Positions 1-64,000 of a DNA stretch of 64,000 nt are shown one piece after another (position 1 is the first letter of the stretch; the number at the start of each line of letters is the position of its first letter). The notes beneath the pieces are model-generated. The model was given only the letters and a program-made list of their open reading frames with translations. It was not told the origin of the DNA and searched no databases. The stretch comes from Scolanthus callimorphus (taxonomy: Eukaryota; Cnidaria; Anthozoa; Actiniaria; Edwardsiidae), in NCBI GenBank assembly GCA_033964015.1, contig CM066916.1:31823404-31887403 (forward strand), given 5' to 3'. Position numbers and translations under genes: made by a program.

Positions 1-248
1 GAGCACCATAGATAAGAAAATAACCTATACAGTAACCCATCAAGTTCGTTTTTGAACGTCACGGCCATTCTTGCTCATTTTGATGATTGATGACGTCGAG
101 GCTCGTGACTTTGCTGTGAATGTCCTCTTATGGCCTTTTAAAATTTGTCTAAGTTTGGCTTACGTAGAAGCTTCCCTACAGGATTTTTTTTACTTTTTCC
201 TGAATAAATATTACCCGCTGAGTGTGCTACACGTGCTTCTGTTGTCAG

Positions 249-3200
249 GTCCAAATTCCAAATCAAGTCGACCTTCTCAAGAAGCTGCAGATCTTAGCTT
301 GCTCCTGTGAACACAGGAAGACCACAATCTTTGCTGCTCCGTGTTTGGCTGGGATTGTCAACAAAATGGAACAAGGTACAGCCTACCGCTTGTTTGTTTA
401 TTATAGTATAGCTACAATATAACGCGCGCTCTAATTGGTCCAAAATCTATGCTCTATTACACCGGTAAAGTAATAGTTCTTTTCTGCTATATCATAAAAG
501 CAGAGAATAATAGAGATTATTATATAAACACCAATGAAATACCGGGTGATCTCCCGCGCGAAAACTTGATATCATCACACGTGAAAATATCATGATATTT
601 TCACATGTGAAGATATCACACTTGCCTTTACTCAATGCTCGATTTCTAAGCTTAACTCAAATAAAATTTGAATTTGGTATTTCATTGATGTTTATATAAT
701 AAACAGAACATTACATGACCGCTTGTAGATACGAATTTTATCTTCTCGTGTTAAAAATTAATCTCACTCGTTCGCTGCGCTCACTCGTGAGAAAAATTTT
801 CAACACTCGAATATAAAATTCGTATCTCCGCGCGGCCATGTAATATCCTCTATATAATACATGGGCGCGCGGGGATATGGAATTTATCCTCGAGTGTTCA
901 AATTCTGATATCTCACGAGTGAGCGCAGCGAACGAACGAGATATCAAATTTGAACACGAGAAGATAAATTTCAGATCTCCAAGGGCCCATGTATTATGAT
1001 AAAACACTAAAGAGATTTTCACACGAGGCGATTACTGCCAAGGATCATGCCCTCCATTGTCGACAGGACGTTACGAACGAAAAGTAATATCTTAGCGAAG
1101 ATTTCACACTACGAAATAGTTTACAGTACGTTCCATCAACCGATCATAAAAAGCATATTAACTTATCTCAAATCAAGTTGTTCCGCACGCTTTGCCCCTC
1201 GCCGAAACAATTCGTATCCTATTCCGCACACGTATTTCTGTCGTATTTTTTTAGGCGAGCAGATGAATTCATTAGTACAGAGCTTGAAGAGTTCGATCTC
1301 CAATGGACTTCAGGGCGACGAGGAGCAGAGATGGAGAGCTGTTATCACTTGGCTTTGGGTGAGGAAACCCGAATTGACTGACTCAGGGTTTGAGATTGCG
1401 GTCTGATGCCCCTCAATTTGACCAAGATTTAATATTGATAAAATGGCGACAAAAAATGCACATTTGGCAACAAGGCTGCTTCGCCAGCTAGTGCTTTACA
1501 AAAACTGTACTTATCTGAGGTCTAAACGTATCATATTATTGTGTTCTGTCACAAGCTTAGAAAATTACTTTTTTGTTAGTGACCAAAAAAGGTTTACCAA
1601 ATGGCTGTCGATAAAATGTCTTTTGCTATAAAATAAACAAAGTTATTATATACTGTTACCAGATATCCATGTGATAAAGCAGTGAATAAAATCGCTTGAA
1701 GACTTGCTCGTTCGCGTTATGACACGAAAACTCGTGAATAAAAAACGATATCAAGTTCTTGCCATGTAGTAATCTCTATAAAGCAAAACTGCGTGTTTGC
1801 TTTACGCATTTTAGAAGAACAAGGCAATTTTCAATACCAATAAGTCACACTGCGAGTTATGAGTTATGTTCGGCAGCGCTATATTCTTAGTTGTATAGGT
1901 GCCTTGGTATCCAGGCGGGCGACAAAAATTCAAGGACTTTAAATTTCAACGGCAGAAAATTGATTCTAAAAACGTTTCTTGTTTTCATTGCGCATCGCGC
2001 TGTCATGAAGACCAAAAACTGCTCTGTATATGACCGCACGATTCTTCTTTTTCAGCTGACAAAGGCGCTAGTGATTCGATCTCATCCGCTCGCTCAGGAA
2101 TTCGTACAGAAGGTAAGAAGACAACAAAACGGTAAAGTGTATGCAACGAGTGTCAAAGGGCCCTTCTGAGCCTTCCCTGCTCTCGTGGCATGAGAGACCG
2201 CCGTTAACAGGGAATTCTGAGCCACACATTTGTTGTTGTTTGAATTTTGTCGATCTTTTTGATATTAGAAGACGAATAAGGCCTGGTACATACACCGTTC
2301 TTATCATGAGCCGTACCAAACTGTTACCATGAAATACTCGAAACACGCGGCGTTAAAATCGATTCTACATTCCCGGTTTGATTTAGAATAATTTAGGCTA
2401 CAAGCAGACGAGAGATGGACAAAAAATATTGTTTTATTGAGCCCTGAAAGATACCCTAAAAGACTAGGCCTTGTGCCAACAGAGGGGTTCCGGGGGTACT
2501 TGCGCCCCCCCCCCCCCCCCCCCCCGCGACAAAAGGTCCACATTTTGAAGAGCTTGGGAGTTCAGACGGTAAAGAAACGTACTCAGCGGCGTATGTACTA
2601 GGCCTAACCTGTACAAATCTCGAAATGACCATCTGCTAACAAAGTTGAATACTTCAGGTACCGGATTCAATTGAAGATATCGCACTACATTCCCTAAATC
2701 AGCCGATGGAAATGGATGCTTTCTTTGACTTCGTATGTTGCTAGGCTGACAAACGGCAGCTGATCATCAGGCTCTTTAAATGCGCTTACCCTGAGTACCA
2801 GAGGTTTCTCCTTGATGTGTCGAAAGAGGCGCCTACTTCGCCGTTACGTTTTCGCGCCTTTTTTGTTTTACTGTTGCGAGAAACTACTACCTAAAATGCG
2901 CGTCATAATGTTGATTGTCCGGTTCTCCTCAGGTGCTGACTTTGTTTGAAGACAGTGCGTTAGGACGAGTGGCCGCTGACGGTTTTTACATCATCATCGC
3001 AGACTCGGATGACGTCTTGAATGTCAAAATGCACGCTAATATTAAGGTAGCTATTCACGTTCCTTCCCCATCAGCTGGTGATCCTGAATCTTTATGTTTC
3101 TACGATGAGCAAGTTATCACCAGTCTTATTGTATCTATGGCGAGTTACTGAGTTTTTTCCTTTCTTGGAAGATGATGTACAAACAGCGATTCTTCATGGA

Positions 3201-6200
3201 AACGCTCCCACTGCTTCTCAGCGGATTCCAGAAAACACAATCAGGTAATATAGCCCTTTTCGCGGTCAATTGGGTATCCTGTGGCTTAGCCTGTGTATAG
3301 CTGCTCTCCTCCAATCAAACAATGAACTTCCCAACGCACACGCATGGAAGTGTTCGGGATTCACATGGATAGCCATGGGAAAAGCTGAATTTCCCAAGGC
3401 ACACGCATGGGAAGTGTTCGGAATTCACATGGATAGCCATGGGAAAAGCTGAATTTCCCAAGGCACACGCATTGGAAATGTTCGGAATTCACATGGATAG
3501 CCATGGGAAATCCGAACACTTCCCACTCTTCTACCATGGGAAATTCAGCTTTTCCCATGGATGGATTTCTGCAAAAATCCCTATGTTCTTTTGTGGTAAG
3601 GTTTAAAAGGAACCTCGTGGTGAGCAATAGAAACCAGTATTTGTCTGCCATTTGAATACAGTAAATAGATGCATCAGAATATACTTCATGATTCATTTCT
3701 ACAAGCGCTAATAGTGTGTTTCCTTATCTCTTTAGAATACAAACATCACTACTTGTGCGCCTTGTCTCATCTGCTACAGTGGATTCCTAAACAAGTGCTG
3801 ATGACGGAAGTCCCAAGTGTAAGATATGATCAACCAACTTAGGATATGTGTCATGTCATTTCAATTCATTCTCGCTCCCATTTGGCAGTTGGTAGGAGTC
3901 TCAGGGAGCAGTCGATTCTGATTGTCTCGTACTTCCGTCCGCCATTTTGAATATCCAGTAACAAATGAGAAAATGACCATGTACGGATGTCCTAGAATCT
4001 AGAACTTGGTTTTGTATCCGGTTTGATACCAAGCCTCCTACAGTTAGCATGCACGAACGGCTCTAGGTATGAAACTGCTGCCCTTCTCTCCTAGCCTGCG
4101 TAGCCAGCTCTGTTTGTTTTCGAGAGGAGTCGTTTTCCGAGACAGATTCCAGGCGCGCACGAAATCGAGCGGCGGAAGACCGTTCCTCGAAAACACCCGA
4201 GAGCCAGCTATGCTGGCTATTCTCTCCCTAATTATTCCTTTCCTAACTATATATAGTAAATAAAGTAATACGTCCAGAGTAACCATTAAAAAGTCTATCA
4301 ATCGGCTAGGCTACAATAGACCTCCTCGGCTTGGGCGTAATGTTTTCCCATTTCAGATCACGTGGTATTCCCATGAGTATTCTCTCTCTTTTTTCTGCTA
4401 TGCACCGAAGGATATATGAATATGGAAGTATTCCAAACAAAGAGAGAATACTCATGGGAATGCCACGTGATCTGAAATGGGAAAACATTACGCCCAAGTC
4501 GAGGAGGTCTACTGGGTGTAAAAACGTCACTGTAACATGGTATGCAAATGAATTCCCTTGACATTTTGGTTGTTTATTTGGCGAGTCCTTGGTGTATTGA
4601 CAAACCAGTACCGATAACAATAGCTACACAAAGGCTCAATAGAACGAGAAAACAAAGGAATTGAATAGGGGACTCGTGGTGTGTCAAGACGCCAAGACCG
4701 TTTATTTATCTTTTTTTCCAGTTGATGCCGCTGTTGATCCAGGCGCTGTCACGTGACGAGCCCAGTCTCCTGCTCTCCACGCTCCAGACTCTCTACTCTC
4801 TCGTGTTCGACGCACCGGAAGTCGTGTCTAGACAAGTGACGTCACTCATCCCTAACTTCCTCGAGCTCGCCAAATACAAGGCGGCTATGGTAAGGCCGCA
4901 AATAATATTTGTCTACACACATACATAGAGGATATTACACGGTGGCGCGAATATATGGATTTTATTTTCGAGTGGCAAGAACAATATTTTACGAACGAGC
5001 GCAGCGAGTGAGTAAAATATTGTTTTTGACACGAGAAAATGAAATCCATATCTTCAAGCCACCGTGTAATGTTCTTTTTATTATATGGATTAGAATTGAC
5101 ATAGCGGCAAATATTACAAATTGAACAACTCACTTGATAAAGTCGAAAGTGTTTATTTGTGAAACGCTCCCTCAATCTTTCTGATTCCCAGTGTCGTTAA
5201 GAACTAATTTCCCTTTTTGTGTTGCTGTAGCTTTCTCTGCCTTAGTTGAAATAAGGTTTTGTGGCTTAAAACTCGTGTGACCGAGCGAGCGAGATTTCAC
5301 TGCAGACGCAGTCAGGAAAACAACACTGCAAACGTGCACATCCGGGACATTCGGTACATAACTTTTTCATATTTTCACTAGTGAAGATATGGAAAGTACG
5401 AGTGTTTTAGTTTCCGGTAAAACACTGGCATCCATATAATAAATACGTTTATCCACGCTAACCAGCCACAACAACAATATCACAAGTTAAAGAAAACATG
5501 GATTCGCTGATTTCCGTGTGAGGCGTGCAAGCCAGATATCCTCTAGATATTAGGTCAACCACTTCAGTCAATGTTTTTAAAACCAACTCAAAACTTTCCT
5601 TTTCAAAGCCGGGGAAGCATTTCATTGATGTCTTGCTTTATACTTATTTTGATTGTCGTTTTTTTAACCGTATTTGTTATGCTAGTGTTTTTGTAAGTTT
5701 TTATTTGCTTTATTTGTTTTAATTCTTACTGATTATTGTAAAGCGCCTAGCACAGAGATGAATAAGCGCTATATAAATCCTTGTCCTTATCCTTAATTTT
5801 GTTGATTTCTTGTATCCATTGTATTCTGTTTACAGGAAGTCCGAATGGAGGCAATCAAGTGCTTGGGTGCCATGACAACGTTAGAACATCACGTGGTATG
5901 TAAATGCAATATACGGCAAAAACATTCATTGATATGGTACGCATGTAATGCGCATGCTTCAACATTTATTGAAAGAGCTCCATTACATTCTCGAACCCAA
6001 ACTGAGCTCCCCGGCTCGTCTCCTCGCGGGGGAGGCTCTGGTGACAGCCATTGACGCATGCGCGAGATTTAATACAGAGCAGTTAGGGAAAGGACATTCT
6101 GCGCATGCCCTAACGTTACAAATCAGCCAATCAGCGAAGGCCATCAAACGGTCGCCACCAGAGCCTTCCCGCGAGATGACGAGCCTGGAGCTCTGGGTAC

Positions 6201-7209
6201 GAGAATGGCTCCTTTGTTCGTTCGATATTAAAATACAAACGAGTCGCATGATACGTGTATTGATAAGGAACGTATATGATATCTCCACCAGGTCTACGTG
6301 TACCAGGCCCGCGTCATCAAGGGTTTGGCTTGTACACTGAATGACCCCGTGTGTTAGTGTATACGAGTAGCGTGATACGTATGTTAGTGTATAAGGGTAG
6401 TATATGATATCTCCACCAGGTCTACGTGTACCAAGCCCGCGTCATCAAGGTTTGGCTTGTACACTGAATGACCCCGTGTGTTAGTGTATACGAGTAGCGT
6501 GATACGTATGTTAGTGTATAAGGGTAGTATATGATATCTCCACCAGGTCTACGTGTACCAGGCCCGCGTCATCAAGGGTTTGGCTTGTACACTGAATGAC
6601 CCCGTGTGTTAGTGTATACGAGTAGCGTGATACGTATGTTAGTGTATAAGGGTAGTATATGATATCTCCACCAGGTCTACGTGTACCAAGCCCGCGTCAT
6701 CAAGGGTTTGGCTTGTACACTTGATGACCCCAAGAGACTCGTCAGAACAGAGGCCGTCAAGTGTCGCAACGAATGGTAAGGGGAAATTTCAAGTCATCCG
6801 TCATCATAAAAAACTACCGTAATTCGTTATCGTAAAAATCATCATCTTCATTGCCATCATCATCTCTCATCATCATCATCATCATCATTTCTATCATCAT
6901 TATCATAAAAAAAGATAAATGTATCACTACATCACTATCACTAACTGCAATTGGTTAGACTTTCACGTCTTCTCGGATAAGGACGTTCATTTTAGGTCTC
7001 GCAACGGAAGATTTTATTTGTTTGTGTTTGTTTGTGTTTGCTTCTTTGTTTGTTTGTGTTTTTTTTTTGTGTGCTTGTTTATTTGTGTTTTTTTTGTGTG
7101 TGTTTTTTTTTGTTTTGTTTGTAACCATAGGATGACTTGCGAGAAGTCGTGTTCGTCAATCGCTATTCTGTTCTTTTCTAGGTTCTTGATTGGGAGCAGC
7201 TCAAGATAA
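249..7209 (+). CDS. MMS19: MMS19 C-terminal part (cytosolic Fe-S assembly / DNA repair HEAT protein), 3' exons only
   Basis: MMS19 is a HEAT-repeat protein that, with CIAO1 and CIAO2B, hands Fe-S clusters to cytosolic and nuclear enzymes such as XPD and DNA polymerases. Ten exons join in phase: 249-375, 1255-1358, 2056-2112, 2933-3046, 3172-3244, 3736-3818, 4722-4889, 5836-5895, 6675-6775 and 7182-7209. Together they give 304 residues and a stop at 7207-7209. Each has AG/GT borders. The product aligns by eye with the human C-terminus: CLAGIVNK, TKALVIRSHPL, AADGF, KQRFF, LLSTLQTL, VRTEAVKCRNEW and a short FLIGSSSR tail that matches the human EWFLLG ending. The last intron starts at GTAAGG (6776), which also creates an in-frame TAA if it is not spliced. 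The tail exon codes only nine residues. The 5' two thirds lie left of the window. Partial extra copies of the penultimate exon are listed separately. Confidence 0.93.
690..1010. repeat. Hairpin repeats with 'TCGTTCGCTGCGCTCACTCG' cores (MMS19 intron)
   Basis: Two inverted-repeat blocks lie back to back: roughly 730-835, then 860-995. In each, an arm ending in a TTCGCTGCGCTCACTCGTGAG-like core is followed by its approximate reverse complement. The second block is flanked on both sides by the palindromic pair ATACATGGGCGC/GGGCCCATGTAT. They look like non-autonomous hairpin MITEs. A related hairpin sits at 4926-5080. Confidence 0.7.
3315..3565. repeat. ~73-bp tandem repeat with an inverted copy (MMS19 intron)
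   Basis: The phrase GAATTTCCCAAGGCACACGC...ATGGATAGCCATGGGAAA recurs in tandem (about 3320, 3390 and 3450). It is then met by an inverted partial copy at about 3505-3560. The ORFs across it are artefacts of the repeat. Confidence 0.75.
4318..4511. repeat. Palindromic MITE, ~194 bp (MMS19 intron)
   Basis: The left arm starts AGACCTCCTCGGCTTGGGCG and the right arm ends with the reverse complement (CGCCCAAGTCGAGGAGGTCT). The arms are about 80 bp and nearly perfect around a short centre. ORFs on both strands are mirror images of each other and not genes. Confidence 0.85.
4926..5080. repeat. Hairpin MITE with CGAACGAGCGCAGCGAGTGAG core
   Basis: The ends read GGATATTACACGGTGGC and GCCACCGTGTAATGTTC. 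The inner arms AAAATATTGTT are inverted around an 'ACGAACGAGCGCAGCGAGTG' core. It belongs to the same family type as the hairpins at 690-1010. Confidence 0.75.
5560..5800 (+). mobile_element. 3' tail remnant of a non-LTR retroelement or SINE
   Basis: The sequence TTGTAAAGCGCCTAG...AAGCGCTATATAAAT followed by a CCTTGTCCTTATCC repeat tail resembles the common 3' ends of CR1/L2-type LINEs and their SINEs. No coding part remains. Confidence 0.5.
5998..6200. repeat. Inverted-repeat element between MMS19 exons 8 and 9
   Basis: GAGCTCCCCGGCTCGTCTCCTCGCG at about 6004 is mirrored by CGCGAGATGACGAGCCTGGAGCTC at about 6170. A related half (ACCAGAGCC...GACGAGCCGGGGAGCTCTGG) lies at 62588-62632, so this is a dispersed family. 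Confidence 0.65.
6292..6357 (+). pseudogene. Decoy exon copy 1 of MMS19 exon 9
   Basis: This copy has an intact acceptor and reads VYVYQARVIKGLACTLNDP before VC and a stop. Splicing to it would truncate MMS19 about 24 residues early. Confidence 0.75.
6420..6467 (+). pseudogene. Decoy exon copy 2 of MMS19 exon 9 (frameshifted)
   Basis: The acceptor is the same, but one G is missing from the GGG run after ATCAA. The reading frame shifts after VYVYQARVIK and stops six codons later. Confidence 0.75.
6547..6612 (+). pseudogene. Decoy exon copy 3 of MMS19 exon 9
   Basis: It is essentially identical to copy 1, with an intact acceptor and a stop after LNDPVC. Confidence 0.75.
6847..7118 (+). repeat. 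Low-complexity ATC repeats and T/GT-rich tract in the last MMS19 intron
   Basis: The tract consists of CATCAT repeats (about 6847-6905) followed by TTTGTTTGTG-rich sequence (about 7013-7118). The ORFs in this stretch reflect composition only. The final coding exon at 7182 follows a TTCTTTTCTAG acceptor. Confidence 0.8.
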
Positions 7210-7472
7210 CGACGCATGCAGACCATCATATCGAATTGTAGAACAATTTGAACTGTCGCGGCCTCTGCTCCACCCGGCGACCCGTTCTCGTCGGTGCATA
7301 AACCTGTACCAATCCTGAATTCGAGCCTGTTACCCAGGGTCTGACATTGTGACCATATTGTCGTCAATGGCGACGAGATTTAGGGTTTGGCGAGTAAAAA
7401 TGTAAACGTAGTCGCCAAATGGCGACCTTTCAAGTCTGTAGGATTAAAAAATGCTCTCAAAATTAGCAATCC

Positions 7473-7810
7473 GTCTGTCACGTGGTTGTCTGTCACGTGG
7501 TTGTCTGTCACGTGGTTGTCTGTCACGTGGTTGTCTGTCACGTGGTTGTCTGTCACGTGGTTGTCTGTCACGTGGTTGTCTGTCACGTGGTTGTCTGTCA
7601 CGTGGTTGTCTGTCACGTGGTTGTCTGTCACGTGGTTGTCTGTCACGTGGTTGTCTGTCACGTGGTTGTCTGTCACGTGGTTGTTTGTCACGTGGTTCTC
7701 TATCACGTTGTTGTCTGTCACGTTGTTGTTTGTCACGTGGTTGTTTGTCACGTGGTTGTTTGCCCGGTGGTTGTCTGTCACGTGGTTGTTTGTCACGTGG
7801 TTGTCTGTCA
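7473..7810 (+). repeat. 15-bp minisatellite, ~22 copies, each with a CACGTG E-box
   Basis: The unit GTCACGTGGTTGTCT is repeated about 22.5 times. The first ~14 copies are nearly perfect and the later ones vary (TATCACGTTG, GCCCGGTGG). Because 15 is divisible by three, several frames stay open and give false proteins of 130-170 residues. Confidence 0.95.
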
Positions 7811-7814
7811 TTGT

Positions 7815-8095
7815 ACAGGACGGGGGGGACCCCCTCCCCTGGAATTTCCACTCGTGAAACAGACCCCCTCCCCTGGATTTCCAACCTCATAAAGGACCTC
7901 CTCCCCTGGAATTTCCATTTTTTCCGGCAATATACCCCTGGAAAATCTATTTTTGGATAAAATGCCCCTGGAAAGTCACCTTTTGTACCCCTCCCCCTTG
8001 GAATTTCCGGTCCCCAGACACCCCCTTCCGTGGAATTTCAAGAGTCCAATACAACCCCCCTTGAAAATTTTCCATAGGTCCTCAACCCCCGGTGC
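7815..8095. repeat. Degenerate CCCCTGGAATTTCC repeats (MITE family A-related)
   Basis: The phrase CCCCTCCCCTGGAATTTCC and variants recur roughly every 33-38 bp, about 7-8 times. The same phrase forms the body of the dispersed palindromic element seen intact at 11231-11415. Confidence 0.7.
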
Positions 8096-9183
8096 GGTTA
8101 AAAATGCAATCAGCCATATGAATTGCTACGCGCCTGTTAGATTCAATGTTGCAACGGGCGATTGGCGATCCTTTGGCTTTCTGGTTCAAATCAATAGACA
8201 TTATAATGGACGATTCCAGCTATAATGTATGCGCGCGCTGCATGTCGGTAGTTGTGTTACATTTCACGAATCAAGTGCCTAGTATGCGCGCGTTGCATTC
8301 TGGTAGTTGTGTTAAATTTCCAAATGCATGTGGCTACAGCAGATCATGACGTCACTGGAGGTATTGTCTGAATAACACCTCCGGCCTCCGAAATTTATCA
8401 TTTGTATTTGTTGTATTCAAGAAATGTTTTTCGGAATCTTGTTACTCAGTCCTGCAGCTTTTTATCAAAGTTTGGTCATCTCAGGGTGATATGCACATTA
8501 AGCTGGGAGATAAGTTAGATATGAAGAAACACGAATGGCTGTATAGAAATTCTTTTTTCTAACAAACGTGCCGCAGTGTATGATGGTAAATGCTATCATG
8601 TAGTACCCAAAGGGTTTACAAAAACATTGTGCACCTTTAGGGTTTTTAGAAACATTCTGAACGATCTTTATATGATTTTGTATCGGCAATATTTGATAGA
8701 AAACAAAATCCTCCAAACGAAGAAGAACATTTTTTAAAAATATGTTATGCAATGTACTAGCTAGGAATTTTCAGAAAAAAACGAAGCCGCAGTCTCGCTG
8801 TTCCAAAGCGAAGCGTCTAAACCGCGCGTGCCGGTCACAGCTTAGAACTAGCACGAACGGATTGCGAACAGAAAAGACCTGAGGGATTTGTCAACCTTTA
8901 CACAGGAGTGATTTACAATTCTACCTCACTACAATAAGCAGCGTGGCAGTTTCAATAGGCATAAATTGTTCGTGTCACGCGACGCTTAATGGCATGGCGT
9001 GACCAATAGAATCTGCTTTGTTTGTTCAGTTCCTTTGCTTGGTCAGTCCCCTAATGAATGCAGAAACTTTGTGGAGCTAGAAGTGGAACCTCAGCCTAGC
9101 GAAAGCGCGGATGCAAATTGTTTGGCCATGGAACTACTTCGGAGTTGACCAGAAGAGGTGTAATTAAACAGAACTGCTGTAGA

Positions 9184-12100
9184 ATGGCTAACATCTTCAA
9201 GCGAAGAGGCTTCGGAGTTGGGTCTGCGATTTTCGGGTTCGAGCTCTTGTTCTTGTGGTAGTAGCTATGATATCTGAGTTCTGGGTGACGGCGGATTTGC
9301 AGAGAATTATTACAAATAATGGTTCTAGCACAAATCAACGAGGAGGATCTAAAACCTTTGGTTTATTCAAGGGTTACAGCAAGAAAAATTACGGACTGGG
9401 AAACCGGGAACGGGTATTTTCCGGTAAGTACCGAAGAGTGATTGTAGAACGAGATCTGTCGATTGTTTTTCGAGTGCAGGTCGACGGCCGCTAAGGCAAC
9501 ACAGGTAGTTTGCAGCGAGCTGTTTCAGTTATATTTCATTAAACGGAGGGAGGATATTTTCCATCAAATAAAACGACGTAGATGAAGAAGCGGGATTTCT
9601 AGAATTAATGTTTAACATGTAAGTAAAACGCAAGTCATGAAATTTATTATGGAACTTTTATAGTGCATATTTATAACAGTGACTAGGCGGTATTCATTAA
9701 TTTTTCAGCATCTGTCAGAGCTATATTCTGCAGCTTAGCAAATGTAGTAATGAATAAAGCTGGAAATATTTCATATTCGAACACATCGCTCTCAGCGAAA
9801 ATCCTATTAAATAGATGGGATTGACACAAGCGAAAAGCTGGTAGCAATGACGGCTTTCAATCCACCTGTTCTCAAAAACCGCATGTCGTTTGTATAGTAT
9901 ACGCAACGAGGACAGTTATCGAAAATGCATTGTCTCAGTTAGCTTGACTCAGTAGGACCACTCTAGCGAAAAGGCTCGAAACCAATCAAGTGTTTAGGAA
10001 ACCTTTGGACTGTTCGGGAAACCATTTGACTGTTCGGGAAACCATTATAATGCAAAATCACTAAGCACTTGATTTTTTTAAAATTCGCATATACTTCAAT
10101 TAAGGCGACTTTTATCAGGTATATGCGACAAGCAGTTTTTAAGTGAAATTCAGTACTTCTATTGCAGAGAATTTTCAGTCTCAGGTCAGACACACGGAGG
10201 CGTTTTTAAAGCCGATAATCAAATGCTGCGATCTATTAACGACAAGAAATAATCTCATTCGAATGCGGAAGTGGATATCGCAAAGACCTTCTTAGATTGC
10301 ACTTTGGTTATTAGCACGACAAATCGCTTTCATAGCCCACATTGAACAAACACAAGCAAGGCAAATACCAGATGTCTGTTTATATTATATTTCGTTTTCA
10401 GAAAGTCTTCACAATCAAACGCGAGTCATCCATCGATGTCAATCTCGAAACAACCGAAAATTTCGCTTCTGGCATAAAGCGCGCGTTGACTGGAGTTATT
10501 AAAGTCGACCAATATTGTTCTCAAGCATGATCGGTTAGCTATGGAGTAGCTATACCTATTAATTTATCCCTATTGGGAAGGCTGCGGTTAAGTTTGGGGC
10601 GAAAACCACTTGAAAATGTCATTATATCGCAGGGGCTTAAACTCATTAACCGAGAATACTTCGCGATCTCTAGCAAAGAGGTTTATGACTTTCCTGGGCT
10701 AATATAAACAAAAATATGACAGATATTGCTCGAACACGAAGTCAGTGCGCCTGCCGTCGAGGCAAGTTAATGATAGTTCTCCATGAAGAAATATAACTTG
10801 TAGAATTACCGAATCTTGTGTACCATGGCTAAGTGTCGGCGCAATTTCCGCAGCGATAAATGAGAAATGAATCTGTTGACAACAAGTTCCATTTTGCCTT
10901 GCCCCTTGGGCGCTAATTATCTCATTGTAGTGATAGAAGACCTACACGAAAACCGACTACGAGGACCGCGGCTTGTTTTGTACAAAGACGTAACAGTAAT
11001 CTGTAAAACGCATTTTCAAGTTGAGTTACGATATTAAATATCGAAATCAATCAATACAAAACCCGATCACCGCGCGGCGTTTACGGCTTCACTTCTCTAC
11101 AGGCGCGGCGGTCGTATTTGTGACGTCAAGGGCATCGTGAAATTTTCAACTTCAAACAGAGGCAAGATAAAGATAAAAGATAAAATCCGTCTGTGGAAAA
11201 TAGTTTAAAAGTTTGAACAAATTCACAAATTGTGTGGTTCCAAAATTATCCATACCCCCCTACGGAAGGGATTGGAAATTCTGGAGGGGTGGAGGGTTCT
11301 TACCTTAACTTTTCCATACAATACTGAATTTTTTGGGGGAAATTCCATAGGGGTGGAGGGGTCACTTTTCAACACACTTCCGTGGAGGGGGTATGGGTAA
11401 TTTTTGGAACCACACATTATAGGAAAATCTGTCGCAACCGTTGAAAAGCGTCTCAGAATTTAGTAAATTTCCCAAATTGTAGGAACGTGAAAAGCTAGCG
11501 AAAACTGATACGTCAGATATTTGGTTCAGGTGGGATGGAAAAGCCTGTCAAACGTTTGTTGCCCCAAAAATCCCATACAAGCGTTAAATTCTTAAATTTT
11601 AAAAAGTTTGTTGCGCACCATACGCTTTTATTGAGAATATATTTTCATATAACTGTCTTCGCGATTTTAAACGGCACCCAACGATAGACAACAGAGAGGA
11701 GGTTGAAATCTAGATACTACTAATTTCCAATGCCCGGGGGGGGACTCCCATATTTTTGGGGCGGCGGGTGCTCGTCGGGAACTTTCGTTTTTACCCCTAA
11801 AAGGTACCAAACATGGCGTCGCTTAGTTGATTTTGACCCCTAAAAGCTATCAAACATGGCGTCGCTTAGTTGATCGATTTTCCCTCGTAATTTTCTCGCG
11901 TATTTTTACGAGGGAAATGCGTCTGAAATTCAGGCTACCAACAAGTGTAATTTGCTTGATTTGCTAGAACGGACCTCTAACAGGTACCTATCTGGAAAAA
12001 TTACACGTTTTCGAATTTTACCCCCTAAAAGGTACCAGAGGCATGATTTTAAACCCTAAAAGTTACGACGAGCACCCCCGCCCCAAAAATATGGGAGTCC

Positions 12101-15100
12101 CCCCCCGGGTTCCAATGATTGGTGCTGAGAAACTTGGACAGTTGATGGAAGTATTTGTGCTACTTTCTATTTTCTTTTCCTTTCTATAAAAATTGAGGAT
12201 TGAAAAGGTTCGGCCGAGTGCTACGTCTACTATTAAAATGAATATCTGTTATATGATCATGAGATACCGTTTTAAAATAAAGACATCTATCTATCTACAT
12301 GGTTGCTTGTAATCTGCCTGAGGGCAAGTTTCAAAATATTTCAGCAGCACTTTTATCGTCACGAGCGATCTCTTCCCCAGAGCTTTCGGTCATCTGCGGG
12401 GTGCTGCTGGAACAGACCGAAAAGTCACGCGAGTCTCGACTGAGAATCGAGATAGGCCGGGGTGCTTTCCATTTACCACACATTTTCGGTATTACCGGTT
12501 GTAAATCAAATGGAAAGCATCTTTTCGGGAGAAATCCAGGAAGATGTCAAATGGAAAGCGTTTTCCCGATATTTTCGAAATTACCAGTTTCTTGGACAAG
12601 CTTTGGTAATAACCAAGATCGCCTCGGTTTCTTTGTTCTCCGAGGGACATTTACTAGCTAAATTCCCTCATTATAAATGCAAGAGAAATTTATAATGAGG
12701 GAAATTTAGAAGCCAAAAGCTCTCGTCTTCAACTTATCTCCTCTCCAACTTGTTGAGAGAACATAGTTGAAGACAAACCCTTGTCTTGTAGGCGTAGTCG
12801 AACCAAGCGCTGTTGTTACACTGCACGCTCAGTGGCATTAAGGCATGGCTCAAAACGCTTGCCTGAAAAAAGGTATTATTCTTTATAACTCGTGTTCTAT
12901 TGTATGAATCATCATCAAAATTGGTTAGTACAATAATTTCAACAGGAGCTATATTTTAACATATTTCGTTACCATGGAAACGGTTATCACGTGACTCGGA
13001 GGCGGCCATCTTGGATTTTTTATTTAGACCCTCCTGAAGATACACAGAAAAATTCCTTCAAATGAAACTAATTGGATATCTTGGAATTTCTCAAGAAAAA
13101 AGAATTATCAGATTTTTCGTCCTTTTGAAATATATGATATTGTCAAAAAATGCCTTTATTAAAACATGATCCACGATATCCAATTAGGTTTACAGAAGGA
13201 CTAATGATAGAAAGATTATGCTGAAAATACATTTCTATTTTTCATCTTCTCTACATACCTGCACGGGCGCTGAAAATTTCAGCCAAAATGGCGGATGGTG
13301 AGTCACGTGACATCGTTACCATAGCAACAACAGCTTAATCGAAATCATAATTCCAAAATGTGTTTGTGGGCCAAGTTTGAAAGATTTTCGTTGAAAAATA
13401 ACGAAGTTACAAAAAAGCAGGCCCTCGTTTTAGAGCCATGCCTTAATGCCACTGAGCGTATTGGACGACTCGCCCAAGTGAAAAAATTGAAATCTCGTTA
13501 GATCTAGTCAGCGTGAGCTCCACTTACATCCATGTGGGATGGCTGATTTCAAAACGTGCATGCTCGGTTTTGATGACGTCACGGTTGCTGTTCAAGTTCA
13601 TTTTTTGACCTGAAATTCATAAAACCGTTTTTTTTTTTTCGCCTTTTTCCATGCTCTGCAGTTGGTGGTGTTGTTTGGGGCTGTCTTCTATCTCACTCCA
13701 GTTCAGTTATAGAGCTGGTAATTACTGCAGAATGTCCGACCAAAATCGCCAAGTGTCCGATCAATTTTCAGTTATGTCGGCCAATTTCCCAGCAGAGACA
13801 ACCAAAAAAAACATTGATGGAGCTGTCCGATAAGGTTAGAAAATATATTTCAAGCTCTTAGTTGCGCCACGAGTGATCATGAAGAGAAACGGAAAAAAAG
13901 AAAGAAGAAATTACGTGTTATTCGAACCCGGAGTATCAATGGTGTAGGGTCCGTCTTAACTGCGAGGCAAACTTGCTTCTTGCATGAATATTGGGGTTAA
14001 CTCCGGTGTAATAACCATTCCCAGAGGACACCTTTGTGTTCAGTTCTTATTTCATCCTGATTCGTTCTACCAAACAAAGGAAGCTTTGTGACGCAGTTCG
14101 TGAGCAGTCACAGGTTATTACACCGGAGATAAGCCGAATATTGCGATTAGAAATGTAGGCATTTTCAGTTCACCGATGCAAGGTCTCTTGGGAGACCAAA
14201 TTACAAATCTCGCCGGGAGATTTGTTAAACTGGAGAGTTGGCAGGTATGGATTCACTCTCCAACTTGATATTGATCCGTATTTCGACCTCGACGGATCAT
14301 CGATTCATCGTCCAACAGAACCTCTTAAACCTTGTATACTCTGTTGCTTTGCAGTCAAGACTGAATTTGACGATGTGGCCAATGACAAGGTCGTGTGGGC
14401 CACTGTGGGATTTTGCGGCCTCAGTCTTCCCTTTATTTGCCTGGGGATCGCCGTGGCATGCTATAACGAGTTCAGTAAACCAAATCTAGTGGTTCTAGGT
14501 ACACTCGGCGTCTTCATCTGTCACGTCATAGCATGTAAGTACACACATTTATAGCATTGTCACATGTCTACTTTTAGCCCACCCTAGTCGGCTGTTCAAG
14601 TAACGCAGTCGCCATCTCGCCGTTGTTCGTTTTGTGGAGTTTTTAGTAACAGTAATGTTTCTCAGACCCCGCTCACCCGAGACCGGGACCGCCTGTTCAT
14701 ACGGTACCGGTACAATTCTGGCACGTTTTGCAACGGTGTTCACACGGGAACGTGCACGCCTAGCCTTTCAAATATCGGTCCGGTACCGCAGGTCCCGTGT
14801 GAACGCGCAACGGTGCCGTACCAGATTGTACCGGTCTCGTGTGAAGGGTCTGAGTTACCAATCCATGCGAACAGTGTGAGCCAATCAGAGCTCATTGCCC
14901 TGTTTCGCCTAGTGCAGTCGCTTGGCTTCCCTGCGAGACATGTCGCCACAGAAGCCAATTCACTGCACTAGACGAGCTTGGGCAAGGATCTGCTCATACG
15001 GCTTTATTGACAAGGCGCAAGAAAACCTATTCTCTAAAAGCCCGTTCGATGGGCTGGCTCGCTTGTCGCGTGTAACAACTTTTTAACATTTAATTTGGTT

Positions 15101-16336
15101 CATGTATCGGCTACACTACCAGGCGCGTGTACCTACCTGTACTCCATGAACAACAACAACCAAAGGTTGAGATTTATGTTAAACGCCGTGGAAAAACGAT
15201 GTTTTGCTGACGTTTCGAGCGTTAGCCCTTCGTCTGAGCAAAGAGCGACGAAGGGCTAACGCTCGAAACGTCAGCAAAACACCATTTTTCATCGGCGTTT
15301 AACATAAATCTCAACCTTTGGTTGTTGTTGTTCATGTTCACGTCTCCGCCGACGCCGACCACTTAGTTTTCCCGTAAAACTAGTCATACCATTACCTGTA
15401 CTCCAGTACGCGCGTCTTCTCGGATAAGGACGACGTTAAACCGTAGGTCCCGTCTCTCACATACACTATACTAACAAGAGGGATGTCAGAGAACCACGAT
15501 AACGCGGGAATGACCATCTATCCTCAGTGTAGGGCTTACAGTCATACTAAACATGGTTGTCGAACTTACATGAGCTCTTAGCTCGGGAGATTGGGCGACC
15601 ACTTCCCACGTTCGACATAAAACAAATCTTCACATCATTAAGAGAAACTAAAAAAATACCCCTAAACGCGATTTTTTTTGTCGAAAATCTTTAAAGTCGC
15701 TTGAGTAATTATACTAAAACATTAGCCGCCTCAGGCTCCGTAAATATCGACGAATAGTCACCTCGACTTCGTCTCGGTGACTATTCGCCGATATTTACTT
15801 CGCCTTCGGCGACTAATTGTTTAATACCACACGCGCCATCATCAGCTCGCGCGCTTAAAAGAACCAACAAAACACCGTTTCGCTTAGCGCGCGCTCGTTT
15901 TTTTTTTTATTCGCTGCGCCTCGTGAGTCCACAACATTTTGACCACTTTATTACGTCATTCCGTGGTATATAAGAGGACATACCACGGAAAATCAGAGGA
16001 CATTTGTTAGATGGTGTTTATGTACTCTCATGTTTCTATTTGTTCATCCATCTTCTCTCCCCAGTACTGTTCCTCCTGACGGCTGCGTGTTTGTACGCGG
16101 CGCTATTCGAGATCCAACTCAAACGAAACGTCCTACGGAAACAAGATCGCCAAGAAGGCTTCACCTCTACAGACCGCGCACGGCTTGGCTACTCGTACTG
16201 GATCCTACTAGGCTCGGCAGGACTCGTGTTGATCAGCCCTTTTGTGCTGTTACTCAGTAAAATCCACCTTACGCACTACTTTAAGACTGACAAACCGCGT
16301 GAAGCTAAAACGACAGATGGTGTGATGTTGTACTAG
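9184..16336 (+). CDS. Clarin-family tetraspan membrane protein (CLRN1/CLRN2-like), first exon frameshifted
   Basis: Clarins are four-pass membrane glycoproteins; human CLRN1 is the Usher 3A protein. Three exons join in phase: 9184-9423, 14355-14534 and 16065-16336 (stop 16334-16336). Exon 1 ends with loop residues GLFKG...YGLGNRERVFS, like the clarin GLFHG...CGLGARPFRFS, and a G|GTAAGT donor. Exon 2 is exactly 60 codons, as I recall for CLRN1, and carries a membrane span plus YNEFSKP (clarin YNAFGKP). Exon 3 has two spans (FLLTAACLYAALF, YWILLGSAGLVLI) and the family-like end TTDGVMLY (CLRN1 ends ...TTNVAADLMY). The only good start, ATG 9184, opens MANIFKRRGFGVGSAIFGF. That frame hits TAG at about 9259, while the clarin-like frame (LVLVVVAMISEFW) is offset, so one base appears to be missing near 9237-9255. 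The loop cysteines of vertebrate clarins are absent here. Confidence 0.78.
11231..11415. mobile_element. MITE family A, intact copy (185 bp)
   Basis: Terminal inverted repeats read TGTGTGGTTCCAAAATTATC and GGTAATTTTTGGAACCACACA. The body holds paired CCCCCTACGGAAGGGATTGG and CTTCCGTGGAGGGGG arms with GGAAATT boxes. Other copies in the window are at 38669-38845, 45287-45478 and 23636-23826, with divergent or partial ones at about 22348-22441, 24365-24535, 37085-37225, 39873-39919 and 44143-44345. Confidence 0.88.
11733..12109. mobile_element. MITE family B, intact copy (377 bp)
   Basis: The ends are CCCGGGGGGGGACTCCCATA and TATGGGAGTCCCCCCCCGGG. Next inside lie TTTTTGGGGCGGCGGGTGCTCG and its inverse, then repeated CCCCTAAAAGGTACC boxes. 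A second copy is at 45992-46250 and half a copy at about 33268-33413. Confidence 0.88.
12827..13460. mobile_element. Non-autonomous DNA transposon with 26-bp perfect terminal inverted repeats
   Basis: The left end is CGCTCAGTGGCATTAAGGCATGGCTC and the right end is its exact reverse complement. The 634-bp interior has no coding potential. It sits inside clarin intron 1. Confidence 0.85.
14663..14870. mobile_element. Palindromic MITE, ~208 bp (clarin intron 2)
   Basis: It starts TCAGACCCCGCTCACCCGAG and ends GTCTCGTGTGAAGGGTCTGA. Internal CGGTACCGGTAC boxes are also inverted. ORFs on both strands within it are shadows. Confidence 0.75.
15145..15336. mobile_element. Penelope-like element terminal inverted repeats with hammerhead-like core
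   Basis: Two ~90-bp arms are inverted around a short loop, from CATGAACAACAACAACC to its mirror image. The right arm contains GACGAAGGGCTAACGCTCGAAACGTCAGC-type sequence, the signature of Penelope-like element ends. There the GA(C/U)GA...CGAAAC...GUC order resembles a hammerhead ribozyme core. It lies in clarin intron 2, and no reverse transcriptase is attached. Confidence 0.65.
15721..15822. repeat. Hairpin repeat, ~100 bp (clarin intron 2)
   Basis: ATTAGCCGCCTCAGGCTCCG and TTCGCCTTCGGCGACTAAT form the ends. GTAAATATCGACGAATAGTCACC is mirrored by GGTGACTATTCGCCGATATTTAC at the centre. Confidence 0.75.
15935..16015. repeat. Dispersed repeat with AAATCAGAGGACATTTGTT end, copy 1
   Basis: It holds TTTTGACCACTTTATTACGTC, TATATAAGAGGACA and GAAAATCAGAGGACATTTGTT. 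A longer copy with both inverted ends is at about 51998-52124. The repeat stops about 50 bp before clarin exon 3. Confidence 0.75.
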
Positions 16337-16804
16337 TGAATATTAGTGACCGTTACTCGAAATATTTGTTCAAAGAATGGCTAAACCAGAGGAAGAGAAG
16401 ACACGTGGACAGAAATGTTTCGCGTTGCGCGTTGTCCAGCCTGTTCGGCAACCATGGACAGCTGTTTCGTCCTTAGACTATGATGCCGATGTGTGTATAG
16501 TTAGTGTTCTTTCTCACTTAGAGCCTGCTGCTCTGCGGTCGCTGCTATGATGCTCGCCTTTGAAGTGCGCTCTTGCTACAATGAGCCTGAGTCGGACCAA
16601 AAACATATTACCCCTGCGAACATAAAATATATTGCCACAATAGACCCCGAGCAACATTGACCCGTCGTGAGTGGCCCATGAGGGCGAGAGGTCTAAATAT
16701 TGTTTTAGTATCACCCAACTAGTTGGACAAAAATCTATTTATATAAATATAGCTACGATATAACGCGCGCTCTGATTGGTCCAAATATATGCTCTATTTC
16801 ACCG

Positions 16805-17025
16805 ATAAAATAATCCCCCCCCCCCCCCCCCCCCCCCCCGCTATATCATAAAAGCATTAGAGTACAACTTTCTATTACTTTATCGGCTAAATAGAGCACT
16901 TGTGATGTTGGGAAAGACACTCGAAACGTTTTAAAATCACTCGCCGCATCTCGTCTCTCTCAACAGACATCACGCTTGCTCTATTTCGCCGATAAAGTAA
17001 CAAAGTTGTCCTCTAATGCTTAAAT
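16805..17025. repeat. Poly-C tract and palindromic MITE
   Basis: A run of about 22 C lies at 16817-16839. It is followed by a hairpin element of about 170 bp (16852-17021) with ends AGCATTAGAG(T/G)ACAACTTT and the inverse AAAGTTGTCCTCTAATGCT. The inner arms TTACTTTATCGGC are inverted. The flank just upstream (ATATAACGCGCGCTCTGATTGG) is also found at 419-441. Confidence 0.75.
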
Positions 17026-18353
17026 AGATACTGTATGAAATATGATGACATGATGAATAAACGCAACACACGTTGATTTATTTAATTTGTTCCCTTTCAA
17101 CATTCCCTTCTATTGGAGAGATTATGTTCGTTACCAAACTGACTGGTAACAGCGGTGGCACTTAAAAACTAAAAATGTGTCTTCATGGCCTGCAAAACAT
17201 TTAACAAATAACAGTGAATTAAGTGAGAGTTCGCCGTTTTGAAAGTGCCCTGCTATAGCTAGCCGGCCTGAGAAGGAAATCACTGGCACTGCAGGATATT
17301 TTGAAAGTAAAAAAGCACGGCAAAACAATTTACGTCATTACGAATGTTCAACATAGAAACACAAGAGATTTACGAAAGCTTGGCTTTATTATCCATATTA
17401 TTATCCAATAAATCAACTAATAAATCAACTAATAATTCGCTTGTTCTGCCTCCACTATTATCCATTCTATTCTTCTGGCATATCCACGAGTTAATCACAA
17501 GCAGCAACAGCCAAATATTTCGTGCTGGGAATCCTGTGGTATAGTCAAAATGGCGCCTTCCACGTTTCACTGTCCGTTCCACTCGACTCGACCTTCTTCT
17601 CGATCCAAACAGACAACGCGTTGATTTAAGAGCACAGGACGACTAGTACTCGACAGGTAATATACAATTCTATTAATTTATTACGTAGGTTTGCAGATTA
17701 AAGCTCGCTCACGTGAATTACACCAGAATGAAATACTCCAAAATGGCCGAGCCTTCTATTGAAACCCCTGTTTCAGACAATGTGTTATAATGAAAAATTT
17801 AACAAACCAATTGAGGTTTAGCATTTGTCTGGACATTTTAGTCACCATTGCTGGACGTCAACCCCCCTTGTTGGTTTTCGGGTTGTCTAGACAGGGCCGA
17901 TGATAGGGAAGCCTGTTTTTCCTTGAATGATACTTGTAGCCATTTGTTTCAGCTCAACGTAACTTATAATCTACATTGCGAGAATGGAATGGCAAGAAAA
18001 AATCGTGTTGGTGAGAAATTGGAGATACCTGCTGAAATTATTGTGGTGGGGGGTGCAGGGCCCCTGGCCCCTCCCCCTGCTAGATCACAAAAATGATTTA
18101 ACTAGACACTATATTTTGCTTAATGCTTTCAATGTCTTTCATTCATTGCATTTCATTGCTTAGTCTTGCAGAACAAAAGCCAACCAGCTGCCAGCTACCA
18201 GCTGCCAATAGGAACTGACCTACTGGTAGTGGTTCTTTGAAGGTTGTGGAGTTCAAGTTTGGTGCCAAATCAAATAGGATTTCATGTGACTAACACAGGT
18301 AATACAATGCTAAAGAAATGATTACTGGGGTGCATACCACTTGTCAAGGAAAA

Positions 18354-18777
18354 CCAATAGACCTTTCCAAAGTTTTTCTTTTTTCCACAGGAGGCTACGG
18401 AGAAAAAATCCATCACAATAGCTGGAAAGAGCAGTCTAAAATTAGTAATTGGAAAGTTTCAGAGGAAAATCTTCTGAAATAACGAAGAATAGCCTGGCAA
18501 ATTTCTCGAATTTTGTGTACGTTCGTATAGGGCTTTGTGACCAAGCCTCCAAAGTTTGCATACTCGGTAGGCAAGATTTCTCGTTTGTCGAACGAACTGG
18601 TATTAAAATCGCAAACTTTACCTTGCCATTTCTTCGTTATTTCAAAAGATTTTCCTCTGAAACTTTCCAATTTTACTAATTTTAGGCTGCTCTATCCAGC
18701 TATGGTGATGGATTGTTTCTCCGTTGCCTTCTGTGGAAATAAGAAAAACTTCGGAAAGGTCTATCGGTTTGCTAATG
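18354..18777. mobile_element. Inverted-repeat element, ~424 bp
   Basis: The ends are CCAATAGACCTTTCCAAAG and the inverse CTTCGGAAAGGTCTATCGG. Further arms are inverted around about 18560: AAATTAGTAATTGGAAAGTTTC/GAAACTTTCCAATTTTACTAAT and GGAAAATCTTCTGAAATAACG. All ORFs across it are shadows. Confidence 0.85.
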
Positions 18778-19756
18778 TTCTGTTTCAGTTCAGATCATGC
18801 AGGTTACTAATTTTGGTCATAGAACCGGTTGGAGTACCAAAAGATACGAACCATTATGATTGGTCATTCCTCCTGGGATGGCAAGACAACCTCCTGAGCT
18901 TATCCACTCATTCCATCTGGAATGACAAACTAGAATTTCTGGGATGTTTTGACAAATGGTAAGCATCCCTGGTGACTGTGAAAAAGCATGCGACACGAAA
19001 TGGTCACTGCATTTCTGCATATAGTTGCTTCAACTCTGTTTTACTCTGCTAGCAGAGCCTTCTTTCTTTCAGTCTTTTAACATTAAATGAAATTAGTCGC
19101 ATGCATTCGCATATAATTGTTTTGGTTTGAGGGAGAGATAACAAAGAAAACAATGCGAAACAGCCAAACCACGAAGGCTAACAACAAATGAAGAGTGAAT
19201 ATAAGAGAAAGGGGCAGAAGTAATACTTGGAGAATTGAAATAGCCCTAATGCTCTTGAGACCTTGAATTCATTCAACTTTGTATACAAATAATTTGTTTT
19301 TCTTTGTTTCTACAGCGCAATAATAATAATTGCAATTTTAAGATATGATAGGTAAGTGCTTTAATTTGCAAGGATTTCCAACTAACACAAGGCAGCAACA
19401 ACCAAATTCCAAACACAAGATTACCAAACTGAGACAGATGTGTATAATTCATTGAATTTTGTAAGTTTATATGCATGCTAACCCATACAAAACATTTGAG
19501 ATTGTCTTTGGGTGAGTCGCTTTCAGTAAGACATGACAGCCATAAAATGCATCAAGATCAACTTCATTGTTCCTAATTTGGTAGGCAACTGATAAAGTCA
19601 AGGAAGTTTTATTATCCTTTGATAAAATTGAAGAATCTTTTGGGCATATGCAGCACAAAAGACTCTTTTATAAAGAACCACAATTAGTTGGTGATTACTA
19701 GGTGAAAGCTACAGGGTATAACAACCATGCTTATTTTGATGCATATGGCCACTGTG

Positions 19757-19911
19757 CAATAGCCTGCATAGCAAACATTCCTAACGCTGTTTTGGAGAGA
19801 AGAAAAAGCACTGTCAAAAACTAGATAATCTACTTGTAGCCCTCATTACATTTTTCGGGTTCCTTTGGTCTGGAATTCCACAGGAATACTTGCTATGCAG
19901 GCTATTACCAC
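19757..19911. mobile_element. Short MITE with ATAGCCTGCATAGCAA ends
   Basis: AATAGCCTGCATAGCAAACATTCC is inverted against GGAATACTTGCTATGCAGGCTATT, and the interior is about 110 bp. Confidence 0.8.
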
Positions 19912-20365
19912 AGACTTCAAAGGAGTATTGTGATACTGTATAAATGAAAATGTTCCAGCACTTTAAAGAATGCCTGTCGATCGTCATGCAACTCAGCCAT
20001 GGTATCGATTTTCATGTGATATGAATTAAAAGACTTTGGAGCAATTTTGTGAGCATTTGAAGTTCACCATTTTCTTGGCACTTAGACACTTCACTGTCAT
20101 ATGTGTTCAATGCCACTGTGAACGTTCTTCAAGTTTGCGAGCAACAGAACAGGGCAAAGCAAGGAACACCTTGCACATTTGGTTTGTTTACCATGGCCGT
20201 GTTGCATGATGGTTGACAGGCATTCTTTAAGAGCCAGCCAGGTCAGAGATGAAGTTTCCCGCCAGCAGAGGCCTTTTTTCTCAGCATTTTGCTGGCTGTG
20301 AATCAATCGCGAGGAAAAGAGACCTCTGTCCTGGGTTGAAACATGGTTTGTTTTGCTGCCATGCA

Positions 20366-20523
20366 GAACCTTGGACGGTTTGCTGACCATTTCTTCAGCC
20401 CACTATATGCGCATGCATATCCACAGACGTATATTCCGGCTCAAATAATATCAGCCGAAAACGTCTGTAGATATGAATGCGCATATAGGGGGCTCAAGAA
20501 ATGGTCAGCAAACCGTCCAGGGT
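20366..20523. mobile_element. Palindromic MITE, ~158 bp
   Basis: The arms are CCTTGGACGGTTTGCTGACC and GGTCAGCAAACCGTCCAGGG, with inner TATATGCGCATGCATATCCACAGACG inverted around the centre. Confidence 0.85.
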
Positions 20524-20699
20524 TGTGGACGGCAGCTTAACAAACCAAGTTTCGGCCCAGGGCAGAGGTCTCGGCAGAGGGCTTGGTTTCTGGAGTGTAA
20601 ATAAAGCAACGATGCTGAAAGTGTGATTTGTATTTATTCCAAGTTTACATGGTATGTAAGTACCTTTTCTGAATTAATAAAAAAGTCCCACAAGGCCCC

Positions 20700-20850
20700 T
20701 CAGACCCCAGCTGTTGATGCCCCTGTCAGCACTAGTGGTGTGTCAGCTCACTACACTCAGTACTGAGGCTCCAAGCTCCAAACTGCTCATCAGAAAGTAC
20801 CTCCTCAGCTCTCAAGGCTGCAACTCTAGGGCTACAGGGTATTACCTTCA
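20700..20850 (+). repeat. Dispersed repeat, inverted partner at 23390-23550
   Basis: The stretch with GTGTGTCAGCTCACTACACTC and AGTACTGAGGCTCCAAGCTCC matches the reverse complement of 23390-23550 with scattered differences. The matching segments are read in different frames in the two copies, which argues against shared coding sequence. Confidence 0.65.
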
Positions 20851-21426
20851 CACACACCAGGTCGCTCACATGATTGATGTTGTCATGGTGATAGATACAA
20901 ATACATGCAGTACATGTTATTTAGACCGTCTGATAACATTCTGTTATTAAGGGAGCATGCCAGAGATCAAATCAATCCATATATCTCTCTCCCCCTGTGG
21001 GATTATCCAACTTTTGAAACAGACATCCTAACTTCCCCCACAATTAGGGCTGGAATGTCTATGACTCTGCTTTTGTGAAAGCCAATCTGCACACACTGTG
21101 ACCATTTTTTTTATTATCTTTAAAATACTGAATGTTAATTATTAATGTTAAAAGTAACTACTTAGACATTAAGGGATCGGTCTCACCCTGCCAATACTGC
21201 ATTGCTTTGTTTTTGTTCATGATTCATTACGATCAGAAACACTGACTTAATACAAAGGAATTCTACTATTACGAGTTTTCTTGCGCTTGTTAAGTAAAAT
21301 GCTCTAACCTGAACACTTTTTAGCAAGTCTCTGATATTGAAAATGGCGGCGAAGCAGTGCATTATGGGTAGGGTGAGACAGATCCTTTAACAGATATTTA
21401 ACAAGAGATATTTATTTCAATGAGAA

Positions 21427-21720
21427 ATGTCCAAAATCTACAATTGCAGACAATATTTTGGACCGAACAATTTCTTAGCACGCTTTAATGTAATCAAGAA
21501 ATGCACGAACAAATTTGACTGCCTAGTTCACGAAATGCTGTTTATTCAAGATCTTAAACCAACACTGAATGTACAGTCTGATTTTCTTCATGCTAAAGTG
21601 TTTAAGTAATTAGCTTTATACTCTTATGCAAATCTTTAACTTAGACTTTTCGCAAACCTTTTCACAAACTTTATCATTAATTATGTACCTTGATAATGGC
21701 GCTATAGATGCACCGAAATG
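21427..21720 (+). pseudogene. Penelope-like element fragment (GIY-YIG endonuclease C-terminus and 3' end)
   Basis: The 60-residue ORF ending at 21609 contains KKCTNKFDCLVHEMLFIQDL followed by KPTLNVQSD, the usual end of Penelope-like element endonuclease domains (L-V-x-E-M-x-F-I-x-x-L-K-P-x-L-N-x-Q). The reverse transcriptase and the rest are missing. About 85 bp downstream, GATAATGGCGCTATAGATGC then ACCGAAATGTCGG looks like the element's 3' hammerhead-type motif. This is a dead 5'-truncated copy. Confidence 0.72.
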
Positions 21721-22347
21721 TCGGTTTTTATCACTTCTGTTTCTTGTATCATGTATTTCTAAATCGTTTCTTATAAGAATATTATGGTTGAAATTATATT
21801 TTCAATTTTATATATTTTATAGCAAAATATGGGTTCATCTCCAGTTCAGAAATAAGCAGAGCTGCATTATAAAGCAAAGTGTCAATTACAAATTCAAAAT
21901 TTATGACCTTTGTATGATTCCAGGAAATATTAAATAATACCACCCTAACAGAAGGGGTTTGAGATGTACTATTTAACTCTCCCCCCATCTGTAATTATCA
22001 ATATAAACGCAAAATTTTGAATATTGATGGAACAAATAATTTTACCCATTTTGAAGTTTGGGGAGAGTGATCCTCCCTACACTCAACTGCTTCCAGTGTC
22101 CAAATATTATTTCATGGAATCATGCAATTTGTATTAACAATCTTTTTTTATGTTAAGGAGTTATTCAATGTGATTAGTACAGAGAGTCAGAGAGAGTTGT
22201 GGTTACTTATTAGGAATATTCTGCACTGTGCTCATGATTGCTTGAAATTTCAATATTAACAAAATAGTCACCGAATAGGTTTTTTGTTCGATGTGTTTTC
22301 TGTTGATATAAATCTAATTTAAATGAAGTTTGTTATACAATGTATGG

Positions 22348-22441
22348 TTCCAGATATTTTCCTTGGGGGGGGGGGGGGGGCACTTTTCAACACCCTTGTG
22401 TGTGTGGGGGGGGGGATGATATTTTCTACAACCACACAATT
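22348..22441. repeat. MITE family A partial copy with G-tracts
   Basis: GGTTCCAGATATTTTCC, two G-runs (16 and 10) around CACTTTTCAACACCC, then ATATTTTCTACAACCACACA match one half of family A, with a slipped poly-G. Confidence 0.7.
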
Positions 22442-22664
22442 TGTTATTTATTTATCTGTCATTTGATACTATTTGATAACATTGCTCACAGTGCCTTTAA
22501 AATTCTGTATTGAGGTTGACTGGCATGACGCTGAATTTCCTGTACCAAGAAACTCTATGAATGCCCATAACATGATAAATTCTCTGTATTATCAAAAGCA
22601 TTGTTATAATAAACAAGTGGCTATGTCTTGAGTTTTTGACAGTATTTGATAATCACAACAAACA

Positions 22665-22760
22665 AATTTGATTCACAACATTTTTGGTCAGGCCAGTCAG
22701 GCTTGACTTTAAATAAAATTTGATTCACAACATTTTTGGTCAGGCTTGACTTTAAATATA
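22665..22760 (+). repeat. Two-copy tandem duplication
   Basis: AATTTGATTCACAACATTTTTGGTCAGG...CTTGACTTTAAATA occurs twice in a row. The first copy has an extra CCAGTCAGG. Confidence 0.85.
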
Positions 22761-23635
22761 ATTATGTGGCCAATTAAACTTATTTGCAAATACCATCTAT
22801 TTATTGCAAAATTCTTTTGACCACATCTGTGTCAAAATATGTCATCAGTAAGGCATGATTGGCTTAAACCATTATGTTTTTATGAAAACAAGTTTTATGA
22901 AACAGTTACCATGACAGGTCAGAGATAAGAAAATATTACACATGCTCTAAGAACTATTTGTTACCTTATTAACTAATTGTTACTTTAATAGATAATATGA
23001 TGATGGGTATCATATTTATATCATAATTAATTATATCTTTCAACAATTATATTTGTTTCTTTTTAAATGCAGAATTAAGTGGAATCCCCCAAACTTACTC
23101 ATTACAGTTATTGATTATTTTTATCACCGAAAAAAGTGTGCAAACCATCCATTAGTTACTCATTTTAGTAGCAGAGCTTCTCATCCGAGCCCGCCAAGGA
23201 CTTAGATCATATTAGAATGCCTTAAATGTTTCAAAGTATTTTGAATAATAACCCACCGACGCTAAATATGTTTGATTTGCTCTGGCATGCTACCTTAATC
23301 TGAATGTGATCAGTCATGTACTGCATACATTTGTACCTACCATCATGACAACATCAACCATACAAGACACCTGCTATATGTGAACAGCATCACCCTGTTG
23401 CACTAGAGATGTGGCCTTGGGAGCTGAAGAGATGCTGTCTGGTGAGCAGGTAGGAGCTCGAAGCCTCAGTACTGAATGCAGTGAGATGACACACCTACCG
23501 GTTTTGACATTTGGAGCATCTTTTCCAGCTGGGGTCATCAGGGCCTTGTGGGACTTTGTTCCTTTACAATGCATTCATTCCTGTCCCTTACAACAACAAG
23601 TAAAACAAAATATTGTGTATTGTGTAGTGATTACA

Positions 23636-23826
23636 GAAAAAATCATTGCCCTCCCCATGGAAGGGATTGGAAATTCCAAAAGGTTGAGTGGGGGTCAATT
23701 TGCCTGTTTTCCCCATCTAATCGCCTGTATTTTTTTACTTGAAAATAAAGAGTAGCAGAGGGAGGGTGTCATATTATTTCAACCCCTTCCCCTGGGAGGT
23801 TCATGGATATTTTCTGTAATCATACC
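23636..23826. mobile_element. MITE family A copy
   Basis: CCCTCCCCATGGAAGGGATTGGAAATTCC on the left faces CCCCTTCCCCTGGGAGGTTCATGGATATTTTCTG on the right, with GTATTTTTTTACTTG between them. The terminal repeats have decayed. Confidence 0.65.
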
Positions 23827-25254
23827 TTCCAAAATGTTTTGCAACAGTAGTTGAGCCAGCACCCTCTAAACAATGCCCTGAGCTGTACTGTCTTTTTGGT
23901 GATTCTTTTTGTCTGAAAGATCACATTTCTTCTACAGTATTCCCTAAAATCACAAGAATTCAAACTCCATCCTTGGACCAGTGTGTGAGCCTGTACTGAG
24001 CAACAACAACTACTTTTAAATTTGTCAACTTTACACTCACTTGCATAAAATATGATTCTTTGTTATGTGTGTTCTCATGCAGCTCCCAAATAGCTTCCCT
24101 TGTGTTTCTCAAGTATAAAAAAATGTCTGGCTCAATTACTGATGCACAAAACAAAAGGTTGAAGGCTCTAACATTTGAGGTAAACATATGGTATGAAAGT
24201 CTTAAACTTCTGCAAGTGTAAGGCAGCTTTGCCTTATAGTTTGTAATTATTTTGGAAATTACAAAAGTCTGGTCAAACGGGCCGGACGAAACTAAAGATG
24301 TTGTACACAGTAAACAGCAAACTTAGAGCCTAGAGTTAGCACATTAGAGCCTTTTCAAATGTGTAATTCCAGAAAAGATACAAACCCCTATCACAGAGGA
24401 AATTGGAAATTCCAGGGAGTTTGGGGTTGAGAGAAATACACCTGTTATTTCCCATTAAATCAGTATTTTTCATTGGAAATTCCATTGGGAGTGGGAGTGC
24501 TTAAAGCAGATAAATTCACTCTGTGGTATGGATGTGGATCATTTCTAGAGCTACAATGAAAATTTATTCACTTACAAGATTTTAAAACCATGCTGTATTT
24601 TTCATCTATACGTGAAGTGTGACTGTCTTTTCACTGAACTGTGTTCTTTTCCGATTCAATAGTTCTTTAGATATGGACCATGTTTTTTCCACTCAAAATA
24701 CTTTAGCTTTAAGTGGGAGTTTCTTTATAAACCCATTTATGGGAAAAGAGGTCAGAGCAGTTTGAAGTGAAATTCTAGAACTGTCACAAAGTGAGACATG
24801 CCCACCTATGTGAAAAAATACCACACTTCATGGATGGATGCAAAATGAGTCACAAAAAATCCACACACCTCTGTTGAGAACCCTTTTTCGCCTTACCACC
24901 CAGGAAATTTTGACTTGTCCCCACCCACCCTGGATATAAATTAATTTCTTCTTCACCCCCTGCAGAAATTTTGTTCACCTACTCTTGAATTCCATATTTT
25001 GTGAATACATGTATCTCCTTCCTGGAATTTTACTGTTAGTAAAGGGTACCCAAGCCAGATATAATTCCCCACTCTGGAACTTAACTTCAGAACTCCCTGG
25101 ATTTTCTTCATGACCATCTTGGATTCTAAATTTTAACAATTTCTACCCACCCTGGAATTGTACTTTGCTATTAGAATACCACCCCAGAATTACAGGGTGC
25201 CCTAGGACTGCCCACCCTGGAAATCTAGAGATCCATGTCAGGGTGTGTGAATCA

Positions 25255-25820
25255 TTTGTGAAATTGCTGCATGGTAGTGATGCTGGTAGGTTTGCTATGG
25301 TCTGGCTGATGGTGTGAAGGGCTGACTATGGTCTGGCTGATGGTCTGAAGGGCTCGCTATAGTCTGGCTGCTGATCTAAAGGGCTCACTATGGTCTGCCT
25401 GATTGTCTGAAGGGCTCACTATGGTCTGGCTGATGGACTGGAGGGCTTGCTGTGGTCTGGCAGATGGCAAGAAGTGCTCACTATGGTCTGGCAGATTAGA
25501 TGGACTGGAGGGCTCACTGGTCTGGCTGATTGTCTTGCTATGGTCTGGCTGATGGACTGGAGGGCTCACCGTGGTCTGGCTGAAGGGCTCACTGTGGTCT
25601 GGCTGATGGACTGAAGGCTCACTGTGGTCTGGCTGATGGACTGGAGGGCTTACTGTGGTCTGGCTGATGGACTGGAGGGCTCACTGTGGTCTGGCTGAAG
25701 GGCTCACTGGTCTGGCTGATGGACTGAAGGCTCACTGTGGTCTGGCTGATGGACTGGATGGCTCACTGTGGTCTGGCTGATGGCAAGAAGGGCTCACTAT
25801 GGTCTGGCAGATTAGATGCT
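25255..25820. repeat. Minisatellite GGTCTGGCTGATGGACTGGAGGGCTCACTGT
   Basis: About 20 units of roughly 22-31 bp are built on TGGTCTGGCTGATGGACTGGAGGGCTCACTG. Some units lack the TGATGGACTGGA part. The 70-residue minus-strand frame rich in S, P and H is a product of the repeat. Confidence 0.92.
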
Positions 25821-27177
25821 AAAAATAAATATCAGGAAAATATCACAGATCATTCATGAGCCGAAAGCCAGAATTCCTATGTTAGAGATTTTAGATTACA
25901 AAACAAATTAATTAAGCTGAACATATTAATAATTTGGGGTATCCCAAACCATAGCCTCCCCAGGCTACTGATTTGTGTGAAGAGAAAGTACAGAGGAATG
26001 TATGGACATCATTTTCTCTTGATGGACAATATGTTAATCACGAGAAAAATATACGATGGAAATTTAAAAGCACAAATAAAGAAATGTTCTACAATAATAT
26101 CTAGTTGTGCTTCTCTTGAAATCTGCGAAAATTATGGGGATTTGAGCCCTTTTTATTGTTCTCTCGTAGGGAGCGAGAGTTTCAAGTAACCAGTATTTCT
26201 TGACCCCTCACGTATGTAAAAGTGAAGTTGAGCTAAGTTCTTGAAACTCCGTGTGTGCAAACTGCAGGGACAATACCAACTAACAAGGCATTTGTGTTGT
26301 GTAAGTTTCTGTATTTCTGGCGCTCTATGAGGTCCGCAAATGTATCTACGCGCCTGCAAGGTATAAGGTTTCATAAAAGTATCGTAAAGTGCCTAAACCT
26401 TGTTGTCGGCAAGACCAGCTCCTCGATAAACTTGGTATCTGAGTAAAAAGGTTTTAAAACTCTCAAAAGAGTAAAGAGGACTCATACTTACCTTAATCAC
26501 TGCCTAAACTATTAATTAGGGAGCTAACAGCGTTTCTAGCTGTGTAGTCAAGCAGGTGAGTTCGTCTTGTTTCTTGACCCATAGTATCGAGCACATGGCC
26601 GCCATTTCTATCTCGGGACCAAGCAAATCATTTGCATTTTAAATTTCGCGCTATTAGTTCCAGTCTCCCGCGATTTGAAAGGGATTTTTCAGTTTCTATC
26701 CTCGCTTTGAATGAAAACGAAAGGAAGTTTTAGACCGCTCAAAAACCGGGTACTCAAAAACCGGGTAAATCCGGAAAAGATACGCTGTTTGTGACAAGCT
26801 CGAAAACCTACGCCCCGAGGTATGTGTATAAGTTTCCCCTTATAGCTGGCTACAATTAACAGAACGATTTTTTTGGGGTAGAAACGCCATTCTGGTTCAA
26901 ATGACGTTTTGTCGTTGTTTTCGGCTCGCGCTTTCCGCTTGAATTATATATGAGTTCAATAAATTATCTTGGAGAGCTCGAAGTAAAAGAGGTGTCCTGG
27001 GCAATTGAGTTCTATGTATTTTTGTTTTCATCGTGAAGCTTCTAAAATTGGTATAATCTGCGAAATTGCTAAATAAATCGATACTCGGCTCACGCGTACA
27101 ACCGCTAATAATGTATTTATTATGAGACATTGCGGCTGTCAACACTGTATTAGGAATTTTCACTAATGCTGTAATTT

Positions 27178-27250
27178 GATACCCTTGCATCTTTGTACAT
27201 CTTTGCACATCTTTGCACATCTTTGCACATCTCTGCATCTTGCATCTTGA
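27178..27250. repeat. Short CATCTTTGCA tandem repeat
   Basis: ACATCTTTGC is repeated about six times, then decays to CATCTCTGCATCTTGCATCTTG. Confidence 0.9.
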
Positions 27251-29645
27251 AATAGTGCAAGCCGTGAATCTAGAGCATGCGCGCTGCACTTGGTGATGTC
27301 ATCTCGAGTGTTTTTCATTTTTTTTTCATAGAAATATCTTCTATCAGGCATCGTACTTTCCAAACTTAATTGAAACATGGCGATTTGTTGCGAGACAAAT
27401 TGTTTAGTCGGGTGGTAAAACGTGCAGCACATGGCTCATGGGAGCGTGGAATACTATATAAAGCTCGTGTGAGTATACTTTGTTTGATATTAAGAATCTG
27501 GACGAGGCAAGAAATGAAATGTATGCACTAGCCTCCTCCGCAGACGCCTCTCTCCTCTCCAACCGCTCTCAGAACAACGGATCGACCCAGTGGATCGACC
27601 CAGTAATTTTGCACCCATTCCAACCAATTTTGAACCTCTCATATAAAAACAGGTTGATTTCTATCGCGCAGCCAATAAACACACCTACTACAAATAGCTC
27701 GACTGAAATACACATCACTACAACAGTCGCGGGGAGATCGGAGTTAGTGTCACGTGACAATCAGGCCACGCCTATTTTTACGCTCACCCCAATTTCAGGC
27801 TGTACCGACATTTTTAACATATGCTCTAAGTACCTCGAGATTGAGTGATTGCCTAACCAAAGTTTGACAAAATTCTACAAGCCCGATCTGAAGATATTTT
27901 AGGATTTCTAAATCAGGGCTATAATTTATGTAAAATTCAGTGTAATGAATTAATATGGAGAGTTTTGTACTTCATGGTACTATTAGGAGCGACTTGCCGA
28001 CCTGATGATGCGTTGGTTTGCCGATTGCATCTTCGCGAGGCCATCGGCCACTTGATCCGAAGAGCCGACGACTTGGCTGTGACTTCGAAGGTAATTCATA
28101 GCTCTGGTTGGGCGTTGCCCGTCAGCTATAAACACAACACTTTGAGATAATGAGTGTCCCGAGCGATGCAATTTTTAAATCTATAGTCATGAGGACAAGA
28201 CCCTTCAATATGGATTTTTTTTATTTACAGAAAATCGGTATAGTTACGATAACAAACGTAGCCTTTCACATTTTTAGTAAAAGTTTGATTAAACCGTTTA
28301 CACAAAAATGTAATAAAATGGTTGAACTTTTAACACTTTGATTAGTGTTTTGGTGCTTATCAAAGCAACTTTTTATTTTCTATTGAACTTGTAGAAATTC
28401 TTCGAAGAGCTAGCGTTCCTGCTCCCACGGAACCTGAATTCGGTAGCCCTCCCAAAGCACGCCGAAACTAGAGCTGGTTCATATGACTGTGAAAACGTCG
28501 CGGCGTGTTCCTTGCCGAGTCCGCACTCTCACGGTTCTGTGCCGTGTGGTAACAGTGTAATACGACTTTTGCCGAGTAATACGGCTCCATATCTGCATTC
28601 AATTTTGACCTTATATGGTAAAATCGCCACAGTCGTATAATTATGCAGAATATCCAACGCGTCACTTGTATTTTCTGGTATACACACAAGCTTTCAGGCA
28701 AGTACGTATTATTTGAAATTTAGTGATTTTAGCAGGTCATTTCTGCTCTGTCACCATGTGGCGTCGAAGTATCTTGATTGGTTGATCAGTTATTCCCTCC
28801 ATTGTGATTGGCTGGATCATCAAGGTAAGGCAAGGTTGCGTGCCGTGTCCTATCGTGTTCCGCGCCTTTCCACAGTCATACGAAATAAGCTCTAATGCAT
28901 ATAATCCTTGGCTGGTTGCAGTGGTTGGCACGGCTTCATATAAATAGTGCCTAAATATAACACTCGTTATAATTCACTGAGTAATTTAGCAATGTATACC
29001 AGAAAAAGGCGACCTGACATCTAGATCCCGGTTTATATTCACAAAGAACATTTAGCATAAGAACTTTGGAAAACTGGAAGGTGCGCTAATGTTTCCTCAA
29101 TCTGTTTCCTCAATCATCGTATTCTTTAAAGAATAAATTAAAAAATGCTCAGCCTAATAAAATATGTGTTGCGGGTTCCCTGTGTTAAGGCGCGCGCCCC
29201 ATATTTAATTTAGCCAATCAGAAACATTCCTGGTACACACACGAGCCTTCAGTCGAGTGTGTATGGTAAAAAATTCAATTAAAAAACCCTATAACTTTTT
29301 AACCTTTCTTTTAATCAAGAAAACGTTCTCTTTTAAGAATAATAATAAGTCTCAATAACACTCTCAAAAATAATTGCATGTGAATAACAATTAAATTAAA
29401 ATTGTGATAAATTAATTTTATATTATATTAAACATTTTTGACTATGATATGTTTTAAAATAATGTTTTCTTCTTCTCGGGACTGCAAGTGCTTGATATTT
29501 TTTCAGGACATGATTTCCGCGTCCTGCTCCATTGAAATACAAACGGTCCGTCCCTAAAGCTTCCCTCGCAGGCATTTGAATTTTGGTGCGGATATTAAAA
29601 GCTACTGCCCGGGGTTTAGAGATAAGTTATGATAATTCTGTGTAA

Positions 29646-32600
29646 CTACTTGGTAGAAAGGACAGAATCCTCGCCCAGTAGTGTACAGAGTTCGTTCAAC
29701 CTGCTCTGCATCTTAGGGATGCCCGCCAGCTGAGCCTCGAGTTTCTGTTTCTCGTCGTTCAGACTCATCCTTGTTGCTGTGTTGAGCTGCTCCCACTTCC
29801 ATCCTCCTTCGCCGTCGAACTGCAAGATGTGAGTGTGGTACTTCCTGGGCAAAGTAATCATGAAAATAAATAAAAATAAACACAAACAATTAAAGCGGGA
29901 CTGTCACGGTACGCGCATGCTGGAGCAAAGACCGCCGATCCCATAACTATCATTCAAAACGGGGATTCCCTGTCAAAACGGGGATTCCCTGTTTAAATAA
30001 ACCAATCACGGGACACTTCGTGTTCGCGGGAAAGTACCCACGCCCCGCACGACGTCGCCTCAGGGAAAACATAATTTGGAGTTCAGTCGTCAGGAGGCAA
30101 CATTATGGTAAGTTTTTAGGGGTTTTTAGGCAAACGAGCTGCAAAATCGTTGTCTGAGGTGAAGATACCGTAGCCCTTGAACAATTTCCATGTCTCATGG
30201 ACCCTTTCCGATATCCAGATCCTGCTTTTATTGTGTTCCCAAGCCATTTTGGCGTAAGGACGACCTCGATTAGGCCTTTCTTGTTGGGCAGCCATCAGTG
30301 AAAATGACGCTCGAGTCTCATTAAAGTTCTAACGACAAACAATATTGCATCGACTCCAAAATTTGGTCACGATACTAAGGAGATCTCAGGAGAGAATACC
30401 CGTTAAGAAGTAAGGGTAGATGGACCCCGAAACAACAAGATTCGAACGGATTCTACCAGCGTAATTTCTCCCTCTCACAGCCATCGTTCCGGCCCGGACC
30501 AAAGTGATCAAAATTCGCACATGCGCGTACCGTGACAGTCCCGCTTTAAACATACCCAGACCATGTACATGATGTGTTTACGTCCAGGGTCTCGTTTCTC
30601 GAAACAGCCGATAATTCCCGGGCCCGAAAAGTTTGTTCTGCAATTTTAATAGAAACATTTAAGACGTAATCCATTTGAAAATCGAATAATGATTGGAACA
30701 AATTCTTGGAACAAAATTATTTGCATCATATTGTAGACTTCTGTCTTACTGCTTTTAAAATCTGATCTAAAAAAATCATTTCTTTCAACACCGAACATCG
30801 AAAATGAATCCTGAAAGTTGTCCAAATCCATACAATTTGTATAGGTTGACAGCACTATAAAATGAACATCAACAGCCAACACCATATCTTCACAACTTTG
30901 AAAACTTATTTCTCAGGTTTCCTTGGGAATTTCTTCTCGGTGTTATCGCCAATTCTTTATTTTATCAATACCTTTCATAAAATGCTAGAAACAAGTTTTT
31001 GTAATACTCTATCTAAAACTTGTTTCCGCTTTGTGTCAAGATAACTCGATTTCTCAGCGGATTTCCTCTTATATTAATAGTTTTTTCGTCTTCTTTTCAA
31101 CCCTGCTGATTTAAATAGTTGAGAACTTCGTAGTCGTGGATATCTACAGTGTTAAGCTGCCTCGTCCCTAGGCGTCTCTATTAAGTAGTGAAAGAGAGAG
31201 AAAAAACTCTAGCGAGTGCTTTGGTAGCGAGCGCGCAATGCCATCTTAGGAATGGTTCGTTTTCGCAAAGGATCATGGGAAGGCTCAAACCAGAGACCGT
31301 TCTTTTCTTCGCCCTTCCCATGATGTCTTTCGCACTAGCTCGCTCCCAGTCGCTCTCGCCTCGAAAATCACTAGAACGCGCCTGGGTACGAGGCAGAGTG
31401 TTAAGGCTCAAAACAGAAATTTCCGATTTCATTCAAACCCTCAAATCGACGAAAAATCACCCGAAAAGTCTCGGGAGGGCAGCTTCTCCCGAAAACATTT
31501 AATTGTTTTTCGCCCAGTTTTTCGGGTGCCCGAAAAACTCGGGTTAAACTACCGTAATGCTATAAATAGTATAGAATATAAATATCCACGAGTAGGGTTA
31601 ACTAGACGATTCAAATCAGCAGGGTAGAAAGGAAAACGAAAAAGTTAGGGATCAATCTATCAAAATTTCAAAATAAAGTTTTCGGGCCCGAGAAATCGTC
31701 AAAACAACATTTTACCCCAGAGACTAAACTATGTCTTTAAAAAACAAAAACCTCATGAAAAAAAATGAGGAAAAAAACGAGACCATACATCCAGACATCT
31801 CCCCGAGAGCTGAAGCATCGTATGGCGACCGTACGGACTCTTACACCCACGCCAGAGATTTCGGCCCTGACAGTTGCTATCCCGTGGGAGTTCGTTGCTT
31901 AGCAGCCCATACCGGAGGGTGAGGGCACGCCCGGCCACCAGACCATATAAGGACGCCCCTTGTGTGAGTAGTAAACAATTCATCCCTATTGTTATAGCAC
32001 AACCAAACTATATATACTCCAGATAAGTAAGAAACTAGGCCATGTGGGACATGTTTTGGGTTTTCGTTTCTACCGAGTTGCTTGAAAACCTCCAAAAATA
32101 CTGCTGTCATGCAGCTTTGCTTCTCGACTGTTTTCTCGCGTCGTTTGTCAAAACCCAGTGAAACGTATTGATTTCATCAACATCTGTTTCACGCGCTGAA
32201 TCGCGCATGCGCGTGACGACGCCGATTTTCTCGGCTGATTGATCACTTTTCCTTATAGATTTGTAGTTTTCCGTTTATGCTCTGAAATAGGTTACACAAA
32301 ATTGTAAACACAAACACCTTGCGTATTTATTTTTTTTACTTCCTTTTCCTTTTTTGCGTGGGGAAATGCTTCTCTTTTAAAGCAGCATGTATGACGTGCT
32401 TGGGTCATAAAGCCGCGGAAAAAATCGAGGATCCATAACGTACCGTACGGCCATCGCACTCGGTTAGTTGACAAAATGCTGAAGTAAATTTGTTATTTAC
32501 AAGTTGGCATTAAAAATTCGCGAGCGAACTGGTATCATACGACTCTGACCTCTGTGGGCCTGGACGAGTCCTTTGCACCCTGAACTGTGTGGTGCCCACT

Positions 32601-35600
32601 GTAAATAATGTGAAGTATTCTACCGTGTCCGAACAACGCTGCCTGGCAGTTGTGTTAAAATGTCGATGGTATTTTTTAAACTGAAGAGTGCACGCTTATA
32701 GCTGGAAAGGTTCATTGCGCAATGAACATTATGATATACTCACCATAGTGAAGGCCTATGGGAGATGCTCAACAGTGAAATCCCACAATTCTTTGCAGCC
32801 TGGAATACGCTTCCCTCCACGTCAATGCTGACAGCACTAGTACACTCATCTAGCAATGCAAATTGTGGCCTGGGGAGAAATAACATCATAGCCAAACTAT
32901 TGTCAACTCATGGTCTGCAAAATAACGGCAAAGATTTCACAACTTCTTTCGTGACATTGATTTTGCCCTCAAAGATACAACTTTTGGTATAAGGGGTGGA
33001 CCATTAGAAATTGAAGGGGAGGGGGGGTGTGCATGGCATCTCTCGGCTCAAAATCTTAAAGTAAAGCGAAGTACAACACGCGGGTTTGCTGTGCTGGGGC
33101 AAAAACGCGCCAAAAGACAAGGAACGAATATTGCAAATCGCGAAACCGTGTAAGTAAGAGAGATTCTTCGATTCGAGAAGACGATAAATTAGAAACAAAC
33201 ACGGAAATTTCTTGATGGGTATCTTTCACTTGTTTCCTTCGCGCCTACTTGGTACATAAGACCTCATCTTTTAGGGTATCTTTTAGGGTAATATATTTTT
33301 TTATCCACGCCATGGCCCGCCATGTTTGGTATCTTTTAGGGGTGAAACTGAAAATTTCCGAAGATCATCCCCGGTCAAAAAATATGGGAGTCCCCCCCCC
33401 CCCCCACCCCGGGAAACATGCCACAAAGACGCCTGCAGAGGAGGCTAAGCACTTGGCAACGAAGAGCAATTTCCAAATTCCTTTTTTGAAATAGGTATAT
33501 ACCGTTTCCGGGAAACGTTGTCATCCAAAAAGCCTATAAGCTTGAAGCGCAAAGGATGATGGGGGCATTTAAACTGCTACTGTTTGATCTGAATTCAGAC
33601 AGTTATCGCAACCACAGGTGAAATGATTAAATTTCAGCACATTTCCAAGCATGTTTGTTTCTAATATTTTACAGAAATTTAAATAAATCTTTACCCATAC
33701 TCCCCAGCGCACCAAGCTTATAGGCTTTTTGGGTGACAACGTATCCCGGAAAGGGTATATACACAATTTTATGAGTTCTTACTTGTGATAGAAGAGCCTC
33801 GCCATTCCCATCCTCTGTTTCTCACCACCAGAGAACACATCCTTCCACTCTTTGACAGTATCCCAGCCTGATAAGAATACACACTATTCACGAATGCTGC
33901 TCTAAAATTACTGTTATTAGGTTACATAAAGATCTTCTTAACTGGCATAGATTATTCAGGGAAGATCAAATCCAGGGGGGGGGGGGGGGAGTAAGCAGGT
34001 TTTTTTCCCCGCGTGTAGACACTAAAAATTTTACTGTCCCCTCTGCCCCCCACTAGCTACGGCACTGATACTGACATCTGCTTCATACCAAGGTGTTCAA
34101 GTTGAGGGTTATGACTTATGTACCGGTAACACTGTATTTCAATTCCTACCTCCTTCTCTCTTAACAATATTTTGTAAATGCACAACAGATAGGATTTCCT
34201 CCAAATGATCATCAGTCAAGCCTTTTGCCATCATGTCGTCTACACTGTCAGGGTAGATGACCTGATCACGTAGTGAACCGATGGGCATGTAGGGCCTAAA
34301 ATAACAAATAGCACAAGTTACAAAATAACAAACCAAAAATCTGTATTGCAAGGGACCAACTAACGGTAATGTAGTCTCCAGTGCAGCCCGTCCTTTGTGT
34401 CGATCACACAATGCTTTTGTGGGAAGGGAAGCATTGTGTGAACTCTAAGAACCAAACAGTATGCAGAATTTGTTACCGTGCCCTCTAGGAAAAAATAACG
34501 ATATGTAATATTTAAAAGCCGACTATGAGGACTTGACAGGATTTCAAAGTCTGCGCAATTAGTTCCAGTCCGAGGCGAAGCCGAGGACTGGAACTAATTG
34601 CGTGGGCTTTGAAATCCCGTCAAGTCCGAATAGGAGGCTTTTGAATTACTTCAAATACTCAATAATTATTCATGACCTAATTAGCCAACACAGAGAGAAA
34701 ACGATCAATATTGAAACATCTCCATTTATTTATTTTTTAATTCCTTGGTCATTTGAAATACTCAGCCTGTGACATAATCTTCAATCACCAACCCCTCTGT
34801 ACCCTACCCAAACAGGATTTATCAATATAATCATATTTTTTTACTTGTGAAACTAGAATTACGTCACTAGTCATGCGCACAAATGAAAAGGTCAAGATTG
34901 TTTCCACAAAGCCTGTCCCACATGAAAGTTGGCGGCGCACATGCATATTGTCTGGAACAAGATCCTTTTTATTCTACATTTCCGAGAGAGGAGACCTGTG
35001 TCTTCTCACGGAACGTTTCTACAGTCTGCCTTTGTATAGCCTGAGTATCAGGCGGAATTTTATTTTTCTGTGAGAAAATGAGAGGAAAAATAGAATTACG
35101 CCTGACACAATCACTTGTCGCGGCGCCTTCCACCCCCTTCAAGGCGGCTGTCAAATGCATATCAAAAATTGTCGTCAGCTGTCATCGCCTATTGTCTCGC
35201 TCAAGTATGTTTCCCTGAACCAAAACCAAAACAGTCGAGCTTGCTTGCTTCTTTCGTTTGTAAAAGATCAAGCTTATTAAATATGGCACAAATCCGGATC
35301 AGTACACTTATTTTCTCCAACAAAAGTATCTGGAAAGCTTGGAGCTCGATCGGTTATTTTGGGAAACCTGTTTGAAAGTGTGGACTGCGTGGGAACTTCG
35401 GCGAGCGGGTCTCGATGTGTGCAGGAATTCCGCAAGGAAATTTCTACTACAGAACTGCATAAGCTTATCACGAGCTCAAAGGACCGTTTTTTCTAGCGAA
35501 AGCTGCCGAATCCTGCGGGAACAATTTAGCCTGAGCTAGGAGAAAATGTAGCGCTTCCGAGCAGGATTTCTTTGTTATCGTTGATCTTCGAGGGATGCCG

Positions 35601-38600
35601 AAATTCCCTTAGCTTTTAGCGAGACTTGCTGCTTTCGGGCCTAGTAACGATACTCGCAAGGGTCTTCTCTCAATCTTTCTAAAACCAGAAGCTAGCGTAC
35701 AGCATCGGCGTTGATAAATTAGCGTTTGTCAAAAGCAGTTGGCAAAACTACTAGAATTTGAGGCACGCGGTCTGCTCTTCTTTTACTTGTATAGCAGGAA
35801 AAAACTGTATTCCAGATTCTACATCATCTTCAAACTCTCTTTCGTCCATATTCCGAATTTGAATGGACGAATTTATTAAAATATTTGCGTTCGTGTTCCC
35901 GAAAGATTCCTCTCTCCCATCGCGGCTTGTACTCGAACGAGCAAACACTTCCAGTTTCGCTTCCGGTTTAACTCACGTGACGCGTCCCTTTGTCTTTTGA
36001 CCAATCAGCGCAGCATTCAGATTCTGAATGTTGAACATGAACTTTTGAATGCATTTGTGTCAGGCCCTCTCCCCTCCTTCTCTCATTTTTTTTCGAGGAG
36101 GGGAGGGTCCTGATACTCAGGCTAGCCTTTGTACGGCGTAGACTGAATAGTACAAAAAAATTCGACGGGGAAAGGACCTTGAAATTATGAACTGGATTGC
36201 GTCACTAGTCATGCGCAGAAGTGAAAAGATTAAGAGTGTTCCAAAAACCCTGTCCCACATGGAGGTTGGCGGTGCACATTCATATAGTCTGGAACAAGAT
36301 CCTTTGTATTTTATTTCTCCGATAGAGGAGACGCGTGCCTTCTCACGGAACAGTTTCTACAGTCTGCCATTGCATGGCGCAAAGACCGACTAGTACAAAA
36401 AATTTCGATGGCGAGTGCCTTGAAATTATGAAAATTATGAACTTCGATTGCATCACTAGTCATGCGCAGAAGTGAAAAGATCAAGAGTGTTTCCATAAAA
36501 CCTGTCCCACATGGAGGTTGGCGGCGCACAAGCATATAGTCTCCAACCAAAATTCTTTGTATTGACTTCTCCGAGAGAGGAGACTTTTGTCTTCTCACGG
36601 AGTGGTTCCTACGGTCTGCCTTTGCACTGCGCAACGACTGACTAGTAGAAAAACGTTTCGAGGGTGAGGACCTTGAAATTATGAATATTCATAGTTCAAA
36701 GGTCCTTGGATCTAGAAAACATTTCTAGATCCAAGGACCTTTGAACTATGAATATTCATAGTTCAAAGGTCCTTGGACCTTGAAAAGTTTTCAAGTCCCA
36801 CTTGCAGTATCTTTCTGGGATTTCAAGGTACTGCACGTGGTACAAAATGAGAGCTCTGGTTGGCTGATTAGGTCATGAATAATTAATGAGTATTTGAATG
36901 TTATTTCAACCTTCTTGCAGCAAAAGCTGAATTGCAAGGCGGGTCAATCTACAAAATTACAAAACTTGCACACTATAATAAACAATGTTGCAGCTGCCAT
37001 GGATAACGTTTGAAGCAATATTTTAGTAATAAGGATGTTGCAAACTTATGGTTTAAAAGCATGATGATATTCCTGAAAAAACATACCTCCCCACCAAAGG
37101 GATTTAAATAAAAATTCCACAAGGGAGTGGACAAATGCATTTTATTTCCCATACAATCACTGGGGGGGGGGGGGATATCTCAACCTCTTTCATAGGTGGA
37201 TCTACAAGAATTGTTCAAGAATCACACAATACAAAGAGCATTTTCATGATTTCATACCTTTGTGGTATGTAGAACATATGACTTGGTGGTGGTTTGGCAA
37301 GATGTCCCCTGTAGACAGGCCATAGCCCACTCAGGATACGGAACAAGGAACTCTTGCCGCAGCCATTCGGTCCTGTTATCAAGAGATGCATCCCTGGCTC
37401 CATCTGAAACATAAGCACCATAAGTGAATCTCTAATATGTTGAATAAGTGATACAGGGTTGGGTACAATAATGGCAACAGATTTAGGCAATGACAGAGCG
37501 CTGAGCATGGTAGTTTTATCACATGTCCAGAGCTGTCAGAATGTTTTGAAAAAGGTGGCTGCTAAAAAAGTAGCCGGCTGCAAAAGAAAAACCGACGACT
37601 GACATGCAAATTTTGTAGCTTCAAAGTAACAAGTTAGTTTCCTCACTAAGCCAATTCTGACACAGGCACAGAGCTTTGGGATTTTCAAGAGGAACTACAA
37701 TTTAAGGATTCCAGTTTTCGCAAACAATGAGGTGAGCATCAGGCTGCGTTTAACAAGTGAAAGTTCTGTGGCTTGAACTTTTTTGTGTCTCACATTTGGC
37801 AAAAAAGTAGCTGGTGATTAAAATGTGAAGTAGCCGCAGGAGCTTTAGCAGTTGCTGGCTTGTCCTGAAATAAAGGTGTTATCTATCTATCTATCTTTGT
37901 CTCACTATAGTTTATAGGTTTGTACCTCAAATTCCAGGCTTGATACCACTACATCTCCACAAGGTGTGATAATCGCTACATCTTTGAGTAATATTAACCC
38001 CTTAGTATCTTGCACAGTCCCCCCTGGCATATGCCGGAGGTCCACCACTTGACCAACTTTAGCATGGTGCAGATTCTGGATATCAGTGTTGTCACTACTG
38101 GTGCTAATACTTGCTGTTCTCACACATTTTCCTTTCTCAAGATCTTCAAACACAGATAACATCTCATGCACCCGGTGTGTGTAACCACTTAATTCAGTGA
38201 TCTGAAATGGTAGTTTAAAAATTATAAAATTATAATATAATATGTTGTAATTAAGCAATAAAAGTACTTTCCGCGTGCTCTCTGCTTTCTTACAAACACG
38301 AGGGGGATGTTGGGAGAACTGATCAAAACTTGAAAGTTCGACCAACATTCCCCGAGTGTTTGTAAGAAACCAGAGAGCACGCAGAAAGTATTTTTATTGC
38401 TTTTAGAAAATAACATACACACGCGCGACAGCGTTGCGTGACAATCGTGTTTCTCAGGTCTCTTACAAACACGCTTTTAAACCAATCAGAATGCGCACAT
38501 TCGCAATACAACATAGGTGTTATTTTCTAATACAGGTTAATATATACCATGGCATAGTACTTTTCCAATAATGTACAATGTACCTCCCAAATAATAGACA

Positions 38601-41600
38601 TTGCCAGGATTTTTGAATTTAAGTGCTGTATTTATATACAAGATGGCGGCCAATGGCAAAAACATGATTGTGTGGTTCCAGAAAATATCCATCCCCCACC
38701 AGGGAAGGGTGTTGAAAAATGACCCCCTCCACCCCCACACAGTATTTGTATGGAAGAAATCAGGTAAATTGACTCCCTCCACCACTGCAATTTAAAATCC
38801 ATTCTGTGAGGGGGGGGGGGGGTGGATATTTTCTGGAACCACACATTGTATGCTGAATGTAGAATCATTTTATTCTCATAGTCAGAAAAACATGAGCAAA
38901 ATTTTGAAAGTTTTCCTTTTAGATGCAAAAAATCAAGTAGCCAAGATGGCTAATAAGTAAACGAAATCTACTTGTCAAAATAAAAGTTTACTTGTATTTC
39001 ACTAGTAGACTACTGCTACGGTGGAGCCCTTATACTAATTAGACTAATTAGTATTCTGCATAGGACACCTTTCAGTGGCACAGTGCTTCAGTCTTTTGAC
39101 AGCTGGAGATATTTGTTTCAAATATCCACTACTGTCCAAAGACTGAAGGGGACCACTCTAGTGAAGTCCAAGTATGGTCTTCTCTCTTAGAGCAGTCCCT
39201 GAAAAGGCTTCACCTGAAAGACTATTATGTTGTATAAGTCCGGCTAGCTCCATGTGGGGCAAGGCTCATACCTTCTGCATATAGTTGCTACAAAATGATT
39301 GATGTTTTTTGTGCATCCAGAAATTCTTTCATTGGCAATGCACAAACAATTTAATATAAGTACAGAAGTAAGGATATCATAAGTATGTTGTTGTATTGCA
39401 TTGCACGCTTGTGATTACAACTGCCGATACAACATTGTCACTCATATTATAAAAAAAACTTATTCACCTCCTTGTAAGATGACATTATCCTCTCAATAGC
39501 ATCAGCAGCAGAGATTAGGAGATGCCGTGAGGTGGTGATCTGTTGAGCTCGTTCACTGACGGCACTGTCTTCTCCTCTGGTGCCATTCTCTTCTGATGTA
39601 CCTAAAAGAAACGAAATTTGTAAACTACGGAATTCGAAAGATTGTTGAGCTTGCCAGAATGTTTTTGTACATTTCTGGCAATTTACAATGTGGCTCATTT
39701 ACATAAGCTCTGAACCTCAGTTTTGGCAGTTGGAAGTTTACAGCTAGCATAGGTGTTTTTAGCAGAAACCAATCATGTGTCAAAAAGCTTCCTGGAATAG
39801 AAAGACACAATTTTGGCAGACAGTATCAATTATTTTCCTTTTAAAAATAATTTCGCTCCCCAAACAATCACTGTATTTTTTTAGTGGGAGGGGTATGGAT
39901 ATTTTCTGGAATCACACATTATGCTATGAAGACCTGGAGCTAACTTGGCTGGATATTGGTGATGCTTCCAATCCTGGATTATGTATCAGTCAATTCCAGC
40001 GTTGACCATGCCCCCCCCAGGCTTTTGGTCATTTCTAAAAATAAAACTGAAAATTCCCCGCCCCCGGGCTAGCAAAAATGCAGAATACCCCACGGCGGGG
40101 AACACAAAAAGCGGAAAAATGCCCCACCCCCGGGACGAGAAAAAGTTGGTAACTCTGCGTGACAAAGCTTCACAACAAAAACTTCAACTCCATTTATACT
40201 GTCCGAGCATTTACAATTCGTTTTTAAATGTACTTTAGTTTTCTCGTCTTTGAACGAGTTCTCATTTCACTGAAAGTGAGACAAAATATAAATAAAGAAG
40301 TGACATTACGCCATTCGCGGTTGTAGCCATTTAGCTGCATCTCTCAATGCGAAATTTACCTTTATTCTATTTGCAGAACAACTATTTCGCAGTTATGTTA
40401 CTTGACTTTTTGCGAAATTGGAACTCTGTTTATAGTGTCAATTCATTTTTATGTTTTTCCACTGAGACGAAATTGCGAAATCTGTTTCTTCTCTATAGAA
40501 GACGTTAACTGTGAAATGTGTCAGTCTCCAAACGTGGTGTATACGGGCCATGCTCTGCATTATATTTTATGTGGCGTTATTTTCTGTAACTGGGTTGTAG
40601 TTCGCAAAACCTGACGCGCTTGAGATGAGAAAACCAAATTCCCCACCCCCCTCCCCCGGGGAAAAACAATTCCCGACCCCGGGGACAGCAAAATTTTCAA
40701 AATTCCCCACCCCAGGGAAGGCACTGCTGTGCAAATGTCCCACGGTGTCCGGGGGGGGATGGTCACCGCTGGAATTGACTGATACATTATGGAGAGGAAG
40801 AATAAACACCACGAGGCCTCAGACCCGAGTTGCAGTCGACAACTGACATAAACAGATAGTGAGTGTGAGGGAGTGTACCCTCAAGTATTAGAAACCTGAG
40901 GTTCAGTACAGTAAAAACCCGCATAAAAGAACATGTGGTTTAAGAACATTCAGGCTGAAATTTGGTCAAAAAGGTACCTTATACATAAGAACACATGCAG
41001 CCTGAAAAATGAAAATTGTTCTTGTATAAAAAAAAATGCTGCCAGTTAGATTTGTGTACAGTAACCCACTGTGTGGTACAGTACCCAGGAGATCAATATG
41101 ATGTGCTGGACCATGCACACACAGTTCTACAGCAGGAATTCCAGGGTACATTTAGCAATTGTTTTTTAGACTTAACAACTAATTGTTGTTACTAAATGAC
41201 TGTCACCTTTCTACCAATCAAGTATTTGATGTTAAGAAACAACTTTAAGAACACCTCAGGCTGATTTTGCAGAAGACACCCAATATACAAGAACAAAATC
41301 AGCCTGATTCCCCAAAACACCTGTTCTTTTATGCGGGTTTTTACTGTAGTGCTTACCATACAAGAAGACACCATTACCAAGTCAGAAGCACTGTACAGTA
41401 CTATACCATGATTGTACTCTCAAGTATTACAAAACAGAGGTTTAGGGGGACTTACCATGTCCTAATAATATACTAGTAGCCACCATAACCAAGCCAGAAG
41501 CGCTCCACACATATTTCATCAGGAACTGTTCTAACATTATATACCACAGGCGTTTGAAATAGATAAACTGCATTTGGCTTGCCAAGGACTTGAAACTCTG

Positions 41601-43045
41601 CTTCAACCAAGACAGCTCAACCTAGAAAGAAGACAAAATGGAGCAGATTTTGTATGACTGTAGAAAGGTACTGAAAACGGTGCGACACATAACCTTTCCT
41701 TCTGTTCTTCAACACAATGTAACTAATGAATGTAACGAGTGTGCAATAAAGTTGAATTGAATTGAGTCAGCCAATCACTTTTCCAATATTACTGATCAGC
41801 GAAATATCCATGTGAAAATGGTGAATTTATTTCAGAAAGACAAAGGATTTTTCTTCATGTAAACATGTGTTTCAGATGGGCAATTTGTGTATGTAAGGTA
41901 AGAGGTCTAGAGCAGATTATTTTGTATGACCCCCTGTAAAAAGTGCTGTGACAAACCATGGCACTGTCATAGTGAAAGCCTGCTCGCACTGCATTGGAGA
42001 GTAGTTTTAGGTAGAGAAACACAAGTTCTCCTTTCCTCCCTGCCTTTGCCACAACACTTTTCAGGGTCATAGGAAATCTGCCCTATTACACATTAACAAT
42101 TAGAATTACACTGTTATGAAATACCTTGTGTCCTCCATAGAATGCTATTTCCTCAGAGTTAGCAATCACACGTGAATGCAAGAACCTCAGTTGGCCACGT
42201 CTCTTGGACTCTTCTGCAGCCATCGTGCCAAACCTGGGCGAGAGAGCTCGTAGAGTGATGGCCGTGAAATAGATCACAACCCCAGCAATGGAGACAGGTA
42301 ACCTCCAAGACGTCCCTTGCTTCCGAGCCATGCGATCTAGCGTCAGGCAAATCATGAAGACGTCTAAACAGGGCTTAGTTAGATGCGAATATAGATGCGC
42401 AATGGAGCTGCAGAACATGCGGATATCCTCAGTCAAACATTCATCCGCGTTGGTCAATCTACTGTCTAGATTGCCGACTTTATAATAAGTTTGATTGGCA
42501 AAGTACTTCTCGTATGCGTGATTCACTAGTTCACTGCGGAACGAAAGCGCGATGCGACTTTCAAGAAACCGAATACTGCTGTTGATAAAAGTGGCTGGGA
42601 TCGCCACTGCTATCCATTTGAGCAATTGAGTGATAAATTTTGGGACGTTTTTTTGTACAATTGATTTGATTACACGCCCGTCGAGCGTGGCCACGTAGAT
42701 CGAGAGGAACGTTCGCGCGACAAGACACACAGAGTGAACGAGCAGAAGCCCGACTTGTTTACTAAACGGTCCTGGGATAACAATACGAAGTAACTTGATA
42801 AGCTGGTCAATAAAGTCCTTATCAAACGGAATCAATTGACGTTTGGTTCTCGGTTTGCTAGGATTTCCCTCACCAGGTTGCGTTTTAACTTCTTTCCTGT
42901 CTGATTCTTCGTGAAAAACAGCTGAGATATGACTGTACAGTTGCCGGCTGACTTTCGGGCCGTATTTCCGGAGAACATAAGCACTGCTTACTACAGCAGA
43001 AGCTCCAACAGCTAGTTGGACGTGTTTTCTTGAGAAAGGAGCCAT
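29646..43045 (-). CDS. ABCD1/ABCD2-like: Peroxisomal very-long-chain acyl-CoA ABC half transporter (ABCD1/ABCD2 type)
   Basis: ABCD1 and ABCD2 (ALDP/ALDRP) dimerise in the peroxisome membrane and import very-long-chain fatty acyl-CoA for beta-oxidation. Nine exons, each in phase and with AG/GT borders: 42125-43045, 41456-41621, 39468-39601, 37926-38201, 37258-37403, 34150-34295, 33783-33867, 32744-32869 and 29646-29844. They give 732 residues; human ABCD1 has 745. The 307-codon first exon encodes the membrane half with [23 protein letters not shown] and the EAA-like [10 protein letters not shown]. Later come [16 protein letters not shown], Walker [10 protein letters not shown] (510-518), the Q-loop Q547, signature FSGGEKQR (608-615), Walker B ALLDE (629-633) and H-loop His662 in ISHRPS. 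All catalytic residues are intact. The single gene cannot be assigned to ABCD1 or ABCD2, which are vertebrate paralogues. Several introns carry MITEs. Confidence 0.97.
29890..30549. mobile_element. 660-bp TIR element in ABCD intron 8
   Basis: TTAAAGCGGGACTGTCACGG at the left is inverted as CCGTGACAGTCCCGCTTTAA at the right, and the repeat continues to about 30 bp (TACGCGCATG/CATGCGCGTA). The interior has no credible ORF. The terminal TTAA may be a target-site remnant or part of the repeat. Confidence 0.88.
31180..31510. repeat. Inverted-repeat rich segment (ABCD intron 8)
   Basis: AAGGATCATGGGAAGG at about 31267 is mirrored by CCTTCCCATGATGTC at about 31313. AAGAGAGAGAAAAAACTC...GCGAGC arms flank it. 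Both-strand ORFs here mirror one another and look like repeat shadows. Confidence 0.55.
31765..31965 (+). repeat. Dispersed repeat ending ACCATATAAGGACGCCCCTTG, copy 1
   Basis: It contains GAGAGCTGAAGCATCGTATGGCGACCGTACGG, ACGCCAGAGATTTCGGCCCTGACAG and CATATAAGGACGCCCCTTGT. The same series of blocks occurs inverted at 63028-63205. Length and the TATAAGG box recall an LTR or SINE, but neither is proven. Confidence 0.7.
33268..33413. repeat. MITE family B, half copy (ABCD intron 7)
   Basis: GGTATCTTTTAGGG boxes lead into GGTCAAAAAATATGGGAGTCCCCC and a C-run. It matches one half of the 11733-12109 element. Confidence 0.7.
33525..33757. repeat. Short inverted-repeat element next to ABCD exon 7
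   Basis: CGTTTCCGGGAAACGTTGTCATCCAAAAAGCCTATAAGCTTG (33508-33546) is mirrored by CAAGCTTATAGGCTTTTTGGGTGACAACGTATCCCGG (33713-33751). This is a MITE of roughly 245 bp that ends about 30 bp from exon 7. Confidence 0.8.
34500..36912. mobile_element. Composite inverted-repeat element, ~2.4 kb (ABCD intron 5)
   Basis: The outer arms TACTCAATAATTATTCATGACCTAATTAGCC (34653-34685) and GGCTGATTAGGTCATGAATAATTAATGAGTA (36859-36892) are inverted. Inside lie a perfect hairpin around CCGAGGCGAAGCCGAGG (34548-34628) and three ~180-bp copies starting GTCACTAGTCATGCGCA (34864, 36200, 36450). Nested CTAGATCCAAGGACCTTTGAACTATGAATATTCATAG palindromes follow (36683-36780). A GC-richer core at 35100-36000 with a CCAAT-like box has no recognised ORF. 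Confidence 0.7.
37085..37225. repeat. MITE family A partial copy (ABCD intron 5)
   Basis: ATACCTCCCCACCAAAGGGATT...AAATTCCACAAGGGAGTGG, TTTCCCATACAATCACTG and a G-run match the family A body with decayed ends. The element lies just 33 bp downstream of the exon 5 donor. Confidence 0.65.
38245..38405. mobile_element. Hairpin MITE with AAGCAATAAAAGTACTTTC ends (ABCD intron 3)
   Basis: TTAAGCAATAAAAGTACTTTCCGCGTGCTCTCTG is mirrored by CAGAGAGCACGCAGAAAGTATTTTTATTGCTTTT, with TTACAAACAC...GTGTTTGTAAG inside. One arm of the same element recurs at 51620-51705 in the KCMF1 gene. Confidence 0.85.
38669..38845. mobile_element. MITE family A, intact copy (ABCD intron 3)
   Basis: TGTGTGGTTCCAGAAAATATCC at the left and GGATATTTTCTGGAACCACACA at the right are perfect inverted ends. 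They enclose GTGTTGAAAAATGACCCCC and a 12-G run. Confidence 0.88.
39982..40786. mobile_element. ~805-bp inverted-repeat element (ABCD intron 2)
   Basis: TGTATCAGTCAATTCCAGCG is inverted as CGCTGGAATTGACTGATACA. Sub-terminal blocks (AAAATTCCCCGCCCCCGG and its mirrored form) also face each other. No transposase-like ORF is visible. Confidence 0.85.
40907..41348. mobile_element. Tc1/mariner-like MITE, ~442 bp (ABCD intron 2)
   Basis: TACAGTAAAAACCCGCATAAAAGAACA is inverted at the right end as TGTTCTTTTATGCGGGTTTTTACTGTA. Ends of TA plus CAGT suit a TA target site, as in the Tc1/mariner superfamily. A further block, TTAAGAACA...CAGGCTGA, is also inverted. A half-element (CAGTAAAAACCGGCATATA) occurs at 62054. 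Confidence 0.82.
41690..41766 (+). mobile_element. Non-LTR retroelement tail
   Basis: The stretch TGTAACGAGTGTGCAATAAAGTTGAATTGAATTGAG has the AATAAA plus TTGAA simple-repeat end typical of 5'-truncated LINE or SINE copies. It is short and non-coding. Confidence 0.5.
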
Positions 43046-43399
43046 TGCAGAGGCTATTTAAAGGGCCACTTCTTAGTAAAATTATCACTTTTCACCGTCG
43101 CTTTCAGTGTCGCTTTCATCTTTTCTATCTCGTCGCCGCCATGTTTGACGCGTGGTCCTGGTTCTAATGGTCCGATAGTCACGTGACTGAGCAGTCACCA
43201 CAGGAGGCCCAAGGATGATTTATTATTATTTTTGTTTTTGTTTTACATTTTTATCGTTATTTTGGCGTATTTCTGTGTGGGTGCTCTAATATTTCATTTA
43301 GTCGGTTTTGCCAGGATCACCAAAATAGCTTATTTCTTTAAAAATCTGTATGAGTTTAGGTTAAGCGATGGGTTGCCTGTGGTTTTAAGCATAAACAAA
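43046..43399. promoter_or_regulatory. Candidate bidirectional promoter between ABCD and PSTK
   Basis: The two start codons lie 354 bp apart on opposite strands. The interval holds TCACGTGACT (E-box) at 43179-43189, TCGCCGCCATGTTTGAC near 43133-43148 and no TATA box. It is AT-rich toward PSTK. Shared regulation is inference from the layout. Confidence 0.5.
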
Positions 43400-46300
43400 A
43401 TGGCGGACGAAGCAGGCACAAAGTGCTGTTTGGTTGTTTTGTGTGGTTTGCCTGCAACTGGGAAGACTTGTCTTACTAGGGAGTTCATGCAATGGAATAG
43501 AGAACATAACTCGAAGGATTTACATGTTGTTCACGTGTGTTTTGACGATCATATCCCTTCCGACCTGAATTTGAATGCGAGTGTTGGAGAAAAATGTGAC
43601 GAGAAAACTCCATTGTTTGGAGAAGAAACTCAAGAAAATACTCAATGGAAACTCTTCAGAAAACTTCTGTTGCGATGCACCGAAGAACTAATAAAACGAC
43701 TTCAAAACGGCTCGTTTACGTCCTGTAGAGATGTACAGATGGAGGGAAATTCAGAGAAAAAAGGAACAAGCAATAGCACATTTCCTACGTTGTCAGAATT
43801 TTGGGTGAATTTCTTGTTAAAATTTTGGAAAATGGAAAGAAGTTGTCAGTGTTTCCGATCTTCAAATGAACCAAGGCAAGCGATTATGGGTGTATCTTTT
43901 CCGTGCGTTTTTATAGTTCAGAAAAGTTTTCGACGCTAAAACTCGAGGTCCTTAATTTTTTTCTTTTCAGCTGTGCACCTCTGCATGTCATTTTCATTGA
44001 TGATAACATGTTCTACCGTAGCATGAGATATGAATACCTTCAACTTGCTCGAAACTGTAAGTTCATGTGACAAAAGCTTCATCTTTCTCATTATAGTTAT
44101 TCTCATTACTGTATATCAACATAGAACACGACAATAATGTAGTGTAACTCCAGAGTACCCCCCCCCCCCAGGAGACAGATCCCACTCCCACCAATGAGGG
44201 ATAGCCCCCTCCCCCCCTCCTTGAATTTACAGTGAAAAATACAGTGATTGTATGGGAAATAAAGCATATTGACCCCAACCCACTGGAATTTCCCATTCCC
44301 TCCACAGTTGGGATAATGTACTTCACATTTGCATTGGTGTGGATACTTTTGTTTTTAAGCCTCTTGTGCAAGATATATTTCAAATTAATATTGCTTGCAT
44401 GTACCTAGAAAAAAAGAGAGTGCCCACCTATTACTCTACTTTGTTTTGTCACCAGATAGTCTTGGCTATGCCCAAGTCTACATCAACTCTTCAGTGAACA
44501 CTGCATTAGCAAGGAACATGCTTCGTAAAGATTCTCCTGTAACCAAGGAAACCATCATTACCATGGCAACAAAGCTAGAGCCTCCAAATCCTGATAAATA
44601 TCCCTGGGAACTTTGTAGTGTAACTCTAGATGGGGCACAACCCTGTCCAGGAAATGGGTATGTGTCAGGGATGCTTAGAAAAGAAAATTTGCTTCTTTGT
44701 AGAACTATTTCAGAACAAGCTGCAAGGACACAATATTCTTTATCATTTTTGACCAGCTACCAGAGTTGTTATAACAGCAAACTATGTTAGAGAGCTATGG
44801 TGGAAATGTCTGTCTATGAGGGCAGAGGTTTAATTTATTCATTCCAGAAAAAAATCCATGCCAGAACCACAGACAGATTCGCCAAAGGATTACCCACCCC
44901 TCTAAATGAAAAATATTGTATTTGTGTGGAAAGAATGACATCTCTCTCCCCTCGGAAAGTAAAGTTGTAATCCTTTCCCTCAAGAATTTTTGATTTCCTG
45001 TGTTTATTTTTTGTGATTTTACAGGGAGATTTTAATGGAATTGGTTACAACAGCTGCAGCAAATCCAGTTCTTCCACTTGTAGTGGGAAATGAAGAAGAA
45101 AAGGTGACTATTAGTGTTTCAAGGGAAAGCAGAAAGCAAAACTTAAGTAGCCAAGATGGCTAGTAAATAAATGAAATCCACTTGTCAAAATAAATATTTT
45201 ACTTGGTATTTGGCTAGTAGACTTACCATTAAAGTCAAGCCCTGTTATACAGCTGTCAACCCTCAGAGTTTAGAAATCTGGAGATTGTGTGTTTCCCAAA
45301 AATATCCATACCCCCCCTACGGAAGGGATTGGAAATTCCAGGGGTGGGGGGGGGGGTCAATTCACCTGATATTTTCCATACAAATACTGTATTTTTCTTC
45401 GGAAATTCCAGAGGGGTAGGGGGTGTCATTTCTCAACACCCTTCCGTGGGGGGGATGAATATTTTTTGGAAACATACATTTTGCAAGAATGCAACAAATA
45501 TAACAAGAAACATCCAAGAAAACTGTGCAGGAAAAATACAGTAAATGTAATAGAATGAAGCAAATTTAACCTTGAGACAAGGGTCAAATCTAGCTAGACT
45601 CCTGCCTAAATGCAGGAGGGTTGACAGCTCTGCCTGTTCTTAGGTTCTTATAAAGAGATTCCTGGAAGCCAATTTGGATCTCCATCATGAACTTAGTAGT
45701 TTCCGATGTTGAGATTCTACAATTTCTCCAGTGAATACGTGTTCCTCAAACAAATGCTGCTTGGAAAGGGGTTGTTTATTTTATTCAGAAATGTAAACCC
45801 CTTCTCTTGATTCCACACAGGGTAAGTTAAGGGAGGCTAACCTTGCAAGTGTCATCCATCAAACAGACCAGGTGCTTAGAAAAATCATCTCCAAGCAAAT
45901 GGTAGAATCAAAAGGTTATCTCTACTTTTTATAAATGTATCTTTTTTCCTTTGTGTGATTTCAGAACAAAATCCATGCCTCCATAATGGAAGGGGGGGGG
46001 GGGACTCTCCTATTTTTGGGGCAGGGGTACTCATCGTAAGGTTTGAGATCAGGCCTCTGGTGCCTTTTAGGGGGTAAAATTCACAATTTTTTCCAGATAG
46101 GTACCTCTTAGGGGTCCATTCTAGCAAATCAAGCAACAATTGTTTTGTCAGTATCACACTTATTGGTATCTTTTAGGGGTGAAAATCAACTAAGCCACAC
46201 CCTTTTTGGTTCCCAATGAGCACCCCTGCCCCAAAAATAGGGGAGTCCCCAGGATCTGGTAGTAGTTCCAAATGATTGCTACAGCACAATAAGCTACCAC

Positions 46301-46657
46301 AAACACCGTTTTCCCATTTATGTTGACCAGAAAAATCTTGAAATATTTTATTTTTTATCAGGAAAAGGAGATGGCAAGAAGCAACTACAACTACTAGCAC
46401 AGTCATTAAATACAAGGAGAAAGAATCTCTTGGAAAAACTAAGACGTACAGACACCCAATGTTGTTGCATTCCCTACACCAACACTACAGAGACTTCAAA
46501 TGTGGACAATGAGCAGGTAGTATCCCAGAGTACAAGTTACCAGTGTATTGTACATGGAGGGAGTTGCACTTTACAAGTGCATTTGTACAAATTAATGGAG
46601 ACAAGTAGAGAGGAATTTCAAGAACAGTTACAGAATCTGTTTTCAAGCTATTGCTAA
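43400..46657 (+). CDS. PSTK: L-seryl-tRNA(Sec) kinase
   Basis: PSTK phosphorylates Ser-tRNA(Sec) with ATP, giving the substrate that SEPSECS converts to selenocysteinyl-tRNA. Six exons join in phase: 43400-43875, 43971-44056, 44456-44657, 45025-45103, 45821-45914 and 46362-46657, giving 410 residues (human 348). The P-loop GLPATGKT is at residues 16-23 and FDD at 48-50. Exon 2 supplies FIDDNMFYRSMRYEYLQLAR (human LDDNFYYQSMRYEVYQLAR), then YSLGYAQVYI and LEPPNPDKYPWE. The start at 43400 has a good context (AAAATGG) and begins just before the P-loop. An in-frame ATG at 43232 lies upstream but would add an unlikely hydrophobic leader. Exon 1 must end with two bases over, and the only sensible donor is AAG|GCAAGC, a GC-AG intron. 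The exon 5 donor was set at AAAAG|GTTATC because the earlier ATG|GTAGAA leaves exon 6 out of frame. Gene presence implies a selenocysteine pathway. Confidence 0.93.
44143..44345. repeat. MITE family A divergent copy (PSTK intron 2)
   Basis: GTAACTCCAGAGTACCCCCC...CCCCTCCTTGAATTT, TATGGGAAATAAAG and GGAATTTCCCATTCCCTCC follow the family A layout without clear terminal repeats. Confidence 0.55.
45287..45478. mobile_element. MITE family A, near-complete copy (PSTK intron 4)
   Basis: TGTGTTTCCCAAAAATATCC is inverted against GAATATTTTTTGGAAACATACA. CCCCCCCTACGGAAGGGATT and CCCTTCCGTGGGGGGG pair inside, and GGAAATTCCAGGGG appears twice. Confidence 0.85.
45992..46250. mobile_element. MITE family B copy (PSTK intron 5)
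   Basis: GGGGGGGACTCTCCTATTTTTGGGGCAGGGGTACTCATCG is inverted as GAGCACCCCTGCCCCAAAAATAGGGGAGTCCCC. CTTTTAGGGG boxes lie inside. Confidence 0.88.
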
Positions 46658-46664
46658 ACAATGA

Positions 46665-46670
46665 AATAAA
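46665..46670 (+). terminator. Poly(A) signal AATAAA of PSTK
   Basis: AATAAA lies 8 bp after the PSTK stop codon and fits a very short 3' untranslated region. Confidence 0.6.
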
Positions 46671-48493
46671 CATGAATATTAATACTGTGGCTGTAGAATT
46701 GAGTAAAATAATTTTGATTTTGAGGTGGCAATGCTGATAATATTGGAGAGCTTCACATGGTTTGTACAAATCACAGAAGATGAATCAGACTTTCAAGGCC
46801 GTGTTTTTAAAAGTCAAAGACTACTCTCTAAGGAACTCATGCCTTTTACCAGATCGTTGTCCTCCTTCACCACCCACACAGCTTTCAAGCCTGGCACTTC
46901 ATCTTTTCAATATACCAACCTGGTATTTCACCAATGATGTGTCATTGTAGCCTCAGGCTCTGGTGTCATTTGAGGGTCTTTGCTGACCAACTGATTTTGA
47001 ATGTTGGGGCATGCACAGGAAGTGCTAATTCTAGAGGGAGCTAGAGACTGGAGTATCGATCAACATTATGCATAACATACCAAATTGGCTAACAGTGTTT
47101 ACATCTTGTTGCCACCCAATTCAGATCATGTGATGATTCCTTTGGGTGGTTACAATTGTCAAGTGAGTGCACGAGTGTATGTACAAAACCAACAAAAGTA
47201 TCCACCCAAAGGAATCGTCACATGATCTGAATTGGGTAGCAACAAGGTGTAAACACTGTTAGTCGATTTGGTCTATGGCTAGAACAAGAATTTCCCCCAA
47301 GAGGTGACAAGCCTAGAGGAACCCTGGATACCAGAATGCCCAACCACTTGGCCCTCCCTCTTGGGCGAAGGTCTGAGGAGTGGCAATGTTCTCAGCACCT
47401 GCCCAGCACCAGCAGGAGTTTCTGTAGATCTCACTGATTATTAAAATAAAAGTTTGATCAAAAACACAAGAAGCAGAGGGATCTCATTGCCAAATAATAA
47501 TCTACTTTTATTCATATCTACATAATCACTACTTCGGTTATCAAATGAGAGCATTATTAAATGGCTTTTGCCAAAAAAGATGCCCAACCACCTTTTAAAA
47601 ACCTAGAAGTAATGCAGCATTGAGTGTTGCATGCAGAGGGTGTTTTTGTTCCCCTGGGAATTCAGGGGCAGATCCAGGAAATTCAGAAAGGGGGGCTTGA
47701 GAGTGAAAATATAGGGACCAAACATTGAAATTTCCTGCAGCAAATAAGCAAATGTATTACATGTACATGTATTACAGAATCTGCTGAAAGAAGACACCTA
47801 AAACTAATGTTACAGGGGAAATTGTAATTTTACAGTTATTCAACTGGTATGGTGCCAATTGATGACAAATGTTATAGAGCAGTTTTCATGAACTTGCAAA
47901 ATACACTTATACTATTACACCCTAATTCCTTTGTCCTATTTTGAATAGTAAACTTTGCCTTCATTTGACAGATTAATGAAAACCACTCTACTCTTCTAGC
48001 AAACATTTGAAAGTGCTGTATTATTATAAGTGAAAATAGTATTTTTTTTTCTAATTTGAGTCAAGTTTAATAAAAACAAAAAAACTGCTTCCGAAGCCCT
48101 GGTGCACTGCCTTTGAATGAGTTGGGCAAGTTACAAAGAGCAATTCTTTACAAATAATTTTACTAAGCTCACCAGTAATTCCAGTAATACTCACTCTGTT
48201 GTTATGGTGATTGTTAACCAACAAAACCAATTATTTGAGTTGCTGCTGATTTTGATGGCCCTTCATAATTATCAGCCATCATTGTATCAGAATCAACAGG
48301 CACTAGCTATTACTCTGACCAATACCTGTTATAACAAGCAGATGGCAAGGGCACGATAATTTTTGGATCTGTCCAATTATTTGCCATGTTGGGATCCACC
48401 ATGGGATGCTAATTTCTTTCACATTCTTCATTTCTATCTCCTCCTACTAGCACTGTTACTCTGCTTCAGAATCAACACAGTTTTGACCTTGCA
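46671..48493. other. PSTK/KCMF1 convergent intergenic interval
   Basis: Both flanking genes point inward. Apart from the MITE at 47088-47275 I see only unique AT-rich sequence, part of which should be the KCMF1 3' untranslated region (minus strand). A minus-strand AATAAA (TTTATT on the plus strand) lies at about 47507. Confidence 0.6.
47088..47275. mobile_element. Palindromic MITE, ~188 bp
   Basis: CTAACAGTGTTTACATCTTGTTGC and GCAACAAGGTGTAAACACTGTTAG form the ends. CCCAATTCAGATCATGTGATGATTCC is inverted as GGAATCGTCACATGATCTGAATTGGG. Confidence 0.88.
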
Positions 48494-51400
48494 TTAGGAA
48501 TCTTTGTCATCCTCTGTTTCTAGATTTATAACTTCAATGTCCTGGTTACTGGGGTCGGAATCACATTCTAGAACTCTGCTGTCAGGTTTGTGAAACTGCA
48601 AACTACCACCCCCTGCTGCGCCGCCATGCTCCAGTGTTAATCTCGTGAAGTCATCTTCTATTGAATCCTGCCGATCAGTGACAGGCTGTTTTATTATTGA
48701 CAATGACCCTAATGTGGACACTATTAAATCTTGTACAAATAATGATCGATCTGCGCTCTCTCTTTCAACCTCCTCTTGTTCGCTGTCCGATAATGCTGGT
48801 TCATTGGCCCTATGAAACACATAATGTAAAAATATAGCAAACTTCATGCTCAACCTTAAGTTATCACTTCCTCTTCCACTAAAAACAAGAGCCTGTTCGC
48901 ATGATAACATACATTTTTCCTGAATTGGTTCAAATGTTTTTCACATAATTATACTGTAGTTCTCAAATGAACAACCCTGCTAAAAATGCCTATAACACGA
49001 TTCAACTCAACTAGCCAACAGCTCTGATGGGGAATGAAGTAGAGTGAGCTCAGTCATCAACTATCCCCTCCCAACCCAAAACGTGAGCAAAAAAGATGGC
49101 AGATGCAACAATAAATAATCACCTTAAAACACCACCTTTCATTCAAAAGATGACCTAATTAATAGGGGATGCTGAAGTCCATACTGTTTATTTGTTGTAT
49201 GCAGAATTCAGGTGATTGTAATGTAAGTACCAAAGTAACTCAAAGTGACAATTAAGCAAAATACAAACAAAATGTACCTTGAAAGAAGGAATTGTGAACT
49301 TGAAGAGCTGCTAGTATCTTGATTAGAAACAGTAGTGGTAGTATTCTGACTAGCACTAGCAGCCATCTGACGACGCTGAGGCAGCCGCTCCAGCCTTTCT
49401 CTGGTCTGCTGCACCTGCTGCCGCTCTAGCTGTAGCTGCTGCTGTAGAAGCTGTAGCTGTGATTGAACTGGTGGCTGCGCTTGCTGTGCTGCTCGCCGCA
49501 CCCCTGATAACTGAGACAGCAGCTCTGCTATGGGATCCATGCTCTCGCGGAAGCTGGATGTGGACGATAGAGATGTTGTTACACCTGTGCTATTTGATGA
49601 GCTGCTAAAATTCATAGCTCCTTGTCTTGGACGAGGGGGGCGTGGCCCTCCCACACCACGGCCTGGGTGGAACATTCTTCTTACATGCCGGGCTGTCCCT
49701 GGTTCATCGTAAGATGGAATTAAGGAAATTAATGACCATTTAGCAGAGGATAACATCAAAAGCTTCAAACTAATATTGTATTCCTTACAAGAAAATATAT
49801 ATAAAGTGAAGAAACTAAGATATTTCAATTTTAAAATAAATTATTTAAATCACTGGATAACCAAGATTTTGGTGGACATACATGTACCTAAATGGTATAA
49901 AATAGTTGGGTTGAATATCCTACATTACAGTTCAATAGAAAATTCCATGTACATGCATAGTATGGTGGAAACACTCTTGTTATTTACTGGTAACAGCTGG
50001 GAAGTCTGGATAATTAACTCATGTAATATTTTTACACAGTGCCAAATAAAATCTGTCTGTCCGTCTAAGTAAGTTGGATAAGTAAGTAATATTATAAAGG
50101 ATATTAGATCCCTTGGAGCTCTGTGCTCTAGTGTAAGATGTGCAGCAAAGTCATCAGTGACATGGTTAGGATCACCACCAGGAAGGGCTGCACAAACTGG
50201 ACACACCTAGGAATACAACAATCATTTAGACGTATATTAATTTTAGACTAATGATTCATTAATAAATCATATTTAAGGATAGAACTAGCCTGAATTTTCT
50301 GTCACCTTTTCTCCCTACACTTTGACACAATAGAGACTTTAAGATGTGACAACGGCAACGACAACAACAACGGCAAAGAACAATACACTTGATTACAGAG
50401 TACAATGCCTGCACGTGCAAATGTATAAAGTCAAATACATTTCAACAGTTTTCTTCTGAACTGCAACATGAAACTACACGTTTTACGCTCTGGTGAGAAC
50501 GGGAACGTGGATGATGATTTTGCTGTATTTTTGTTTGATATGTTTGAGAATGGATGCGAATTTGCTTTTATCAAGTTTAAAATGCAAAGGAAAATTGGAA
50601 ACGGTTGCTGAATAGTGAGAAACATGAACAAACCAGTAGATGAATTTTAGTGAGACGCTGTTGTTCCTGTTGCCGTTGTCGCATCTTAAACTCCCTAATG
50701 AGTGTCATTGTGGGAGAATAAATGACTGAACGGCAACTTCCAAAAGTGTGTCCAGCAATTGTATGATTCTCAGGTTCTTGATAATGGATTCTGGTTGGCC
50801 AATTTCTTACTGAGCTCTATAATATGGGGGCTACCATGGATTTGCCTTTAGGTGTTTTTTGCTTGTCATCAGAAATTATGCATATCAAAAGAGATGGATT
50901 CATCATTGCATATTGAATGGAATAACTAAGATAATAGTTAGGTAACTTACCACTTCCATGGAAGCGTCAGAATGTTCTGATGTCACATGCTCTTGTAGAA
51001 GTGCCTCTGTGAAGCCTATCTTGCTACAGTATGGACATGTAAATGCTTGGGGCTGGTCTGCTGTGAAAGCTTCCCCACCATAATATAAGTCTAGAGCAAG
51101 GAAAGTAGAAAGTATTTTTTATATCTAATCAATATTATAATCGATGCCTCTGGTCATGTGACAGAAAGACCATTATCAGTGTGACATCTCTAGGTTGTCT
51201 ACACAGTGTGGATTGAATTTCCAAGAGATTGAGCTGAATACTTTGATACCGGTAGTTACCTCATTACATAGAAATTTTTTGGGCTACAGAATTACATATA
51301 ACACAATAATGTTTTCCCACTTCTGCTAAAATTACTTTATTTTCTTGAGAATCTGTAATCTGATTCTCTCAACTACTCACCAAAGTCAGCTCTTGTCAGT

Positions 51401-52867
51401 ATACACTGCATGGGATGATCTGATGTGTGTTGTGTTGTCGTAGCACCGTTCTCATAACATGTTGCACACAAGTCGTAATCGTAACAAATTAAGCACTTAA
51501 ATCGTTTACCACGGAAATTGCTTTTGTTACATGAATCACAGCTGACACCTGAAAAAACGTTAACAAATGGATAATCAATTTTCATTTCATTCCTACTCAT
51601 GCTTTTATGAGATTAGCAATTAAGCAATAAAAGTACTTCCGCGTGCTCTCTGCTTTCTTACAAACACGAGGGGGATGTTGGGAGAACTGATCAAAACTTG
51701 AAAGACACGAGCCGAAGGCAAGGCATATTGTACTTTTGTTCTTTTATTTTCAAGTAAGTGCATAGTATGACATTATCATTGTTGTTGTTGTTATTATAAT
51801 TTATACTACAAGGCATGTGTTTCTCAAACTCTGATTGTCAGCCATGAGTACATAAAAGTATGTACCATGGAACATGTCTTCATCAGTGTGCATGCTAAAA
51901 GAACCAATGAACACACTGTTTGGCTGCACAGGCATAAAACTGTTTGGTCGTGCCCATCCTGTTTCTGTTTTCTATTTTTGCCTCCTTGTTGTGGTATAAA
52001 ACAAAAAATGTCCTCTGATTTTCTGTGGTATGTCCTCTGTCCACAAAATTTTAACCACTTTATTACATCATTCCATGGCATATAAGAGGACAAATTACCA
52101 CTGAAAATCAGAGGACATTTGTTTAATAGCCAATATGACGTAAGGAACATCTATCACAAAGTTCACTCCTGTATGCAAACTTGTATGAAAATATTTCTGA
52201 CTTCCTATGCTTCATGCTACTTCATATTAACCTCCCAGGGGAAACCAAATTGATTTTCTCCACCCATTCTAGGGAAATGCTTTCTTCAGCTATTAATTAC
52301 TGCACAATTGTAAAATCAACTTGATGACTGATACCAGATTAGTAACAAACAAAAGAACATAGCCACAATAAATACACTGTGTACCATTGACATATTAAAC
52401 ATTTCTTTTAGGTTTAAAAACCACAAAACAGGCATAAATCGCGAAGCATGTTCTACACTTTGACTTTCACTTTCAGTCACCCGTCCATATCCAGACAGGT
52501 CAGTGAATGTCGTCAATGTACGGCTTCAGGTGAGAAATAAGCACACTAAACATAGTACATCGTACATTAGGGCATTAGGAATAACGACATATTATTAGAC
52601 AATAATCTCGAGCTTCCAGACAGTGACAGTAGATTTGCTGCTTTAGAATTTTGCACAATCTCATAAATGAGAAGTCCAACTTTTAGAGCCGGTTTGGAAT
52701 CATATTTCTTTAAAAGCTCGTCTCTCGCGGCAAAAATATCGATATTAACACACATTTTATACACAAGTTAAAGTAAAGATACCAGTTCTAGAGCCAAAGT
52801 ACATCAATTCGAAATCTTTTCCACGCTCTGAATGGAAATGCTTGATTTTACCTTCGTGTCGCGACAT
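48494..52867 (-). CDS. KCMF1: KCMF1 E3 ubiquitin ligase (ZZ-type zinc finger)
   Basis: KCMF1 is a ZZ-finger ubiquitin ligase that works with UBR4. Six exons in order: 52852-52867, 51381-51548, 50951-51090, 50105-50206, 49278-49708 and 48494-48809, giving 390 residues (human 381). Exon 1 codes only MSRHE plus one base, as in human MSRHEG. The ZZ domain (about 6-55) has VSCDSCNKSNFRGKRFKCLICYDYD-type Cys pairs and HTSDHPMQC. Two further C-x2-C...H pairs follow: FTCPYC...HVTSEH and VCPVC...HLTLEH (about 76-140). After these come HVRRMFHPGRG, MDPIAELLSQLSGVRR, a Q-rich coiled region, SQFLLSR and ESADRSLFVQDLIVSTL. The join at L142/D143 (RDL|DEPG, human RDL|DESS) works only with an AT-AC intron. 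The C-terminal ~60 residues diverge from human. Confidence 0.96.
49709..50104 (-). other. U12-type AT-AC intron of KCMF1 (396 bp)
   Basis: Read on the minus strand the intron begins ATATCCTTT, the exact U12 AT-AC donor consensus, at 50104-50096. It ends TTAC at 49709. The branch-site match TTCCTTAAT (consensus TTCCTTAAC) is at 49727-49719, about 11 bases before the 3' end, and no AG/GT pair gives the conserved protein join. All three minor-spliceosome signals are therefore present. Confidence 0.93.
51620..51740. repeat. One arm of the 38245-38405 hairpin family (KCMF1 intron 1)
   Basis: AAGCAATAAAAGTACTTCCGCGTGCTCTCTGCTTTC...GAACTGATCAAAACTTGAAAG matches the left arm of the ABCD intron 3 element almost exactly. 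The second arm is missing. Confidence 0.85.
51998..52124. mobile_element. Palindromic MITE with AAATGTCCTCTGATTTTC ends (KCMF1 intron 1)
   Basis: AAAAATGTCCTCTGATTTTCTGTGG faces CCACTGAAAATCAGAGGACATTTG. Its inner half with CCACTTTATTACATCATTCCATGGCATATAAGAGGACA is shared with the copy at 15935-16015. Confidence 0.85.
52316..52764 (-). other. Two ORFs of unknown status inside KCMF1 intron 1
   Basis: ORF 52567-52764 (65 residues, includes ARDELLKKYDSKPALKVG) and ORF 52316-52516 (66 residues, with a hydrophobic stretch VHSVFIVAMFFCLLLIWYQ near its end) lie on the KCMF1 strand. Composition looks protein-like, but I recognise no family, see no clear splice sites joining them, and they are short. 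They could be chance ORFs, an alternative first exon or a nested small gene. Confidence 0.2.
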
Positions 52868-53144
52868 AGCACCGACCACTAAATATCCTCCAACTTGTGG
52901 CGTTTTTAACGGTATTGCAGGCTGTAAAGAACGTAGGTTTTGGACTGTAGCTAAAGGTCATTGGATAATTTGTCTTTTTACGTCCACGTTCAGAAGTTTT
53001 AAAACAATTTAGAGCTCAAACGAGCTGGGGAAATGAGTTCCTCTGGGAGAATTTTAGCCATTCTGGTCAAGTAGACCGAAACGATATGCGCATGCGTCGC
53101 ACCACGCTTCCCAGGATGCTTTACGTTCCCTGTCATTCGCATAT

Positions 53145-53275
53145 ACAGTGAAACAAGAAAACAAAACAGAAAAAATGAAAGAAAAAGAATGAAAGGAAGG
53201 AAGAGAAAAGAAACAAAAGGAAAGGAAAGGAAAAATAAAGAAAAGGAAAAGAATAGAATAGAAAAGACGTTGCCT
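53145..53275. repeat. Purine (GGAAA) tract
   Basis: The strand is almost purely A and G (AAAGGAAAGGAAAGGAAAAATAAAG) for about 110 bp, upstream of the KCMF1 start. Confidence 0.9.
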
Positions 53276-53842
53276 ACTTAGTTATCAGAAGCTCAGTTGG
53301 GAAATCATAACGAGTAATGACGTCATAGATATTTGATTGGCAGTTTGTTTATGTGTTTTTGTTCCTATTTCTGCACAGTAATATGTCTTGTAACACCTGA
53401 ATTGATATTTCTAAATTGTCCTTTTTTCCTCGCACGTCACTGAATCGAATAATCTCTCACTCCAGCTCAGGGTTCAGGTTCAGTTTATTGTGCACTAGTT
53501 TTTTGTTAAAATTACTTAATAGAAGAGAAATACATGCAAAAAGAGAAAAAGAGCATTGCAATTAGGAAGGATAAAGTAAAGGTGCGCAGTGACCATTAGC
53601 TTAAGCTTTCGAGATGGTCACTAGTGCCTAATACCGAGGCTAACAAGTCATAAATTGGAGCCGAAAAATATATATCCATAGTGGCTCCGCAGCGGCTTTC
53701 AAGTCCCTTCTGCCTTTAGGCCCACGGAGCTTAAATAAGAAAATAAGGTAAAAAGGAGTACGGTTGCGACTCCTTCTTTCTCGCCTCCCTGTACAAACTT
53801 ACCGAGGTCGAGATCTCAAAAGTGTAGCCTATTTCTGTGGGC

Positions 53843-54370
53843 TCCTGGGTAACAGGGCTTGAAATTGCGACCACGACTCGATTTTTTCCTCGGGCAAATA
53901 AAATATTTAACTTAGTCGCCTCTAGGCGACCATATGCCATATGATTATTTCTTTTTTATGTTCATAAACTGAAAATAATTCATCGCAGAAAAATATAGTC
54001 TTCCTACGATCGAGTGATAAAATGACGGAAAAAGCCATTCAGATACGCGCTAGGCACGTGCTAGCGAACAGAAATGGGATCAGAAACAATGCGCTACCGT
54101 TCCCAATCGTTAAAAGTAAAGAAAGTAAAACAACAGACGAAAATATGGACACAAATAACACCACCACAGGCAACCCAAATGACAAAAATGTGACAGAAAT
54201 AACATCACCACAGGCAACCCAAATTGACAAAAATTACCTGGCGACCAAATGTTTTCCAGGCGAGGCAAAAACGATGCTAAGGCGACCAATTTTCAGACTT
54301 GGACGCTTGGGGCTACTGCCTAAAGTTGATTTCAAGCCCTGGGCAGGATATGGTCCAAGGGGTACAAAAG
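53843..54370. repeat. Inverted repeat of 'GGCGACCA' / 'GGGCTTGAAAT' type
   Basis: ACAGGGCTTGAAATTGCGACC...TTAGTCGCCTCTAGGCGACCATAT (53845-53935) is mirrored loosely by CTGGCGACCAAATG...TTGATTTCAAGCCCTGG (54238-54343). Similar GGCGAC boxes occur at 7365-7432. The 137-residue ORF 54022-54435 ends inside the repeat. Its first half (an NTTTGNPNDKN-like duplication) has no recognised domain, so I treat it as probably non-coding. Confidence 0.5.
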
Positions 54371-54483
54371 GATTGTCCATATGTGGACACATAGACGATG
54401 CCACCAAACGCAGCAACAATGACACTCTTTTCTAAAAGAATCACGTTGATAGGGCGTTGAAGTTGCGATTAGACAAATAAAAA

Positions 54484-54508
54484 AACAGACAGATAGACAG
54501 ACAGACAT
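54484..54508. repeat. ACAG/ATAG microsatellite
   Basis: A short run of ACAGACAGATAGACAGACAG lies downstream of the peptide gene. Confidence 0.85.
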
Positions 54509-54666
54509 TTTTATTTGGAATCATATACATAATTGTTAACATTATATTTTCAACTGCACACTCGGCTGTTTTGTGAAAGTTCAGTTTCCGTCTTAAGCTA
54601 GCGTTCCGTCTTGGCCAGACTTATGCCGATGTGTGTATGCTAGTGTTCTGCACGTTTTATCTAATA

Positions 54667-54672
54667 TTTATT
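54667..54672 (-). terminator. Poly(A) signal AATAAA of the secreted peptide gene
   Basis: AATAAA on the minus strand lies about 50 bp beyond the stop codon at 54722. A second one is at 54510-54515. Confidence 0.55.
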
Positions 54673-54721
54673 CCAAACCTACACTGATATATCTCAGTGC
54701 ATAAATTGATATCACATGCAA

Positions 54722-56444
54722 TCAACAGATGCGCCCCCTGCAGCAACGTCTGAACCGCGCATCATAAACTCGTGTTCCACAGCAGGCTGGTGAAATTCCG
54801 CGTCTGAAGTTGATGACTCCTCGGCAGCAAATTCGGAAACGCGCATCATACACTCGCCTTCCGCAGCAAGCTGGTGAAATTCCGCGCTTGAAGTTGATGA
54901 CTCCTCTGCAGCAAATTCGGAAACGCGCATCATAAACTCGCCTTCCGCAGCAGGCTGGTGAAATTCCGCGCTTGAAGTTGATGACTCCTTGGCAGCAAAT
55001 TCGGAAACGCGCATCATAAACCCGCCTTCCGCAGCAGGCTGGTGAAATTCCGCGCCTGAAGTTGATAACTCCTCGGCAGCAAATTCGGAATCTCGGGTCA
55101 TATCTCCGCCGGCCGCATACGGCAGAGCTGGACCACCAGCGTCGACGGACTTCGGTCATCTTGCCAGTGCGAATTTCACCTGAAAAGATACAGCTATTTC
55201 AAAAATCGTTGTCGGTATGCTCTCAAGCCTGAGCCTGCACCGCTAGAGAAATGGGTAAAGAGATCAACAGTAAAGTAAAAATACTTTTAGATATCTCAAA
55301 GCACATTATCAAATGTAAATAGAAAAGTACAAATAAAGTATTGTTGTTGTTGTCGTCGTTGTTGTACCTGATACTCGATTCTTTTTCGGTTTTACACTAT
55401 TTCCCCTGTGGCCGTGGTCATGTTTGCGATATTTGAATGAGTACGGTCGTTTGCATATAGCTAGCGACAGCCATCGGCAAAAACATGTTTTGAAAACAAA
55501 CGCAAGCAAGTACGAGGCAGCGCGTTTCGTCATGATTTCTAAACACCGAGGAGTGAGTTGGAAAACGAGGAAAAAGCCGAGTTTTTTTGACCGACGTCGA
55601 GGTGTTTGGAAATCCTGATGAAAAAACGCTGTGGAGGTTTTGATGTCGGCTTTTCAAACGAATCATTTAATGCCGAGAAAAAGACGGAATAAAATCTAAA
55701 ATTTCGGCTTTGCAAATTAACAACGAGTATCAAACTTCCTTCACGCTTATGAGAATCTTTGTTCGATATTTCGATGAAGCGTCAACGGAGGGGGGGGGGG
55801 GGGGCGTCAAGGATTGGGTGCGTAAAAGTGATTCAAATCTAAAGATGCCAATTCCCTGCCAATTCTCCCGCATCTCATACTTCCGCCTTGGCCCCTGGGT
55901 CTAAATCCTCCCGCTTTTGAAATACAGTGTATCAATTGTAATTCGATTTGACACTGCCGCCTTGTGCAAAGACATTTTTTAGGTCGGTACTTTTGAATTC
56001 CTGAAAATTTGATTTAAAAACTATTGAGTATCTGCCTGGCATCGCTGGAAATTTGGCGCAGAGAAATCTGAGAAGAACAAAAGAATTGTTTAATCATCAG
56101 ATAATCAATCCGTTTGGCCCCTGAATACGTCCAAGAAGTCCGATCAGTCGAGGAAGCGAGCTGGCAAATGGGCGAGCATGAAGGATAAAATAAATCGCGA
56201 TAAAAACGTAAGGTTTGTCGGGGGCGGAATATCGCAAGTCTTTTAGTATAATTGTGAGAGTGGAAGTGAGAGATTGAGGAAACTCACCAGGGCTTGTTTC
56301 GTCTGCATTCAACTCTGCTTTGTCTGCTTGTTCTTCGTGCTCGCGTTCTTCAGCTCCTGCAATCTCGTCCTGAAGAGGCACCGCTGTGATGAAACTCATC
56401 ACTACCAACAGAAGAACGAGTACAACAGCTTTGATTGACTTCAT
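54722..56444 (-). CDS. Secreted multi-copy cationic cysteine-rich peptide precursor (family not recognised)
   Basis: Two exons, 56288-56444 and 54722-55179, join in phase (CCTG|GTGAGT donor, TATCTTTTCAG acceptor) to give 204 residues. Residues 1-21 are a clear signal peptide (MKSIKAVVLVLLLVVMSFITA). Residues 22-53 are acidic and Glu/Asp-rich, as in prepropeptides that balance a basic product. From 78 to 189 come four units of exactly 28 residues (84 bp), then a cut-off fifth (190-204). Each has Cys at unit positions 9, 10, 24 and 25, so CC(X13)CC, then Gly-Arg-Arg, which reads as an amidation plus dibasic cleavage signal. A further KR or RR sits inside each unit before GISPACC. Unit 4 has GTR instead of GRR. 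A half unit with one Cys precedes the array (60-77). The product could be an antimicrobial peptide, neuropeptide or toxin; the sequence does not decide. A TATA box and poly(A) signal support a real gene. Confidence 0.8.
54757..55092 (-). repeat. 84-bp coding tandem repeat of the secreted peptide gene
   Basis: The landmark GCGCATCAT recurs at 54757, 54841, 54925 and 55009, exactly 84 bp apart, with only a few substitutions per copy. A second minus-strand frame without cysteines (54712-55101) stays open for the same reason and is a shadow. The cysteine frame is the one in phase with the signal-peptide exon. Confidence 0.93.
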
Positions 56445-56490
56445 CTTAGTGAGAACTAACAGCCGCTACACTGGTGTGTAGAGAGGGGTC

Positions 56491-56500
56491 GTATATATAC
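56491..56500 (-). promoter_or_regulatory. TATA box of the secreted peptide gene
   Basis: GTATATATAC lies 47-56 bp before the start codon at 56444. A start of transcription about 30 bp downstream would leave a short leader, which suits a strongly expressed small secreted protein gene. Confidence 0.65.
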
Positions 56501-56874
56501 CCAAACGTGCCTCTTAAAATAGAGCATGAGCTATATAATTATATGTTTTGATCAAAAATCCGGTGATCGATGGCTTCATGGGGGGACGTCAAACCATCGA
56601 GCTGTATTAAACTTATTGGCCCCGAAATTTTTGCTAAAAATGCCATGTTTTTGTTAACGGTTACCACAATTTAAGTGGTCCGTATGGCCAAAGGTTTCAG
56701 CTTCGATTCATTGTAATAGATTTAAATGGTATGACGTAATTACCTATTGTAATGCTTTTTTTCTTCTTATGGTTTTCTTCTTATGGATGTATTTAGTTAT
56801 TGTAAAAGATAGTAACAAAAAAAAAAAATAGTGCACAATAAACTGAAACGTAAAGTTGCTCTTTCCTGGCTTTA

Positions 56875-57565
56875 AAATGTGTGCAATGAATCATAGTGAA
56901 GTTATAAAACAGGAGAGAAGGTTTTGAAACTTATTAACGTATCTTCTTTAAATAATTGTAATATCACTGAAAAGCCCCTATGGGAAGTGTTATTAAACTC
57001 TTTAATTAATTGTAATATCGCTGAAAAGCACCTATGGGAAGTGTAATTAAATTATTATTATTATTGGCTCTTTAACGTGTAGGTACGACGTGCATCAAGC
57101 CACGCACTTGGAAATAGCAATCACTGCAAATGAAGTGAAACTTCGACATCATGACACTGCAATTTCTTCATTGACGATTTCAGCCCCATATATCGTGCCT
57201 TTCCTGGCATTACAGCTGTTTTGAGTATTCTGCGAATTCGCGAGGTCGATTTCCAACCGTCAAACCGCTTTCTGGCTTCCGTCAATCAAACTTTGAAACT
57301 CTTTGGAATACGCCATCCTAGTGAAATGCCATAACACACAACATTTTTTTTAGCTTTTTCTAAATAAATGGCCTAGCTTACGGTCGGCTAAGACTCAAAT
57401 TAGAGACCCGAGAGTTTGATTGACGGAAGCCAGTCCATTGGAAGTCGAACGCGAGAGTTTGCAGAATACTCAAAACAGCTGTAAAATGTGTGCAAATATG
57501 AATCACAGTGATTAAGCTATAAAACAGGAGGGAAGGTATTGAAACTTATAACGTATCTTCTTTAA
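56875..57565. mobile_element. Palindromic MITE flanked by direct repeats
   Basis: The element at 57208-57484 has ends ACAGCTGTTTTGAGTATTCTGC and GCAGAATACTCAAAACAGCTGT. It also holds inverted TGGCTTCCGTCAATCAAACT blocks. The sequence AATCA(T/C)AGTGA...ATAAAACAGGAG(A/G)GAAGG...CGTATCTTCTTTAAA occurs on both sides (56890-56953 and 57500-57562). TAATTGTAATATC...CTATGGGAAGTGT is a two-copy tandem at 56955-57045. Confidence 0.8.
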
Positions 57566-58477
57566 AATCGCCAAAAGGTGACCTTGAGATCTTTTTCCGT
57601 TTTTAAAAGAAGTTACGTTGTATTTATATTCAAGTTGTTTTCAAAACCAGCCTCAACACTTCATTGAAAATAGAACATGAACTATAATAGGTTCCATTAA
57701 GGTGACTCATTCGAAATTCAAAATGCACCCAACTGTGTCTAGAGCGCAAATCTGCGTCGCCAAACTCAAGGCTATAACTTTTGTGTCTTTTCCCCTATTG
57801 TTATAATTCTTTTTTCAAATCCTACTTTAATGATGTATAAATCAGTTATTAATAACCGATCTTCTTGGAAACTTTTTTAGAAGTCACAATCAAAATTTTT
57901 GTGAGGCCCTAATTTCATATTCAGGTCGTACTAGAAAAAAAAAATTGCCGTTTTTTTGGCTCAAACTCCAGGAATCGATTCCAGTTGAAGTAATCTCAAA
58001 TCGAGCTAAGTTACAGAAAATTCGTCGGAACAGAAACGCGGTAATAAAAATGCCGTCAACTTTGGCCAAATTAGAAGGCTCTCACACTTCCCTGCTTTAT
58101 CCAACCTTTCAGGAACTGGCCCCTGCTGACCTAATCATCGTTGACGCTTATAAACAGATTCTACACACGGTCAAGTTGTTAAGGAAAAATTGCTCGTGTA
58201 GATCGACTGTGCTTAAAGGGCGAGTGGTTAAAAGCTAACGAAGATATAGCTCTGTTAAATAGAGTCCTAAAGTAATTTTTAAAAAAACCCGTCGACTGAT
58301 GGGTTTGGGGCTAGGTACTACTACTACTACTATTTTATTTTTATAGCGCTGCTTCTACTATAAATCCAGCAGCGGAGGTACCTGGAGGCAAGATGGTGGT
58401 CGGCCTCCGTCAGGCTGCGCAGCGTCTCCATGGCAACGGGGCCACGCCCACCACCCGGTACCTGTCACACTGAAACT

Positions 58478-58848
58478 AGTCATATATGTTCACTTGGTTA
58501 CTATTGTGCTCCATATAAGTTATGGGAAGGAGACCTGGCGAAGCTCAAAAAGGCAATTACTAGCAAAGAGGGAGGGAGGGTGGGTGGGTGGGTGGGCAAA
58601 AGCTGGCTCCACCAGGCCTCTAGATGAGCACAATAAGACCCTCTAATCTGCTACACACAGACATACTATTCCCATGTGCAGACCTACACCAGGGTCGCCA
58701 TCCTGGCGCTACGATCTCAAAACCAACTGAATTGATTATGTAAATTATATCTTATATGCCGCACACTATTCCCAAGTGAAAATAGTCATATATGTTCACT
58801 TGGTTACTATTGTGCTCCATATAAGTTATGGGAAGGAGACCTGGCTCC
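58478..58848 (+). repeat. Direct repeat pair 'CATATATGTTCACTTGGTTAC', 306 bp apart
   Basis: About 62 bp starting TAGTCATATATGTTCACTTGG and ending GGAAGGAGACCTGGC occur at 58479-58541 and 58785-58847, nearly identical. Confidence 0.9.
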
Positions 58849-58959
58849 GCCCCATTGACACTTACAGTGTTCAGATACCTTCCCAACCTAATGCAACCCC
58901 TAACCCAAAATATCCTAAATCCTCTCCAACCTTATTCCCTATACCCATAACTCAAAACC

Positions 58960-59335
58960 TCTCTTGACCACACCCATAGCCTAAAACCTCTCTTGACCAC
59001 ACCCATTACTCAAATACCTCTCGCGACCACACCCATAACTCAAAAACTTCTCGCGACCTCACCCATAACTCAAAACTGCCCTTGACCACACCCATAACTA
59101 AAACCGGTTTTTGGGCATACCCATAACTAAAAATTTTCTAGGGTATACCCCCAATTAAAAATCTCTTGGACACGCCCATAACTCGAAACTCCTCTTAGAC
59201 ACATCCATAACTCAACACCTCTCTAGAACATACCCATAACTCAACAAAACCTTTCTGAACGCACCCATAAGTCAAAGCTTCTCTGAGCACACCCAAAACT
59301 CAAACCACTCTTTGGCATACCCATACATGTTTGTC
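58960..59335 (+). repeat. ~30-bp minisatellite CCCATAACTCAAAACCTCTC
   Basis: About 12 imperfect units read ACACCCATAACTCAAAACCTCTCTTGACC. The phrase CCCATAACT recurs throughout with drifting spacers. Confidence 0.88.
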
Positions 59336-59774
59336 CGGTGACGACGTCACACCACATGACCAAGTGCTGTTGCACCCCCTTGTTCCTTAGGGAACTTCAC
59401 CCAAGTTCGGTTGTCTTAGGTTCATCCCTTCCCAACGCTCCGCTATAAAGCTGATCATGGGTTGCCTGTGCAACGACGGACACGCGGAAGACCATGACAG
59501 AATGGGTCGACGCATACATACACTGTCAATGGTCCAACGAAGGGTTGGGCTCCCTGTGTAAGGAATGAACACTCAACTCCTATAGTGGATAACTTTGCGA
59601 ACAAAAGGAGAAATGGCATACATGAATAATATAGCAAAGAAAAGCCAAACACAGGGAACCCAACCCTTCGATGACCAGGATCCAGACTATGTCTGCAGAG
59701 ATCCTGTTTTCAGACCCCCCCAGTCATCGAAGGGGATTAAAGGTTCCATTTTATTTTTATTTTTTTTTAAATAC

Positions 59775-60560
59775 GGTACATGACCCCTACGCACCGCGTG
59801 CGACACCATCCTCTCGCGCCAGATGTATATAGTACATGCCTCCACGCACCGCGTGCGACATTATCCCTCCTACATATGGTACATATCCCACCGCACCACA
59901 TGCGGTATATCCCTCCTAGCACCACGTGCGGTATCCTCCTCGCCCACGTGCGGTATAGCTCGACCCTGTCCTTCCCCCTCCCTCTTCGCACCCCGTGCGG
60001 TATTCTCCTCGCACCACATGCGGTAAATCTCCTCGCACCACGTGCGGTACGTTCCTCCTCTTGTACCCCCTTCTTTCGGTCTAAAAAATTTTCCCCTGAC
60101 ACAAACGTGCCAGAAAAATTACCTCGCACCAGGTGCGGTAAATCTCCTCGCACCACGTGCGGTAAATCTCCTCGCACTACGTGCGGTACGTTCATCCTCT
60201 TGTACCCCCCTCCTTGCGATCTAAAAATTTTGTCCCTGACACAAACGTGCCATAAAAATTGCCTCGCACCAGGTGCGGTAAATCTCCTCGCACTACGTGC
60301 GGTAAATTCCCTCGCACCACGTGCGGTACGTTCCTCCTCTTGTACCCCCTCCCTGCGGTCTAAAAATTTTGTCCCTGACACAAACGTGCCATAAAAATTG
60401 CCTCGCACCAGGTGCGGTAAATCTCCTCGCACTACGTGCGGTAAATCTCCTCGCACTACGTGCGGTACGTTCATCCTCTTGTACCCCCCTCCTTGCGGTC
60501 TAAAAATTTTGTCCCTGACACAAACATGCCATATAAATTGCCTCGCACCACGTAACGCAC
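59775..60560 (+). repeat. Higher-order repeat: ~140-bp unit made of ~23-bp CACGTG-bearing subunits
   Basis: Subunits CTCGCACCACGTGCGGTAAAT (with ACTACGTGC and CCAGGTGC variants) occur about 18 times. From about 60060 they group in threes with a spacer containing TTGTACCCCC and AAATTTTGTCCCTGACACAAA. That spacer recurs at 60060, 60200, 60340 and 60479, a period of 139-140 bp. ORFs of over 200 codons on both strands are artefacts. Confidence 0.93.
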
Positions 60561-61885
60561 ATAATAATCAGACACATAATTACGACATAAGGACATAATT
60601 ACGACGAGGTATTACCAAAATAACATACAAAAGCCAGCGTACACAAAGTGAGCCTAACGTTAACTGCAGGCGACTGACAATAAAAATCAACATACAACCT
60701 AGTGAGTCGGACCTGCCAGCAAAACGCGGACAAACACACAGGAGCCACAAAACCAACAAACTACCGAGCAAACAGAATACATAAATACACACAACGTTAC
60801 GTACAAAAAGGCTCTCTAATCTGCAACCCACAGACATCTATATTTCCATGTCATAGGCGAAGAGCAAACGATATACTGATGTTGCAATCCAAACATGTAA
60901 ACAAACTGACTAGCACTCCGGATAAAAGTTCATGACGCGGATAAGGAGATGTGACACGAGAATACAGGACCTACCACACTAAATACACCTCGTTACTTCT
61001 ACTTTTCCCGGAGCAGTAGCCGAGTTCTGTTCCGGCGAGTTTCGTTATGAACGACGAAAGATACCAGAAACAAGTAGAGCTCGTGAGAGTGGAAATGTCC
61101 CGAAACACCGACGGGAGACGCGTGTGGTCGTAATCTTACGTAATAACTGGCCAAACTCTGACGAACTCAGGACGGTTTAAGAACGAGTGAAATGCGACAG
61201 GCAAAGCACATGGGCTCCACTGGAAACCTATAAAACAAAATAGAACAACTCCGGTTTTAAGCTAATAGCCGAATAACATAAAGTGAAGCACATTTAACAC
61301 AACTTCGAGAAAGCACCAAGCCAAGCAACCACAAGCCAAGCCAAAATAGCACCAAATAATACTTAACTCGAGCCCACGGGGAAGGAGAAGAGATGTAAAC
61401 GAAGAAGGAGTACACATTTATTCTTGAAGGTGGATTTGAAGGAAGTCTTGGCCGTGTGTTGAGGAGCGGAACCAGAAAGCGGCATCTGGCGCGAGATCTC
61501 AAAACCAACTGAATTGATTATGTAAATTATATCTTATATGCCGCACACTATTCCCAAGTGAAAATAGTTCTCAGTGGAGTATACCTACCTCTACCTCTTA
61601 TCCCACGAGGGAAGGGAGGGTGGGACACTTTGAACCGCTGCTAATGTTGGCACCCTATAACGCGCTCAGTGCCAAGCATACTAAAGCCCCTCGGATTGCT
61701 TTCGATGACATATGATACACCCATCAGGGTCGCCCCTTAAAACACAAAGGTCCACCTGGCGGCCAGTGTCACGCAGTACTGAGCGCGTGCAGTCTCGTTT
61801 TTTTTAACTTTCGCCTAAAATGATGTCACAAAAAATAAAGTTTCCTACGTCATTTTCCGTATTCAATAAAACTTATCGAACACAT

Positions 61886-61965
61886 TCCCTAAATCAGCCG
61901 ATGGAAATGGATGCCGTCTCCAACTAGGTATGTTGCTAGGCTGACAAAATAGCGGCGTCTGAGGC
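61886..61965 (+). repeat. Dispersed repeat shared with 2690-2775
   Basis: CATTCCCTAAATCAGCCGATGGAAATGGATGC and GTATGTTGCTAGGCTGACAAA occur at both places in the same order. Confidence 0.8.
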
Positions 61966-62100
61966 TCTTCTTTAAATTAAGTTAAATCTGCGTGAATCCA
62001 GTGTAAACCGCATTTTATCATCCACTCTTGCATGGACATATTATATGCGGTACAGTAAAAACCGGCATATACAGGCCCGGCCGTAGGCTGGATTTTTAAC

Positions 62101-62122
62101 GGGGGGGGGGGGGGGGGGGGGG
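62101..62122 (+). repeat. Poly-G tract
   Basis: A run of 22 G lies beside a half Tc1-like end (CAGTAAAAACCGGCATATA at 62054). Confidence 0.95.
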
Positions 62123-63027
62123 CGTTTCAGAGAAAATGGCGGACCATAGTCATCATTTACATACTGATAAGACTTATAATTCCACTTAATTTCGACTGCA
62201 ACCGTTTATTGCCACTTCTCTCGATTTACGGACGTTCGCCGAAGAAGCAGTCTACCAATATGGCGCGGGCAAGGAAACTGGCAGCAGGGCAGACTTTTTG
62301 GGTCAGGTAAACCTTCTCCCTCGTTCATTTAGAGGAGAAATTGCTAATCAGTATTAGACGAGATGACGTGTGTGCGCTTGCGCAAACGGACAACTTCAAA
62401 AGAAACTCATTCCCGTGTCATTTTAATGTCTACTATTGGATTATGAGTAAAAAACATGCAGTAAACGGCAACTTTGAAAAACATTTCTTCATTTTGATAC
62501 AGTTTGATACAGAGCCGTAGAGAGAATTATCTTTGCGCATATTTCAATGTTTGCAAACAGCGAACAAAGGTCCTCAAATGGTTATCACCAGAGCCTTTCC
62601 TTGCGAGGTGACGAGCCGGGGAGCTCTGGAAACGAAAATGAGAACAGCACTATGGAAATCTTTCCAAATAATTGACAGACAAGTAATAAGAAGAGTATTG
62701 ACACCCGGTATCCGTTCAGGGGATTAATGGTTGTCTGGTATAAAATCAGCCAAACGAAGGGAAAGGCGCTAGGGACCAGTTTGGATGACGTGTATGCGCA
62801 TGCGCGATTTGAAAATATGAAAAGAAGCTCATTCTCGTGTCCATATAATGCGTAACTATTGGATTGTGGTGAAGAAAACATGTCAAACGGCAACGTGTTA
62901 GAAATCTGCATTACCGTTAAAAAGCCAAAAGAAGAAAACAACGTGTCCCACATGGATCTCTTACTCATTCATCAGACCTATAAATACGTTGGTGATGCAT
63001 AATAATTAGTTGATTGTTCACTAACGG

Positions 63028-63205
63028 TACAAGGGGCGTCCTTTATATGGTCTGGTTGCCGGCGTTCTCTCACCCATAGGTATCTAGCTACTGAGCAATT
63101 CAACACCAGGATAGCGACTGTCAGGGCCGAAATCTCTGGCGTGGGCGTAAGAACCGTACGGTCGCCATACGACGCTTCAGCTCTTTGTCTGGAAGTATGG
63201 TCCTA
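63028..63205 (-). repeat. Dispersed repeat, inverted copy of 31765-31965
   Basis: ACAAGGGGCGTCCTTTATATGG, CTGTCAGGGCCGAAATCTCTGGCGTGGG and CCGTACGGTCGCCATACGACGCTTCAGCTC are the reverse complements of the blocks in ABCD intron 8. Confidence 0.75.
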
Positions 63206-63439
63206 TTTTTTTCTCTTTTTCCTCAAGTCAAGTAAATGCTGAATTTGCATTGGTGTGGACAGAGAAAATGATTTATATTACTTGCACGACTCACCAAAGA
63301 AGTTGAAAATTCTTTTCATCACTTTTATGACAAATAACAAATGGCCTTACCACCGAGAAATCCCTCATTGACCATAAAACACAAGCAAACAAGATAATGG
63401 CTTTTAGTCAAATCACACTTAAAAATGGTCTATTGCATG

Positions 63440-63795
63440 TAGACAGATAGACAGATTTAACAATTAGACCTCAAGGCCGAATGTGCTATGATGAATAGAC
63501 CATGAGGCCGAAGGCCGAATGGTCTATTGATATCATAGCACATGAGGACGAGAGGTCTAATTGTTTTAGTATAAACCAACTAGTTGGTCGGATTTGGCAA
63601 AGAATGCCATTATTTTATGTTAAAAAAATCAAGTTTTCTTGCAAAGAAAGGTGGTTTGCCAGGCACGGTCTATCACTAATAGACCATTAGTAGCTCAGCC
63701 AATCAGAATGCAGGATTTGTAATAGACCATTAGTTGGTTTATACTAAAGATAGATAGACAGACAGATAGATAGATAGACAGATAGATAGATGGTT
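63440..63795. repeat. Palindromic 'AATAGACCAT' repeats and GATA/GACA microsatellite
   Basis: GGTCTATT/AATAGACC, GGTCTAATTGTTTTAGTATAAACCAACTAGTTGG and TAATAGACCATTAGTTGGTTTATACTAAAG are mutually inverted. They are followed by (GATA/GACA)n at 63748-63790. A related half (GAGGTCTAAATATTGTTTTAGTATCACCCAACTAGTTGG) is at 16686-16724. Confidence 0.8.
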
Positions 63796-64000
63796 AATTA
63801 AAATTATCCTTGCAGCCAGAGGCTGAATTATAATAATTTTTAAAATAGATAAGAGCAAAAGCTCATGATGATAAGAGTAAATATATTTTAAAAAAATATG
63901 AATAAAAACAGCTAATATATTAAAACTATACAGGTTAAATTTCAAAGGTAAATATGAAAAGGCTATATTTACAATGGGTGGTTTAAACTCTTTTGCGCGA

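Follow-up and report, generated by a model that had tools for sequence, protein, structure and literature searches.

Gly-Arg-Arg words in a short, strongly basic galaxin-like protein of Scolanthus callimorphus are better read as hairpin turns than as prohormone cleavage sites

Introduction

Gly followed by two basic residues is an established processing signal, and the precursors of amidated neuropeptides in cnidarians are secreted proteins with repeated units and such Gly-dibasic words. The window analyzed here, a stretch of 64,000 nucleotides from Scolanthus callimorphus (contig C6:31823404-31887403, from an assembly of 597 Mb in 302 contigs), contains a gene in which a signal-like exon precedes tandem cysteine-rich units, most of which end in Gly-Arg-Arg (GRR). 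A sequence-only reading of this DNA took the product for a multi-copy amidated prohormone of an undescribed family, which raises the question of whether the GRR words are sites of peptide release or part of a different kind of protein.

Gene structure and domain layout

Inspection of the DNA and its translation places the gene on the minus strand, with two coding exons, a phase-1 intron between them and a product of 204 aa. The coding part of exon 1 (56288..56444, 157 nt) starts with the ATG at 56444 and encodes a putative signal peptide (approximately residues 1-22, the cleavage point being placed by eye), an acidic segment that extends to residue 52 and the first base of codon 53; judged by eye, MKSIKAVVLVLLLVVMSFITA resembles an N-terminal signal peptide. 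The predicted GT...AG intron (55180..56287) runs from the donor CTG/GTGAGT, whose GT begins at 56287, to the acceptor TTTTCAG/GTGAAA, after which 55179 is the first exon base. The coding part of exon 2 (54722..55179, 458 nt including the stop codon, which ends at 54722) encodes the end of the acidic segment, a basic site and the repeats. Among the 13 acceptor candidates listed between the donor and the repeats (at least 60% pyrimidines upstream), only that at 55179 carries the donor frame through the repeats, and does so in the cysteine frame; the other 12 fail to reach the repeats and were rejected. On the same strand, a TATA box, TATATATA, is present at 56499-56492, 48-55 bases 5' of the ATG, where it may act as promoter element, and an AATAAA (54667..54672) about 50 bases past the stop is the probable polyadenylation signal. 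The gene is real and had been assembled correctly from sequence, including the TATA box and the in-phase junction of the signal-peptide/acidic exon with the repeat exon, and its structure in the DNA suggests that the intron is spliced in vivo.

The C-terminal 138 residues (54725..55138) form a cationic domain with 20 cysteines, arranged as nine CC pairs spaced 11 or 13 residues apart and two single cysteines, one towards each end. Behind the N-terminal single-Cys cap (SAVCGRRR) follow four 28-residue units, namely unit 1 (YDPRF...CCGRRV; 55019..55102), unit 2 (54935..55018), unit 3 (54851..54934) and unit 4 (54767..54850), and then a partial fifth, terminal unit, YDARFRRCCRGRIC, with the second single-Cys cap (54725..54766). 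The four full units had been described as exact copies, each with a GRR end; they are in fact near-identical, with four variable residues (P/A, R/Q, R/K and R/T) plus silent changes, and the GRR end is found in units 1-3 but is replaced by GTR in unit 4. The basic site RRR (55139..55147), a candidate proprotein-convertase site, lies ahead of the domain and precedes WWSSSAVCG. With the signal cut and the basic site placed by eye, the acidic segment has a pI of 4.58 and a charge of -5.9, whereas the basic domain has a pI of 10.85 and a charge of about +28.6 at pH 7, in agreement with the secreted-looking precursor with an acidic segment ahead of cationic repeats that the sequence-only reading had described.

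A member of the galaxin family

The galaxin family was first described from coral skeletons. Residues 72-201 of the window protein match the Pfam model PF24748, Galaxin_repeat, with 110.7 bits (cut-off 28; E 6e-32), the alignment covers profile positions 2-131 of 131, and at the level of the model the domain shows no difference from the family. Four further Pfam-A models tabulated for the protein all score under their cut-offs, and a search of NCBIfam gave no match for it. Additionally, a single-sequence protein search returned four proteins, all of them with PF24748, and a profile search returned nine (8/9 with PF24748; two from the worm Lamellibrachia satsuma). By these sequence matches, the gene encodes a member of a known family, and the layout regarded as undescribed had been published in 2009 for the Amgalaxin-like proteins, as the accessible part of that paper indicates (PMC2726143).

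The succession of putative signal peptide, acidic domain and basic di-cysteine region (pI 4.58 and 10.85) is that of the Amgalaxin-like type, with which the window protein was compared by published description rather than by sequence. In the available text on Acropora millepora, Amgalaxin-like 1 and 2 have a signal peptide, an acidic domain and Cys-rich repeats, which as in the window protein are more alike than those of galaxin, and Amgalaxin-like 1 also has a basic Cys-rich region, with repeats of 29 residues vs. 28 here and with pI values of 3.21 for the acidic and 12.39 for the Cys-rich region (PMC2726143). The same text gives lengths of 660 and 582 aa, compared with 204 here, and one di-cysteine per repeat in Amgalaxin-like 1 and three per 41 residues in Amgalaxin-like 2, compared with two per 28 residues here (PMC2726143). 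Galaxins sensu stricto (Galaxea galaxin and Amgalaxin), as described in the same excerpts, have in common with the window protein the repeats of about 30 residues with two di-cysteines and a dibasic processing site (a candidate one in the window protein), but are acidic (pI ~4.5), measure 292-298 aa when mature and lack an acidic domain (PMC2726143); at 138 aa and pI 10.85 the domain described here departs from galaxins sensu stricto in both length and charge.

Predicted fold and proposed disulfide ladder

The domain has the tandem repeats of galaxins, with di-cysteines roughly 10-15 residues apart. The calcarins of the sponge Sycon likewise have di-cysteines typically 10-15 residues apart, single-Cys caps and predicted disulfide-linked hairpins, but they are very divergent in sequence and lack repeat units of such detail, according to the portion of the source available (PMC12419799). 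An AlphaFold2 model of exon 2, based on 10 sequences, has a mean pLDDT of 89.9 and a pTM of 0.70 (the other four models: mean pLDDT 88.0, 86.9, 85.5 and 66.6), with exon 2 residues 1-13 under pLDDT 50. The predicted β-hairpins are arranged as in the accessible description of galaxins and calcarins (PMC12419799). Specifically, predicted strands 46-49 and 52-55 flank G50-R51, so that PACC-GR-RVYD forms a hairpin with Gly-Arg as its turn. A PDB sequence search with the window protein found no match up to E 10, and when the model was compared with PDB structures by Foldseek, the strongest of seven matches had an E of only 5.0, so that no solved structure resembles the model and the fold stands without support from solved structures.

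Since distances between cysteines are not part of the model output, the disulfide ladder was taken from the literature, where AlphaFold models of galaxins and calcarins, as far as the published account could be consulted, bond the first Cys of a pair with the second one of the hairpin before it and close the ends with single-Cys caps (PMC12419799, 2025). When this register is transferred to the window protein, it yields ten bonds and zero free cysteines, and the even count of 20, with a single Cys towards each end, is what such a ladder requires. By this analogy, the window protein probably carries the ladder, in which predicted bonds such as that between exon 2 residues 49 and 61 would bridge each CC-Gxx junction.

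Paralogues on a second contig

Besides itself, the repeat DNA has at least ten matches in the genome, some of them overlapping and all on contig C8. In the five C8 stretches around these matches we counted nine galaxin loci, three at 9.75-9.76 Mb, one at about 9.90 Mb and five at 11.006-11.024 Mb (one of the latter five being cut by the end of its stretch), and all nine match PF24748. Every one of them reads RVRR directly before the first single Cys, ahead of the repeats, where the window gene reads VRRR. Inspection of the upstream DNA revealed a phase-1 exon start after an AG acceptor, like that of the window gene, in 8/9 paralogues. Upstream of four paralogues lies a signal-like exon that ends in a phase-1 donor, and in four others a search over 6,000 bases or up to the start of the locus found no such exon; the only one upstream of the ninth is common to its neighbor. 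The acidic exon of the window gene had no match among 12 other loci, several of them overlapping. A larger paralogue (C8:11012728-11013966, minus strand) has an open stretch of 413 residues with two Galaxin_repeat stretches (205 bits), which indicates that repeat number varies widely within the C8 cluster.

A probable structural or possible antimicrobial role

By analogy with described galaxins, the product is most likely a secreted, strongly cationic, disulfide-laddered protein of the matrix or surface, and possibly an antimicrobial one like the squid galaxin. A galaxin-like protein with one laddered cationic domain and a structural or attachment-matrix role is the account that we hold to be quite probable. 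The signal peptide would be removed upon entry into the secretory pathway, and the acidic segment would offset the strongly positive charge of the repeats up to the point at which a convertase cuts once, at the basic site just ahead of WWSSSAVCG and before the repeats. The freed 138-residue domain would fold into a chain of short β-hairpins, and, because each di-cysteine would be bonded to its neighbors, we propose that it persists as a single stiff, cationic rod or sheet that releases no peptides. Outside the cell, the domain would bind anionic partners such as mucus, matrix glycans and acidic matrix proteins, and serve a structural purpose or form part of an attachment matrix. That the acidic part is removed is something that we only infer, since the site reads VRRR instead of RVRR and the available text on Acropora assigns the acidic domain to the mature Amgalaxin-like proteins (PMC2726143). 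Calcification need not be the role, since galaxin-like proteins are reported from cnidarians that have no skeleton in the accessible parts of two papers (PMC12419799; PMC4890752). In a sea anemone, a galaxin-like gene was upregulated in populations from vents, according to the text available (PMC11985324).

The main rival shares the gene and the fold with this explanation and differs in the role alone, so that the probabilities of the two overlap. It holds that the same galaxin protein is mainly an effector of epithelium or mucus, whose positive charge disturbs bacterial surfaces and which the acidic prosegment keeps inactive, a role that the charges of the two parts (about +28.6 over the 138 residues of the mature part and -5.9 in the prosegment) would suit. 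It draws on the squid galaxin EsGal1, likened here by description rather than by sequence, which provides a precedent for a non-skeletal role and was reported, in the accessible part of the study, to be active against Gram-positive marine bacteria (PMC5216023). In line with this, galaxin is named among the antimicrobials of squid mucus (PMC8547416), and a mussel galaxin is tabulated among the hemocyte genes whose regulation changed most when Vibrio was injected (PMC6697025), in the available sections of both sources. However, basic Cys-rich regions also occur in the coral galaxin-like proteins that have been linked to settlement and early calcification, as the same Acropora text describes (PMC2726143). 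An antimicrobial role is therefore a possibility that we entertain tentatively, and the structural or matrix role is preferred.

GRR junctions and the prohormone reading

If the gene encoded a multi-copy prohormone, a convertase would cut at each GRR, and a carboxypeptidase and the amidating enzyme would then produce several amidated peptides with two disulfides each. In favor of such processing, the domain has three CC-GRR junctions and, in its cap, a C-GRR. Nevertheless, the 43 junctions of the form CC-xxx-xY[D/N] in the C8 stretches read GTR (21), GRQ (8), GRR (2) and GTK (2), with ten further words found once each, so that GRR stands at 2/43 junctions in the paralogue stretches as opposed to 3/4 in the window gene, where unit 4 lacks it. 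Gly comes first in 40 of the 43 words. A nearly constant Gly followed by two drifting residues is what a hairpin turn would predict, and in the model GRR indeed falls inside a predicted hairpin. Furthermore, the disulfide register in the consulted part of PMC12419799 crosses every junction, and a cut there would consequently free no peptide. Whereas cnidarian amidated neuropeptide precursors carry the Gly-dibasic word in repeated units, the window protein is a Cys-rich folded domain, assigned to PF24748, in which this word is not conserved among the relatives. No galaxin-derived peptide is named in the titles or visible abstract openings of the eight papers found to mention both galaxin and neuropeptide.

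Processing at GRR was therefore rejected, and a multi-copy amidated prohormone is very unlikely; the repeated GRR is one local form of a predicted hairpin turn whose residues vary, and the product is most plausibly a single long secreted protein, stapled by disulfides, and not a series of small peptides resembling hormones. There is a slim chance that the window copy, in which most turns now read Gly-Arg-Arg, is a convertase-sensitive, multi-unit cationic effector derived from a structural galaxin, nicked at each junction and opened extracellularly into active pieces by reduction or proteolysis. What had resembled a new class of Cys-rich prohormone thus comes down to a short and strongly basic protein of galaxin type, whose gene has nine or more paralogous loci on another contig. 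It also serves as a warning that a Gly-dibasic word can be a hairpin turn when it lies within Cys-rich repeats. As charge, repeat number and junction residues vary between copies, small basic galaxins, and not the long acidic skeletal one, are useful for the study of the function that galaxins had before their use in coral skeletons.

Coding frame and constraint

With its period of 84 bp, the repeat leaves the other frames open as well. When the four full units are compared in all six pairs, the cysteine frame has a pN/pS of 0.19, and the two alternative frames have values of 1.07 and 1.01 (15 variable sites; a purely descriptive comparison). When the window gene is compared with five of the nine paralogues on C8, the four computable pairs give dN/dS values of 0.12, 0.15, 0.17 and 0.09, ratios that are rough because silent sites are near saturation (dS 1.2-2.3), and the fifth pair is saturated at silent sites. 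These values identify the cysteine frame as the coding frame, in agreement with the sequence-only reading, and the cysteine-free frame was rejected. A non-coding or misframed 84-bp repeat, such as a minisatellite or pseudogene, is hardly credible: the open alternative frames and a switch of frame within the array of one C8 paralogue would suit it, but the constraint is specific to one frame and seen between paralogues, and the splice sites, the stop codon and the poly(A) signal are all intact.

The paralogue in question (C8:9904633-9905757, minus strand) shifts inside its array from the cysteine frame to an acidic, cysteine-poor frame, and is either a pseudogene or the result of an assembly indel.

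Other features of the window

Three further tandem arrays lie in the window. The first (6272-6731) consists of 3.6 copies of a 128-bp unit with 97% matches, and the second (7473-7810) of 22.5 copies of a 15-bp unit with 94% matches; on both strands, several reading frames of the latter are open, and its long ORFs are therefore probably not genes. The third (59986-60550) comprises about four copies of a 139-bp unit, inside which CACGTG palindromes are found. Finally, an open stretch on the minus strand (42086-43057) matches PF06472, the transmembrane region of ABC transporters, with 268.2 bits, and we take it to be of the peroxisomal ABCD type.
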